A stretch of 50,310 bases of DNA from Butyrivibrio sp. (GTDB lineage Bacteria; Bacillota; Clostridia; Lachnospirales; Lachnospiraceae), in NCBI RefSeq assembly GCF_017433805.1, contig NZ_JAFRGN010000006.1, positions 1 to 50,310 of the forward strand, in the 5' to 3' direction. The notes below the pieces were generated by a model, which worked only from the letters and a program-made list of their open reading frames with translations, did not search any database and was not told where the DNA came from. Positions 1 through 50,310 of the stretch are shown piece by piece (within the stretch, counting starts at the first letter, position 1; every line of letters begins with the position of its first letter). Both the position numbers and the translations under genes were made by a program.

Positions 1-150
1 AACACATATGCATTGTACCTGAAATGACATAGTTTTCGCCCATTATTTATTGCTTATCATTGTTTGTAACTTATTAACCAATTGCACATAGGGCTTAAAT
101 ACTGGTTCTTTTGTGCAAAATATATAAGAAAGTATAGAGAGGATTTTAAA

Positions 151-1005
151 ATGGGAGATTTTTTAAAGAACTTTTCACTTGAAGGTAAGGTAGCTTGGGT
201 TACAGGCGCTTCTTATGGACTTGGACTTGCTTATGCAGTAGCATTCGCAGAGAGCGGAGCTAAGGTTGTATTCAACGATATCAACCAGGAACTTGTAGAC
301 AAGGGACTTGCTGAGTACGAGAAGCACGGCATCAAGGCTTTCGGTAAGGTTTGTGACGTTACTAAGGAAGATCAGGTACAGGAATTTGTAGCTGCAGTTG
401 AGAAGGAAGTTGGTACAATCGACATCCTCGTTAACAACGCAGGTATCATCAAGAGAATTCCTATGCACGAGATGTCAGTTGATCAGTGGCAGCAGGTTAT
501 CGATGTAGACCTTACAGGTCCATTCATCTGTTCTAAGGCAGTTCTTCCAGCAATGATGAAGAAGGGCTCAGGTAAGATCATCAACGCTTGCTCAATGATG
601 TCAGAGTTTGGTCGTGAGACTGTATCTGCATATGCAGCAGCTAAGGGCGGACTTAAGATGCTTACAAGAAACATCTGCTCAGAGTATGGTCAGTACAACA
701 TTCAGTGCAACGCTATTGGACCTGGTTACATTGCAACACCTCAGACAGCACCTCTTCGTGAGAAGCAGGCTGATGGTTCAATGAACCCATTCGACAGATT
801 CATCCGTTCTAAGACACCAGCTCAGAGATGGGGTAAGACAGAAGACCTTATGGGACTTGCAGTATTCCTTGCATCTCCAGCTTCTGACTTCATCAACGGA
901 CAGGTAGTTTATATCGACGGTGGTATCTCTGCTTACATCGGACAGGATCCTAACAACCTTGATCCTTCCAAGTTTGCTGATATCGACGAGAGCACAGCAC
1001 AGTAA
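151..1005 (+). CDS. kduD: SDR-family dehydrogenase, KduD-like (2-dehydro-3-deoxy-D-gluconate 5-dehydrogenase / gluconate 5-dehydrogenase)
   Basis: A short-chain dehydrogenase of 284 residues, expected to interconvert a 5-keto hexonate or deoxyhexonate with its reduced form using NAD(P)H in the cytoplasm. The N-terminal nucleotide-binding glycine motif (TGASYGLG), the NNAG motif, the catalytic Ser and the YAAAK Tyr/Lys pair are all readable, and a GPGYIATP stretch follows, as usual in this family. I start it at 151 rather than at an upstream in-frame codon at 82 because GAGAGGA lies just upstream of 151 and the protein then begins like its family. It is followed by a KDPG aldolase and a KDG kinase. 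That context favours the KduD role in pectin/uronate breakdown (making KDG for the kinase) over gluconate 5-dehydrogenase, although sequence alone does not separate the two. Confidence 0.85.
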   Translation: MGDFLKNFSLEGKVAWVTGASYGLGLAYAVAFAESGAKVVFNDINQELVDKGLAEYEKHGIKAFGKVCDVTKEDQVQEFVAAVEKEVGTIDILVNNAGIIKRIPMHEMSVDQWQQVIDVDLTGPFICSKAVLPAMMKKGSGKIINACSMMSEFGRETVSAYAAAKGGLKMLTRNICSEYGQYNIQCNAIGPGYIATPQTAPLREKQADGSMNPFDRFIRSKTPAQRWGKTEDLMGLAVFLASPASDFINGQVVYIDGGISAYIGQDPNNLDPSKFADIDESTAQ

Positions 1006-1045
1006 AGAATAATTTCTATATATAGGATAAAGAAAGGCAATAAAA

Positions 1046-2008
1046 ATGGATAAGATTTGCGAAGAGTTATACAAAATTGGTATCGTTCCTGTAATCGCTA
1101 TTGACGATGCTAAGGATGCAGTGCCACTTGCTGAGGCACTTATTAAGGGTGGTCTTCCAGCTGCAGAGGTTACATTCCGTACAGCTGCTGCTGAGGAAGC
1201 AATCAGACTTATTTCTGAGAAGTTCCCAGAGATGATCGTTGGTGCTGGTACAGTCCTCAATGCTGAGCAGGCTGACCGCGCTAAGGCTGCTGGTGCTAAG
1301 TTCATCGTTAGCCCAGGCTTTAACAGATCAAACGTTGAGTACATCCAGTCAATCGGTGTACCTGTAGTTCCTGGAACTGCTACACCTGGTGAAGTTGAGC
1401 AGGCTATCGAGCTCGGTCTTGATTGCGTTAAGTTCTTCCCAGCTGAGCAGAACGGTGGTATTGCCAAGATCAAGGCTATGGCTGCTCCTTATACTAAGAT
1501 GCACTTCATGCCTACTGGCGGTGTTAACAAGAACAACCTCAATGATTACCTCAGCTTCAACAAGGTATTCTGCTGTGGTGGTAGCTGGATGGTTAAGAAG
1601 GAACTCATCTCTGCAGGCAAGTTCGATGAGATCGAAGCTATGACAAGAGATGCAGTTAATGCTATGCTTGGCTTCACAATGAAGCACGTTGGAATCAACC
1701 AGGCTGATGCTGCAAGCGCTGAGGCTACTGCAGACAAGTTTGATTCACTCTTCGGATTTACCAAGAAGGTTGGCAACTCATCAGTATTCGCTGGCTCAGT
1801 TGTAGAAGTTATGAAGTCTCAGGGACGTGGACAGTGCGGACACATCGCTATCGGCACTAACAACGTTGACAGAGCTGTATATCACCTTGGCAAGCAGGGC
1901 GTTAAGTTTGATGAGACATCATTCTCATATGATGCAGATGGTCACCTTAAGGTAGCTTACCTCGCTGATGACTTCGGCGGATTCGCTGTACATCTTACAA
2001 AAAACTAA
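1046..2008 (+). CDS. kdgA: KDPG/KHG aldolase with C-terminal VOC-like domain
   Basis: Residues 1 to about 210 form a class I 2-keto-3-deoxy-6-phosphogluconate aldolase, which splits KDPG into pyruvate and glyceraldehyde-3-phosphate. The Schiff-base lysine is K129 in CVKFFPAE, and the general base is probably E41 in AAEVTFRT. Usual KDPG aldolases are about 210 residues. This one has about 105 more, starting near MKHVGINQ and ending FGGFAVHLTKN, and this segment looks like a single vicinal-oxygen-chelate (glyoxalase-type) half with the sequence elements KHVGIN, VVEVM and CGHIAIG. The extra domain may bind a ligand or metal; its function is unknown. The gene lies 40 bp after kduD and 42 bp before the KDG kinase in an apparent operon. 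The aldolase call is strong and the VOC assignment is from pattern only. Confidence 0.9.
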   Translation: MDKICEELYKIGIVPVIAIDDAKDAVPLAEALIKGGLPAAEVTFRTAAAEEAIRLISEKFPEMIVGAGTVLNAEQADRAKAAGAKFIVSPGFNRSNVEYIQSIGVPVVPGTATPGEVEQAIELGLDCVKFFPAEQNGGIAKIKAMAAPYTKMHFMPTGGVNKNNLNDYLSFNKVFCCGGSWMVKKELISAGKFDEIEAMTRDAVNAMLGFTMKHVGINQADAASAEATADKFDSLFGFTKKVGNSSVFAGSVVEVMKSQGRGQCGHIAIGTNNVDRAVYHLGKQGVKFDETSFSYDADGHLKVAYLADDFGGFAVHLTKN

Positions 2009-2050
2009 TTATCACATTTGATTTATAGAATAAGAAAAGAGGATTTTATT

Positions 2051-3076
2051 ATGTCAAAGAAAGTCGTTACATTTGGTGAAATCATGCTTCGTCTTCAGCC
2101 AGACAACTATCTTAGATTTGTTCAGGTTGATCACCTTGAGGCTACATTCGGTGGCGGAGAGGCTAACGTATCAGTTTCTCTTGCTAACTATGGTCTTGAT
2201 TCAGTTTACGTTACAAAGCTTCCTAAGCACGAGATTGGACAGGCTGCTGTTAACTCACTTAGAAAGTATGGCGTTGATACATCTAAGATCACAAGAGGCG
2301 GCGATCGCGTAGGTATCTACTACAACGAGAAGGGTGCTTCACAGAGAGGTTCTAAGTGCATCTATGATAGAGCACATTCAGCTATCGCTGAGGCAGTTCC
2401 AGCTGACTTCAACTGGGATGAGATCTTCGAGGGTGCTGAGTGGTTCCACTTCACAGGTATCACTCCAGCTGTAAGTGATTCTCTTGCTGAGATCACTCTT
2501 GAGGCTTGTAAGAAGGCTAAAGAGCATGGTCTTACAGTATCTTGTGACCTTAACTACAGAGGTAAGCTCTGGAGCAAGGAGAAGGCTGGTAAGGTTATGG
2601 CTGAGCTCTGCCAGTATGTTGATGTATGTATCGCTAACGAAGAGGATGCTAACGATGTATTTGGTATCGCTGCTTCTTCAACAGACGTTACAACAGGTAA
2701 GCTTAACAGAGAGGGCTACATCGAGGTTGCTCAGAAGCTTACAGAGAGATTTGGCTTCAAGAAGGTTGCTATCACACTTCGTGAGTCACTTTCAGCTAAC
2801 GACAACAACTGGAGCGCTATGCTCTACACTGATGGACAGGCTTACTTCTCCAAGAAGTATGCACTTCACATCGTTGACCGTGTAGGTGGCGGAGATTCAT
2901 TCGGCGGCGGACTTATCTACAGCTGCGTTAACGGATTTGATCCTCAGGCTACAATCGAGTTTGCTGTTGCAGCATCTGCTCTTAAGCACTCAATCGAGGG
3001 AGACTTCAACCTTGTTACTGTTGATGAGGTTAACAAGCTTGCTGGTGGCGACGGATCAGGACGTATCCAGAGATAA
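2051..3076 (+). CDS. kdgK: 2-keto-3-deoxygluconate kinase (PfkB family)
   Basis: A ribokinase/PfkB-type sugar kinase of 341 residues that phosphorylates 2-keto-3-deoxygluconate to KDPG, feeding the aldolase immediately upstream. The N-terminal FGEIMLRL and GGGEANVSV motifs and the C-terminal signature VGGGDSFGGG are present; D282 in that signature is the expected catalytic base. The start at 2051 is chosen over an in-frame ATG at 2018 because AAGAAAAGAGGA sits directly before it and family members begin near this point. It is the last gene of the kduD-kdgA-kdgK operon and is followed by a strong hairpin terminator. Codon use is highly biased, like its two neighbours, which suggests strong expression. 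Confidence 0.92.
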   Translation: MSKKVVTFGEIMLRLQPDNYLRFVQVDHLEATFGGGEANVSVSLANYGLDSVYVTKLPKHEIGQAAVNSLRKYGVDTSKITRGGDRVGIYYNEKGASQRGSKCIYDRAHSAIAEAVPADFNWDEIFEGAEWFHFTGITPAVSDSLAEITLEACKKAKEHGLTVSCDLNYRGKLWSKEKAGKVMAELCQYVDVCIANEEDANDVFGIAASSTDVTTGKLNREGYIEVAQKLTERFGFKKVAITLRESLSANDNNWSAMLYTDGQAYFSKKYALHIVDRVGGGDSFGGGLIYSCVNGFDPQATIEFAVAASALKHSIEGDFNLVTVDEVNKLAGGDGSGRIQR

Positions 3077-3095
3077 TCATCATAAAGAATTATGG

Positions 3096-3134
3096 AGAGC
3101 TCTATCTGGCTTAGGCTGGATAGAGCTCTTTTTA
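3096..3134 (+). terminator. Rho-independent terminator of the kduD-kdgA-kdgK operon
   Basis: An 11-bp perfect stem (AGAGCTCTATC at 3096-3106 with GATAGAGCTCT at 3119-3129) with a 12-nt loop is followed by a T-rich run, 20 bp after the kinase stop codon. Confidence 0.92.
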
Positions 3135-3165
3135 TTTTGTTTATTAAATTATCACAGAAAAATAA

Positions 3166-3194
3166 CTGATATATCGCACTCGATTGTATATAAT
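3166..3194 (+). promoter_or_regulatory. Sigma-A type promoter for the HD-GYP gene
   Basis: CTGATA at 3166-3171, a 17-bp spacer and a consensus TATAAT at 3189-3194 lie upstream of the gene starting at 3241 and downstream of the preceding terminator. Confidence 0.7.
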
Positions 3195-3240
3195 GTATTC
3201 GTAGAATTGTGTAGTTGTGCGCATTTATAGGTGTTGCGAT

Positions 3241-4506
3241 ATGAAGATGGAAAGACCTTTTCATACTTTTTTGATGTTCATAGCTGTTCTTATGATGCTT
3301 CTTACAGGGTATCTTGTTAATAAGATTGCTATTGAAAATAATGTATCTTCTGAGGTTACAGCTGATCTGAATCTTTATGGAGCTAAGCTGTCCGATATAT
3401 TATATGCTTCTGTAACAAAGAAAAGTGAGACAAAGACTACGTCCGGGTATGATACGGAATATGAGTTTTTGATCACTAACATTGGAGATAATACTATATC
3501 TAATTGGAAAGCTACGTTATCAGTTCCAAATGGTACGATTGTAAAAAGTTCATGGGATGCAGCACTTAATCAGCATCTGGATAGAAATGAACTTGTTTTT
3601 ACCCCTGAGTATTACAGTATAGATATTCATTCCTATGAAGCAACTGCATTCAGGTTGCTTTTAAATACTATTGAGCCGTTTGATCCTCATTCAATTAAAT
3701 TTGTAGGCTATGAGGTTGTTAAAGGCCAAAAAAACATAATAGGACCAATTATTCAGATAGCTATAGCAATCTGGGCGATTTCATTTATTGGATACTGGGT
3801 TACAAGGTTCAATATCAGAAACTACAAAGAAAGACAGCAGAATGATGTTAAGATCATTCTACAGTCGATGAATACTTTCATTAGTTTCATAGACGCAAAA
3901 GATCCATATACAAGAGGACATTCAAAGCGTGTTGCCATGTATGGTGCTGAAATTGCCAAGAGAATGGGGCTATCGGAAGATGAGGTCCAGAATATTTATT
4001 ATGCAGGTCTTTTGCATGATTCCGGAAAGATCAGTATTCCGGATGCTGTTTTAAATAAACCAGGTAAGCTTACTGATGAAGAGCGCAAGCTTATACAGAA
4101 CCATACAATTGCAGGAGGAAAGATGCTCAAACAGCTTTCTTCTATCAGAGGTATCAGAGAAACAGCTCTTTATCACCATGAGAGATATGATGGAACCGGA
4201 TATCCGGAAGGTCTTCGCGGAGAATCTATTCCTCTATATGCGAGAATTGTAGGTGTGGCAGATGCTTATGATGCCATGTCTAGTAACCGTGTGTACAGAA
4301 GACACCTTAATAAGGATGAGATCATTGAGGAAATTCAAAAGGGCGGTGGAAAGCAGTTTGATCCTGATATTGTAAAATACATGGTTGATATGATTAATGA
4401 TGGCTATGTAAATGTAGTTAAGATGGAAACGGCAGACAGTGAGGAAGGAGCTAACAATTTCCACCTTACAGAAAGCGATATTCCTGGAGTTTATATGGGA
4501 TATTAG
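3241..4506 (+). CDS. Membrane HD-GYP domain protein with CBM2-like extracytoplasmic domain (putative c-di-GMP phosphodiesterase)
   Basis: A 421-residue sensor-type protein. A transmembrane helix near residues 8-25 is followed by an extracytoplasmic domain of about 130 residues, a second helix near 170-195 and a cytoplasmic HD-GYP domain. The catalytic features are intact: H259-D260 in LLHDSGK, YHHER at 311-315 and GTGYP with G320-Y321-P322. Such domains hydrolyse cyclic di-GMP. The outer domain has the spacing of a family 2 cellulose-binding module (ITNIGDNTISNWKA, then VPNGTIVKSSWDA), so it may sense cellulose or a similar glycan; this is inference. The start at 3241 is preferred over an upstream in-frame codon because TAGGTG precedes it at good spacing. 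It appears to be a monocistronic gene with its own promoter. Confidence 0.88.
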   Translation: MKMERPFHTFLMFIAVLMMLLTGYLVNKIAIENNVSSEVTADLNLYGAKLSDILYASVTKKSETKTTSGYDTEYEFLITNIGDNTISNWKATLSVPNGTIVKSSWDAALNQHLDRNELVFTPEYYSIDIHSYEATAFRLLLNTIEPFDPHSIKFVGYEVVKGQKNIIGPIIQIAIAIWAISFIGYWVTRFNIRNYKERQQNDVKIILQSMNTFISFIDAKDPYTRGHSKRVAMYGAEIAKRMGLSEDEVQNIYYAGLLHDSGKISIPDAVLNKPGKLTDEERKLIQNHTIAGGKMLKQLSSIRGIRETALYHHERYDGTGYPEGLRGESIPLYARIVGVADAYDAMSSNRVYRRHLNKDEIIEEIQKGGGKQFDPDIVKYMVDMINDGYVNVVKMETADSEEGANNFHLTESDIPGVYMGY

Positions 4507-4524
4507 TATACATAATAATCGATA

Positions 4525-4553
4525 TTGACAAGATGTGTGAAATTTCGTAATAT
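4525..4553 (+). promoter_or_regulatory. Promoter of the lacI-type regulator gene
   Basis: A perfect TTGACA at 4525-4530, a 17-bp spacer and TAATAT at 4548-4553. The expected transcription start falls at about 4560, inside the operator at 4559-4572. Confidence 0.82.
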
Positions 4554-4558
4554 GTAAT

Positions 4559-4572
4559 TGAAATCGGTTTCA
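4559..4572 (+). promoter_or_regulatory. LacI-family operator, site 1 (autoregulatory)
   Basis: TGAAATCGGTTTCA is a near-perfect palindrome with a central CG, the usual shape of LacI/GalR operators. It sits at the transcription start of the regulator gene, and the same core recurs twice in front of the transporter operon. Confidence 0.82.
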
Positions 4573-4596
4573 GACAGTCCCCAAGACGGAGTTTTT

Positions 4597-5646
4597 ATGG
4601 AAAACGATAGACTGAATGCCGGTAAGTCGATTACAATCTATGATATTGCAGCGGAAGCGGGAGTGTCTGCTTCTACTGTTTCTCGTGTCCTGAACGGAAG
4701 TGCTTCCGTTCGCAAAGAGAAGAAGGACAGAATCCAGAGCATAATTGATAAATATAATTTCAAGCCTAATGCATTGGCTAAGGGGCTTTCTGACACTGCC
4801 ACCAAGACAATTGGTATCATTGCTGCTGACGTTAGAAACCCTTATTATTCAGCTCTTTTTGTAGCCTGCGAGATTGCAGCAGAGAAGGCTGGATACAGTG
4901 TTGGTCTTGCTAATTCGCTTGGCGTAAAAGAAAGAGAGCAGGCGCAGCTGGATATTCTGCTGCAGCAGAAGGTTGATGCCATCATTCAGATGGGCGGACG
5001 GGTTGATGATCTTATTACTGATGATGCGTATGCTGAGAAAGTAAGGGCTGTTTGTGCCAGTACTCCTGTGATTGTAACGGGCAAGCTTGATAAAGCGCCT
5101 GTTCACAGGGTAGTTATTGATGAAGCAAAGGGAATGAACCTTGTTATGGAACATCTTATCGGACTGGGACATCACAAGATTGCTCTTGTTGGAGGTGAAA
5201 TGCGCGTTGCTTCTACTTTTTACAAGTATCAGAGATATGAGGATAATCTCAAGGCGCATGGTATCAAGGTAAATGGGGAATATGTAGTAAATGGATATTA
5301 TGATCCGGAATCAGGGTATGACGCAACCAATAAGATTCTGAAACTAGAGGACAGGCCTACAGCGATAATAGCAATTAATGACTTTGCTGCCAGTGGAGCT
5401 CTCAGGAGTATAAGAGAACATGGGTTAAGAGTGCCTGAGGATATATCTGTAGTAAGTTTTGACAATACATATATCGCTGATCTGATGTCACCTAAGCTCA
5501 CCAGTATAGATTATAACTATGATAAGTATGGCCAGAAGTTGATAGATACAGCAGTTGCTGTATCTGCCGGAAAAGAAGTAGAAGACCTTCAAATGGTTGA
5601 TCCGGTGCTGGTTATCAGGGATAGTACAGGGATATGCTATAACTGA
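4597..5646 (+). CDS. LacI/GalR family transcriptional regulator
   Basis: A 349-residue repressor-type protein. An N-terminal helix-turn-helix (TIYDIAAEAGVSASTVSRVL) and the hinge are followed by a periplasmic-binding-protein-like effector domain ending with the usual PKLTSIDYNYDKYG segment. An earlier in-frame TTG at 4558 exists, but ATG 4597 has AGACGGA just upstream and places the HTH at the normal distance from the N-terminus. The gene has its own promoter with an operator at the expected transcription start. Two more copies of that operator flank the promoter of the downstream permease operon, so it most likely represses itself and the sugar transporter until an effector sugar binds. The effector is unknown; a beta-galactoside is plausible from the nearby GH35 gene. 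Confidence 0.93.
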   Translation: MENDRLNAGKSITIYDIAAEAGVSASTVSRVLNGSASVRKEKKDRIQSIIDKYNFKPNALAKGLSDTATKTIGIIAADVRNPYYSALFVACEIAAEKAGYSVGLANSLGVKEREQAQLDILLQQKVDAIIQMGGRVDDLITDDAYAEKVRAVCASTPVIVTGKLDKAPVHRVVIDEAKGMNLVMEHLIGLGHHKIALVGGEMRVASTFYKYQRYEDNLKAHGIKVNGEYVVNGYYDPESGYDATNKILKLEDRPTAIIAINDFAASGALRSIREHGLRVPEDISVVSFDNTYIADLMSPKLTSIDYNYDKYGQKLIDTAVAVSAGKEVEDLQMVDPVLVIRDSTGICYN

Positions 5647-5746
5647 TGGCAAAAGATATAAGAATATTTATGGAAAAACGTTTTTGAAACTGTGATATTG
5701 CTATTTGGTATTTTTGTATACAATATATGGCAAAATGTACAAAAAT

Positions 5747-5780
5747 AGGAGGAAGTAACTAGTATAGCTTCCTCCTTTTT
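5747..5780 (+). terminator. Terminator after the LacI-type regulator
   Basis: AGGAGGAAG at 5747-5755 pairs with CTTCCTCCT at 5768-5776 and is followed by TTTTT. Confidence 0.88.
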
Positions 5781-5798
5781 GTATTAATTCACCAAAAC

Positions 5799-5812
5799 TG
5801 CAATCGGTTTCA
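5799..5812 (+). promoter_or_regulatory. LacI-family operator, site 2 (upstream of transporter promoter)
   Basis: TGCAATCGGTTTCA matches operator site 1 at 13 of 14 positions. It ends 9 bp before the -35 element at 5822. Its centre is 60 bp from that of site 3, a distance compatible with a repression loop. Confidence 0.8.
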
Positions 5813-5821
5813 AAATAATCA

Positions 5822-5851
5822 TTGACTAATATATGGCATTAATGATTAAAT
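5822..5851 (+). promoter_or_regulatory. Promoter of the sugar transporter operon
   Basis: TTGACT at 5822-5827, an 18-bp spacer ending in an extended TGA, and TTAAAT at 5846-5851. The promoter is bracketed by operator sites 2 and 3. Confidence 0.65.
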
Positions 5852-5858
5852 AATGATA

Positions 5859-5872
5859 TGAAATCGGTTGCA
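5859..5872 (+). promoter_or_regulatory. LacI-family operator, site 3 (at transporter transcription start)
   Basis: TGAAATCGGTTGCA shares the AATCGGTT core with sites 1 and 2 and overlaps the predicted transcription start, as expected of a repressing site. Confidence 0.8.
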
Positions 5873-5941
5873 AGTTGTTAAAATGCACAAACGGGGACTG
5901 TGTTTAATAGAAAAGCAATCGCGAGTAATTGGGAGGGTTCC

Positions 5942-6898
5942 ATGAGTAAGAATACTAATTCATCTTCTACGCAGGTAATCAGGAAGCGCGGGGTGCTAGA
6001 AACTTTGTGGAGATACAGAGTTTTGGAACTTATGTGTTTGCCTGCAGTAGTCTTTTTCTTCCTTTTCAGCTATATGCCGATGCCCGGTATTTGGGTAGCC
6101 TTTGTTAAATATAATTACAGAGATGGTATTTTTGGAAGTAAGTTCGTAGGTCTTAAGAACTTCCAGTTCCTGGCAGAGTCAGGCAAGCTCTTTGAACTTA
6201 CCAAGAATACAATTCTCTACAATATCGCATTTATTATCCTGGGTAACTTACTTGCTATTCTCGTAGCTATTCTTCTTAACGAGATGCAGAGCAAGATGTT
6301 CAAGAAGGTATCACAGACAATGATGTTCCTTCCATACTTCATTTCACAGGTACTTGTAGGAATTCTTGTTTACAACCTTTTAAATTATGACTACGGTTTT
6401 GTAAATGAGGTTCTCACATCACTTGGAAGAGAGAAATGGGGACCGTATTCAGATCCTTCGGTTTGGCCGGTAATCCTGGTAATCGTTCATTTGTGGCAGC
6501 AGACAGGTTACAACTCAGTTGTTTACTTCGCTGCAATCTGCGGAATTGATGCAGAGATCATCGAGGCAGCCAAGGTTGATGGTGCCAACGCTTTCCAGAA
6601 GATCAGATACATCATTCTTCCAGGACTTAAGCCTACAATAGTAATTCTTCTGTTGTTCGCTCTTGGTGGAATCGTAAAAGGTAACTTTGGTCTGTTCTAC
6701 AACATTATCGGTACTAACTCACTTCTTTATCCTACAACAGATATTATTGAGACTTACGTGTACCGTGCTACAATCAATGACTTTAACTTCTCTACAGCAT
6801 CAGCTGTTGGTTTGTATCAGTCAATCATAGGCTTTGTAATGGTTATGGCAGTTAACTACATAGTTAAGAAGATTGATCCAGATTATTCACTGTTCTGA
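5942..6898 (+). CDS. Carbohydrate ABC transporter permease, LplB-type (CUT1 family)
   Basis: An inner-membrane permease of 318 residues with about six hydrophobic helices. The cytoplasmic coupling (EAA) loop is visible near its C-terminal half as AAKVDGANAFQKIRYIILPG. It pairs with the next gene to form the channel of a sugar importer. The start at 5942 is preferred over an in-frame GTG at 5900 because GGGAGGG lies just upstream; the region before it also contains the operators and promoter. No ATPase gene lies nearby, which is common for CUT1 systems of Bacillota that share an MsmX-type ATPase. Expression is probably controlled by the adjacent LacI-type regulator. The substrate is not readable from this gene; a galactoside is inferred from the GH35 enzyme downstream. 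Confidence 0.92.
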   Translation: MSKNTNSSSTQVIRKRGVLETLWRYRVLELMCLPAVVFFFLFSYMPMPGIWVAFVKYNYRDGIFGSKFVGLKNFQFLAESGKLFELTKNTILYNIAFIILGNLLAILVAILLNEMQSKMFKKVSQTMMFLPYFISQVLVGILVYNLLNYDYGFVNEVLTSLGREKWGPYSDPSVWPVILVIVHLWQQTGYNSVVYFAAICGIDAEIIEAAKVDGANAFQKIRYIILPGLKPTIVILLLFALGGIVKGNFGLFYNIIGTNSLLYPTTDIIETYVYRATINDFNFSTASAVGLYQSIIGFVMVMAVNYIVKKIDPDYSLF

Positions 6899-6941
6899 TT
6901 ATTGATGCAAAAGAAATTAAGAAAATAAGAGGAGTTTTACG

Positions 6942-7862
6942 ATGGCTAAATCAAATGAAATCGAAATGACTGGCGTTAAAGTTAAACTTGGCGCTTCAGA
7001 TATTATTATAAGAGTTTTTGGATATGTACTTATTACATTCTATGCTCTTGCATGTATTTTTCCTTTCCTGATCATCATCGGTACATCTTTTACCAATGAG
7101 GCAGTAATCAGAGCAGAAGGTGTTCAGCTTCTTCCAAAGGAGTTCACACTTAAAGCCTATGAGATGGTTGTCAGAGGCGGAATGATCTGGAAATCATACG
7201 GACTTACAATTACTCTTACATTATGCGGAACAGTAGTAGGTCTTATGATAATTGCTATGACAGGTTATGCACTTCAGAGAAAAGATTTCCCTCTCAGAAA
7301 TGCAATTTCCTTCTATATTTACTTTACTTCACTGTTCTCAGCAGGACTTGCACCATATTACCTTCTGATGACACAGACCTACAAATTAAATGATAGCTAT
7401 CTGGCAGTATTTTTCCCTCTTCTCATGTCACCTTGGCTGATCATTCTCATGAAGAACTTTGTTAAAGCTATCCCTCATGAGATCACAGAATCAGGTAAGA
7501 TTGACGGAGCCGGAGATATGGTCATCTTTACAAGACTTATTCTTCCTATGCTCAAGCCAGCTCTTGCTACAATAGGTCTTTTCCTTGCACTTGGATATTG
7601 GAACGAGTGGTATCAGTCATCTCTTTTCCTTAGTTCAAGAGTAGCTGTTAAGCCACTTCAGTTCCAGCTGTACAAGGTTGTTAACGAAACTCAGGCACTT
7701 AAGAATTCAATCGCCGGACAGTACATCACACTTACAGATGTACCTACAGAGTCACTTAAGATGGCAACAGCAGTTATGGCAACAGGACCTATCGTATTCC
7801 TGTATCCATTCGTTCAGAAGTATTTTATCGGCGGTATTACCGTTGGTGCGGTAAAGGGCTGA
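6942..7862 (+). CDS. Carbohydrate ABC transporter permease, LplC-type (CUT1 family)
   Basis: The second permease subunit, 306 residues with six predicted helices. Its EAA loop reads ESGKIDGAGDMVIFTRLILP, followed by the usual MLKPALAT segment. The C-terminus ends VQKYFIGGITVGAVKG, typical of LplC/YtcP-like permeases. AAGAGGAG precedes the ATG. It is separated from the first permease by 43 bp and from the binding protein by a 134-bp spacer rich in hairpins, and should be cotranscribed with both. Confidence 0.93.
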   Translation: MAKSNEIEMTGVKVKLGASDIIIRVFGYVLITFYALACIFPFLIIIGTSFTNEAVIRAEGVQLLPKEFTLKAYEMVVRGGMIWKSYGLTITLTLCGTVVGLMIIAMTGYALQRKDFPLRNAISFYIYFTSLFSAGLAPYYLLMTQTYKLNDSYLAVFFPLLMSPWLIILMKNFVKAIPHEITESGKIDGAGDMVIFTRLILPMLKPALATIGLFLALGYWNEWYQSSLFLSSRVAVKPLQFQLYKVVNETQALKNSIAGQYITLTDVPTESLKMATAVMATGPIVFLYPFVQKYFIGGITVGAVKG

Positions 7863-7901
7863 GAGAACTTGCTGAGGTTTTTTCGAAGCTAGTTCGAACG
7901 T

Positions 7902-7960
7902 CTTCCGGCGAGCGTATGCGAGAGCGGAAGTTCCTTGTTTGAAACTCACGTAAGTGGGTT
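7902..7960 (+). other. Hairpin pair in the permease / binding-protein spacer (possible mRNA processing or stability element)
   Basis: Two stem-loops lie between the second permease and the binding protein: CTTCCG (7902-7907) with CGGAAG (7925-7930), and AACTCAC (7943-7949) with GTGGGTT (7954-7960, one G-T pair, 4-nt loop). Neither has a T-run, so they are not simple terminators. In many sugar operons such spacers raise the level of binding-protein mRNA relative to permease mRNA; that role is inferred here. Confidence 0.5.
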
Positions 7961-7996
7961 CACATATTCATTTTCTTATCAAAAAGGAGGATAAAA

Positions 7997-9640
7997 ATGA
8001 AGAAAAAGTTATTAGCAACATTACTTAGCGCAAGCATGGTACTTGGTATTGCAGCATGTGGCTCATCTACAGCTGAAACACCAGCTCCTGCAGACACAAC
8101 TGCAACACAGACAGAAACAAAGACTGAGACAACTACAACTGATGCAGGCAGCACAGAGACAGCAGACGCTTCAGCTATCGACACATCTGAGCATGTAGTT
8201 ATCACCTACATGACAACAGGTGGTGCTCCAGAAGGAAACCAGACAGATGCTATGCTTGAGCAGCTGAACAAGATCCTTACAGAGAAGGTTAACGCAGAGC
8301 TTGAAGTATACTACATCGACTGGACAGATTATCTTTCAGTTTATAACTTAACACTTGCACGTATGGACGGTACAGTAGACCTTGTTGGTACAGCTTCTGA
8401 CTGGCTTGATGCTTGGCCAAATGCCAAGAATGGTGCTTTCCTTGAGCTTTCAGAGGATATGCTCAAGACATACGCTCCTAAGACATGGGAGTCAGTATCA
8501 CCTGAGCACTGGGAACTTTGCAAATATGATGGAAACATCTACCTTATGCCAGAAGATAACTATGCACAGTGGACTAACCACGGATTTGCATATCGTCTTG
8601 ACTGGGCTAAGGAAGCAGGCCTTGCTGATGGCGTTAAGAGCTGGGAAGACCTTACAACATACTTCAAGTATGTAAAAGAGACATATCCTGATGTTATTCC
8701 TTGGGATTCAGACGGCACACAGTATGCAACAATGGTTGGTGGATGGATCACATCTCACTCTAACTATGTTTCAATCGATGGTATCAACTCCGGCGCTATG
8801 TGGGGTGGTACAAAGGATGACCTTTACACAGTATATTCACCATATGTAACAGATACAGATTCACTTGTTGAGTTTGCTAAGATGATGAAGGAATGGGATG
8901 AGATTGGCGTTTGGAAGACAGACGTTCTCAACAACACAACTTCTGACAACAGAGAAGACTTCAAGATTGGCCGTGTAGCAGCTGAGCAGCACCACACACA
9001 GACTTGGACAGACCTTTGCTCACACAAGGATGGCTATACAATCTATGATGATCCTAAGGCTGAAACAGGCTTCTTCTACTTTGGTGAAGAGACTAAGAAC
9101 CTTGTAGCTCTTTCAATCACTCACGGTGCTATGGCTGTATCTGCAGCTTCCAAGAACCCTGAGAGAGCTCTTATGGTTTATGACCTTATCAGAAACGATC
9201 CAGATTGCTACAAGCTTTTCAACTATGGTGTTGAGGGCGTTTCATACGAGCTTACAGCTGATGGCATGAGAAAGACTCCAGACGGATACAACTCAGCTAC
9301 AGATGGTATTTCTGTAAACTACTGGTGGGGACGTAACGATGACCTTGAGATCAAGGACGCTACAATGAACTGGGATGCTATCGAGAAGCTCTACAAAGAG
9401 TATGATGCAATCAAGATCGACTATCCATATGGACAGTTCGTTCCTAACGTAGATGACATTCAGTCTAAGATCGACAACATCAATGATATTCACACAACAT
9501 ACATGAAGCAGATCGCATTTGGTAAGTACCAGGGATCAGCTGAAGATATCGTTGCTGAGTATCAGGAAGCTCTTAAGAAGGCTGGTATCGATGATGTAAC
9601 AGCTGAGCTTCAGAGGCAGTTCGACGAGCTCTACAAGTAA
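7997..9640 (+). CDS. Extracellular sugar-binding lipoprotein (ABC transporter substrate-binding protein)
   Basis: A 547-residue solute-binding protein of the LplA-like group that works with the two upstream permeases. The N-terminus is a lipoprotein signal peptide with lipobox IAAC (cysteine near residue 21), followed by a Thr/Ala/Glu-rich linker to about residue 55 that would hold the binding domain off the membrane. The mature domain begins near VVITYMTTGGAPEGNQ. The C-terminal 60-80 residues resemble the small helical domain (DUF3502-like) found at the end of this group. AAAAGGAGG precedes the ATG at ideal spacing. Codon use is strongly biased, consistent with high expression, and a strong terminator follows. 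The ligand is not known. Confidence 0.93.
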   Translation: MKKKLLATLLSASMVLGIAACGSSTAETPAPADTTATQTETKTETTTTDAGSTETADASAIDTSEHVVITYMTTGGAPEGNQTDAMLEQLNKILTEKVNAELEVYYIDWTDYLSVYNLTLARMDGTVDLVGTASDWLDAWPNAKNGAFLELSEDMLKTYAPKTWESVSPEHWELCKYDGNIYLMPEDNYAQWTNHGFAYRLDWAKEAGLADGVKSWEDLTTYFKYVKETYPDVIPWDSDGTQYATMVGGWITSHSNYVSIDGINSGAMWGGTKDDLYTVYSPYVTDTDSLVEFAKMMKEWDEIGVWKTDVLNNTTSDNREDFKIGRVAAEQHHTQTWTDLCSHKDGYTIYDDPKAETGFFYFGEETKNLVALSITHGAMAVSAASKNPERALMVYDLIRNDPDCYKLFNYGVEGVSYELTADGMRKTPDGYNSATDGISVNYWWGRNDDLEIKDATMNWDAIEKLYKEYDAIKIDYPYGQFVPNVDDIQSKIDNINDIHTTYMKQIAFGKYQGSAEDIVAEYQEALKKAGIDDVTAELQRQFDELYK

Positions 9641-9664
9641 TAACTTGAACTAATTACTAGATAA

Positions 9665-9706
9665 AAAGGGAATACTGTAGACTAGTTTTGCAGTATTCCC
9701 TTTATT
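9665..9706 (+). terminator. Terminator after the sugar-binding protein
   Basis: AAAGGGAATACTG at 9665-9677 pairs with CAGTATTCCCTTT at 9691-9703, a 13-bp stem whose 3' arm ends in a T-rich stretch. Confidence 0.9.
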
Positions 9707-9756
9707 ATAAAAATGAGGAAACGAAAACAATAGCTTTAGTTTTCAGGAGATAAATT

Positions 9757-11625
9757 ATGGGAAAATTTGAAATTAAGGATACCTTTTATTTAAATGGAGA
9801 ACCATTCAAGGTTATATCTGGTTCTTTTCACTATTTCAGGACTGTCCCGGAGTATTGGGTCGACAGACTTGAGAAGTTAAAAGCTCTTGGATGCAATACC
9901 GTTGAGACCTATATTCCATGGAATCTTACAGAGCCTAAAAAAGGTGTATTTAATTTTGAAGGTTTCTGCGACATAGAGAAATTTATACAGACTGCTACTG
10001 AGCTGGGCCTTTACATTATTATCAGGCCATCACCTTATATCTGCGCTGAGTGGGAATTTGGCGGACTTCCAGCATGGCTGTTAAAAGACAGAAATATGCG
10101 CCTTAGAGTCAGCTACAAGCCTTTTCTTGATGCGGTAGAGGATTATTATAAGGTTCTGATGCCTAAGATCACCAAGTATCAGATTGATAATGGTGGAAAC
10201 ATTATTCTCATGCAGATTGAGAATGAGTATGGATATTACGCTAATGACCATGAGTACATGAAGTTTATGCGTGATCTGATGGTTAAGTATGGCGTTACAG
10301 TACCTCTTATTACTTCAGACGGCCCATATCATGAGAGCTACAGAGGTGGCTATGCAGAAGGTGCTCACCCTACTGGTAACTTTGGATCCAAGACAGAAGA
10401 GCGCTTCAATGTAATCAAGGATTACACAAACGGTGGACCACTTATGTGCGCTGAGTTCTGGGTTGGCTGGTTTGACCATTGGGGAAATGGCGGCCATATG
10501 AAGGGCAACCTCGTACAGAGTACTGAGGACCTTGATAAGATGCTTGAGCTTGGAAATGTCAGTATCTACATGTTCCAGGGTGGTACAAACTTTGGATTTA
10601 TGAATGGCTCTAACTATTACAACGAGCTTACACCTGACGTTACAAGCTATGACTATGATGGAATACTCACTGAGGATGGACAGATCACTGAGAAGTATCG
10701 TAGGTACCAGGAAGTAATTCGCAAGTATGTGGACGTTCCAGAGGTTGAGTTTAGTACCAAGATCAGCAGAAAGAGCTATGGAACACTTGAGTGTAAGGAG
10801 AAGGTATCTCTTTTTGCAACACTTGATACACTCAGCACTCCAGTGCATCTTCCTTATACGGTTAACATGGAAGAGCTTGATCAGAGCTATGGCTATATTC
10901 TCTATAGATCAAGACTTCATTCAGAGGCTGGAATTGCCAAGCTTAAACTCTGGGAGACTGGAGACAGAGCTAATGTATTTGTAGATGAGAATCCGCTCAT
11001 TACACTTTATGACCTGGAGCTTAACGATGAGCATAATATTCCTATGGAGAAGTTCCTTGCATGCTCTCAGCCTGCACAGATGCTCGCCGGTAAGTTTATG
11101 ATGGAGAATGGACTCACTCCTGAGACTGCTGCAGCTGCTATTGGAGAAGCAGGTCTTTCTACAGGAACTCTTCAGGGACTTAATGAGAAATTTGATGTCC
11201 TTGTTGAGAACATGGGACGTGTTAATTTTGGCCCTCGTATGGAGACACAGAGAAAGGGTATTAACAGATGTGTTCAGATTAACGGTCATATACATAATGA
11301 CTGGGATATCTATACACTTCCTCTTGATAACATCGACAAGGTAGATTTTAGTAGAGAATACAAAGAGGGTGCGCCTGCATTCTATCGCTTTACATTTGAT
11401 GTTGATGAGAAGGGTGACACATTCCTTGACTTCGAAGGATGGGGCAAGGGAGTAGCATTTATCAATGGCTTTAACCTTGGAAGATTCTGGGAAATCGGAC
11501 CTCAGAAGAGACTGTATATACCAGCTCCTCTTCTTAAAGATGGAGAAAATGAGATCATTATCTTTGAGACAGATGGTAAGGTAAGAGATACAATTGAGCT
11601 CAAAGATGAGCCAGATATTGGTTGA
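9757..11625 (+). CDS. Cytoplasmic beta-galactosidase, glycoside hydrolase family 35
   Basis: A 622-residue GH35 enzyme that should remove terminal beta-linked galactose from oligosaccharides. The N-terminal TIM barrel carries the family signatures: SGSFHYFRTVPEYW, the acid/base in QIENEYG (E157) and the nucleophile in MCAEFWVGWFDHWG (E233). C-terminal beta domains end with the conserved GVAFINGFNLGRFWEIGP stretch. There is no signal peptide, so it acts on imported oligosaccharides, which fits the ABC importer upstream. A terminator separates it from the binding-protein gene, and I see no clear copy of the LacI operator in front of it. It may depend on read-through or on a promoter I could not identify. 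A small GAAAAC/GTTTTC inverted repeat lies just before its GGAG ribosome-binding site. Confidence 0.93.
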   Translation: MGKFEIKDTFYLNGEPFKVISGSFHYFRTVPEYWVDRLEKLKALGCNTVETYIPWNLTEPKKGVFNFEGFCDIEKFIQTATELGLYIIIRPSPYICAEWEFGGLPAWLLKDRNMRLRVSYKPFLDAVEDYYKVLMPKITKYQIDNGGNIILMQIENEYGYYANDHEYMKFMRDLMVKYGVTVPLITSDGPYHESYRGGYAEGAHPTGNFGSKTEERFNVIKDYTNGGPLMCAEFWVGWFDHWGNGGHMKGNLVQSTEDLDKMLELGNVSIYMFQGGTNFGFMNGSNYYNELTPDVTSYDYDGILTEDGQITEKYRRYQEVIRKYVDVPEVEFSTKISRKSYGTLECKEKVSLFATLDTLSTPVHLPYTVNMEELDQSYGYILYRSRLHSEAGIAKLKLWETGDRANVFVDENPLITLYDLELNDEHNIPMEKFLACSQPAQMLAGKFMMENGLTPETAAAAIGEAGLSTGTLQGLNEKFDVLVENMGRVNFGPRMETQRKGINRCVQINGHIHNDWDIYTLPLDNIDKVDFSREYKEGAPAFYRFTFDVDEKGDTFLDFEGWGKGVAFINGFNLGRFWEIGPQKRLYIPAPLLKDGENEIIIFETDGKVRDTIELKDEPDIG

Positions 11626-11639
11626 ATATAGCACGTGAC

Positions 11640-11671
11640 AAAAGAGGTGACTTGGATGCCGCCTCTTTTTT
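11640..11671 (+). terminator. Terminator after the GH35 gene
   Basis: AAAAGAGG at 11640-11647 pairs with CCTCTTTT at 11662-11669 and the T-run continues to 11671. Confidence 0.8.
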
Positions 11672-11685
11672 GTATTAATGAAATT

Positions 11686-11715
11686 AAAAAAGACCACCGG
11701 TATATGCCGGTGGCC
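11686..11715 (-). terminator. Terminator of the minus-strand peptide gene
   Basis: On the minus strand, CCACCGG and CCGGTGG (plus 11707-11713 and 11694-11700) form a 7-bp GC-rich stem, extended by GGC/GTC ends, followed by TTTTTT. It lies 16 bp beyond the stop codon of the 61-residue peptide gene, which supports that gene being real. Confidence 0.85.
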
Positions 11716-11731
11716 TAATTTACCAAGCAAA

Positions 11732-11917
11732 TTATGGATGATAGATTACATCAGCACCTGGTGCTTCTGTATTTACAGTTCCGCCGCTGAAGCTCTTCCA
11801 GTTAGTGTTTCTGTCAGCATCGTAGATATAGCCATCAACATATCTTGTATCGTCGCCGCTGAGCTGTGTTCCACTGAGCTTAAGCTCTTTGATCTCTGGT
11901 GTGTTCCAAGTCTTCAT
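11732..11917 (-). CDS. 61-residue RiPP-precursor-like peptide (orphan)
   Basis: A small peptide starting MKTWNTPEIKELKLSGTQ and continuing into a region rich in Gly, Asp, Tyr, Thr and Asn that ends DVIYHP. The N-terminal pattern W-x2-P-x(4)-L-x-L-x2-T resembles leaders of ribosomally made, modified peptides such as lasso-type precursors, which are recognised by a RiPP recognition element through a YxxP-type motif. The start at 11917 is supported by GGAGGAG upstream; an earlier in-frame TTG exists but has no such site. A dedicated terminator follows, and codon use matches the highly expressed genes of the window. No maturation enzyme, protease or exporter for it lies in the window. It could instead be an unmodified secreted or signalling peptide. 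The gene is convincing and its function is inference. Confidence 0.65.
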   Translation of the reverse strand: MKTWNTPEIKELKLSGTQLSGDDTRYVDGYIYDADRNTNWKSFSGGTVNTEAPGADVIYHP

Positions 11918-11951
11918 ACCTTTTGCTCCTCCATGATACTTTTTTTCCCGC

Positions 11952-11965
11952 AAGTTGGCCAACTT
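11952..11965. repeat. 14-bp perfect palindrome upstream of the peptide gene
   Basis: AAGTTGGCCAACTT is fully self-complementary with no gap. It lies 35 bp upstream of the peptide start codon, in the position of its 5' leader or promoter, and could be an operator. Confidence 0.6.
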
Positions 11966-12123
11966 ACAGAGGCTATGTTATCACTGCACCATAGTAGAGT
12001 AAAGGAATCTTACACAACTGTAACAGATGTGTTCAAATTGTTAAAAGTTTACCATAATACGATAACAACCAATATCAAATTCTGAAAAACAATATAAATA
12101 TATCGAATAACAACAAAAATATA

Positions 12124-12157
12124 TTGACATTCAATTTTAGGAGTATTATCCTAAAAT
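12124..12157 (+). promoter_or_regulatory. Promoter region with inverted repeat upstream of the DUF2975/Xre operon
   Basis: TTGACA at 12124-12129 is followed by the 9-bp inverted repeat ATTTTAGGA (12134-12142) / TCCTAAAAT (12149-12157) with a 6-bp centre. A TATTAT at 12144-12149 is only 14 bp from TTGACA, so the true -10 is uncertain. The repeat covers the core promoter and is a good candidate operator for the small Xre protein of the same operon. Confidence 0.55.
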
Positions 12158-12205
12158 CAATAAAACGTTAGAAACACCCAAAAACGTTATTTTGGAGGAA
12201 AAATA

Positions 12206-12688
12206 ATGGGAAAAGATGGGAATAAGGTGAATGTAAACGAGTCAGCAAGCATCGGTGCAACAAAAGCCTTTATAGTTATCCTGACAGTTGCTGCAGTGAT
12301 TATGTGTGTTCTGGGCCCCAGAATCGTAGAGATCGTCATGACCAAGACAACACCACTTGTACCGGATGAGTACAGATTCTGGATTATGTTAATTGGGGGA
12401 TATGTTCTTGCAACGATTCTATTTGTCTTTTTGTCTCTATTATATAAGCTGGTTTGCAGAATAGAACTGGGCGAAGTATTTGTAGAACAGAATGTTAAGG
12501 CACTTAGAATCCTTAGTAAGCTCGTATTTGCCGCATGTGTTATTACATTCGCTATCGGAATCACCTGTACGTACATGATATTCGTCATCACCGTTACAAC
12601 CGCATTTGTGACACCTATCATCAGTGTTATAGGACATGCATTTGCCAAGGCGGTAGCGATGAAGGATGAATTGGACCTGACTGTATGA
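12206..12688 (+). CDS. DUF2975 family membrane protein
   Basis: A 160-residue protein with about four hydrophobic segments (near residues 15-40, 55-80, 100-120 and 125-145). It ends in AFAKAVAMKDELDLTV, the charged tail characteristic of DUF2975 proteins, which are nearly always encoded just upstream of a small Xre regulator, as here. TTTGGAGG precedes the ATG. The function of the family is unknown. It is the first gene of a three-gene operon and is separated from the regulator gene by 10 bp. Confidence 0.85.
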   Translation: MGKDGNKVNVNESASIGATKAFIVILTVAAVIMCVLGPRIVEIVMTKTTPLVPDEYRFWIMLIGGYVLATILFVFLSLLYKLVCRIELGEVFVEQNVKALRILSKLVFAACVITFAIGITCTYMIFVITVTTAFVTPIISVIGHAFAKAVAMKDELDLTV

Positions 12689-12698
12689 GGAGGTGGCC

Positions 12699-12941
12699 AT
12701 GATTAGAGTTAATTTGGATGTGGTAATGGCAATGCGTAAGGTGGGGGCTGGAGATCTTGCGGAGAAGGTCGATATCACTCCGGCGAATCTTTCTATTTTG
12801 AAAAATAATAAAGCTAAGGCGGTTAGATTTTCGACGCTCAACGCGATCTGCAAGGAGCTTAATTGCCAACCGGGAGACATCCTGGAATATGTACCAGACG
12901 AAGACAACGATGGAGGACAGTATGGAAGTAAAGAAGAATAA
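12699..12941 (+). CDS. Small Xre-family (YozG-like) transcriptional regulator
   Basis: An 80-residue helix-turn-helix protein. The HTH spans about residues 14-60 (AGDLAEKVDITPANLSILKN, then FSTLNAICKEL), ending with the family hallmark CQPGDILEYVPDE. The start at 12699 is used because GAGGAGG lies upstream; an in-frame GTG two codons earlier overlaps that site. Members are normally paired with DUF2975 and probably autoregulate the pair. The inverted repeat at 12134-12157 is a likely target. Its 3' end overlaps the next gene by 20 bp, indicating translational coupling. Confidence 0.9.
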   Translation: MIRVNLDVVMAMRKVGAGDLAEKVDITPANLSILKNNKAKAVRFSTLNAICKELNCQPGDILEYVPDEDNDGGQYGSKEE

Positions 12942-14262
12942 GGTAGTCTTTAGATGGGCTGCCATCATAAGTTATGTTGTGGGATTTATTTATATTAAGT
13001 ATATGGCCTGGAGCGCAGGCATTTGTGACAATGATTTCTGGCAGGGCAAATACGGACTCAGGATGCTGATCTTTGCAGTGATTTTTATTGTATGCACAGA
13101 GCTGTTTGCAAATCTTACAGGCGTTACCTATCAGAGTATTAAGGAAAAAAAGAACTCGGTAATCGAGCCGATTATCTATATCGCATGCATATTGCTTCAG
13201 TCAATTGGACTTGCTTTCTGGAACTTCCATGATGACTGGGAGGCTGCACAGCTCTTTTTCTGGCACTTTACAATTATCTATTATATTCTCGCAAGAACAG
13301 GCTCACTGGTAGCTGGCAGAAGCGGAATAATGTTTATCATAGACTGTTTTCAGGGATGTGTTGTTATTCCGGTCAGCAATATGTTCCTCAGAGTAGTTGC
13401 TATTTTCAAGAGAGAAGATAAGCTTGATGAAAATGGAAATGTTATTCCAAGGAAAAAGATTTCTGCTAGAACTGTTGCAACAATAGCAGCTTCTTCGTTT
13501 GTAGCACTCATCATTTGCTTATATGCGTATGTTCAGCTTGCAAATGCATCAGATACCTTTGAAGATGTTGGAACTCGTTTCTTTGAGGCTTTAAATAAGT
13601 TTTTCACTCAGGATTTCTGGGAGTATATTACAGAGAACTTTGTATTTTTCTTAACTTCAATCCCTGTTAGCTGGTTCCTTTTCTGCCTGCTTGGTGGAAC
13701 TCTCAACACTGATAAGCCTTACGTTACAGATGAGAGAATTGAACATGAGACAAAAGGCTTCCACGTGCTTCCTTCATATTCAGCTTATATCATTATCGGA
13801 AGTGTTTGCCTGTTATATACATTGTTCCTTGGCGCTTCAATAAATGACTTTATCAACCATAAAGGTCTTTTTGCAGCAACAGCACATGAAGCATCAGTAA
13901 GAGCAGTTGGAAGCTTCTGGAGCCTTATAAGAGTTGTTCTTTTGAACTTTGTAATCCTTGCCGGATCATGTTTCTTCTCACAGAAAGCTCTTTGGGATGA
14001 GAAGGCTACAAGAATCCTTGCAACAATACTTTTTGTGTTCGCCCTTGGATTCGCAGTTCTTGCTGCATGTAACCTCATTGGTGTATATATCATGATCTTT
14101 GGAATCACACCAAGAAGAATTATGTCATCATGGGTAGTTATGAATGTCATTGCATGGTGCATACTCCTGATAATTCGTTTTTACAAAAAAATACCTGCCG
14201 CTCAGATCGGTATTATCCTTGCGGCAGTTTCATTCTCAGTTGTTGTATGCTTTAAATTCTAA
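12922..14262 (+). CDS. Multipass membrane protein, DUF4153-like
   Basis: A 446-residue integral membrane protein with roughly ten to twelve hydrophobic segments and a short charged loop near residues 165-185 (KREDKLDENGNVIPRKK). It resembles the poorly characterised DUF4153/DUF4173 membrane proteins, but I cannot assign the family firmly. The start at 12922 has GGAGG six bases upstream inside the end of the Xre gene; an in-frame ATG four codons earlier would lack that site. It shares the operon with DUF2975 and the regulator. Its last 11 bp overlap the convergent serine hydrolase gene, and no terminator is visible between them. A role in transport, sensing or envelope stress is possible and unproven. 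Confidence 0.8.
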   Translation: MEVKKNKVVFRWAAIISYVVGFIYIKYMAWSAGICDNDFWQGKYGLRMLIFAVIFIVCTELFANLTGVTYQSIKEKKNSVIEPIIYIACILLQSIGLAFWNFHDDWEAAQLFFWHFTIIYYILARTGSLVAGRSGIMFIIDCFQGCVVIPVSNMFLRVVAIFKREDKLDENGNVIPRKKISARTVATIAASSFVALIICLYAYVQLANASDTFEDVGTRFFEALNKFFTQDFWEYITENFVFFLTSIPVSWFLFCLLGGTLNTDKPYVTDERIEHETKGFHVLPSYSAYIIIGSVCLLYTLFLGASINDFINHKGLFAATAHEASVRAVGSFWSLIRVVLLNFVILAGSCFFSQKALWDEKATRILATILFVFALGFAVLAACNLIGVYIMIFGITPRRIMSSWVVMNVIAWCILLIIRFYKKIPAAQIGIILAAVSFSVVVCFKF

Positions 14263-15772
14263 GTGTTCCATATAGGTGACCATCAAATTCTCTAAAGTAG
14301 GTCTCTTCGATCTTGCGCATGAAGACTGTAATGTCTCCATCACCAAAGTACAGCTCGAACCTAAGGGACCCTACACATTCACCTATGAGATGGACGCGAA
14401 TATATAGAACATTTTCTCTAAGCCAGATGGCACCTGCTGCAAAGTGGGTGCCTTCGTTTTGCTCTGGGCCACATAAGGAAGCCTTCATATCTGAAGGGAT
14501 TATGTCGCCTTCTACCATGTTCTGGAATCCAAATTTTATTTCGGTAAAAGAACTATCGCCGCTCTTATCATCTGACAAAAGCTTTAAGGATGACGCATCC
14601 TCTGACAGATCAAGTACCAGCTTGGTATAACCCTGCCTGTTATTGTCAAGGTCATATTCCAGGTGCTTGGATGTGATGCATGGAGTAGGATTTGGCCGTC
14701 CATTTGGAATCTTTGGAAGTTCGACTTTTAAGGATTCCGATAGCTTCATAAGCTCATCGTAATCTCTTTTGCCGTCTGTAACTTCCTTTATATCATCACA
14801 AATTCCAGGTAAAAGAATATTGTAAATGCCATCATATATAACCTGATTGCCACCAGCAATTCCCTGAGTGTCAGCAGTTGTCATGATCAGAAGCTCCTGC
14901 TCTGGAAGGCTTATGGCCAGCTGACCACCCATGCCATACATTACAAAGCCGCCCATTTCATTCTGCCAGATCTGCATTCCATAGCCCACAGATTCACTTG
15001 GAAGAGGCCCTGTCATTATGCTGTCGCTCAGGTTAGAAGTGGCAAGCTCGATGAACTGTGGATTTAAAAGAGTTCTTTTTTCACCATCGTTGCAAACTAC
15101 AGTGCCTTTTTTATCAAGGACATATAAGACCTTCAGAATATCCATTGGAGTTGCCATAAGGCCACTTCCGCCGATAGATACCCCAAAGGGATCCTTGACC
15201 ATATATGAGTTTTCGCTGAAATCAAGATAACACAGGAACTTTTCTCTCAGGTACTCCAGCATTGGCTTATCTGTAAGCTTTTCTACAAGTGCGCACATTA
15301 CATGGGCTGCAGATGTGTCATAGTGGAACACTGTTCCAGGCTTATGTGTGGGAGCTACGGTAAAAAAGCTCTCGACCCAGTCGGACTTCATATCTACCTT
15401 GTAGGTGGTAGAAGCGTGACAGGTGCGCATCATCAGCATATTTCTGATGGTTGTCTCTTTTATCCAATGATGGGTATCGGCTGTTATGTATTCAGGAAAA
15501 TATTTGGTAATGGAATCATCAAGAGATATTTTTCCCTCATCTGCCAAAAGAGAAATGGCCATGGCAGTGAAACTCTTACTTATGGAAAACATTCTGTGAA
15601 GAGTATCTTTTTTATAGGGGGCATAATATTTTTCAAATACAAGCTTATCTTTTCTCATTATGAGAAGTGAGTGCATTGGAATTTCTTTTTTATCAAGATA
15701 TAAGAGGAGGTCACGAATCGATGAAGATTTTATTCCTGCCTCTTCTGGAAGTGTGGTGTTAAAAGCGAACAT
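14252..15772 (-). CDS. Serine hydrolase, beta-lactamase / penicillin-binding-protein-like family
   Basis: A 506-residue member of the class C beta-lactamase-like hydrolases (Pfam Beta-lactamase group, which includes esterases and D-amino peptidases). The catalytic SxxK is S63-I-S-K66 in MFSISKSF. The second motif is probably near the HYDTSAAHV stretch and the third near GMGGQLAIS. Residues from about 380 to the end form a separate beta-rich domain. There is no signal peptide, so it is probably a cytoplasmic esterase or peptidase rather than a resistance beta-lactamase. It is transcribed convergently to the DUF4153-like gene with an 11-bp overlap, an arrangement that would place the two mRNAs in antisense contact. 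Confidence 0.85.
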   Translation of the reverse strand: MFAFNTTLPEEAGIKSSSIRDLLLYLDKKEIPMHSLLIMRKDKLVFEKYYAPYKKDTLHRMFSISKSFTAMAISLLADEGKISLDDSITKYFPEYITADTHHWIKETTIRNMLMMRTCHASTTYKVDMKSDWVESFFTVAPTHKPGTVFHYDTSAAHVMCALVEKLTDKPMLEYLREKFLCYLDFSENSYMVKDPFGVSIGGSGLMATPMDILKVLYVLDKKGTVVCNDGEKRTLLNPQFIELATSNLSDSIMTGPLPSESVGYGMQIWQNEMGGFVMYGMGGQLAISLPEQELLIMTTADTQGIAGGNQVIYDGIYNILLPGICDDIKEVTDGKRDYDELMKLSESLKVELPKIPNGRPNPTPCITSKHLEYDLDNNRQGYTKLVLDLSEDASSLKLLSDDKSGDSSFTEIKFGFQNMVEGDIIPSDMKASLCGPEQNEGTHFAAGAIWLRENVLYIRVHLIGECVGSLRFELYFGDGDITVFMRKIEETYFREFDGHLYGTLRI

Positions 15773-15873
15773 ATTAAACTCCTTATAAGGTTATGATTAT
15801 CAGCTGCTTTCATCATAGCAGAACGGAAAAGTTTATCGCAACTGGCTTATTAGTAAAGAACGATTTGATATAG

Positions 15874-15903
15874 TTGTTTTAGGGCTAATTTCTATGCTAT
15901 AAT
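15874..15903 (+). promoter_or_regulatory. Promoter of the 133-residue hypothetical gene
   Basis: TTGTTT at 15874-15879, an 18-bp spacer and TATAAT at 15898-15903 preceded by an extended TGC. The gene starts 32 bp downstream of the -10. Confidence 0.75.
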
Positions 15904-15934
15904 CTGTAGTTAGTACATTATTGGAGAGGTGTTT

Positions 15935-16336
15935 ATGTCATCAATAATTCAGAACAATCAGGTTTTTAATAACGAAATCGCTTTTTGCAGAGTATATAGC
16001 TTAGAGAGCAAGAAGCAGCTCGAGGAGAGATTCCTTGCACACAGGATTTCATACTTCATAGAGTGGCAGGATAAGTCAATTATTCAGCGTTTGTTCGACA
16101 GAAAGGGCAGCAAGATCGTTTGCACCTTTAGAATCAATAAGAGCGAGGTTATGAGAGCAAGAGAGCTTGCTCAGGGAATCGAGGGTATCAAGTTCAAGGA
16201 CAACGGAGACATCAAGTTTAACGAGCGCATTCGCAGGAGAAGCGAAGCTGTTAAGAGTGATGACGACAGCGATGGACTTGAGATGCCAGAGCTCAAGTTT
16301 GAGAATAGTACTGAGGACTATGAGGAAGAGAACTGA
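15935..16336 (+). CDS. Hypothetical protein with acidic C-terminus
   Basis: A 133-residue soluble protein I do not recognise. The first 95 residues are a mixed alpha/beta region with an aromatic core (RISYFIEWQDKSIIQRLF) and several basic residues. The last 35 are a highly acidic, probably disordered tail rich in Asp, Glu and Ser. GGAGAGG precedes the ATG at 15935; a GTG two codons earlier overlaps that site. It has its own promoter and terminator, so it is a complete single-gene unit. Its layout is compatible with a small nucleic-acid- or protein-binding factor, but nothing shows this directly. Confidence 0.8.
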   Translation: MSSIIQNNQVFNNEIAFCRVYSLESKKQLEERFLAHRISYFIEWQDKSIIQRLFDRKGSKIVCTFRINKSEVMRARELAQGIEGIKFKDNGDIKFNERIRRRSEAVKSDDDSDGLEMPELKFENSTEDYEEEN

Positions 16337-16341
16337 TAAAG

Positions 16342-16370
16342 AGTAGGGGACAAGCGCCCCTACTTTATTT
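16342..16370 (+). terminator. Terminator after the 133-residue gene
   Basis: AGTAGGGG at 16342-16349 pairs with CCCCTACT at 16357-16364, followed by TTATTTTT. Confidence 0.85.
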
Positions 16371-16436
16371 TTGTATCATAGGACAATTGTTCCAATATCT
16401 ATATTTAAGAGTGTTGTATTTAATGAGAGGTAAGAG

Positions 16437-17819
16437 ATGTCATATCATCAGAATGTTAAAAAATTTGAGAAGATAAACCAGAAGATGAACAAGGGAAAAG
16501 AGGCTGCGGATAAGACTCAGGACAAGAATAAGAAATCTAAATTTACAGATGGGCTTAAGGCAAGTGTAAAGGCAAAAGCAGATGTTGAGATGAATGAGAA
16601 GTCTGTAGGTAAAAGTAAGACAAACACTAAGGTCAAGACTGCTCCAAAGGGCAAAAATGCAGATAATAAGACTCTTGCCAAAAAGAGCCGCTGTCCATAT
16701 TTCAAGAAGTGCGGCGCTTGTCAGATGATCGATACTCCATATGACAAGCAGCTCAGACAGAAGCACGCTCATGTAGCGGAGCTCCTTGAGCCATACACAA
16801 GAGTTGCAGCTTTTGTTGGAATGGAAGAGCCGGAGCACTACAGATGCAAGGTTCACGCTGTATTTACCCATGATAAAAAGGGCAATCCATTATCTGGAAT
16901 ATATAGAGAAGGAACACATGACGTTGTGCCTATCGACAGCTGTCTTTTGGAGGATCAGAAGGCTGATGCTATCATCGGTACAATCCGTGGAATGCTCAAA
17001 TCCTTTAAGATCAAGACTTATGATGAGGACAACGGCTACGGACTTCTTCGCCATGTACTCATCAGAATTGGCAAGAATACAGGCGAGATAATGGTAGTAC
17101 TGGTTACAGTATCACCTATTTTCCCATCCAAGAATAATTTTGTTAAGGCACTCCTTAAAGAGCATCCGGAAATAACAACAATTGTTCTTAATGTAAATGA
17201 CAAGCAGACCAGCATGATTCTTGGAGATAAAGAAAAGGCCATGTATGGCCCTGGATTTATCTATGATATCTGCTGTGGCATGAAGTTCAAGATCAGTCCT
17301 AAGTCCTTCTATCAGGTTAATCCGATTCAGCAGGAAGTTCTCTACAATACTGCGATTGAGATGGCTGACCTCAAGGGGGATGAAGTTGCTCTTGACTGCT
17401 ATAGTGGTGTAGGAACCATCGGAATCATCGCAAGCCCTCATGTTAAAGAGGTTATTTCTGTAGAGCTTAATTCTGACGCAGTCAAGGATGCCAAGCTTAA
17501 TGCCAAGATAAATGATGTGGATAATATCACATTCTACGAGAATGATGCTACAAGATTTATGCAGCAGATGGCTGATTCAGGGGATAAGGTTGATCTGGTA
17601 TTCATGGATCCACCACGTGCAGGCTCAACACCAGAGTTTATCGAGTCTATGATCAATCTGGCACCACAGAAGGTTGTCTACATCTCATGTAGCCCGGATT
17701 CATTGGCTAGAGACCTTGAACTTATCACAAAGGGAGGCTACAAGGTTAAAAAAGCTGTGCCAGTAGACATGTTCCCGTTTACTAGATCGATAGAAACCTG
17801 TGTGTTACTGACAAAATAA
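16437..17819 (+). CDS. rlmD: 23S rRNA (uracil-5)-methyltransferase, RlmD/RlmCD (TrmA) family
   Basis: A 460-residue SAM-dependent RNA methyltransferase. Residues 1 to about 85 are a Lys/Asn/Ala-rich extension with no TRAM-like pattern, probably disordered and RNA-binding. The catalytic unit follows: iron-sulfur cysteines C86, C92 and C95 (CPYFKKCGACQ), the SAM-binding DCYSGVGTIG, FMDPPRAGS and the nucleophile C418 in VYISCSPDSLARDL. It would methylate C5 of a 23S rRNA uridine; which position cannot be told from sequence. GAGAGG precedes the ATG. The basic N-terminal extension in place of the more usual TRAM domain is the unusual element. Confidence 0.9.
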   Translation: MSYHQNVKKFEKINQKMNKGKEAADKTQDKNKKSKFTDGLKASVKAKADVEMNEKSVGKSKTNTKVKTAPKGKNADNKTLAKKSRCPYFKKCGACQMIDTPYDKQLRQKHAHVAELLEPYTRVAAFVGMEEPEHYRCKVHAVFTHDKKGNPLSGIYREGTHDVVPIDSCLLEDQKADAIIGTIRGMLKSFKIKTYDEDNGYGLLRHVLIRIGKNTGEIMVVLVTVSPIFPSKNNFVKALLKEHPEITTIVLNVNDKQTSMILGDKEKAMYGPGFIYDICCGMKFKISPKSFYQVNPIQQEVLYNTAIEMADLKGDEVALDCYSGVGTIGIIASPHVKEVISVELNSDAVKDAKLNAKINDVDNITFYENDATRFMQQMADSGDKVDLVFMDPPRAGSTPEFIESMINLAPQKVVYISCSPDSLARDLELITKGGYKVKKAVPVDMFPFTRSIETCVLLTK

Positions 17820-17882
17820 TGCGTTACAGGTTGAGAATGCTGTGATATTCTTAAATAAAAAACAAATTAGGGGAATAAATGT

Positions 17883-18455
17883 ATGAAAAAGAGTAGTTTT
17901 GGGACGAGACAAATTGTAATTACAGCAGTGCTGCTTGCTATATGCATAGTCAGTCAGTACTTTAAGAATCTGAGCGTGTTTATAACCGGGCCTATCATAA
18001 ATGCCTGTCTGATCATAGCTGTTTTATCATCAGGGCTTGTAAGCGGCCTTATTTTGGCAATTATAACACCTGTTACGTCATATATCATTGCTGCATCACC
18101 AGTTATGATGGCAGTGCCTTGGTTGGTTCCATTTATTATGACTGGAAATGCTGTCCTTGTACTTGCAACTAACCATTTCCTTAGAAAAGACCTTCAGTAT
18201 GGAAAAGGGCTTAGAGACATAAAGAGTTACGTAAAGGCTGTTATTTGTTCAGGACTTAAGGCATTCTTTATGTGGATTACTATTTCAATGTGGCTCCTTC
18301 CTGCATATATATCTGAAGAGAGCCCACTTTTCAATAAGCTTCCTGTATTTAAGACAATGTTCTCAGCAACACAGTTTATTACAGCCTGCATTGGCTTTGT
18401 ATATGCTTTTATTATCTGGGCTGCTCTTAGCAGATTCCTTAGAAAAGGCGAGTAA
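17883..18455 (+). CDS. Probable ECF transporter S component
   Basis: A 190-residue hydrophobic protein with about six transmembrane segments and a small basic N-terminus (MKKSSFGTRQIVITAVLLA), resembling the substrate-binding S subunits of energy-coupling factor vitamin transporters. No EcfA or EcfT genes lie here, so it would use a shared ECF module encoded elsewhere. The upstream spacer of 63 bp is too short for a known vitamin riboswitch, so the substrate cannot be inferred. AGGGG precedes the ATG. Confidence 0.65.
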   Translation: MKKSSFGTRQIVITAVLLAICIVSQYFKNLSVFITGPIINACLIIAVLSSGLVSGLILAIITPVTSYIIAASPVMMAVPWLVPFIMTGNAVLVLATNHFLRKDLQYGKGLRDIKSYVKAVICSGLKAFFMWITISMWLLPAYISEESPLFNKLPVFKTMFSATQFITACIGFVYAFIIWAALSRFLRKGE

Positions 18456-18530
18456 TCGTAACAGATGTTTTTTTCAATTTTAGCAAGAATTTTTACATGA
18501 TTTTAGGTTTTTCTAAAAGCCTGTTCCATA

Positions 18531-18560
18531 TAGAATAATCCAAAAGGGAGGATTATTCTA
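18531..18560 (+). promoter_or_regulatory. 11-bp perfect inverted repeat over the ribosome-binding site of the GltD-like gene
   Basis: TAGAATAATCC at 18531-18541 and GGATTATTCTA at 18550-18560 are exact complements separated by 8 bp. The Shine-Dalgarno AGGGAGG lies in the loop and 3' arm, and the last base is the A of the ATG. The left arm also contains a TAGAAT that could serve as a -10 box. It could therefore act as a DNA operator or, if transcribed whole, as a hairpin sequestering the ribosome-binding site. Confidence 0.75.
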
Positions 18561-19747
18561 TGTCTGTACATGTTATTGATGAAGCAAATCGTTGTTTGCA
18601 GTGCCCTAATCCCAGATGCAGGGAGAATGGGTGTCCGATTCACACTAATATTCCTGAGATGATCAGACTTTTTAAAGAGAATAAGATGATGGAAGCGGCG
18701 GAGATGTTGTTTGAGAACAATCCGCTTTCCATGGTCTGCTCTCTTGTCTGCAATCATGAGAATCAGTGCGAGGGGAACTGTGTTCGCGGGATAAAAGGGG
18801 ACCCCGTCCATATTTCTTCCATAGAAAACTACATATCAGATTCCTGTTTTGAGAGACTTGAGCTTAAAAAAGCTCCTTCAAACGGAATGAAAGCAGCTGT
18901 AATCGGTGCAGGACCTGCAGGAATAACAATTGCTATTATTCTTGCTCTCAAGGGATATTCCATTACAGTATTTGAAACTCACGACAAAATCGGTGGAATC
19001 CTTAGGTACGGAATACCTGAGTTCAGGCTTCCTAAGTCCATTCTGGACAGATACTATGTCAAGATGAGAGAGCTGGGTATCAAATTCAGACCTAATTTCT
19101 CTATTGGAGGATCAACTGGTATTCAGGATCTTTTAAATGATGGCTACAAGAGCGTTTTCATTGGAACTGGCGCATGGAGACCGCGTAAGCTTGGAATTCC
19201 AGGAGAAACCTTTGGAAATGTCTTTTACGCTATTAACTATCTCAACAATCCTGATGTCTACGAGCTTGGCGATAAGGTGGCTATCATTGGCGCTGGAAAT
19301 GCTGCAATGGATGTTGCCAGAACTGCCATCAGACACGGCTCAAGAGATGTCACAGTTTATGTAAGGGGCGATGAGGTTTCTGCGTCCAAGACAGAGTTCG
19401 AATATGCCAAGGTTGACGGTGTCAAATTTGAATACAATATGTCTATTGTGAGAATAGAAGATGATGGCCCTGTGTTTAAGGATGGAGATGGCGAGAAGCT
19501 CATACCTGCTGATAGCATTCTCATTGCAATCTCTCAGGTTCCTCAGGACAGGATTATCAGTAAGGAAAAAGACCTTAAGCTTAACGAGAAGGGTAATCTT
19601 GCCACCAATGAATTGGGCGAAACTACCATTCCGGGAGTATTTGCGTCAGGCGATGTTGTTACAGGTGCCAAGACTGTAGTTGCAGCTGTAGCAGTTTCTA
19701 AGCAAATTGCTGAAGATATGCACAACTTTATGCAGACAAATAGGTGA
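18560..19747 (+). CDS. GltD-like NAD(P)/FAD-dependent oxidoreductase (glutamate-synthase small-subunit family)
   Basis: A 395-residue flavoprotein. The N-terminal domain has cysteines for iron-sulfur clusters (C12, C15, C20 and C25, then VCSLVCNHENQCEGNC), followed by an FAD-binding GAGPAGITIA motif, an NAD(P)-binding IIGAGNAAMDVART motif and the final FAD-contact GVFASGDVVTGAKTVV. This architecture occurs in the glutamate synthase small subunit, dihydropyrimidine dehydrogenase PreT and NfnB-type proteins. No large glutamate synthase subunit or partner flavoprotein is adjacent, so it is either a stand-alone reductase or works with a distant partner. The length is shorter than typical GltD (about 460-490). 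Expression may be controlled through the inverted repeat over its start. Confidence 0.85.
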   Translation: MSVHVIDEANRCLQCPNPRCRENGCPIHTNIPEMIRLFKENKMMEAAEMLFENNPLSMVCSLVCNHENQCEGNCVRGIKGDPVHISSIENYISDSCFERLELKKAPSNGMKAAVIGAGPAGITIAIILALKGYSITVFETHDKIGGILRYGIPEFRLPKSILDRYYVKMRELGIKFRPNFSIGGSTGIQDLLNDGYKSVFIGTGAWRPRKLGIPGETFGNVFYAINYLNNPDVYELGDKVAIIGAGNAAMDVARTAIRHGSRDVTVYVRGDEVSASKTEFEYAKVDGVKFEYNMSIVRIEDDGPVFKDGDGEKLIPADSILIAISQVPQDRIISKEKDLKLNEKGNLATNELGETTIPGVFASGDVVTGAKTVVAAVAVSKQIAEDMHNFMQTNR

Positions 19748-19756
19748 TTATTAAGG

Positions 19757-19762
19757 TATAAT
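19757..19762 (+). promoter_or_regulatory. Possible -10 element for truA
   Basis: A consensus TATAAT lies 41 bp upstream of the truA start. No good -35 box is seen at 16-18 bp, so this is tentative. Confidence 0.4.
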
Positions 19763-19802
19763 AGATTCTGCGAAAAATTACTTGGAATTGTATAGGGTAG
19801 AG

Positions 19803-20549
19803 ATGCAGAATTATAAGTTCATTATCAGCTATGATGGGACAAGATATCATGGCTGGGAGAAAAAGCCGGGCATTGACACTATTCAGGGTAAGGTAGAAGG
19901 TGTTCTTAATAGGATGGTTGGTGCTGATGGGGCTAATGAAGTGAATCTAATAGGCGCAGGCAGGACTGATGCTGGTGTACACGCCAGAGCAATGACTGCC
20001 AGCGCCCTTCTTGAGACGAAATTATCTGAAGCGCAGATACAGGAGTATATGAATACTTATCTGCCGGAGGATATTAGTATCAATGAGGTCAAGGTCTGTT
20101 CTGACAGATTCCACGCCAGATATAATGCAATAGGTAAGACATACAGATATACATGCTGGTATGGGGCCAGCAAGCCTGTTTTTGACAGGAAGTATGTGAC
20201 TATTCTTGATGCGGAGCCTGATGTTGACAAGATGAAAGAGGCGGCGGGCTTCTTAGTTGGCGAGCACGATTTCAAGAGCTTTTGTGGCAATCCCAAGATG
20301 AAGAAATCAACGGTTAGAAACGTTGATGCCATCAACATAGAGAAGAGTGGCAATTACATTCGTTTTTATTTCCATGGCAATGGATTTTTACAGAATATGG
20401 TGAGAATTCTCACTGGAACGCTTTTGGAAGTTGGCTATGGCAATATTCCTCCACAGCGTGTTAAGGACATTCTGAGTGCATGTGACAGGAAACAGGCAGG
20501 ACCAACTGCCAGACCAGAAGGCTTATGCATGATGAAGGTGGACTACTAA
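19803..20549 (+). CDS. truA: tRNA pseudouridine(38-40) synthase TruA
   Basis: A 248-residue pseudouridine synthase acting on the anticodon arm of many tRNAs. The catalytic aspartate is D56 in GAGRTDAGVHA. Other family features are the N-terminal ISYDGTRYHGW, KTYRYTCW and NGFLQNMVRILTGTL. I place the start at the ATG at 19803, preceded by AGGG; an in-frame TTG at 19782 would add seven residues that other TruA proteins lack. Length is normal. Confidence 0.94.
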   Translation: MQNYKFIISYDGTRYHGWEKKPGIDTIQGKVEGVLNRMVGADGANEVNLIGAGRTDAGVHARAMTASALLETKLSEAQIQEYMNTYLPEDISINEVKVCSDRFHARYNAIGKTYRYTCWYGASKPVFDRKYVTILDAEPDVDKMKEAAGFLVGEHDFKSFCGNPKMKKSTVRNVDAINIEKSGNYIRFYFHGNGFLQNMVRILTGTLLEVGYGNIPPQRVKDILSACDRKQAGPTARPEGLCMMKVDY

Positions 20550-20612
20550 TGTATCTACGAGTGGCCAAGGCTGTGAGTAGTAGATATATAAAATTATGAT
20601 ACGGGGTGTTAT

Positions 20613-22232
20613 ATGAATCACAAGTTAAGCAAAAAACTATTTATGACAGTAGCCGGAATGTTTATGATAGCATTTGTTCTTTTGACAAATCCTATCACAG
20701 CCAAGGCTGCTGGTACTGGTGCAGTTGCAATCAATTCCGTAACCATCGGTGGCAGCAATGTTAATATTGTTGCTTCTGCATCGGACCTTCCAGACAGTGA
20801 TGATGGGGTATATTATCTCTACGCTGAGAAGGTATATCAGAATGGCCCTTCAGGCAATGCAATAGCATCTGCTCCTGTAGGCACTGCGGTTAATTTTTCA
20901 GTACCACTTGGTATGAATACAGCAGATTGCCGACTTTATGACAAGTTCCAGATCTGCGTGCTTCAGGGCGGCGCAATGGTACCTGTAACTAATCCAAGAT
21001 ATATCACTAATCCTGAGGTTCTGGGCACAGCTGTTCCAGCCAAGAACAACGGTAAAAAGGGTATTATCCTTGACGGCGCCAAGATAGGCAATGGCAATAC
21101 AGAGGTTGTTGACCTTGGAGTTCAGCAGGCTGCTTATAATATCAACATTACTGATATTGTTGGCGGTAACGGAGCTGTTAAATATGAGTATAATGGCAAG
21201 GTTTATGGCTTTGACTCTACATATCTCAGCCAGTATGACCACTGCGTTAAGACTACTTCCAGCCAGGGAATCGGACTTACAATGGTACTTCTGAACCCTT
21301 ATTCAAGAGGCGAGGAGTTCATGATCTCTCCATCTTCAAGAGGTGGAATCGGCAGAAGCAGCTACTATATGATGAATACTTCTGAGCAGAAGGGCCTTGA
21401 GCATCTTGAGGCAGTTATTTCCTTCCTTGCTAACAGATATAACGGACGTAATGGCTTTGGACAGATTGACAACTGGGTAGTTGCCAACGAAGTAAATGCC
21501 AAGAATGTATGGAACTACTCATCAGTTTCTGATGAGCTTACATATGCGCAGTTGTATGTTGATTCTCTCAGAGTGTGCTATAACGCCATCAAGAGTAAGA
21601 ATGCCAATGCAACAGTCTGCATCAGCCTTGATCAGAACTGGACACATGTACATAATCCAGCTTCTTACTACTCTGCAAGAAGTATGATCGAAGCTATCAA
21701 CGCTGTGGCTTGTGCACAGGGTAACTTTGACTGGGCTGTAGCTGAGCATCCATACAACTATCCTATGACATGGACTCCTTTCTGGACTCCTAAGAGCGAG
21801 ACTGCTGCAGCTATGATCCAGCACAACATCAATACACCATATCTTTCTATGGAGAATATTGAGCAGCTTACAGATTATCTTAGCCTTCCTGAAATGCGCA
21901 ATACCAAGGGCAATGTGAGACCAGTTCTTTTAACAGAGATAGGTTATACCTCAACTCAGAGCGAAGAGGCTCAGGCTTATGCCATGGTTTATGCGTATCA
22001 GAGGGTTATGACTAACAGATATATCAGAATGATCATATTCAACAGACAGACTGATTTCCCTCTTGAGGTAAGACAAGGACTTTCTGTAGGTCTGACAGAC
22101 CAGAAAGGTAGAAGGAAACTGGCTTACGAGGTATTCAAACAGATGAGTGGCCCTAACGCCGGAACCTATTCAGCACAGGCTGCTGCGTATATGGGAATAG
22201 CCGATTGGAACGCTGCCATGAATGCCCGCTAA
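20613..22232 (+). CDS. Secreted TIM-barrel glycosidase-like protein (DUF5722-like)
   Basis: A 539-residue protein with an N-terminal signal peptide (positively charged start, hydrophobic core, cleavage near TAKAAGT). Residues about 30-130 look like a beta-sandwich. From about 140 the sequence resembles DUF5722-type barrel proteins of Lachnospiraceae. Two glutamates sit in the context expected of clan GH-A catalysis: VANEVN (N292-E293, acid/base type) and LLTEIGYTS (E442, nucleophile type). It is therefore probably a secreted or surface glycoside hydrolase of unknown specificity. The family name is from memory of its pattern, and the catalytic proposal is inference. A smaller secreted protein gene follows. 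Confidence 0.75.
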   Translation: MNHKLSKKLFMTVAGMFMIAFVLLTNPITAKAAGTGAVAINSVTIGGSNVNIVASASDLPDSDDGVYYLYAEKVYQNGPSGNAIASAPVGTAVNFSVPLGMNTADCRLYDKFQICVLQGGAMVPVTNPRYITNPEVLGTAVPAKNNGKKGIILDGAKIGNGNTEVVDLGVQQAAYNINITDIVGGNGAVKYEYNGKVYGFDSTYLSQYDHCVKTTSSQGIGLTMVLLNPYSRGEEFMISPSSRGGIGRSSYYMMNTSEQKGLEHLEAVISFLANRYNGRNGFGQIDNWVVANEVNAKNVWNYSSVSDELTYAQLYVDSLRVCYNAIKSKNANATVCISLDQNWTHVHNPASYYSARSMIEAINAVACAQGNFDWAVAEHPYNYPMTWTPFWTPKSETAAAMIQHNINTPYLSMENIEQLTDYLSLPEMRNTKGNVRPVLLTEIGYTSTQSEEAQAYAMVYAYQRVMTNRYIRMIIFNRQTDFPLEVRQGLSVGLTDQKGRRKLAYEVFKQMSGPNAGTYSAQAAAYMGIADWNAAMNAR

Positions 22233-22368
22233 CCCAGTACTGGTGCGGGGTTCATACATTTTTTATAAAGTTAAAAAAAGGATTAAGTAACCGCTGATAC
22301 CGTCGATTAATTAACCCGAAACTAGGATAATAAATTTATCAGATAATTCTAGTTGGAGGGTGCCGGTC

Positions 22369-23049
22369 ATGAGGAAAAAAATCGCTTCTATCGCAGTATC
22401 TATGGGAATATCTTTAATCCTCATCTTACTTAATTGCATATTAGAAATTGGTCAGCTGACTGTATATGCGGCGGAACCTTCAGTCCAGAATATCAGCATA
22501 AACAGCGAGTATGTTATTCCTGATGGATATGACTGGTGTACCTATTACGTGGTTGTTGCTACTAACAATACAGGCAAGGATATCACCATAAATGCTGAGT
22601 TTGCAGCACTTGATAAATCAGGCAAGATTCTTGGAAAGTCTCAGGATTATTCAGACGCAGTCAAAAAAGATCAGCAGTTTATACTGTACGGGCAGTTCAA
22701 AAATGCTGATATTGCAGGCGCTAAGGATTTTAAGTATAACTTCAGCATAGCTGAAACTGATAACTGCACATATAACTCAGTAAATATAGATGCTGTTAAC
22801 AACGGTGAATGCCTTCAGGTATCTGCTACCAATTATTCTGAGCATGATATTCAGGGTGTTGGAGTCAGAACAGTATTTCTTAAAAATGGTAAGGCTGTTG
22901 GCTTTGATACGGTAAATATCGCAGATGTAGGCTATACCTTCCACGGTGGCAGTACTAATTCACAGATGGTTGGCCACAACACTGGAAGCTATGATAATTA
23001 CATTCTGACTTATACATCAGCAGGCAATGATGTAATGATGGATTTTTAA
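22369..23049 (+). CDS. Secreted protein with two beta-sandwich (FxLYD-like) repeats
   Basis: A 226-residue exported protein. The signal peptide ends near LTVYAAEP. The mature part seems to hold two related beta-rich domains with Asn/Thr-rich strands (VVVATNNTGKDITINAEFAA, and later LQVSATNYSEHDIQGVGVRT). The 'ATNNTGKDI' and 'ATNYSEHDI' segments align as repeats about 100 residues apart. This resembles FxLYD-type adhesion or stalk domains. GGAGGG precedes the ATG at 22369; a GTG three codons earlier overlaps that site. The gene lies 136 bp after the TIM-barrel gene and ends at a strong terminator. Its function is unknown. Confidence 0.72.
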   Translation: MRKKIASIAVSMGISLILILLNCILEIGQLTVYAAEPSVQNISINSEYVIPDGYDWCTYYVVVATNNTGKDITINAEFAALDKSGKILGKSQDYSDAVKKDQQFILYGQFKNADIAGAKDFKYNFSIAETDNCTYNSVNIDAVNNGECLQVSATNYSEHDIQGVGVRTVFLKNGKAVGFDTVNIADVGYTFHGGSTNSQMVGHNTGSYDNYILTYTSAGNDVMMDF

Positions 23050-23070
23050 TTTAATATCATTAGTTTTTTT

Positions 23071-23104
23071 GAGCGCAGGAAATAGACCTGCGCTCTTTTC
23101 TTTT
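23071..23104 (+). terminator. Terminator after the small secreted protein gene
   Basis: GAGCGCAGG at 23071-23079 pairs with CCTGCGCTC at 23087-23095, followed by TTTTCTTTT. Confidence 0.93.
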
Positions 23105-23116
23105 GGGGTTAAACTA

Positions 23117-23125
23117 TGCTATACT
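23117..23125 (+). promoter_or_regulatory. Extended -10 promoter for the deacetylase gene
   Basis: TGCTATACT (extended TG plus TATACT) lies 42 bp upstream of the deacetylase start and just downstream of the preceding terminator. The -35 region is only T-rich. Confidence 0.55.
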
Positions 23126-23166
23126 ATTCACTGGTTACATATTTTGAATGAAAGAGATTTTTAGTA

Positions 23167-24186
23167 ATGACGTCTGACAAGAAGACAATTAAGTCGGGGA
23201 AAGTTTATAGTAAGCGCGTTCAGCATTTACGCAGGCTGATTGTGGCTACAGTAATTGCTTCTTGTCTTATCCCAACATGTATTTGTATTATCCTTGCAAT
23301 TAAATATGACAGACTCAGAGGTAACTTCGAGCAGAGTACTACTGACCTTGCCTGGTACAGAGACCGGTATGGTACAGAGATGGAGATACTTGCAAGGGAA
23401 ACTGAGGAAGCTGCGCAGCCGGCACAGGAGGCTACTACGGAACTTATCAGTGAGATAGAGGCTGCTGAGGCTAGTCAGACAGAGACTTCTACCGATCTTG
23501 TTAACATGGATGTTGACTATGCCAATGTAGAAGTTAGTGGAGCTCAGAATCCTGAGGATATTGAGGGAACACGATATGTTTATCTTACCTTTGATGACGG
23601 ACCAAGCTCTTATACCAATGAGATTTTGGATATTCTGGCAGAGTATGATGTCAAGGCTACATTCTTTGTATGTGGCAAGCCTGATGCAAGATATACAGAC
23701 GTTTACAAGAGAATAGTGGATGAGGGACATACACTTGGTATGCATTCCTACAGCCACAAGTATAATGTAATCTATGAATCAGCGATTTCTTTTAAGGCTG
23801 ATCTGGAGAAATTAAGAGTATTCTTATATGAGACTACAGGAGTCTGGGCCAAGTATTACAGATTTCCTGGTGGCAGCTCCAACAATGTCAGCAAAGTCAG
23901 CATGAAGGAACTTGTTGATTGCCTTAACGATAGCGACATAACATTTTTTGACTGGAATGTTTCTGCAGGCGATGACAGAGCTGGTTCTAACAAGACTACT
24001 ATTTACAACAACATTGTGGAGAATATTCCAAGATTCAAGCATTGCGTAGTCCTGATGCACGACGCAACTGACAAGAAGGCCACAGTAGAGGCCCTTCCTG
24101 AGATAATCGAGGCTATTCAGGCAATGGATGACACAGTGATATATCCGATAACAGACGATACGTTACCGGTTCAACATATCAAATAA
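23167..24186 (+). CDS. Membrane-anchored polysaccharide deacetylase (NodB domain, CE4)
   Basis: A 339-residue type II membrane protein. A basic N-terminus and one transmembrane helix (about residues 21-42) lead to a Glu/Thr-rich linker and an extracytoplasmic NodB domain from about 135. The metal- and substrate-binding motifs are present: TFDDGP (D143, D144), HSYSH (H193, H197), RFPGGSSN and HCVVLMHDA. Such enzymes remove acetyl groups from peptidoglycan, xylan or other surface glycans. The anchor favours a cell-wall substrate. The ribosome-binding site is weak. The bactofilin gene follows after 30 bp, and bactofilins often organise cell-wall enzymes, so a joint envelope role is plausible. 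Confidence 0.9.
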   Translation: MTSDKKTIKSGKVYSKRVQHLRRLIVATVIASCLIPTCICIILAIKYDRLRGNFEQSTTDLAWYRDRYGTEMEILARETEEAAQPAQEATTELISEIEAAEASQTETSTDLVNMDVDYANVEVSGAQNPEDIEGTRYVYLTFDDGPSSYTNEILDILAEYDVKATFFVCGKPDARYTDVYKRIVDEGHTLGMHSYSHKYNVIYESAISFKADLEKLRVFLYETTGVWAKYYRFPGGSSNNVSKVSMKELVDCLNDSDITFFDWNVSAGDDRAGSNKTTIYNNIVENIPRFKHCVVLMHDATDKKATVEALPEIIEAIQAMDDTVIYPITDDTLPVQHIK

Positions 24187-24216
24187 TAAGATTTATAGCG
24201 AATGGAGGATATCAAG

Positions 24217-25239
24217 ATGGGATTTTTTTCTGAGCTGAAGAATGACCTTTCACAGGCTGTTAACACTCTCATGCCTGATGACAAGGCGGACGAGACAGCT
24301 ACTCTTGATAGTGACAAGAATGGGGAAGGTTCTGCTCGCGGGGACAAGTCTAAGGGAGTAGATATTGACAGCATGCTTAACAAGCTGGATGATATCAAGC
24401 TTGACGAGATTGGCGGGGAGAAGTCAGAGACTTTTGAGGCAGAGGAAACCAAGGAACCAGAAGAGGTTGTTGAGGAGACCGTAGAGCCAGAAGAAGCTCC
24501 AAAGAGTGCACTTGACGTAATGGCTGAGCTTAAGCAGAGCGCTGCAGCAGAAGCTGCTGCTGAGATCGAGAAGGAAGAACTTGATCAGCTTGAAGAGAAG
24601 ATTGAGGATCAGACAGAGGCTGAAACTGAGGTGGAGCAGCCACAGTCTGGTTTCGAGGCACTTGGCGCAGCACAGGAGTCAGTTTCAGGGGATATGTACA
24701 TTGCAGAAGAGCCTGCAACTGTAGATAATAATTCAAATGATGGGGGATATGATACTATGGATTTCGAACAGCAGACACCAACAGAAGAAACAGCTAGCAT
24801 AACAGAAGGAATGGTCATCACTGGTGACCTTCAGACAACAGGTTCACTTGATCTTATTGGTAAGGTAACAGGTAATATCAAGTGCCTTGGCAAGCTCAAT
24901 GTTACAGGAGAGATCGCAGGTGATTCAGATGCTGCTGAGATTTATGCTGAGTCAGCAAGAATTACTGGTGAAGTTAGAAGTAAGGGAAGCGTCAAGGTTG
25001 GACAGAGCACAGTTATCGTTGGTAACATCTTTGGTTCAAGCGCAGTTATCGCTGGTGCTGTTAAGGGTGACATCGATGTTCACGGTCCAGTAGTACTTGA
25101 TACAACAGCAATCGTTATGGGTAACATCAAGTCTCAGTCTGTACAGATCAACAATGGTGCAGTTATCGAAGGTATGTGCTCACAGGCATATGCAGATGTT
25201 AATCCATCAGAGTTCTTTGAAACACTTAAAAACAGATAA
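24217..25239 (+). CDS. Bactofilin (polymer-forming cytoskeletal protein) with long acidic N-terminus
   Basis: A 340-residue protein. Residues 1 to about 190 are Glu/Asp/Ala-rich and probably disordered, with an amphipathic start (MGFFSELKNDLSQAVNTL) that could contact the membrane. Residues about 195-325 form the bactofilin right-handed beta-helix with repeated short turns (GDLQTTGSLDLIGKVTGNIK, then IVGNIFGSSAVIAGAVKGDI). Bactofilins polymerise without nucleotide and scaffold envelope processes. Typical members are 120-200 residues, so the acidic extension is unusual. ATG 24217 is chosen over ATG 24202 because GGAGG lies between them, eight bases before 24217. It sits between the deacetylase and pyrH. 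Confidence 0.88.
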   Translation: MGFFSELKNDLSQAVNTLMPDDKADETATLDSDKNGEGSARGDKSKGVDIDSMLNKLDDIKLDEIGGEKSETFEAEETKEPEEVVEETVEPEEAPKSALDVMAELKQSAAAEAAAEIEKEELDQLEEKIEDQTEAETEVEQPQSGFEALGAAQESVSGDMYIAEEPATVDNNSNDGGYDTMDFEQQTPTEETASITEGMVITGDLQTTGSLDLIGKVTGNIKCLGKLNVTGEIAGDSDAAEIYAESARITGEVRSKGSVKVGQSTVIVGNIFGSSAVIAGAVKGDIDVHGPVVLDTTAIVMGNIKSQSVQINNGAVIEGMCSQAYADVNPSEFFETLKNR

Positions 25240-25259
25240 TAGAATAGTCGGAGATAGTT

Positions 25260-25955
25260 ATGAGAATTTTATTAAAACTCAGTGGTGAGGCCCTTGCGGG
25301 CGACAAGAAGACTGGCTTTGATGAGGAGACAGTCAGAAAGGTTGCTCTGCAGGTTAAGCAGCTTGTTGACAACGGAACACAGGTAGGAATTGTTATCGGT
25401 GGTGGTAATTTCTGGAGAGGCCGTACAAGTGAGAACATTGATCGTGTTAAGGCTGATCAGATCGGAATGCTTGCCACAATCATGAACTGCATTTATGTTT
25501 CTGAGATTTTCAGAAGCGAGGGCATGATGACCAATATACTTACACCTTTTGAATGTGGCTCTTTTACCAAGCTGTTTTCTAAGGACAGGGCTAACAAGTA
25601 TTTTGCAAGAAATATGGTAGTGTTCTTTGCCGGTGGTACAGGACATCCTTATTTCTCAACAGATACAGGAGTTGTACTGAGAGCAATAGAAGTTGAGGCA
25701 GATTATATTCTTCTTGCCAAGGCAGTAGATGGTGTTTATGACAGCGATCCTGCCAAGAATCCAGATGCTAAGAGATATGATACTGTTTCTATTGATGAGG
25801 TTATCGCAGAGAATCTTCAGGTTGTAGATATGACAGCTTCAATTCTTGCAAGAGATAACAAGGTTCCAATGAGAGTGTTCGCTCTTCAGGAAGAGAATAG
25901 CATTGTCAACGCCGCAGCAGGCAAATTTAATGGAACTACAGTTACAACAGATTGA
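25260..25955 (+). CDS. pyrH: UMP kinase
   Basis: A 231-residue hexameric amino-acid-kinase-type UMP kinase, converting UMP to UDP in pyrimidine synthesis. Family motifs are LKLSGEAL at the start, IGGGNFWRG and the ATP-site region KAVDGVYDSDPAKNPDAKRY. GGAG precedes the ATG. It is followed by frr, the usual bacterial order, and lies 20 bp after the bactofilin gene, with which it may be cotranscribed. Confidence 0.96.
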   Translation: MRILLKLSGEALAGDKKTGFDEETVRKVALQVKQLVDNGTQVGIVIGGGNFWRGRTSENIDRVKADQIGMLATIMNCIYVSEIFRSEGMMTNILTPFECGSFTKLFSKDRANKYFARNMVVFFAGGTGHPYFSTDTGVVLRAIEVEADYILLAKAVDGVYDSDPAKNPDAKRYDTVSIDEVIAENLQVVDMTASILARDNKVPMRVFALQEENSIVNAAAGKFNGTTVTTD

Positions 25956-25992
25956 TAAATACTACACTGGAGTTTAATAGGAGGAATCCGAT

Positions 25993-26544
25993 ATGAATGA
26001 AAAGTTAAAACCATATAATGATAAAATGCAGAAATCATTTGATTTCCTGAGAGAGGACCTTGCATCTATCCGTGCTGGTAGAGCAAACCCTCATGTACTT
26101 GATAAGATCAAGGTGGACTATTATGGAACACCTACACCTCTTCAGCAGGTTGGTAACGTATCAGTTCCAGAGGCTCGTATCATCCAGATCGCGCCTTGGG
26201 ACAAGTCTCTTATCAAGGATATCGAGAAGGCAATCATGATGTCTGATCTTGGAATCACACCTAGCAATGATGGTGCTGTTATCAGACTTGTATTCCCAGA
26301 GCTTACTGAGGAACGTCGTAAGCAGCTTACCAAGGATATCCGCAAGAAGGGCGAGGATGCTAAGGTAGCAGTTAGAAACGTACGTCGTGACGGTAACGAC
26401 GCTTTCAAGAAGCTTAAGGGCACAGAAGTTTCTGAGGATGAGATCAATGATCTTAACGAAGAGCTTCAGAAGATTACAGACAAGTTTATCAAGGATATTG
26501 ATACTGCTGTAGAAGAAAAGAATAAAGAAGTAATGACAGTATAA
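25993..26544 (+). CDS. frr: Ribosome recycling factor
   Basis: A 183-residue protein of normal length that, with EF-G, splits post-termination ribosomes. Recognisable segments are DLASIRAGRANPHVLDKI, YYGTPTPLQQVGNVSVPEAR and RVVFPELTEERRK-like (here RLVFPELTEERRKQLTK). TAGGAGG precedes the ATG. It is followed by a stem-loop before uppS. Confidence 0.97.
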   Translation: MNEKLKPYNDKMQKSFDFLREDLASIRAGRANPHVLDKIKVDYYGTPTPLQQVGNVSVPEARIIQIAPWDKSLIKDIEKAIMMSDLGITPSNDGAVIRLVFPELTEERRKQLTKDIRKKGEDAKVAVRNVRRDGNDAFKKLKGTEVSEDEINDLNEELQKITDKFIKDIDTAVEEKNKEVMTV

Positions 26545-26550
26545 TTAGTT

Positions 26551-26576
26551 TTTGCTCCGCATCACTGCGGAGCAAA
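26551..26576 (+). terminator. Stem-loop between frr and uppS (terminator or attenuator)
   Basis: TTTGCTCCGCA at 26551-26561 pairs perfectly with TGCGGAGCAAA at 26566-26576 around a 4-nt loop. The following TCTTTAT is a weak T-run, so it probably reduces rather than ends transcription into uppS. Confidence 0.7.
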
Positions 26577-26596
26577 TCTTTATGTAGGTAAGTGAT

Positions 26597-27319
26597 ATGG
26601 ATAATAATACAAATATTCCTCAGCATGTAGCGATTATTCTGGATGGCAATGGCAGATGGGCCAAGGCTAAGGGAATGCCCAGAAATTATGGACACATGCA
26701 GGGAGCCAAGGCAGTAGAAGATATTTTGGTTGATGCCAGAGATATAGGCATCAAGTATCTTACAGTCTATGCTTTTTCAACAGAGAACTGGTCAAGACCA
26801 GAGACTGAGGTTTCAGCGTTGATGACAATTCTGCGTAACTACCTCAAGACCAGTATCAAGAAATCAATGAAGAATAATGTTCGTTGCCGTGTTATCGGTG
26901 ATAAGAGCGCTCTTTCTCCTGATATTCAGGATGCTATCAGAGAGCTTGAAGAGGCAACAGCTGGCAATACAGGACTCACATTTACTATTGCCATTAACTA
27001 TGGTAGTAGAGATGAGATCACTCGTGCGGTCCGCAAGGTTGCCCAGAAGGTTCAGGCAGGTGAGATAACAGCAGATGAGATCACACAGGATATGATCGCT
27101 GAGAATCTTGATACTAATTACCTTCCAGATCCTGATCTTCTCATCAGAACCTGTAACGAGCAGCGTATTTCTAACTATTTGCTGTGGCAGTGCGCATATT
27201 CAGAGTTTTACTTTACAGAGGTTGCATGGCCTGATTTTGACAAGGAGCAGCTTCTCAAGGCAGTAGAAGCTTATGGCAACAGAACACGTAAATTTGGTGG
27301 TCTCAAAACTGAGGAATAA
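26597..27319 (+). CDS. uppS: Undecaprenyl diphosphate synthase
   Basis: A 240-residue cis-prenyltransferase that extends farnesyl diphosphate to the C55 carrier lipid for cell-wall synthesis. The catalytic aspartate lies in ILDGNGRWAKAKGMPRNYGH. Further motifs are YAFSTENWSRP and the C-terminal DLLIRTCNEQRISNYLLWQ with FYFTEVAWPDF. Its neighbours cdsA and dxr also serve lipid and isoprenoid supply. Confidence 0.96.
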   Translation: MDNNTNIPQHVAIILDGNGRWAKAKGMPRNYGHMQGAKAVEDILVDARDIGIKYLTVYAFSTENWSRPETEVSALMTILRNYLKTSIKKSMKNNVRCRVIGDKSALSPDIQDAIRELEEATAGNTGLTFTIAINYGSRDEITRAVRKVAQKVQAGEITADEITQDMIAENLDTNYLPDPDLLIRTCNEQRISNYLLWQCAYSEFYFTEVAWPDFDKEQLLKAVEAYGNRTRKFGGLKTEE

Positions 27320-27334
27320 GGCTGGTATATAGAT

Positions 27335-28159
27335 TTGAAGAATAGAGTGATTAGCGGAATTGTTATAGGTGTAGTTCTCGCTGTGGTGCTTCTGACAGGC
27401 GGCTATGTTCTGGCAGCAACACTTCTGGCGGTTTCATTTATCAGCTTTTTCGAGCTGACAAGAGCTACAGGAATACATGAGCAAGGCAAGAAGTGCAATG
27501 CATTGGAATTGTGCGGATATATATCCATCGCTGTTCACTATGTGCAGATGGTGCTGGTGCAGGATTACAGATACTATATCTTTTCAATCATGTTTGCATT
27601 TTTCCTGATAATGGTCTGCTACGTTGTGAACTTTCCTAAGTTTACAGCTACAATGGCTATTACAACATTCTTTTGCTTTGTATATGCACCAGTGAATATG
27701 TCTTTTGTATATTTACTGAGAATCAGACCTTTTGGACAGTATTTTGCATGGATTCCATTTATTGCATGGGTTTGCGATACATGTGCCTATTTTACTGGAA
27801 GAGCTTTTGGCAAGCACAAGCTTGTACCTAAGCTTTCTCCCAAGAAGACAGTAGAGGGCGCTATAGGCGGAGTTATTGGCTCGGTTATAGTTGGTGCCAT
27901 CATCGGATACATCCTCTATGTCAGGGAGTCACTCGACTATGGCATTATCATCGCACTCATGGTTATAACCTTTGCAGGTAGTATCATTGCTCAGTTGGGT
28001 GATCTTCTTGCATCCGGAATCAAAAGAGATCACAATATCAAGGACTACGGACAGCTGATTCCTGGACATGGCGGAATCATGGACAGATTCGACAGTGTAA
28101 TTTTCGTAATACCTTGTATATATTTTCTGGCAGCTGTTCTGGCGCCTATGATTTATTAA
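27335..28159 (+). CDS. cdsA: Phosphatidate cytidylyltransferase
   Basis: A 274-residue integral membrane enzyme making CDP-diacylglycerol from phosphatidate and CTP. The C-terminal signature is present ([12 protein letters not shown], then [20 protein letters not shown] and [12 protein letters not shown]). The likely start is TTG at 27335, 15 bp after uppS, giving [14 protein letters not shown], a normal CdsA N-terminus. The ribosome-binding site is weak, so translational coupling to uppS is possible. A terminator follows. Confidence 0.95.
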
Positions 28160-28172
28160 ATAGTGCTTATAC

Positions 28173-28210
28173 ATACCCCTTTTACCCTAAAAAGTAAAGG
28201 GGTATTTTTT
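28173..28210 (+). terminator. Terminator between cdsA and dxr
   Basis: ATACCCCTTT at 28173-28182 pairs with AAAGGGGTAT at 28196-28205, followed by TTTTT. It divides the lipid gene run, implying a separate promoter for dxr in the following 80 bp. Confidence 0.88.
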
Positions 28211-28288
28211 ATGTCCTCATAGTGATATAGTATACAGTGACTGATTTTATAGTTTTCTATTTATAAAAAGATATAGAGGTGAAATTTA

Positions 28289-29431
28289 ATGCATAGAAAT
28301 ATAGTACTTTTGGGTTCTACAGGTTCAATTGGAACTCAGACTTTGGACGTTGTCAGAAATAATCCGGAGGAGCTTACTGTAGTAGGTCTAGCAGCCAACA
28401 GGAGAGTTGCGGATGTTGAGGCTCAAGTTAGAGAATTTAAGCCTAAATATGTCTGCATGTACGACGAGGCTGCAGCCAAGGACCTTCAGACCAGAATCGC
28501 AGACCTTGGTATCAAGGTTATGTCAGGCATGGAGGGACTTCTTGAGATAGTATCAGTTCCAGAAGCAGACACTGTCCTTACTGCAGTTGTTGGTATGATC
28601 GGAATTCAGCCTACAATCAAGGCTATAGAGAGTGGTAAAGATATTGCCCTTGCCAACAAGGAGACTTTGGTATGTGCTGGTCACATCATCATGCCTCTTG
28701 CAGCACAGAAAAAGGTTCAGATTCTCCCTGTAGATAGTGAGCACAGCGCTATTTTCCAGTCTCTTAACGGAGAGCCAAGGGACAAGGTTGAGAAGATTCT
28801 TCTCACAGCCAGTGGCGGACCTTTCAGAGGCAAGAAGAGAGAAGAGCTGGCTAATATGACTGCAGCCGATGCTCTCAAGCACCCTAACTGGGATATGGGA
28901 CCTAAGGTTACAATCGATTCTTCATCTCTTGTTAACAAGGGACTTGAAGTTATGGAAGCAAGATGGCTCTTTGATGTGAGCCTTGATAATATTCAGGTTG
29001 TGGTTCACCCACAGAGTATTGTTCACAGTGCAGTTCAGTATGTGGACGGCGCTGTTATTGCACAGCTTGGAGTGCCTGATATGAAGCTTCCTATTCAGTA
29101 TGCACTCTTTTACCCAGACAGAAGACCTATGGCTGAGAAGAGGCTTGACCTTTTCGAGCTTTATAGCCTTACCTTTGAGAAGCCTGATACTGATACCTTC
29201 AGAGGTCTCAAGCTTGCTTTTGATGCTGCTTATGCTGGCGGTAGTATGCCAACAGTATTTAACGCAGCCAATGAGATGGCAGTTAAGGCATTCCTCAAGG
29301 GCGACATCAAGTACCTTGAGATCTATGACATGATTGAAAGAGCTATGAATCACCACAATAGAATCGATAATCCAGATGTTGCAGCTATTCTTGCAGCAGA
29401 GAAGGAAACCTACGATTATCTTGGATATTGA
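28289..29431 (+). CDS. dxr: 1-deoxy-D-xylulose 5-phosphate reductoisomerase
   Basis: A 380-residue enzyme of the MEP isoprenoid pathway that converts DXP to methylerythritol phosphate with NADPH. The N-terminal LLGSTGSIGTQTLDV binds NADPH. The metal/substrate site shows in ANKETLV, PVDSEHSAIFQ and the TIDSSSLVNKGLEVMEARWLF segments. It begins a four-gene run dxr-rseP-ispG-polC. ATAGAGGTG precedes the ATG. Confidence 0.97.
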   Translation: MHRNIVLLGSTGSIGTQTLDVVRNNPEELTVVGLAANRRVADVEAQVREFKPKYVCMYDEAAAKDLQTRIADLGIKVMSGMEGLLEIVSVPEADTVLTAVVGMIGIQPTIKAIESGKDIALANKETLVCAGHIIMPLAAQKKVQILPVDSEHSAIFQSLNGEPRDKVEKILLTASGGPFRGKKREELANMTAADALKHPNWDMGPKVTIDSSSLVNKGLEVMEARWLFDVSLDNIQVVVHPQSIVHSAVQYVDGAVIAQLGVPDMKLPIQYALFYPDRRPMAEKRLDLFELYSLTFEKPDTDTFRGLKLAFDAAYAGGSMPTVFNAANEMAVKAFLKGDIKYLEIYDMIERAMNHHNRIDNPDVAAILAAEKETYDYLGY

Positions 29432-29486
29432 TATTAGTTATGTATATGAGTGTTACACAATAATATAACTGACAGCTAGGAGAGAT

Positions 29487-30539
29487 ATGATAGTAAGCGT
29501 ACTTATTTTCTTTATTATTTTTGGAGTGCTGGTAGCCTCCCATGAGTTTGGACATTTCATTGTGGCCAAGTCAGGTGGCATCAGAGTTAACGAGTTCTTT
29601 ATCGGAATGGGCCCCACTATCTGGAAGAAACAAAAGGGTGAGACTCTTTACAGCATCAAGCTTCTTCCTATTGGAGGAGCCTGCGTATTTGATGGAATGG
29701 ATCCAATTGCAGAGGAGAAGGGCTCATATGATGAGCATTCTTTCTTAAATGCTCCAGTGTGGAGGAGAATTGCTACTCTTTTTGCCGGACCATTTGCCAA
29801 CTTTATAATTGCCTACATTCTTTCTGTCATTCTCGTGAGCTTCACAACCTGGGATTTCCCGGTTATCAGCAATATGACTGAGGATTCAGCAGCAGTAGAA
29901 GCTGGAATGCAGATTGGCGATAAGTTCATCAGCGTTGATGGCGAGAAAGTTTATATGGCTGGTGAAGTTACTCTTATCTCACAGTTTGCGGAAGGCTCTC
30001 CTATGGAGATTGTGTATGAGAGAGATGGCCAGAGATATACAACAACTCTTCAGCCCAAGTACAGCGACGAAGCTGGCAGATACTATATGGGTATCTATCT
30101 TGGAGAGTACGACCGTATCCAAGGCCCTGCAGCTCTTAAATATGCATGGTATCAGGTCAGATACTACTTTAAGGCTACCTACAGAAGTCTTGCACTTTTG
30201 TTCAAGGGAAGACTCACAGCAGATGATGTTTCAGGCCCTGTTGGTATGGTCAAGATGGTGGATGATACTTACGAAGAGGTTAAGCCTTATGGAGTTTCAG
30301 CAGTTGTGCTGACTATGCTGTCTTTGACAGTTCTTTTGTCAGTCAACCTTGGAGTTATGAACCTTCTGCCAATTCCAGCTCTTGATGGAGGAAGACTGGT
30401 GTTCCAGTTCATCGAGGTTATCTTTGGCAAACCTGTTCCTCCGGAAAAAGAGGGCTTTGTACACATGATAGGTATGGTGGCACTTCTGGGGCTTATGGTA
30501 TTCGTACTGTTTAATGACATTACAAAGTTTACAAGGTAA
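29487..30539 (+). CDS. rseP: RIP metalloprotease RseP / site-2 protease
   Basis: A 350-residue membrane zinc protease that cleaves transmembrane substrates such as anti-sigma factors. The metal site is H19-E20-F21-G22-H23 in the first helix, with the second motif NLLPIPALDGGR near the C-terminus. A PDZ domain spans about residues 125-200 (DSAAVEAGMQIGDKFISVDG). Its position between dxr and ispG is conserved in Bacillota. Confidence 0.95.
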   Translation: MIVSVLIFFIIFGVLVASHEFGHFIVAKSGGIRVNEFFIGMGPTIWKKQKGETLYSIKLLPIGGACVFDGMDPIAEEKGSYDEHSFLNAPVWRRIATLFAGPFANFIIAYILSVILVSFTTWDFPVISNMTEDSAAVEAGMQIGDKFISVDGEKVYMAGEVTLISQFAEGSPMEIVYERDGQRYTTTLQPKYSDEAGRYYMGIYLGEYDRIQGPAALKYAWYQVRYYFKATYRSLALLFKGRLTADDVSGPVGMVKMVDDTYEEVKPYGVSAVVLTMLSLTVLLSVNLGVMNLLPIPALDGGRLVFQFIEVIFGKPVPPEKEGFVHMIGMVALLGLMVFVLFNDITKFTR

Positions 30540-30549
30540 GGAGATATTT

Positions 30550-31608
30550 ATGGCATATAGAGATAATACTAAGGTTATTCATATTGGCGACAGAGTGATC
30601 GGTGGCGGTAATCCAATCCTCATCCAGTCCATGACTAATACTAGAACTGAGGACGTAAAGGCTACAGTTGAGCAGATCAAGAGACTTGAGGAAGCTGGCT
30701 GCGAGATCATCAGATGTACAGTTCCTAATGAGGAAGCTGCCAAGGCGGTTAAAGAGATTAAGAAACAGATATCTATTCCGCTTGTTGCTGATATTCACTT
30801 TGATTACAAGATGGCCATTGCAGCTATGGAAAATGGCGCTGACAAGATCAGAATCAACCCAGGTAACATCGGTTCCAAGGACAGAATTGCAGCAGTTGTA
30901 TCCTGTGCCAAGGAGAGAAATATTCCTATAAGAGTAGGCGTTAACAGTGGTTCTTTGGAAAAAGACCTTGTGGAGAAGTACGGAGGTGTAACAGCCCAGG
31001 GACTTGTAGAGAGCGCTCTAGATAAAATTGGAATCATTGAAGATCTTGGCTACGACAACATGGTTGTCAGCATCAAGTCATCTAACGTTATGCTCTGTGC
31101 CAAGGCTCATGAGCTTCTGGCAGAGAAGTGCCAGTATCCTCTTCACGTAGGAATCACAGAGGCTGGTACTCTTTACGGTGGTAATATCAAGTCATCCGTT
31201 GGCCTTGGAATCATTCTTAGTCAGGGCATTGGTGACACAATCAGAGTATCTCTTTCTGGAGATCCTGTAGAAGAGATCAAGACAGCCAAGTTTATTCTTA
31301 GGACACTTGAGCTTCGTAAGGGCGGAATCGAAGTTGTTTCCTGTCCTACCTGTGGCAGAACCAAGATTGATCTCATCGGACTTGCTAACCAGGTTGAGAC
31401 TCTTGTGCAGAAATATCCGCTTGATATCAAGGTTGCAGTTATGGGCTGCGCAGTAAACGGCCCTGGAGAAGCCAAAGAGGCTGATATAGGAATCGCTGGT
31501 GGCGACGGAGAAGGCCTTCTTATTAAGAAAGGTGAGATTATAAGGAAAGTTCCAGAGAGCGAACTTCTTAATGTATTAAAAGCTGAGCTGGATAACTGGG
31601 CTGGCTGA
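30550..31608 (+). CDS. ispG: 4-hydroxy-3-methylbut-2-enyl diphosphate synthase (flavodoxin/ferredoxin)
   Basis: A 352-residue iron-sulfur enzyme catalysing the penultimate MEP-pathway step. The [4Fe-4S] ligands are C265 and C268 (CPTCGRT), C300 and E307 (GCAVNGPGEA). The N-terminal barrel shows VHIGDRVIGG-like and QSMTNTRTEDV motifs. The ATG at 30550 has AAGGAG upstream, partly within the end of rseP; an in-frame ATG at 30514 lies inside rseP and is unlikely. It is translationally close to rseP (10-bp gap). Confidence 0.96.
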   Translation: MAYRDNTKVIHIGDRVIGGGNPILIQSMTNTRTEDVKATVEQIKRLEEAGCEIIRCTVPNEEAAKAVKEIKKQISIPLVADIHFDYKMAIAAMENGADKIRINPGNIGSKDRIAAVVSCAKERNIPIRVGVNSGSLEKDLVEKYGGVTAQGLVESALDKIGIIEDLGYDNMVVSIKSSNVMLCAKAHELLAEKCQYPLHVGITEAGTLYGGNIKSSVGLGIILSQGIGDTIRVSLSGDPVEEIKTAKFILRTLELRKGGIEVVSCPTCGRTKIDLIGLANQVETLVQKYPLDIKVAVMGCAVNGPGEAKEADIGIAGGDGEGLLIKKGEIIRKVPESELLNVLKAELDNWAG

Positions 31609-31627
31609 GAGAACTAACAGAGGTTTT

Positions 31628-34600
31628 ATGAGTAAAAGTTTTTTTGAGGTTTTTCCTGCCCTCAAGCTGGATGCGGGGACCAAAGAAATCATGGAACAGA
31701 CCATGGTTGAAAAGGTATCCACCACGAGGAAACAGGATTTCATTAGAATATACATTTCCAGTAACAAGCTGATAGATAAGTCTGATATTCTCAAGACCGA
31801 ATCAGGTATCAAGAAGCAGTTTTTCGGAGGTCAGGACCTTACAGTTAAGATCTACGAGAAGTTTAGCTTGTCAGCTCAGTACACTCCCGAGAATCTGATC
31901 GATTTGTACAGAGAGAGTATAGAAATGGAACTAAGAGACTATGACCACATGGAATATAGTCTTTTTCGTTCTGCCCAGTTTGTGTACCCAGATGATGACA
32001 ACATTGTAGTGCAGCTCGAGGACAGCGTTGTAGGCAAAAAGAAAGCTCCTGACCTTGTGCGCGTACTTTCCAAGATCATCAATGAGAGATGTGGCCTTAC
32101 AGCTGTGATTTCACCTGAGTTTGTTAAGACGGAAAAAGAGGAATCAGAGCCTGACTATTCAGAAGAAGCAGCCACAATGGCCAAGAAGCTTGAGGCTGTT
32201 GAGCAGCAGGCTGAGGAAAAGAGAAAAGAAAAGGCCGAGAAAAAAGCGGCCAAGGAAGCCGAGAAGGCTGGCGGAGATTCTGCAGCTCCAAAGAGCGCAG
32301 GTGCTGCACAGGGAGGCGAGAAGACTCAGGCTGGTACAACAGCAGAGGGCGCCAAGAGTTCTTTTGCCGGAAAAGGAAAGTGGACTGGCAGAAGATCAGA
32401 CTTTGGCGGAGGCTTCAAGAAGTCTGATAATCCTGATGTTATCTTTGGTAGAGACTTTGACGACGAAGTAATGAAGCTGGTTGACCTTGTGGGCGAGCTT
32501 GGTGAAGTTACTATCCACGGCCAGATCACAGCTTTTGAGCAGAGAGACATCAGAAACGAGAAGAGTATTCTCATATTTGATATTACTGACTTTACAGATT
32601 CTATTACAGTCAAGATGTTCATCAAGACTGAGGATGCGCCTGAGATTACCAAGGATATCAAGTGCGGAGCCTTTGTTAAGGTTAAGGGAATTGCGGCTGT
32701 AGATAAGTTCGACCACGAGCTTTCTATCCAGTCTGTTGTGGGAGTCAAGAAGATTCCTGATTTCACAACCAAGCGTAAGGATAATGCTGATGTTAAGCGT
32801 GTTGAGCTCCACTGCCATACCAAGATGAGTGATATGGACGGTGTTTCTGAGGTTAAAGACATCGTTAAGCAGGCCTACAAATGGGGTATGCCTGGAATCG
32901 CTATCACAGACCACGGCGTTGTTCAGGCTCTTACTGATGCCAACCATGTATGGGAAGATCTGTATTCAGGCGAATGTAAGCGTAGAAAAGAAGCAGGTGA
33001 GCCACCTATCGAGAGACAGGATTTCTTTAAACTTGTCCTTGGCGTAGAGGCTTATCTTGTTGATGACCTCAAGGAAATCGTAGTTAATGACAAGGGACAG
33101 CCACTTGATGACACTACCTTTGTCGTATTTGATATAGAAACAACAGGATTTTCTCCTATTAAGAATAAGATCATCGAGATCGGTGCTGTTAAGATACGTA
33201 ACGGTGAGATCATTGAGCGCTTTTCTGAGTTTATCAATCCTCAGGTTCCGATTCCATACAGGATTGAGAAGCTCACCAGTATCAATGATGAGATGGTAAT
33301 GGATGCTCCTACAAGGGAAGTGATCATTCCTAAGTTTGTGGAGTTCTGTAAGGACGCGGTTCTTGTAGGACATAATGTTTCTTTTGATATCAGCTTTATC
33401 AACCAGAACTGTAAGGACCTTGGAATTGACGTTGACTATACAACAGTAGATACACTCTGGCTTGCGAGATATTTCTTCCCGCTACAGGCTAAGCATACTC
33501 TTGATGCTGTAGCCAAGACTCTTAATGTAGTTCTTGACCACCATCACAGAGCTGTTGATGATGCGGAGTGTACAGCTCTTATCTTCAACAAGTTTGTTCC
33601 TATGCTCAAAGAGCAGAAGGCTGAGAACCTTACTGATGTAAATATTCTGGGTAAACCAACCCCGGAGATGATAAGACACCTTCGTCCTAATCACTGCATT
33701 ATTCTTGCCAAGAACACACTGGGAAGAGTTAATCTCTATACCCTTGTCAGCAAGTCTCATATAGATTATTTCAGAAGATTCCCTCTTATTCCCAAGAGCG
33801 AACTTATGAAATACAGAGAAGGACTTATTGTTGGAAGCGCCTGCTGCGCCGGCGAACTTTACGGAGCGGTTGTAGAGGGAAGACCACCAGAGGAGATCGC
33901 TGGTCTTGTAAACTTCTATGACTATCTTGAGATTCAGCCTGTGGCTAATAACCACTTCATGGTTGGCTCAGAGAGATACGAAGATATTAACTCTGATGAT
34001 GATATCAGAGAGATCAATAAAGAAATCGTAAGGCTTGGAGAACAATTCAATAAGCCTGTAGTTGCTACATGTGATGCTCATTTCCTTAATCCTGAGGATG
34101 AGATCTATAGGACTATCATCATGGCCGGAAAAGGTATGGATGATGAGGAGCCGGCGCCTCTTTTCCTGAGGACAACTGAGGAAATGATGGCTGAGTTTGA
34201 CTACCTTGGTGGCGATAAGGCAAGAGAGATTGTTATAGACAACACAAGGAAAATCCTTGATATGTGTGACAGTATCTCACCTGTGCGCCCTGATAAGTGT
34301 GCTCCTGTCATTGAGAATAGTGATGAGATCCTCACCAAGATCTGTTACGACAAAGCTCATGAGATATATGGCGAAGACCTTCCTGAGATAGTTCAGGAGC
34401 GTCTTGAAAGAGAGCTGAATTCCATTATCAAGAATGGATTCGCCGTTATGTATATCATCGCTCAGAAGCTGGTTTGGAAGTCCAATGAGGATGGATATCT
34501 GGTAGGTTCCAGAGGTTCCGTTGGATCTTCTTTCGTTGCCTTTACTTCAGGTATCACAGAGGTTAACTCACTTAGTCCGCACTATGTGTGCCCTAAGTGT

Positions 34601-36214
34601 AAATACAGCGATTTCGAATCAGAAGAAGTTGTAGCATTTGGTGGTAATTCAGGCTGTGATATGCCTGACAAGAGATGCCCTAAGTGTGGAACAATGCTCT
34701 ACAAGGACGGCTTTGATATTCCTTTCGAGACCTTCCTTGGATTCAAGGGAGACAAGGAGCCTGATATCGACCTTAACTTCTCTGGTGAGTATCAGTCCAA
34801 GGCCCACAAGTACACTGAGGTTATCTTCGGCTACGGACAGACCTTCAGAGCTGGAACTATAGCTTCACTTGCTGATAAGACGGCTTACGGCTTTGTTAAG
34901 AAGTACTATGACTCAATAGGCTCCAGCAAAAGAAAAAGTGAAATAAACAGAATCGTTCAGGGCTGTACCGGCATCAGACGTGGTACAGGTCAGCATCCTG
35001 GTGGAATCATAGTTCTGCCAGTGGGAGAGAATATCAATTCCTTCTGCCCTGTTCAGCACCCTGCTAACGATATGACAACTGCAACAATTACAACACATTA
35101 CGACTATCACTCAATCGACCACAACCTTCTTAAGCTCGATATTCTGGGACACGATGATCCTACCATGATCAGATTCCTTCAGGATTGTACGGGCCTTGAT
35201 CCCAAGCTGGTTCCACTTGATGATAAGAATGTAATGAGTCTTTTCATGAATACAACAGCGCTTAACGTAACTCCTGAGCAGCTTGGAGGCACTAAGCTTG
35301 GATGTCTCGGACTTCCTGAGTTTGGTACTGACTTCGCTATGCAGATGGTTATCGATGCCAAGCCTTCATCACTTTCGCATCTTATCAGAATTTCTGGTCT
35401 GTCACATGGTACGGACGTTTGGCTTGGTAATGCTCAGACTCTTATTCAGGAGGGCACAGCCACAATCGATACCTGTATCTGTTGTCGAGACGATATCATG
35501 ATCTACCTGATCCAGAAGGGACTTGATAAGTCTGAGTCCTTCAAGATCATGGAGGCTGTTCGAAAAGGTAAGGTTGCCAAGGGTAAAGAGGGCAACTGGC
35601 CTGAATGGAAAAAAGATATGACGGATCACGGTGTTCCTGACTGGTACATCTGGTCCTGTGAGAAGATCAAGTACATGTTCCCTAAGGCTCACGCTGCAGC
35701 CTATGTTATGATGGCCTGGCGTATAGCTTATTTCAAGGTTTATGTGCCACAGGCTTTCTATGCTGCATGGTTCAGTATCAGAGCTAAGGCCTTTAACTAT
35801 GAGCACATGTGCCTTGGTGAGAATCACCTTCATGCAATCATGCGTGAGTATCAGAACAAGAAGGATGAGCTTACAAACGCTCAGCAGGCTGAGTACGGTG
35901 ATATGAGACTTGTTGAGGAGATGTACGAAAGAGGCATCGAATTCATGCCTATCGATATCTTCAAGGTTAAGTCCAGAGACTTCCAGGTTATCGGGGACAA
36001 GATCATGCCTGCTCTCACCAGTATCGATGGTATGGGTGAAAAAGCTGCTGACCAGATCGTGGAAGCTGCCAAAGACGGCCCATTCCTTTCTAAGGATGAC
36101 TTCAGACAGAGAACCAAGTGTCCACAGGGCGTTATCGAGAAGATGGCCGACATGGGACTTCTTGGAGACCTTCCTGATTCTAACCAGATCAGCTTGTTTG
36201 ATCTGATGAAGTGA
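31628..36214 (+). CDS. polC: DNA polymerase III alpha subunit, PolC type
   Basis: The 1528-residue main replicative polymerase of low-GC Bacillota. In order: an N-terminal domain, a Lys/Glu/Ala-rich low-complexity segment at about 180-245, an OB-fold region, a PHP domain (VELHCHTKMSDMDGV), an inserted 3'-5' exonuclease (D502 and E504 in FDIETTGFSP), a zinc-binding cluster (CPKCKYSDFE with C988, and CPKCGTMLYKDG), the catalytic palm (EPDIDLNFSGEYQ) and a C-terminal HhH region ending SLFDLMK. The exonuclease is placed inside the PHP domain as is characteristic of PolC. Length is slightly above the usual 1430-1460, mainly from the low-complexity segment. Confidence 0.97.
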   Translation: MSKSFFEVFPALKLDAGTKEIMEQTMVEKVSTTRKQDFIRIYISSNKLIDKSDILKTESGIKKQFFGGQDLTVKIYEKFSLSAQYTPENLIDLYRESIEMELRDYDHMEYSLFRSAQFVYPDDDNIVVQLEDSVVGKKKAPDLVRVLSKIINERCGLTAVISPEFVKTEKEESEPDYSEEAATMAKKLEAVEQQAEEKRKEKAEKKAAKEAEKAGGDSAAPKSAGAAQGGEKTQAGTTAEGAKSSFAGKGKWTGRRSDFGGGFKKSDNPDVIFGRDFDDEVMKLVDLVGELGEVTIHGQITAFEQRDIRNEKSILIFDITDFTDSITVKMFIKTEDAPEITKDIKCGAFVKVKGIAAVDKFDHELSIQSVVGVKKIPDFTTKRKDNADVKRVELHCHTKMSDMDGVSEVKDIVKQAYKWGMPGIAITDHGVVQALTDANHVWEDLYSGECKRRKEAGEPPIERQDFFKLVLGVEAYLVDDLKEIVVNDKGQPLDDTTFVVFDIETTGFSPIKNKIIEIGAVKIRNGEIIERFSEFINPQVPIPYRIEKLTSINDEMVMDAPTREVIIPKFVEFCKDAVLVGHNVSFDISFINQNCKDLGIDVDYTTVDTLWLARYFFPLQAKHTLDAVAKTLNVVLDHHHRAVDDAECTALIFNKFVPMLKEQKAENLTDVNILGKPTPEMIRHLRPNHCIILAKNTLGRVNLYTLVSKSHIDYFRRFPLIPKSELMKYREGLIVGSACCAGELYGAVVEGRPPEEIAGLVNFYDYLEIQPVANNHFMVGSERYEDINSDDDIREINKEIVRLGEQFNKPVVATCDAHFLNPEDEIYRTIIMAGKGMDDEEPAPLFLRTTEEMMAEFDYLGGDKAREIVIDNTRKILDMCDSISPVRPDKCAPVIENSDEILTKICYDKAHEIYGEDLPEIVQERLERELNSIIKNGFAVMYIIAQKLVWKSNEDGYLVGSRGSVGSSFVAFTSGITEVNSLSPHYVCPKCKYSDFESEEVVAFGGNSGCDMPDKRCPKCGTMLYKDGFDIPFETFLGFKGDKEPDIDLNFSGEYQSKAHKYTEVIFGYGQTFRAGTIASLADKTAYGFVKKYYDSIGSSKRKSEINRIVQGCTGIRRGTGQHPGGIIVLPVGENINSFCPVQHPANDMTTATITTHYDYHSIDHNLLKLDILGHDDPTMIRFLQDCTGLDPKLVPLDDKNVMSLFMNTTALNVTPEQLGGTKLGCLGLPEFGTDFAMQMVIDAKPSSLSHLIRISGLSHGTDVWLGNAQTLIQEGTATIDTCICCRDDIMIYLIQKGLDKSESFKIMEAVRKGKVAKGKEGNWPEWKKDMTDHGVPDWYIWSCEKIKYMFPKAHAAAYVMMAWRIAYFKVYVPQAFYAAWFSIRAKAFNYEHMCLGENHLHAIMREYQNKKDELTNAQQAEYGDMRLVEEMYERGIEFMPIDIFKVKSRDFQVIGDKIMPALTSIDGMGEKAADQIVEAAKDGPFLSKDDFRQRTKCPQGVIEKMADMGLLGDLPDSNQISLFDLMK

Positions 36215-36252
36215 TGAATAAATTTTGATTATTGTTGGGAGGAAAAATAATC

Positions 36253-36936
36253 ATGGCAACTAGTAATAAGAATAAGCAGATTTGGAAATTTATCTGCGCT
36301 GGTGTTTCTTTGGCTCTTTTCTTTGGACTCATCGCACTTGTTAAGAGCTACGATGTGGATGCTATAGGCCCTGAGGGAACATCAATTGGTTTTTCACATT
36401 TAAACGGAGCAGTACACGACAAGTTTGGCTACAGCAAGTTCTGGTATTTCCTTACTCAGATATTCGGTCTTGTAGCTATTGGTGTTGTTCTCCAGTACGC
36501 GGCAGCAGGCGCATACCAGCTTATTAAGAGAAGAAGCCTTCTTAAAGTAGATGGACCTATTCTCTTATTGGGCGGCTTATATGTTGTAGTGTTTGGTCTC
36601 TATGGACTCTTTGAAAAGGTTGTTATCAACTACAGACCTATAATAGAAGAGGGCGCTGAGCATGTGGAAGCATCATTCCCATCATCACACACAATGCTTG
36701 TGTGCGTTGTAATGGGCTCTCTGATCCTTATGATCAATAAGTACAGATTACAGGCATCCAGCAACGACAGATTTATCATCAGATTGATTGCGGTAGCTTC
36801 TATAATTCTTACTGTAATTGGAAGACTTGTCTGCGGAGTTCACTGGTTTACTGATATTCTCGGCGGAGTACTTATCAGTGCAGCTCTTTTATTCCTGTTC
36901 TCAGGACTTCTTGATAGGCTTGAAATCAAGAAATAA
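36253..36936 (+). CDS. PAP2-family membrane phosphatase
   Basis: A 227-residue membrane protein with about six helices and the three phosphatidate-phosphatase motifs: KVVINYRP, SFPSSHTM and GRLVCGVHWFTDILGG. It may dephosphorylate undecaprenyl diphosphate or a lipid phosphate, which would fit the envelope genes nearby; the exact substrate is unknown. Motif 1 has one residue fewer between K and RP than the textbook KX6RP. GGGAGG precedes ATG 36253; an in-frame TTG at 36232 is less likely. Confidence 0.88.
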   Translation: MATSNKNKQIWKFICAGVSLALFFGLIALVKSYDVDAIGPEGTSIGFSHLNGAVHDKFGYSKFWYFLTQIFGLVAIGVVLQYAAAGAYQLIKRRSLLKVDGPILLLGGLYVVVFGLYGLFEKVVINYRPIIEEGAEHVEASFPSSHTMLVCVVMGSLILMINKYRLQASSNDRFIIRLIAVASIILTVIGRLVCGVHWFTDILGGVLISAALLFLFSGLLDRLEIKK

Positions 36937-36974
36937 CAAAAAATTTTGATGCCTAAATCATCAAAAAATGGTTT

Positions 36975-37018
36975 TGAGGGATGATTTTTAAAAGAGATTT
37001 AGAAAAAATTATCCCTCA
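36975..37018. repeat. 15-bp inverted repeat downstream of the PAP2 gene
   Basis: The sequence at 36975-36989 pairs with 37004-37018 over 15 bp with one G-T pair, the core being TGAGGGAT / ATCCCTCA, around a 14-nt A-rich loop. No T-run follows the stem, so it is not a standard terminator. It may still end the PAP2 transcript or protect its 3' end. Confidence 0.6.
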
Positions 37019-37085
37019 CAAACCGCATAAATACTGGCTTCTTGAAAAAACTTGCAAAAAAAATAAAAAAATTTAAAAAAAGTGC

Positions 37086-37114
37086 TTGCATTATTTTCTG
37101 AGTTGGGATAATAT
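37086..37114 (+). promoter_or_regulatory. Promoter of the tRNA-Glu gene
   Basis: TTGCAT at 37086-37091, a 17-bp spacer and TAATAT at 37109-37114, 41 bp before the tRNA. Confidence 0.75.
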
Positions 37115-37120
37115 AAACAA

Positions 37121-37142
37121 GTCGCCGCGATACGGCGGTGAC
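37121..37142 (+). other. Leader hairpin upstream of tRNA-Glu
   Basis: GTCGCCGC at 37121-37128 pairs with GCGGTGAC at 37135-37142 (one G-T pair, 6-nt loop). It begins about 7 bp after the -10 element, so the primary tRNA transcript would start with this stem, probably a processing or stability feature. Confidence 0.6.
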
Positions 37143-37155
37143 AAACAAAGCTTAA

Positions 37156-37227
37156 GCCTCGTTGGTCAAGCGGTTAAGACGCTGCCCTCTCACGGCAGAA
37201 TCAGCGGTTCGATTCCGCTACGAGGTA
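37156..37227 (+). tRNA. tRNA-Glu (anticodon CUC)
   Basis: A full 72-nt cloverleaf: acceptor stem GCCTCGT with ACGAGGT (first pair G-T), D arm around GGTCAAGCGGTTAAGA, anticodon stem CTGCC/GGCAG with loop CTCTCAC giving anticodon CTC at 37189-37191, and T arm GCGGTTCGATTCCGC. The discriminator base is A at 37227. CCA is not encoded. It lies alone between PAP2 and rimP with its own promoter and terminator. Confidence 0.96.
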
Positions 37228-37256
37228 TTGACTGTTTAATAACAGCCCAACCCGAG

Positions 37257-37286
37257 TCCAGATCACATATGTGATTTGGATTTTTT
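37257..37286 (+). terminator. Terminator of the tRNA-Glu transcript
   Basis: TCCAGATCACAT pairs with ATGTGATTTGGA (37257-37280, one G-T pair), followed by TTTTTT. Confidence 0.88.
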
Positions 37287-37358
37287 ATTGCTAATAATTT
37301 GACATTATTGCATTATCATGCTAATATGCATGTGTAACATAAGATTTAGACTAGTTTG

Positions 37359-37385
37359 AAGTGGACTTTCGCGAGTCCACTTTTT
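37359..37385 (+). terminator. Terminator-like hairpin just upstream of rimP
   Basis: AAGTGGACT at 37359-37367 pairs with AGTCCACTT at 37374-37382, followed by TTTTT. It lies 26 bp before the rimP start, where an attenuator or NusA-responsive terminator would be expected. With the tRNA terminator it accounts for the otherwise gene-free stretch before rimP. Confidence 0.85.
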
Positions 37386-37410
37386 CTGTGCAATCAAAGA
37401 GAGGATTTAT

Positions 37411-37875
37411 ATGTCCAAAAAAGACGATATTGAAAAGAAGACCGAAGCCCTTCTTACTCCAATTGCTGAGGCAAATGGTGTCAGAGTCTATGACGTAGAA
37501 TACGTCAAGGAAGCCGGTGAGTGGTACCTTAGAGCTTATATTGACAAGGATGGCGGAGTTAACATCAATGAATGTGTTGATGTGAGCCATGCACTTTCAG
37601 ATGCTCTTGACGTTGATGACTTCATTGAAGAGGCTTACACATTAGAGGTTAGCAGCCCTGGACTTGGCAGACAGCTCAAGAAGGACAGGCATTTCGCCAG
37701 CAGCATCGGCCAGGATGTAGAACTCAAGCTCTTTAAGGCCAAGGACGGCGTCAAGGAATTTGCCGGAACACTTAAGAGTTTTGATGATACAACCGTAACC
37801 GTAACTATAAATGATGTAGATGAAACTTTTATAAGAAAAGAGATATCAGTGATTAAGCTTGCTCTTGATTTTTAA
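37411..37875 (+). CDS. rimP: Ribosome maturation factor RimP
   Basis: A 154-residue factor for 30S subunit assembly. Recognisable are the N-terminal EANGVRVYDVEYVKEAGEWY and the signature VSSPGLGRQLKKDRHF. AGAGAGG precedes the ATG. It is the first gene of the conserved rimP-nusA-ylxR-ylxQ-infB-rbfA operon and lies immediately after a terminator-like hairpin that may regulate the whole operon. Confidence 0.95.
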   Translation: MSKKDDIEKKTEALLTPIAEANGVRVYDVEYVKEAGEWYLRAYIDKDGGVNINECVDVSHALSDALDVDDFIEEAYTLEVSSPGLGRQLKKDRHFASSIGQDVELKLFKAKDGVKEFAGTLKSFDDTTVTVTINDVDETFIRKEISVIKLALDF

Positions 37876-37904
37876 TAATCCACGAGCGGAAAAAGGAGAT
37901 TACG

Positions 37905-39059
37905 ATGAGTAAAGAATTAATGGATGCCCTTGACCTTTTAGAAAAGGAGAAGAACATCAGCAAGGATTCTCTGTTTGATGCAATTGAGAATTCCCTTATC
38001 ACAGCTTGCAAGAACAACTTTGGCAAGGCTGACAATATCAGAGTAGAGGTAGACAGAAATAACTGTGACTTCAAGTGCTACGCTGATAAGGAAGTAGTAG
38101 AGACAGAAGATGATGTTATGGATCCTCAGATTGAGATCAGTCTTGACGATGCCAAGAAGATCAGCAAGAAGGCTAAGGTTGGCGATATCGTAGCTGTATC
38201 ACTTAACTCCAAGGAGTTTGGACGTATTGCTACTCAGAATGCCAAGAACGTTATCCTCCAGAAGATTCGTGAGGAAGAGCGCGGCGCTATCTATAATGAA
38301 TACTTTGAAAAAGAGCATGACATCGTAACAGGTGTTGTACAGAGATTTATCGGCAAGAACATTTCTATCAACCTTGGTCGTGCAGATGCAATCCTCAACG
38401 AGAACGAGCAGGTTAAGGGTGAGGTTTACAGACCTACTCAGAGACTTAGAGTATACGTTCTCGAGGTTAAGAATGGTTCTAAGGGACCTAGAATTCTTGT
38501 ATCACGTACACACCCAGACCTTGTTAAGAGACTCTTCGAGCAGGAAGTTGCTGAGATTCAGGACGGTACAGTAGAGATCAAGTCAATCGCAAGAGAAGCT
38601 GGAAGCCGTACTAAGATCGCTGTTTACTCTAACAATCCTAACGTAGATGCAGTTGGCGCATGCGTTGGTGTTAACGGCGCAAGAGTTAACCTTATCGTAG
38701 ATGAGCTCGGTGGCGAGAAGATCGACGTTATCAACTGGGATGAGAACCCTGGTAACCTTATTCAGAACGCCCTTTCACCAGCCAAGATCGTTGCAGTATT
38801 CGCTGATCCTGACGAGAAGAGTGCTAAGGTTGTAGTTCCTGATTACCAGCTTTCACTTGCAATTGGTAAGGAAGGTCAGAACGCAAGACTTGCAGCAAGA
38901 CTTACAGGCTACAAGATCGATATCAAGAGCGAGACTCAGGCTAAGGATGCTCCAGGATTCCGTATGGAAGACTACCTCGACGATGAAGACTACGATGAGT
39001 ACGAAGAGGGTGAGTACGAGGAAGGCGAGTACGAGGAATCTGAGGGAACAGAAGAGTAA
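37905..39059 (+). CDS. nusA: Transcription termination/antitermination factor NusA
   Basis: A 384-residue RNA polymerase-binding factor. It has the N-terminal polymerase-binding domain, an S1 domain around residues 135-200 (DIVTGVVQRFIGKNISINLG) and two KH domains (VGACVGVNGARVNLIVDELG and AIGKEGQNARLAARLTGYKI). It ends in a very acidic tail of about 25 residues rich in Glu, Asp and Tyr. AAAAGGAG precedes the ATG. The tail may modulate RNA binding, as acidic C-termini do in some NusA proteins; that is inference. Confidence 0.96.
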   Translation: MSKELMDALDLLEKEKNISKDSLFDAIENSLITACKNNFGKADNIRVEVDRNNCDFKCYADKEVVETEDDVMDPQIEISLDDAKKISKKAKVGDIVAVSLNSKEFGRIATQNAKNVILQKIREEERGAIYNEYFEKEHDIVTGVVQRFIGKNISINLGRADAILNENEQVKGEVYRPTQRLRVYVLEVKNGSKGPRILVSRTHPDLVKRLFEQEVAEIQDGTVEIKSIAREAGSRTKIAVYSNNPNVDAVGACVGVNGARVNLIVDELGGEKIDVINWDENPGNLIQNALSPAKIVAVFADPDEKSAKVVVPDYQLSLAIGKEGQNARLAARLTGYKIDIKSETQAKDAPGFRMEDYLDDEDYDEYEEGEYEEGEYEESEGTEE

Positions 39060-39094
39060 TCCTCTAGGCCCCATATTTCAGGAGTAAGAGATTT

Positions 39095-39352
39095 ATGCAA
39101 AAGAAAATTCCCTTGAGGAAATGTGTCGGTTGCGGCGAGATGAAAGAGAAAAAAGAAATGATCAGAGTTCTGAAGACGCCTGAAGACGAGATCATTTTAG
39201 ATACCACTGGCAGAGCAAATGGAAGAGGTGCTTATATCTGCAACAATTCCGAGTGCCTTGCCAAGGCCATCAAGAACAAAGGCCTTGAGAGATCTCTTAA
39301 ATCCCGGATACCAGAGGAAGTTTCAATTAGGCTACAGAAGGAGCTTGGTTAA
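39095..39352 (+). CDS. ylxR: YlxR-family (DUF448) RNA-binding protein
   Basis: An 85-residue protein of the YlxR/RnpM family, standing in its usual place between nusA and the L7Ae-like gene. Characteristic are RKCVGCGEMKEKKEMIRV, GRANGRGAYICNNSECLAKA and a basic helical end. Members bind RNA and have been linked to RNase P regulation and transcription. Confidence 0.94.
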   Translation: MQKKIPLRKCVGCGEMKEKKEMIRVLKTPEDEIILDTTGRANGRGAYICNNSECLAKAIKNKGLERSLKSRIPEEVSIRLQKELG

Positions 39353-39355
39353 ATA

Positions 39356-39721
39356 TTGGATTCTAATAAGAATTATTCGTTACTGGGGCTATGCATGCGA
39401 GCGGGCAAACTTAAGAGCGGCGAATTTGCTGTGCTTGAGGCAATACGAGCGCATAAGGCAGAGCTTGTTATCGTAAGTGAGGATGCTTCCGATAACACCA
39501 GGAAACAGTTTAATGATAAATGTAAATATTATAATGTCCCTATAGTTTTCTTTGGAACCAAGGAGGAATTGGGACATGCAATAGGTAAGGATGTTCGAAC
39601 AAGTCTGGCTATAACAGACAAAGGCTTTGCACAGTCGCTTCGGAAGAACTTACAGTTACCACCAGATGATACTGATGGCAACGACTTACATTCGGCAAAC
39701 AGAAATACGGAGGAAATGTAA
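39356..39721 (+). CDS. ylxQ: L7Ae/L30e/S12e family ribosomal protein-like, YlxQ
   Basis: A 121-residue RNA-binding protein of the L7Ae family (YlxQ type): [36 protein letters not shown] and the following [21 protein letters not shown]-like region identify it. The start appears to be TTG at 39356, three bases after the ylxR stop, with AAGGAG inside the end of ylxR. Its stop overlaps the infB start by one base (TAATG), indicating coupling. The C-terminal 20 residues are polar and variable. Confidence 0.9.
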
Positions 39722-42648
39722 TGGCAAAAATAAAAATATCCGATCTTGCATTTGAGCTTGGATGCGAAGGAAAAGAGCTTATAAGCTTTTTGCAGGAAAA
39801 AGGCATTGAAGCGAAGCGTTCGAACAGTTCTATAGAAGAAGCAGATGCAGAAGTAGCTCGTAAGCACTTTGGCGGAGCTAAGGCAGAAGCACCTAAGAAG
39901 GAGGAGAAGCCTAAGAAGGCTCCAGAGAAGGCAGAAGAGCCAGCAGCTAAGCATGCTGAGAAGCCTGTAGAGAAGGCAGCAGCTAAGCCAGCAGAAGCTA
40001 CAGACAAGCCAGCTGGAGAAGCTCCTAAGAAAAAGAAGAAGATTATCATGGTTACTAACGCCGGTAACTCCAAGATGGGCGGCTTTAATAACCAGAATAA
40101 TTCAGGCAATGGTAATAACAACCAGCGTCGTGACAACAACAGAGGTGGTAACAACCAGCCTCAGCGTAAACAGTTCGCGCAGTCACAGAACGTATATCAT
40201 CCTATCAAGCCTTTGACAGCACCTTCACAGCTTGATAGCTATAGTTCTCCTGTTAAGAAGACACCTGCACCAGCTCCCAAGAAGGAAGCTCCAGTTCAGA
40301 CACCAGTTCAGGAACAGCCTAAGGCTCCAGTACAGGAGCAGCCTAAGGCACCAGTTCAGGAACAGGCACCTGTAGCAAGTGCTCCAGTAGAGAACAGAAA
40401 CAGAGATAATCAGTCATTTAGAAACGACCGTAACGATCGTAATGACAGAAACGATAGAAACGACAGAAATGATAGAAACTCCGGCTTTAATAGAAACGGA
40501 GACAGAAATCAGAATGGTCAGAACAGAAATGGTGGCCAGGGCGGATTCAGAAGAGACAACGCTCAGGGCGGATCATTTAACCGCGACAACAAGGGCGGCT
40601 TTAATCAGGCTGCAGGCGGCCAGGGCAAGTTTGCTGGCAAGAACGACAAGTTCGGCGGCAACAAGTTCGAGGGCAAGCGCGGTGATAGAAATGACAGAGG
40701 CGCAGCTTTCGAAGCACCAGTTAAAGAGGGTGGAAGCCATAGAGACGAAGAAAGACGTCGTATGGGCCAGGAGAAAGATAAGCGCAACAAGAAGGATCTT
40801 GCTTACGAGCAGGAAGAGATGATGCCAAGAAGTAAGAGAGTTGGCAGATTCATCAAGCCTGAGGTCAAGAAGGTTGAGGAACCTGAAGAGCAGATCAAGG
40901 TTATCACAATCCCAGAGAAGGTTTCTATTAAGGAACTTGCTGAGAAGATGAGAATGCAGCCTTCAGTTATCATCAAGAAGCTCTTCATGGCTGGACAGAT
41001 TTCTACAGTTAATACAGAGCTTTCATATGAAGAGGCTGAGAATATCGCAATGGAATATGAGATTCTCTGCGAGAAAGAGGTTCCAGTTGACGTTATCGAA
41101 GAGCTCCTTAAGGAAGAAGATGACGCACCTGAGACACTCAAGAAGAGACCTCCAGTTGTCTGCGTAATGGGTCACGTTGACCATGGTAAAACATCACTTC
41201 TTGATGCTATCCGTAAGACATCTGTTACAGACAGAGAGGCAGGCGGTATCACACAGAGAATCGGTGCTTATACAGTATCTGTTAACGATCAGAAGATCAC
41301 ATTCCTTGATACACCTGGTCACGAAGCATTCACAGCTATGCGTATGCGTGGTGCTAATTCAACAGATATCGCAGTACTTGTAGTAGCTGCAGATGACGGT
41401 GTAATGCCACAGACAGTAGAAGCTATCAACCATGCTAAGGCAGCTGAGGTAGAAATTATCGTAGCTGTTAACAAGATTGATAAGCCAAACGCTAATATAG
41501 ACAGAGTTAAGCAGGAAATGACAGAGTACGGTCTTATCTCTACAGATTGGGGCGGAACAACAGAGTTCGTTCCTGTATCTGCTAAGTCAGGTGAAGGTAT
41601 CGAGGACCTCCTTGAGACAATCATCCTTACAGCAGATATCCTTGAGCTCAAGGCTAACCCAGACAGAGAGGCAAGAGGACTTGTCCTTGAGGCAAGACTT
41701 GATAAGGGCCGTGGTCCTGTAGCTAACGTACTCGTTCAGAAGGGTACACTTCACGTTGGAGACTTCATTTCAGCTGGAGCAAGCTCAGGTAAGGTTAGAG
41801 CCATGGTTGATGATAAGGGCAACAAGCTTAAGGAAGCTCGTCCTTCACAGCCAGTTGAGATTCTTGGTCTTTCTGATGTTCCTAACGCAGGTGAGGTATT
41901 CCTTGCACATGCTACAGATAAGCTTGCCAAGCAGTATGCTAATACATACCTTCAGCAGCACAAGAAGGATCTTATCGAAGAGACTAAGGCTAAGATGTCA
42001 CTTGATGATCTGTACTCCAAGATCGAGGAAGGCAGACTTCAGGAACTTGATATCATCATCAAGGCTGACGTTCAGGGTAGCGTAGAGGCTCTTAAGCAGT
42101 CACTCCTCAAGCTCTCTAACGACGAAGTTGTTGTTAAGGTTATCCACGGTGGTGTTGGTGCGATCAATGAGTCTGATGTAACACTCGCTGCAGCATCTAA
42201 CGCTATCATCATCGGATTTGATGTTCGTCCAGATGCAACAGCTAAGAGCATGGCTGAGCACGAGGGCGTAGAGATCAAGCTTTACAAGGTTATCTACCAG
42301 GCTATCGAAGAGATCGAATATGCTATGAAGGGTATGCTTGCTCCTATCTATGAGGAAAGAGTTACTGGACATGCAGAAGTTCGTCAGATCTTCAAGGCAT
42401 CCAAGGTTGGTAACATCGCCGGTGCATTCGTTAAGGATGGTGTCATCAAGAAAGAATGCAAGGTTCGTATCCAGAGAGATGGCGAGCAGATCTTCGAAGG
42501 TGATCTTGCTTCACTCAAGAGATTCAAGGACGATGTTAAGGAAGTTAAGGAAGGCTTCGAGTGCGGTCTTGTATTTGATGGATTCGATTCAATACACGAA
42601 GGCGACTATGTAGAAGCTTATGAGATGGTAGAGGTTCCTCGCCAGTAA
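39721..42648 (+). CDS. infB: Translation initiation factor IF-2
   Basis: A 975-residue GTPase that places initiator tRNA on the 30S subunit. After an IF2-N domain at the start ([20 protein letters not shown]) there is a disordered stretch of about 330 residues. It is Lys/Ala/Pro-rich first, then PVQEQPKA repeats, then Asn/Arg/Gly-rich with six tandem NDR units. The conserved part follows: a second IF2-N-like domain near 400, the G domain with [15 protein letters not shown] (G484-T491), DTPGHEAF and NKIDKPNA, then domains II-IV. The N-terminal region is longer and more repetitive than in Bacillus. GGAGG precedes the ATG inside the end of ylxQ. Confidence 0.97.
40423..40476 (+). repeat. Six tandem Asn-Asp-Arg codon triplets in infB
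   Basis: Six 9-bp units encode NDR in the disordered region of IF-2. Synonymous codons vary (AAC/AAT, GAC/GAT, CGT/AGA) between units, so the peptide repeat is kept although the DNA copies have diverged. Confidence 0.9.
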
Positions 42649-42672
42649 GCCTTTTCCTACAAAGGAGTAAAA

Positions 42673-43104
42673 ATGCGTAAGAACAGCAATAAGAATAAAA
42701 GAATCAACGGCGAAGTAATGAAAGTTATTTCAGAAGCTCTCCGTTATAGTAAAGATCCCAGAATCAGCCCCATGACTTCTGTCATGGACGTTGAAGTCGC
42801 TCCAGACCTTAAGACATGCAAGGTCTGGGTAACAGTTATGGGTGATGATGAGGACAGAGCCAGAACAGCTGAAGGCCTTAAGAGCGCGGCAGGCTATGTT
42901 CGCAGTACTTTGGCTAAAGAGCTCAATATGAGATACACTCCAGAGATCAGATTCATCATGGATGACTCAATTGAGTATGCTATCAATATGTCCAGGAAGA
43001 TTGATGAAGTAACAGCCAAGGACAACGAGGCCAGAGCGGCTCGTGGTGAAGAAATAGAAGAAGTAGAAGAGTCAGAAGACGAAGAGTCTTTTGATGAAGA
43101 GTAA
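42673..43104 (+). CDS. rbfA: 30S ribosome-binding factor RbfA
   Basis: A 143-residue assembly factor for the small subunit with the KH-like core (ALRYSKDPRISPMTSVMDVE, KTCKVWVTVMG, LNMRYTPEIRFIMDDSIEYA). A Glu-rich acidic tail of about 25 residues extends beyond the family core, echoing the acidic tails of NusA and the 133-residue protein in this window. AAAGGAG precedes the ATG. Confidence 0.95.
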   Translation: MRKNSNKNKRINGEVMKVISEALRYSKDPRISPMTSVMDVEVAPDLKTCKVWVTVMGDDEDRARTAEGLKSAAGYVRSTLAKELNMRYTPEIRFIMDDSIEYAINMSRKIDEVTAKDNEARAARGEEIEEVEESEDEESFDEE

Positions 43105-43141
43105 TTACAAATATTTATAGTGTTGAAAGAGTAGGTTTCTA

Positions 43142-44098
43142 ATGAAAATTGATGAATTGATGAGTGGAGTTACAACAGTAGGTATTGCAGGTCATGTCAG
43201 ACCAGACGGAGACTGCATAGGTTCTACAATGGGGTTATATCTTTATCTGACCAAGAATTATCCAGGCGTTAAGGCAACAGTTTTCCTTGAGGATATTCCT
43301 GATGAGTTCTTATTCATCAAGGATGCAGACAAGATCAACCATACTTTCACATCAGATGTTGAGAGCTTTGACCTCTTCATCTGCATCGACTGCGAAAAGG
43401 GCAGACTTGGCGGCGCAGAGAAGTTCTTTGATGCAGCCAAGAAGACACTTAATATTGATCATCATATCAGTAATCCAGGAACTGGCGATGTTACTTACAT
43501 CGTTCCAACAGCCAGCTCAGCTTGCGAGCTTGCATATAATGTAATGGACGAAGACAAGCTGGATAAAGAAATCGCTCAGGCGCTCTATACTGGTATGGTA
43601 ACAGATACAGGCGTATTCAAGTATAACAGCACATCTCCCAAGACTTATGAGATCGCTGGTAAACTTACATCCTACGGTTTTGATTTCACATGGCTCATTG
43701 ACCACGTATTCTATGAGAAGACATATACACAGAATCAGATCCTTGGTAGAGCACTCCTTGAGAGTATCACTCTTATGCATGGTAAGGTAATTGCTTCTGT
43801 TGTATCCAGACAGACAATGGACTTCTATGGTGTTAACGGCAATGATCTTGATGGAATCGTTAATCAGCTGATGTTCACTATCGGTACAGACGTTGCTATC
43901 TTCATGTATGAGGAAGAGCCAATGATGTACAGAGTAAGCCTTCGTAGTAATGGTAACATTGATGTTTCCAAGGTTGCCAAGCTCCTTGGCGGCGGTGGTC
44001 ACGTAAGAGCATCAGGATGCACACTGAATGGAACTGCACACGATGCGATCAACAGCATTACCAATTACATTCAGCAGCAGTACGACGAGAAGAAATGA
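43142..44098 (+). CDS. nrnA: DHH-family phosphoesterase, NrnA-like nanoRNase / pAp phosphatase
   Basis: A 318-residue DHH/DHHA1 phosphoesterase that degrades short oligoribonucleotides or 3'-phosphoadenosine 5'-phosphate. Motifs: HVRPDGDCIGS, CIDCEKG-like, LNIDHHISN, GMVTDTGVFKY and the DHHA1 end GGGGHVRASGC. The location between rbfA and truB is typical in Clostridia. A hairpin with a short T-run separates it from truB. Confidence 0.93.
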   Translation: MKIDELMSGVTTVGIAGHVRPDGDCIGSTMGLYLYLTKNYPGVKATVFLEDIPDEFLFIKDADKINHTFTSDVESFDLFICIDCEKGRLGGAEKFFDAAKKTLNIDHHISNPGTGDVTYIVPTASSACELAYNVMDEDKLDKEIAQALYTGMVTDTGVFKYNSTSPKTYEIAGKLTSYGFDFTWLIDHVFYEKTYTQNQILGRALLESITLMHGKVIASVVSRQTMDFYGVNGNDLDGIVNQLMFTIGTDVAIFMYEEEPMMYRVSLRSNGNIDVSKVAKLLGGGGHVRASGCTLNGTAHDAINSITNYIQQQYDEKK

Positions 44099-44104
44099 TA
44101 ATCT

Positions 44105-44146
44105 GGTCGCCGCATTCGAAATATTCGGGTGCGACGACTATTTTTA
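44105..44146 (+). terminator. Attenuator-like hairpin between nrnA and truB
   Basis: A 14-bp stem (44105-44118 with 44126-44139, one mismatch and a few G-T pairs, 7-nt loop) is followed by TATTTTTA. The genes continue in the same direction, so it probably attenuates rather than blocks transcription. Confidence 0.65.
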
Positions 44147-44159
44147 CCTAGGCGGACAT

Positions 44160-45119
44160 ATGAACAAATACAACGGACTTATCAATATCTATAAGGAACA
44201 GGGCTTTACCTCCAACGACGTGGTGGCCAAGCTAAGAGGAATCCTTCATCAAAAGAAAATAGGTCATACTGGAACTCTTGATCCTGATGCCACAGGTGTA
44301 CTTGTTGTGTGCCTCGGTACAGGAACCAAGCTTGTTGAGATGCTCACAGACCACGACAAGGAATATATCGCGGTTTGTAAATTGGGCGTAACTACAGATA
44401 CTCAGGATATGTCAGGAACTATCCTTGAGGAAGCTGAGGTTAATGTCACAAGGCAGCAGCTCCACGAGGCAGTTCAGGCTTTTGTTGGTGACTATGACCA
44501 GATTCCACCTATGTTCTCAGCTATCAAGCAGAATGGTAAAAAACTCTATGAGCTTGCAAGAGAAGGCATAGAAGTAGAGCGTAAGCCAAGAAAGGTTCAT
44601 ATCAGCGCCATCACAATACTTGATGACAGCAACCTTGATAAAGACAACACCTTCGTTATGGAAGTTAAGTGCTCAAAGGGAACCTACATCAGAACCCTTT
44701 GCAATGATATAGGGCTTCGTCTTGGATGTGGAGCAGCAATGCAGAACCTAATGAGGACAAGAGTTGGTGCTTTTGCTCTCGATACTGCAGTTAAACTCTC
44801 ACAGGTAGAAGAGATGAGAGATAATGGAACTCTCGAGGGAATCATTCAGTCTCCTGAATATATTTTTAAGGACCTTGATAAGATACACGTCAAGGATTCC
44901 TGCAGAGCTCTTCTTGAAAACGGTAACAGCTTCCGTAAGGACAACGTAGTTAATGAAGATCCTGACGAAGTTAATGATACAGAATTCTCAGAGCAGATGT
45001 TTACTGATGGTAACATGGTAAGAGTCTATGCTGAGGACGATACATTTTTTGGAATCTACAAATATGACGCCAGAACCAGACAGTTCAAGGTGGACAAGTT
45101 CTTCTTTGAAAAGAACTAA
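44160..45119 (+). CDS. truB: tRNA pseudouridine(55) synthase TruB
   Basis: A 319-residue enzyme making pseudouridine 55 in the T loop of tRNAs. The catalytic aspartate is D41 in KIGHTGTLDPDATGVL. KVHISAITILD and CSKGTYIRTLCNDIG are further family marks. The start is ATG 44160 (NKYNGLINIYKEQGFTS), with AGGCGG just upstream. A longer in-frame reading from 44028 overlaps the nrnA coding region and is not credible. Confidence 0.95.
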   Translation: MNKYNGLINIYKEQGFTSNDVVAKLRGILHQKKIGHTGTLDPDATGVLVVCLGTGTKLVEMLTDHDKEYIAVCKLGVTTDTQDMSGTILEEAEVNVTRQQLHEAVQAFVGDYDQIPPMFSAIKQNGKKLYELAREGIEVERKPRKVHISAITILDDSNLDKDNTFVMEVKCSKGTYIRTLCNDIGLRLGCGAAMQNLMRTRVGAFALDTAVKLSQVEEMRDNGTLEGIIQSPEYIFKDLDKIHVKDSCRALLENGNSFRKDNVVNEDPDEVNDTEFSEQMFTDGNMVRVYAEDDTFFGIYKYDARTRQFKVDKFFFEKN

Positions 45120-45145
45120 TTATACAGTAAGTTTGGAATATCACA

Positions 45146-46051
45146 ATGCAGATAATAACACGACTTGATGAACTTAATATACAGGACAAAACAGCCATTG
45201 CTATTGGTAAGTTTGACGGAATTCATTTAGGACACAAGAAGCTCCTTAAATACATTCTTGATCAGAAACAGGATGGACTTAAGGCAACAGTTTTTACCTT
45301 TGAGCCATCACCTGAGGAATTTTTTGTTGGACACCCTGTTAAGCAGCTCTTTACCCGCAACGAGAAGCGCAAGGCCTTCGAAGACATGGGAATTGATATA
45401 CTTGTTGAATTCCCGCTTAATGAGAAGACTGCAGCAACTCCCCCTGAGGATTTTGTTAAGACTATCCTTGTTGAGGACCTCAATGCAGACTATATAGCTG
45501 CCGGTACCGATGTTTCTTTTGGCGACAAGGGAAGAGGAGATCAGTATCTTCTTCGCAATATGAGCAAGGAACTTGGCTTCGAACTCTGTCTTATTGATAA
45601 GGTAATGCTTGATGGAGAGGAAGTTTCATCCACAAGAGTCAGAAACCAGATAGCAGACGGCGAGATTCCAATGGCCAAGAGACTTCTTGGCGGCGATTAC
45701 AGCATTATGGGAATCGTTGAGCATGGCAATCATCTGGGCCACACTATCGGTATCCCTACTGTTAATATCTTGCCTCCTGCTGGCAAGCTCCTTCCACCTT
45801 TTGGCGTTTATAGCAGTAGAGTTATTATCGACGGCGAAGAGTACAAGGGAATGACCAATATTGGCCGTAAACCTACTGTATCCTCCGACAACCAGATAGG
45901 CGTTGAGACCTTCATTTATGATTTTGATCAGGACGTTTATGGTAAGACCATAGAAGTCAGACTTCTTGAGTTCAAGCGCCCTGAGATGAAGTTCGATTCC
46001 GTTGAGCAGCTCAAGGCTCAGATGGAAAAAGATATTATCAATATATCATAA
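45146..46051 (+). CDS. ribF: Bifunctional riboflavin kinase / FAD synthetase
   Basis: A 301-residue enzyme making FMN and FAD. The N-terminal adenylyltransferase domain has AIGKFDGIHLGHKKLLKYI and VSSTRVRNQIADGEIPMA. The C-terminal kinase domain has HGNHLGHTIGIPTVNI and GMTNIGRKPT. It closes the rimP-to-ribF run. The often-following rpsO is absent and a secreted-protein gene comes next. Confidence 0.96.
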   Translation: MQIITRLDELNIQDKTAIAIGKFDGIHLGHKKLLKYILDQKQDGLKATVFTFEPSPEEFFVGHPVKQLFTRNEKRKAFEDMGIDILVEFPLNEKTAATPPEDFVKTILVEDLNADYIAAGTDVSFGDKGRGDQYLLRNMSKELGFELCLIDKVMLDGEEVSSTRVRNQIADGEIPMAKRLLGGDYSIMGIVEHGNHLGHTIGIPTVNILPPAGKLLPPFGVYSSRVIIDGEEYKGMTNIGRKPTVSSDNQIGVETFIYDFDQDVYGKTIEVRLLEFKRPEMKFDSVEQLKAQMEKDIINIS

Positions 46052-46133
46052 AATATTAATTTATATTTTATAAATGTAACCAACTATATATGTTAAAGTT
46101 TTTAGTGATTGGACACGTAATCAAGGGGGTATT

Positions 46134-48761
46134 ATGGACCAGATCACTAAAAAAATAGTTGGGAAAATCAGTATTATTCTGACTGCCATGCTGGTAGTCT
46201 TCAATTTGGGGTGCGTTACAGCAAAGGCCGCCCCTTCTATTCAGGTCAGAAACACATATTCCAATGCGCAACAGGCAAATACCGAGGGTAAGACTGTAGT
46301 TGCTGACCTTCAGATCATTAATCTTGATGTGCCATCTCAGGGCAAGCTCCTCGACAGCTTTGCCACTATCAAAACATCCCAAGGACTTTATTGGAATATT
46401 CCTGTTATCTGGCTCGATCCACAGGGGCAGATTTCTTCTGTGTGTATTCCGGGCATCAAATATATTCCTATTTTCGCATTCTATCTCCCTGACAACATAG
46501 TTGTAATGAATCAGGGGAATTCCCGCGGATACTCTATTGAACTGCCTGAATTCGTAGGTCAGCTCTATGGTGAAAAGAGCTTTCTGTCTATCAGCAATCC
46601 TCTTTCCGGAGTTACATACATCACAACTTCCTCAATTGTCGGCTATCTTGGATCATCAAATGGTCCACAGGTCTTTAATTCCACTGAGCTAAAACGTCTT
46701 TCTACTATTAGTAGAGGAACTGGAATATTCGACGTTGCCACTGCGCAAAAAGAGCTGCAAAACGGCCTTACGCAGATGGCTGAAGAAACAGAAGATTATA
46801 CTGATACAGGCGCTGAAGATTCTTACTACGTAGAACCAGAAAACAAAGATTCTCAAGATCAAGTAGATGATTATAGCGATGATGATCAGATTCTTTCCAG
46901 TGAGGGGAATTACTCAGATGCTGGAGAAACTAAAGGCGGATCATCAGAAATACCAGTTGATCCCAAGCCGGTAGAGCCTGTTGTAGATCTTTTGGCAATC
47001 CATTGTTCAGATAATGTTATTGCGACCATTGGTCGCGAGAATCTCACAAACCTTCTGAACCTTATCATGAATGTCATAGAGCCACAGGCGGTTAGCCAGC
47101 TTACTAACAATTTCCAGTGCTATTATGATGGGGCAAAAGAAAATGCGCTGGGCAAAGAGATAGGTCTTTATGTATATGATTCCAGAGTGGACCATATAAA
47201 AGACAGAGACTATGACGATGCTAATGCCTATGTTCAGCCCAAATATGAGAACATAACGGTTAACGGCGAGGAAATAACATCCTACGGCTATTTCATGGCT
47301 GTTAACACCAAGTCTTTATATAAAGAAAATGAAGATGGCACCTATTCTTTGATCAATACGGAAATTGATACACTGAACAATACCATTACCCATGAGCTCA
47401 TGCATGCTTATATGGACGACTATGTCAGAACCGGTATGACAGGCCTTGCTAATAATCAGACCGAGTATACTGCAGATGAGAACAAATTTCCTAACTGGTT
47501 TATAGAAGGTTCAGCGTCCTCAGTAGAAAACGTATATTCATATAGATATGAAGTCTTTGACGCTATGCATACGGATAAAGAGGATGCGTTATCTGATTAC
47601 ACTGTGGATTCTCTTTTGGCATATTATCAAAACTTTAATGATGAATATTATGGAAGTCCTAGCATAGACAGCAAAAATAAGTATTATGATTCTGATAAGA
47701 ATACGGCCAGTGCTTATGTGAGTGGATATCTTGCGTGCCTATACCTTGCCGATATGGCTATAGAAAAAGGCTACGTGGAAGGCAAGACTTCCGCAGTTAC
47801 AGATACTTATGACGGGGATAAAAACGTATATAGTTCCGCTATCCTTAGGAGCGGATTCGATGAGATATTGAGAAGACTTCATAATGGAACTTCTCTCGAT
47901 GACATCATAGATGACATATCTAATGGAACCTATGCAGATACAGAGAGCTTCCAGAACGCATTCCTGACTGGAGCATATAATGAAGCAAATGGCACTTATG
48001 AAAATGTTGATGCTTCTGCAAATTTCTGCGTTGACGTTCTCAACTACCTTAATAAGGTGTCAAAAGACCTGACGGGGGATGCAGAATATGTTGAGTTTGC
48101 CAACGGTTCAGTCCTTTTGGACTTTGCTACAGACAAAACTTCAGTTATTGATGCAGCGTCAACAGACAGTGAACCTGAGCAGACACTTTATAATATTGTA
48201 GATTCAAAAGACTATGTAGAGTCTACAGTATCTAACGAGAGTACCTGGGCTACAGCAGGAACTAAGGGCCCGGCAATGCCACCTGAAGGAAATGAGGATA
48301 CAGATGCTTCTGATACTCCTGAGTCTGATGATGAAGGGCAGATTGCAGCAAGGGCGCCTGAGGTTGATGCTCCGCCTGAGCAGATTGCTGACAAGCAGAT
48401 ATCTAGCGAAGAGGCAACGACAGTAACTACCCAGACTGATCCTGTTACCAATAACGATGCAGATGAATCCGTACCGGAAGATCTGGCCACGCAGCCGTCT
48501 GATGAAGATGACAACGAGGATGATGGAGAAAAAGAAGCTGATCCTGATCCTGAGTCTGAGTCCGAAAAAGATGCAGAACCAGAGCCAGAGACAGAGCAGG
48601 AGTCAAGTACTGAATCAGAACCAGAGCAGGAGCCAGAATCAAGTACGGAATCAGATACAGAGGCAGCTCCTGAGCCTGCAGAAGATAATAATGAAGATAG
48701 TCAGGAAACATCAGAAACAGAGCCTGAATCAGATGATAACAATCAGGAAACAGAGCAGTAA
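46134..48761 (+). CDS. Large secreted zinc-metallopeptidase-like protein with acidic repetitive tail
   Basis: An 875-residue exported protein. The signal peptide ends near VTAKAAPS. Residues about 30-200 are a beta-rich region, followed by an acidic linker. The peptidase core has the zinc motif H420-E421-L422-M423-H424 (TITHELMHAYMDDY) and a likely third ligand E458 in NWFIEGSAS, the arrangement of gluzincins. From about residue 690 the sequence is almost wholly Glu, Asp, Ser, Thr and Pro with degenerate PEPE/SES repeats and no LPXTG sorting signal or terminal hydrophobic anchor. AAGGGGG precedes the ATG. It is probably a surface or extracellular protease; the substrate is unknown. I do not recognise the exact family. 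Confidence 0.8.
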   Translation: MDQITKKIVGKISIILTAMLVVFNLGCVTAKAAPSIQVRNTYSNAQQANTEGKTVVADLQIINLDVPSQGKLLDSFATIKTSQGLYWNIPVIWLDPQGQISSVCIPGIKYIPIFAFYLPDNIVVMNQGNSRGYSIELPEFVGQLYGEKSFLSISNPLSGVTYITTSSIVGYLGSSNGPQVFNSTELKRLSTISRGTGIFDVATAQKELQNGLTQMAEETEDYTDTGAEDSYYVEPENKDSQDQVDDYSDDDQILSSEGNYSDAGETKGGSSEIPVDPKPVEPVVDLLAIHCSDNVIATIGRENLTNLLNLIMNVIEPQAVSQLTNNFQCYYDGAKENALGKEIGLYVYDSRVDHIKDRDYDDANAYVQPKYENITVNGEEITSYGYFMAVNTKSLYKENEDGTYSLINTEIDTLNNTITHELMHAYMDDYVRTGMTGLANNQTEYTADENKFPNWFIEGSASSVENVYSYRYEVFDAMHTDKEDALSDYTVDSLLAYYQNFNDEYYGSPSIDSKNKYYDSDKNTASAYVSGYLACLYLADMAIEKGYVEGKTSAVTDTYDGDKNVYSSAILRSGFDEILRRLHNGTSLDDIIDDISNGTYADTESFQNAFLTGAYNEANGTYENVDASANFCVDVLNYLNKVSKDLTGDAEYVEFANGSVLLDFATDKTSVIDAASTDSEPEQTLYNIVDSKDYVESTVSNESTWATAGTKGPAMPPEGNEDTDASDTPESDDEGQIAARAPEVDAPPEQIADKQISSEEATTVTTQTDPVTNNDADESVPEDLATQPSDEDDNEDDGEKEADPDPESESEKDAEPEPETEQESSTESEPEQEPESSTESDTEAAPEPAEDNNEDSQETSETEPESDDNNQETEQ

Positions 48762-48795
48762 TAACTGACACAAATATATTAACAGATTATAAAAA

Positions 48796-48830
48796 AGAGT
48801 CACTTTCTCTTTGAAAGTGATTCTTTTTTT
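48796..48830 (+). terminator. Terminator after the metallopeptidase gene
   Basis: AGAGTCACTTTC pairs with GAAAGTGATTCT (48796-48807 with 48813-48824, one G-T pair), followed by TTTTTT. The remaining AT-rich sequence to 49014 shows no gene and no clear promoter. Confidence 0.93.
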
Positions 48831-49014
48831 GCGTAATACAGTCAAATTATAAAATGGTTGTTTAGACTTATAAACTAATCATAAATTTATGCTTAATCGA
48901 CAAAAGAAATGATAAATATGATTTTGTTTATGATTTTGTATGATGTATAACTATGACAAGTTAAATGAAACAGCATATACGTGTGTGTTATTTTTGAATG
49001 AGAGGGAATTAGTT

Positions 49015-50310
49015 ATGAAGAGAAAGATGATGAACAAGCAACTTATAAAAGCAATCGCAGTTGGACTTAGTGCCAGCATGGTACTTCAGCCAGTAACAGC
49101 ACTCGCTATTGAGGGAGATGGCGACAACCTTACAGAGGGTAATGAGCAGCAGGCTAACAATCCTAGCGAAGTAGAACTTGTAAACAACGCAGAGCAGGCT
49201 TTTGATGAGTCTGTAAACGACAGTGATATGGGTGTTGAGCAGGCAGTTGAGCAGGTAAATGAAAGCTTAGCAGCAGTTCAGGATCAGTTTACACCAGAAG
49301 CTCCTGCAGCTGATGATCCAGTAGTTGAAGATACTAAGGAAGCTGTTTCAAACCCAGATCTTAATCAGGTTTATGATAACAGCATTTCTAATATCAGTCA
49401 GGATGCTCAGAATCTTACAAACAGTGTTGATACAGTTCAGGACGATATCACAGAGCTTAATGGAGATGTTCAGACTCTTAACTCTACAGATTCAAATAGA
49501 AAAGATGCTGTTGATACATTAGATAATACACCATCTCTTGATGCAGCAGCAGGCAAGGCAGCAGGTGCTTTCTCAGATGTTTCTGATAAGATCGAAGAAG
49601 CAAATAATAAGATTGCAGCAGCAAACACTCAGCAGGAAGCAGAAGCTGCATACGAAGAAGCAGAAGCAGCTGTTAATGCAGCAAATGCAGAACTTGAAGC
49701 AGCCAAGAAAGAATTTAATGAAAAGAAAGCAGCTTATGAAGCAGCTCTTCAGGCAGCAAATGATAAACAGGGCGAATACCTTGAAGCTATAAATGATATT
49801 ACTCAGGACGCAGCTACAGCAGAGCAGGATCTTGCAGATGCTAAGGCATACGCAGCAGCTCTTAAGGGAGAACTTGAGACAGCTAATGCTAAGCTCGCAG
49901 CAGCTAAGAAGAATGCAGAAGATGCAGGAGAACTTGATGTTGCTGCTAAGGAAAAGCTTCAGAAGGAAGCTGGTGATGCAGTAACTTCTGCAAACGGCGT
50001 AGTAAATGGACTCAATGAAGCAATCTCAGCAGGAACAGCAGCAGAGAAGGCAGTAAAGGACGCTAAGGATGCAGCAGATAAGGCAGAGACAGATAATGCC
50101 CAGGCAATAAAGGATGGCGAGGATGCAGAGAAGGCAGTGAAGGACGCCAAGGATGCAGCAAATAAGGCAGAGACAGATAGTGCCCAGGCAATAAAGGATG
50201 GCGAGGATGCAGAGAAGGCAGTGAAGGACGCCAAGGATGCAGCAAATAAGGCAGAGACAGATAATGCTCAGGCAATAAAGGATGGCGAGGAAGCAGAGAA
50301 GGCAGTGAAG
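49015..50310 (+). CDS. Secreted Ala/Glu/Lys-rich coiled-coil repeat protein (5' part, runs off the window)
   Basis: An open frame of 432 codons from ATG 49015 to the window end without a stop, so the protein is truncated only by the window. AGAGGG precedes the start. A signal peptide (basic MKRKMMNKQL, hydrophobic core, cleavage near TALAIEG) shows export. Residues about 25-160 are acidic and polar. From about 175 the sequence is a long alanine-rich heptad-like helix (EAEAAYEEAEAAVNAANAEL), predicted coiled coil. From residue 343 a 28-residue repeat begins (AEKAVKDAKDAA... to ...IKDGED). No domain of known function is visible. It resembles surface stalk or S-layer-associated proteins of fibre-degrading Lachnospiraceae; an anchor would lie beyond the window. 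Confidence 0.85.
   Translation, partial: MKRKMMNKQLIKAIAVGLSASMVLQPVTALAIEGDGDNLTEGNEQQANNPSEVELVNNAEQAFDESVNDSDMGVEQAVEQVNESLAAVQDQFTPEAPAADDPVVEDTKEAVSNPDLNQVYDNSISNISQDAQNLTNSVDTVQDDITELNGDVQTLNSTDSNRKDAVDTLDNTPSLDAAAGKAAGAFSDVSDKIEEANNKIAAANTQQEAEAAYEEAEAAVNAANAELEAAKKEFNEKKAAYEAALQAANDKQGEYLEAINDITQDAATAEQDLADAKAYAAALKGELETANAKLAAAKKNAEDAGELDVAAKEKLQKEAGDAVTSANGVVNGLNEAISAGTAAEKAVKDAKDAADKAETDNAQAIKDGEDAEKAVKDAKDAANKAETDSAQAIKDGEDAEKAVKDAKDAANKAETDNAQAIKDGEEAEKAVK
50041..50310 (+). repeat. 84-bp tandem repeat array (3.2 copies visible)
   Basis: Units begin at 50041, 50125, 50209 and 50293, exactly 84 bp (28 codons) apart and in frame. The copies at 50125 and 50209 are nearly identical, differing at a few bases, which points to recent duplication. 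The array continues past the window. Confidence 0.95.

Follow-up and report, generated by a model that had tools for sequence, protein, structure and literature searches.

The window, by which we mean the whole 50,310-nucleotide stretch of Butyrivibrio sp. DNA that was analysed, holds a single small gene between those for a GH35 glycosidase and a DUF2975 protein. Judged by comparison with its relatives, this gene very probably encodes the precursor of a lasso peptide. (Here G, C and L numbers designate genomes, contigs and loci, respectively; G000 is the window's own genome, and the genus sample comprises 79 genomes.) The features of the site are as follows.

9757..11625, plus strand: GH35 glycosidase, left edge of the syntenic site
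11640..11676, plus strand: separate terminator of the GH35 gene (-12.3 kcal/mol, z -4.0, 1 of 200 shuffles as good)
11691..11716, minus strand: intrinsic terminator of the precursor gene, a 10-pair hairpin (11716-11691) followed by a T run
11732..11917, minus strand: probable lasso precursor A, 61 aa, from ATG 11917 to the stop codon at 11734-11732; 67% identical to G000:C4:27144
11735..11860, minus strand: core, residues 20-61 (putative cut site); Asp or Glu at T+10 or T+11 in 40 of 46 precursors
11861..11917, minus strand: leader, residues 1-19 (W4, P7, L12, T17); 17 of 19 residues identical to the C4 paralog, T17 invariant (n = 47)
11926..11932, minus strand: ribosome-binding site GGAGGAG, 8 nt upstream of the ATG; the syntenic G309 gene has GGAGGA
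11953..11964, no strand assigned: perfect palindrome AGTTGGCCAACT upstream of the precursor, forming the core of a predicted hairpin; found again at the corresponding position in G309 (L046:9745-9756)
12017..12044, minus strand: candidate promoter TTAACA-16-TACAGT with TG before the second hexamer, a consensus match only; similar block in G309
12206..12688, plus strand: DUF2975 protein, right edge of the syntenic site

The gene is confirmed as a real open reading frame (11917..11732, minus strand; translation MKTWNTPEIKELKLSGTQLSGDDTRYVDGYIYDADRNTNWKSFSGGTVNTEAPGADVIYHP). The same frame can be read from a TTG at 11962, giving 76 aa with 15 additional residues, but alignments with homologues begin at ATG 11917 and not at TTG 11962. 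A sequence-only reading had described a 61-residue peptide with a W-x2-P-x4-L start and a Gly/Asp/Tyr-rich C-terminal part, with a good ribosome-binding site and a dedicated terminator, and all of this stands. The start reads W4-x2-P7-x4-L12, Gly, Asp and Tyr make up 15 of the 42 residues from 20 to 61, and GGAGGAG is suitably placed 5' of ATG 11917. The precursor terminator folds at -21 kcal/mol (z -5.4, with 0 of 200 shuffles as stable), and since the convergent GH35 gene has its own terminator on the plus strand, that of the precursor is indeed dedicated. The predicted hairpin around AGTTGGCCAACT (window 11918-12012) has a z of -2.5, with 1 of 200 shuffles as good; in its G309 version some stem pairs are changed while, by eye, pairing is kept. 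This hairpin is possibly a regulatory element. Promoter-like sites number 10 in the region against 6.6 expected. Searches with the window peptide found no family in Pfam or NCBIfam, no match among solved structures at E 10, and none among plasmid records.

The homologue search that the sequence-only reading had suggested was run, and it recovered relatives with a conserved leader. The closest within the genome is a paralog, G000:C4:27144 (67% identical, E 4.3e-27), which shares 17 of 19 leader residues and 24 of 42 core residues with the window precursor. When the 79 genus genomes were searched with the single sequence, G303 and G321 matched clearly, as did the own genome, and further matches were weaker; of 299 genomes sampled across the family, two matched at E 0.001, one of them the own genome. 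Matches on viral contigs (L036/L037) were rejected as short, interrupted by stops and lacking a leader start, as was an own-genome match on C47 (E 0.55, within a 294-aa frame). The first 20 sequences aligned all share M1, K2, W4, P7 and T17; in an alignment of 47, M1 and T17 remain invariant and K2 and W4 are conserved in at least 90%. The leader pattern alone is noisy, since a search with it gave 77 matches against 30 in a reversed-sequence control. From these, 46 precursors were kept (47 with the window's), and the 31 dropped comprise 2 duplicates and 29 that by eye lacked a full leader, a number close to that in the reversed control.

Lasso leaders carry the motif YxxPxL and a Thr at the penultimate position (-2), and the Asp or Glu that accepts the ring bond lies at core position 7-9. 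In the window peptide the aromatic-x-x-P motif is present as W4-N-T-P7, with W in place of the Y. Counting from the invariant Thr, 40 of 46 precursors have an acid at T+10 or T+11 and 6 have none there, and an acid occurs at offset 9 in 15% and at offset 12 in 9%. (This count covers 46 of the 47, one near-identical G317 copy being omitted, and two precursor-like ORFs found later at L138 are uncounted.) Gly is at T+3 in 33 of 46. Together the acid spacing and this Gly fit a core that starts at T+3 and a ring of 8 or 9 residues. For the window peptide we infer a leader cut after residue 19 or 20, which makes D28 core position 9 from S20 or 8 from G21. The predicted ring would thus be S20-D28 (9 residues) or, with the cut given for relatives in PMC7533575, G21-D28 (8 residues), neither of which is preferred. 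The dehydrated core has a calculated mass of 4605.07 Da when it begins at S20, 4518.04 Da at G21 and 4718.16 Da at L19. From these putative starts T17 would lie at -3 or -4 rather than the classical -2; a passage of PMC7533575 states -3 for the rumen lasso precursor set. Two related precursors with a lasso leader (L092:5156-5314 and L096:7739-7906) have no acid at T+9 to T+11 and may make something else.

The class assignment draws on the surroundings of the C4 paralog, which sits between a B2 leader peptidase and an asparagine-synthetase-like cyclase (C). The same cluster also holds a histidine kinase, a response regulator, an ABC exporter, an HprK-like gene, NTP_transf_5, glycosyltransferases and a PqqD-type B1. 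Its B2 scores 68.4 bits with NF033537 (cut-off 33), and B1, the RRE protein, scores 81.3 bits with NF033536 (cut-off 80) and by sequence resembles the solved lasso B1 proteins TbiB1 (5v1u, 5v1v) and 9x90. The cyclase exceeds the cut-offs of PF00733 and PF13537; however, it falls far under the NCBIfam lasso-cyclase cut-off, with 132 of 525 bits (NF033535, lass_lactam_cya), and its matches by sequence among solved structures are a hydroxyamidotransferase and asparagine synthetases only. A Cys and a His are invariant in 7 aligned B2 proteins, and S-x-G-L-D-S is invariant in 12 aligned cyclases (SSGLDS in that of C4). Clustering of the precursor with B and C is found for the C4 paralog; it is not found for the window gene.

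The sequence-only reading had stated that no modifying enzyme is near, and for enzymes of the lasso kind this holds: when all 50,310 bases of the contig were searched by tblastn (E 1e-3) with B1, B2, five cyclases and HprK, nothing matched. It had also proposed looking for RRE or lasso enzymes elsewhere in the genome, and B1 (the RRE), B2 and C are those found on contig C4. The own genome has one PqqD match over cut-off, one B2 and, by protein search, one B1. Six precursor matches (E 0.01) occur at five places, namely the window, C4, C28, C33 and, with two, C27; there is a cyclase at each of the other four, leaving the window as the only place without one. At C28, C33 and C27 the cyclase is of a second type (SGGLDS), C27 also carries an HprK-like gene, and no B1 or B2 match was found at these three in the 11-14 kb read. 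These satellite lasso-like cassettes, with cyclase beside precursor, lie at G000:C28 (L090:6849-9031), G000:C33 (L091:4592-6779) and G000:C27 (L092:4128-7678). (It should be noted that the assembly is 98% complete in 74 contigs and that only 3 kb separate the G309 B2 from the start of its contig; pieces may therefore be missing.) Because B1, B2, C and HprK gave no match on the window's contig, processing in trans is the likely route.

Taken together, these observations make it probable that the window gene is a lasso precursor that lies apart from its enzymes and is processed in trans by those of C4. The leader, through W4-x2-P7 and on to T17, would bind the single B1 of the genome, and the single B2, a cysteine peptidase, would then cut at residue 19/20 or 20/21. 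Ring closure would fall to the cyclase of C4, which belongs with the paralog described above: it would link the freed N-terminus with Asp28 and so form a ring of 9 or 8 residues around the tail. The C4 ABC exporter may carry the product out. Here we infer every enzymatic step, the cut site, and the expression and export of the window peptide.

An unlikely alternative, yet the one that fares best, is that an old cassette at this site lost its kinase and cyclase and left the precursor behind as a silent, decaying remnant. Gain or loss does occur here, as comparison of relatives indicates. In G309 the order of genes is GH35, HprK, C, A, A, DUF2975 and in G361 it is GH35, HprK, C, A, DUF2975; in both, the A genes are oriented towards C, whereas in G303 and G304 the gap between GH35 and DUF2975 is about 300-340 bp, with no precursor, C or HprK found. 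In the window the precursor stands alone, and the absence of a cyclase from its contig would suit a remnant. Against this, the ORF, ribosome site and terminator are intact, and the 226 bp upstream of the window gene are 81% identical to those of the G309 gene adjoining DUF2975, including the palindrome, although the distal part of this block is the DUF2975 promoter, common to all five genomes. The match to G309 extends into the leader codons. The coding part behaves differently, being 67% identical to the C4 copy versus 27% to the G309 precursor adjoining DUF2975, while the upstream region of the C4 copy has only a 14-bp match to that of the window. The combination of G309-like upstream and C4-like coding sequence therefore suggests a resident upstream region with a core of C4 type. 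Either kinase and cyclase were lost here or the core was gained, and the five genomes do not separate the two.

Comparison of the window and C4 copies also bears on decay. dN is 0.23 and dS 1.63 overall, with values of 0.05 and 0.89 for the leader and 0.33 and 2.59 for the core, and the leader residues and D28 are intact. The low dN relative to dS argues for coding constraint, and for a maintained product that is related to the C4 product but different from it; since dS is near saturation, however, the window copy may still have begun to decay recently.

It is considerably less probable that B1 recognises the leader and another enzyme acts on the core to give a different modified peptide. The presence of two cyclase types, and of glycosyltransferase, nucleotidyltransferase and kinase-like genes in the hub, could be read in this way, but the acid spacing of a lasso ring in 40 of 46 precursors cannot easily be, and all 18 of the longer homologue loci (L033-L035, L038-L052) match B2 or C at E < 1e-4, with the weakest match at L051, which carries a cyclase of the second type (L101). 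The earlier suggestion of an unmodified signalling peptide reusing a RiPP-like leader would suit a gene that stands alone with its own terminator, but is now very improbable given that 17 of 19 leader residues are those of an in-cluster lasso precursor and that no signal-peptide-like stretch is seen in the window peptide by eye.

The reading of the window gene as a trans-processed lasso precursor can be set against the genus as a whole. Of 79 genomes, the same 24 contain B1 (E 1e-4) and B2 (over cut-off); each of these has one B2 match and 23 have one B1, G311 having two. (The B2 match of G323 has stop codons and that of G311 is partial.) Precursor matches are present in 21 of the 79, all within these 24. 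The B2 genomes G323, G330 and G335 have no precursor match, and neither do the 55 genomes without a B2 over cut-off. Counts of matches are not independent, since profile A2 includes many of the sequences that it finds; the lack of any match in those 55 genomes carries more weight. An earlier profile, A1, which predates recognition of the satellites but holds a few of them, gives 20 of 79 genomes, all with B2. This co-occurrence of precursor with B1 and B2 also partly reflects precursors inside the clusters themselves. Nevertheless, while 27 of the 51 precursor matches lie within 20 kb of B2, the other 24, in 10 genomes, are more than 20 kb away or on another contig; those of G309:C10, G317:C50 and G311:C6 are near contig ends, so that their partners may be off contig. 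Where 6 kb or more was read on each side, the precursors without a cyclase are that of the window, L093 (G309:C3) and L096 (G303, with HprK). G309 has 7 precursor matches, none on the contig of its B2, and its B1 is on yet another contig. The G309 B2 hub (G309:C26, L141:3081-6775) comprises B2 (74%), ABC (87%), a regulator and a kinase; no precursor or cyclase was found in the 19 kb read, and a cassette beyond the nearby contig end is possible.

These distributions lead us to favour, with some reserve, a hub-and-satellite arrangement in which one B1 and one B2 per genome would serve scattered precursors, some with private cyclases and some without any enzyme. Cassettes of kinase, cyclase and precursor would be gained, lost and given other cores at fixed sites, with the hub itself kept. 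Searches for lasso peptides normally look for compact clusters. Should precursors and cyclases act far from one shared peptidase, cluster-based mining would miss products, a cell would have a changeable set of lasso peptides, and the genus would offer a natural experiment on the number of leaders and cores that a single B1/B2 pair can accept. The G309 hub, in which the stretch read shows neither precursor nor cyclase, makes the question of a shared peptidase directly testable.

Putative lasso precursors of this group have been listed for Butyrivibrio proteoclasticus B316, FD2007 and Butyrivibrio sp. VCD2006 (PMC7533575 Table 3, Sabino et al. 2020), and the B316 entry is identical to the G303 peptide. 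The listed precursors are 59-65% identical to the window's, with the same leader, the same Asp and the same Y-D-x-x-R-x-x-N-W-x-x-[FY]-S-G; according to the portions of that paper available, the cut precedes Gly (G1-D8) and precursors were sought around lasso clusters, whereas no lasso enzyme was found on the contig of the window gene. The sequence-only proposal of an undescribed modified peptide processed in trans is thus supported as to a RiPP acting in trans, with processing that is itself conjectural and a class that is now lasso, but it fails as to novelty, as the group was already published. An excerpt of the Hungate1000 survey gives 21 predicted lasso clusters, mostly from Butyrivibrio, with 12 cores of the form [GA]x7D (PMC13289728); its rule, as given there, was PF13471 plus Asn_synthase, by which a lone precursor would go unreported. 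The available parts of PMC13352647 and PMC12670498 contain nothing on lone or scattered lasso precursors, and searches of the open-access literature gave no account of lasso precursors that are lone, scattered or processed in trans, of B1/B2-free cassettes, or of a single shared hub. The window peptide is a new member of the published putative group, and its lone, scattered architecture was not found described.

Among known systems, those of paeninodin and pseudomycoidin, as described in sections of PMC9266682, are like the C4 hub in having a split B1/B2, C, a kinase and nucleotidyltransferase-like genes; the window precursor differs in being unclustered and in having its Thr further from the core. 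In addition, PadeK and PsmK of the paeninodin type modify a C-terminal Ser, whereas the window peptide ends in Y-H-P. A C-terminal Ser is present in 11 of 14 precursors with an acid only at T+10 versus 8 of 26 with one at T+11, so that C-terminal kinase tailoring perhaps goes with one acid-spacing type. Lanthipeptides with unclustered proteases, another RiPP class, are likewise matured by an enzyme encoded elsewhere in the genome (PMC8960859, in part); there it is the protease that is unclustered, whereas in the present case a single peptidase is accompanied by scattered precursors and cyclases.

Other features of the window were observed in passing. An AT-rich direct repeat (12087-12129) upstream of the DUF2975, HTH_26 and DUF4153 genes is conserved in five aligned species and is likely the operator or promoter of that operon. 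On the other side of the site (5900-11625), ORFs resembling a sugar ABC uptake system by reading lie beside the GH35 gene, which alone was domain-tested. A serine-hydrolase or beta-lactamase-like gene (14252-15772) has as its best match 3-succinylated cholic acid synthase, well below cut-off, and a tRNA gene (37156-37227) is the only Rfam match in the window at gathering score.
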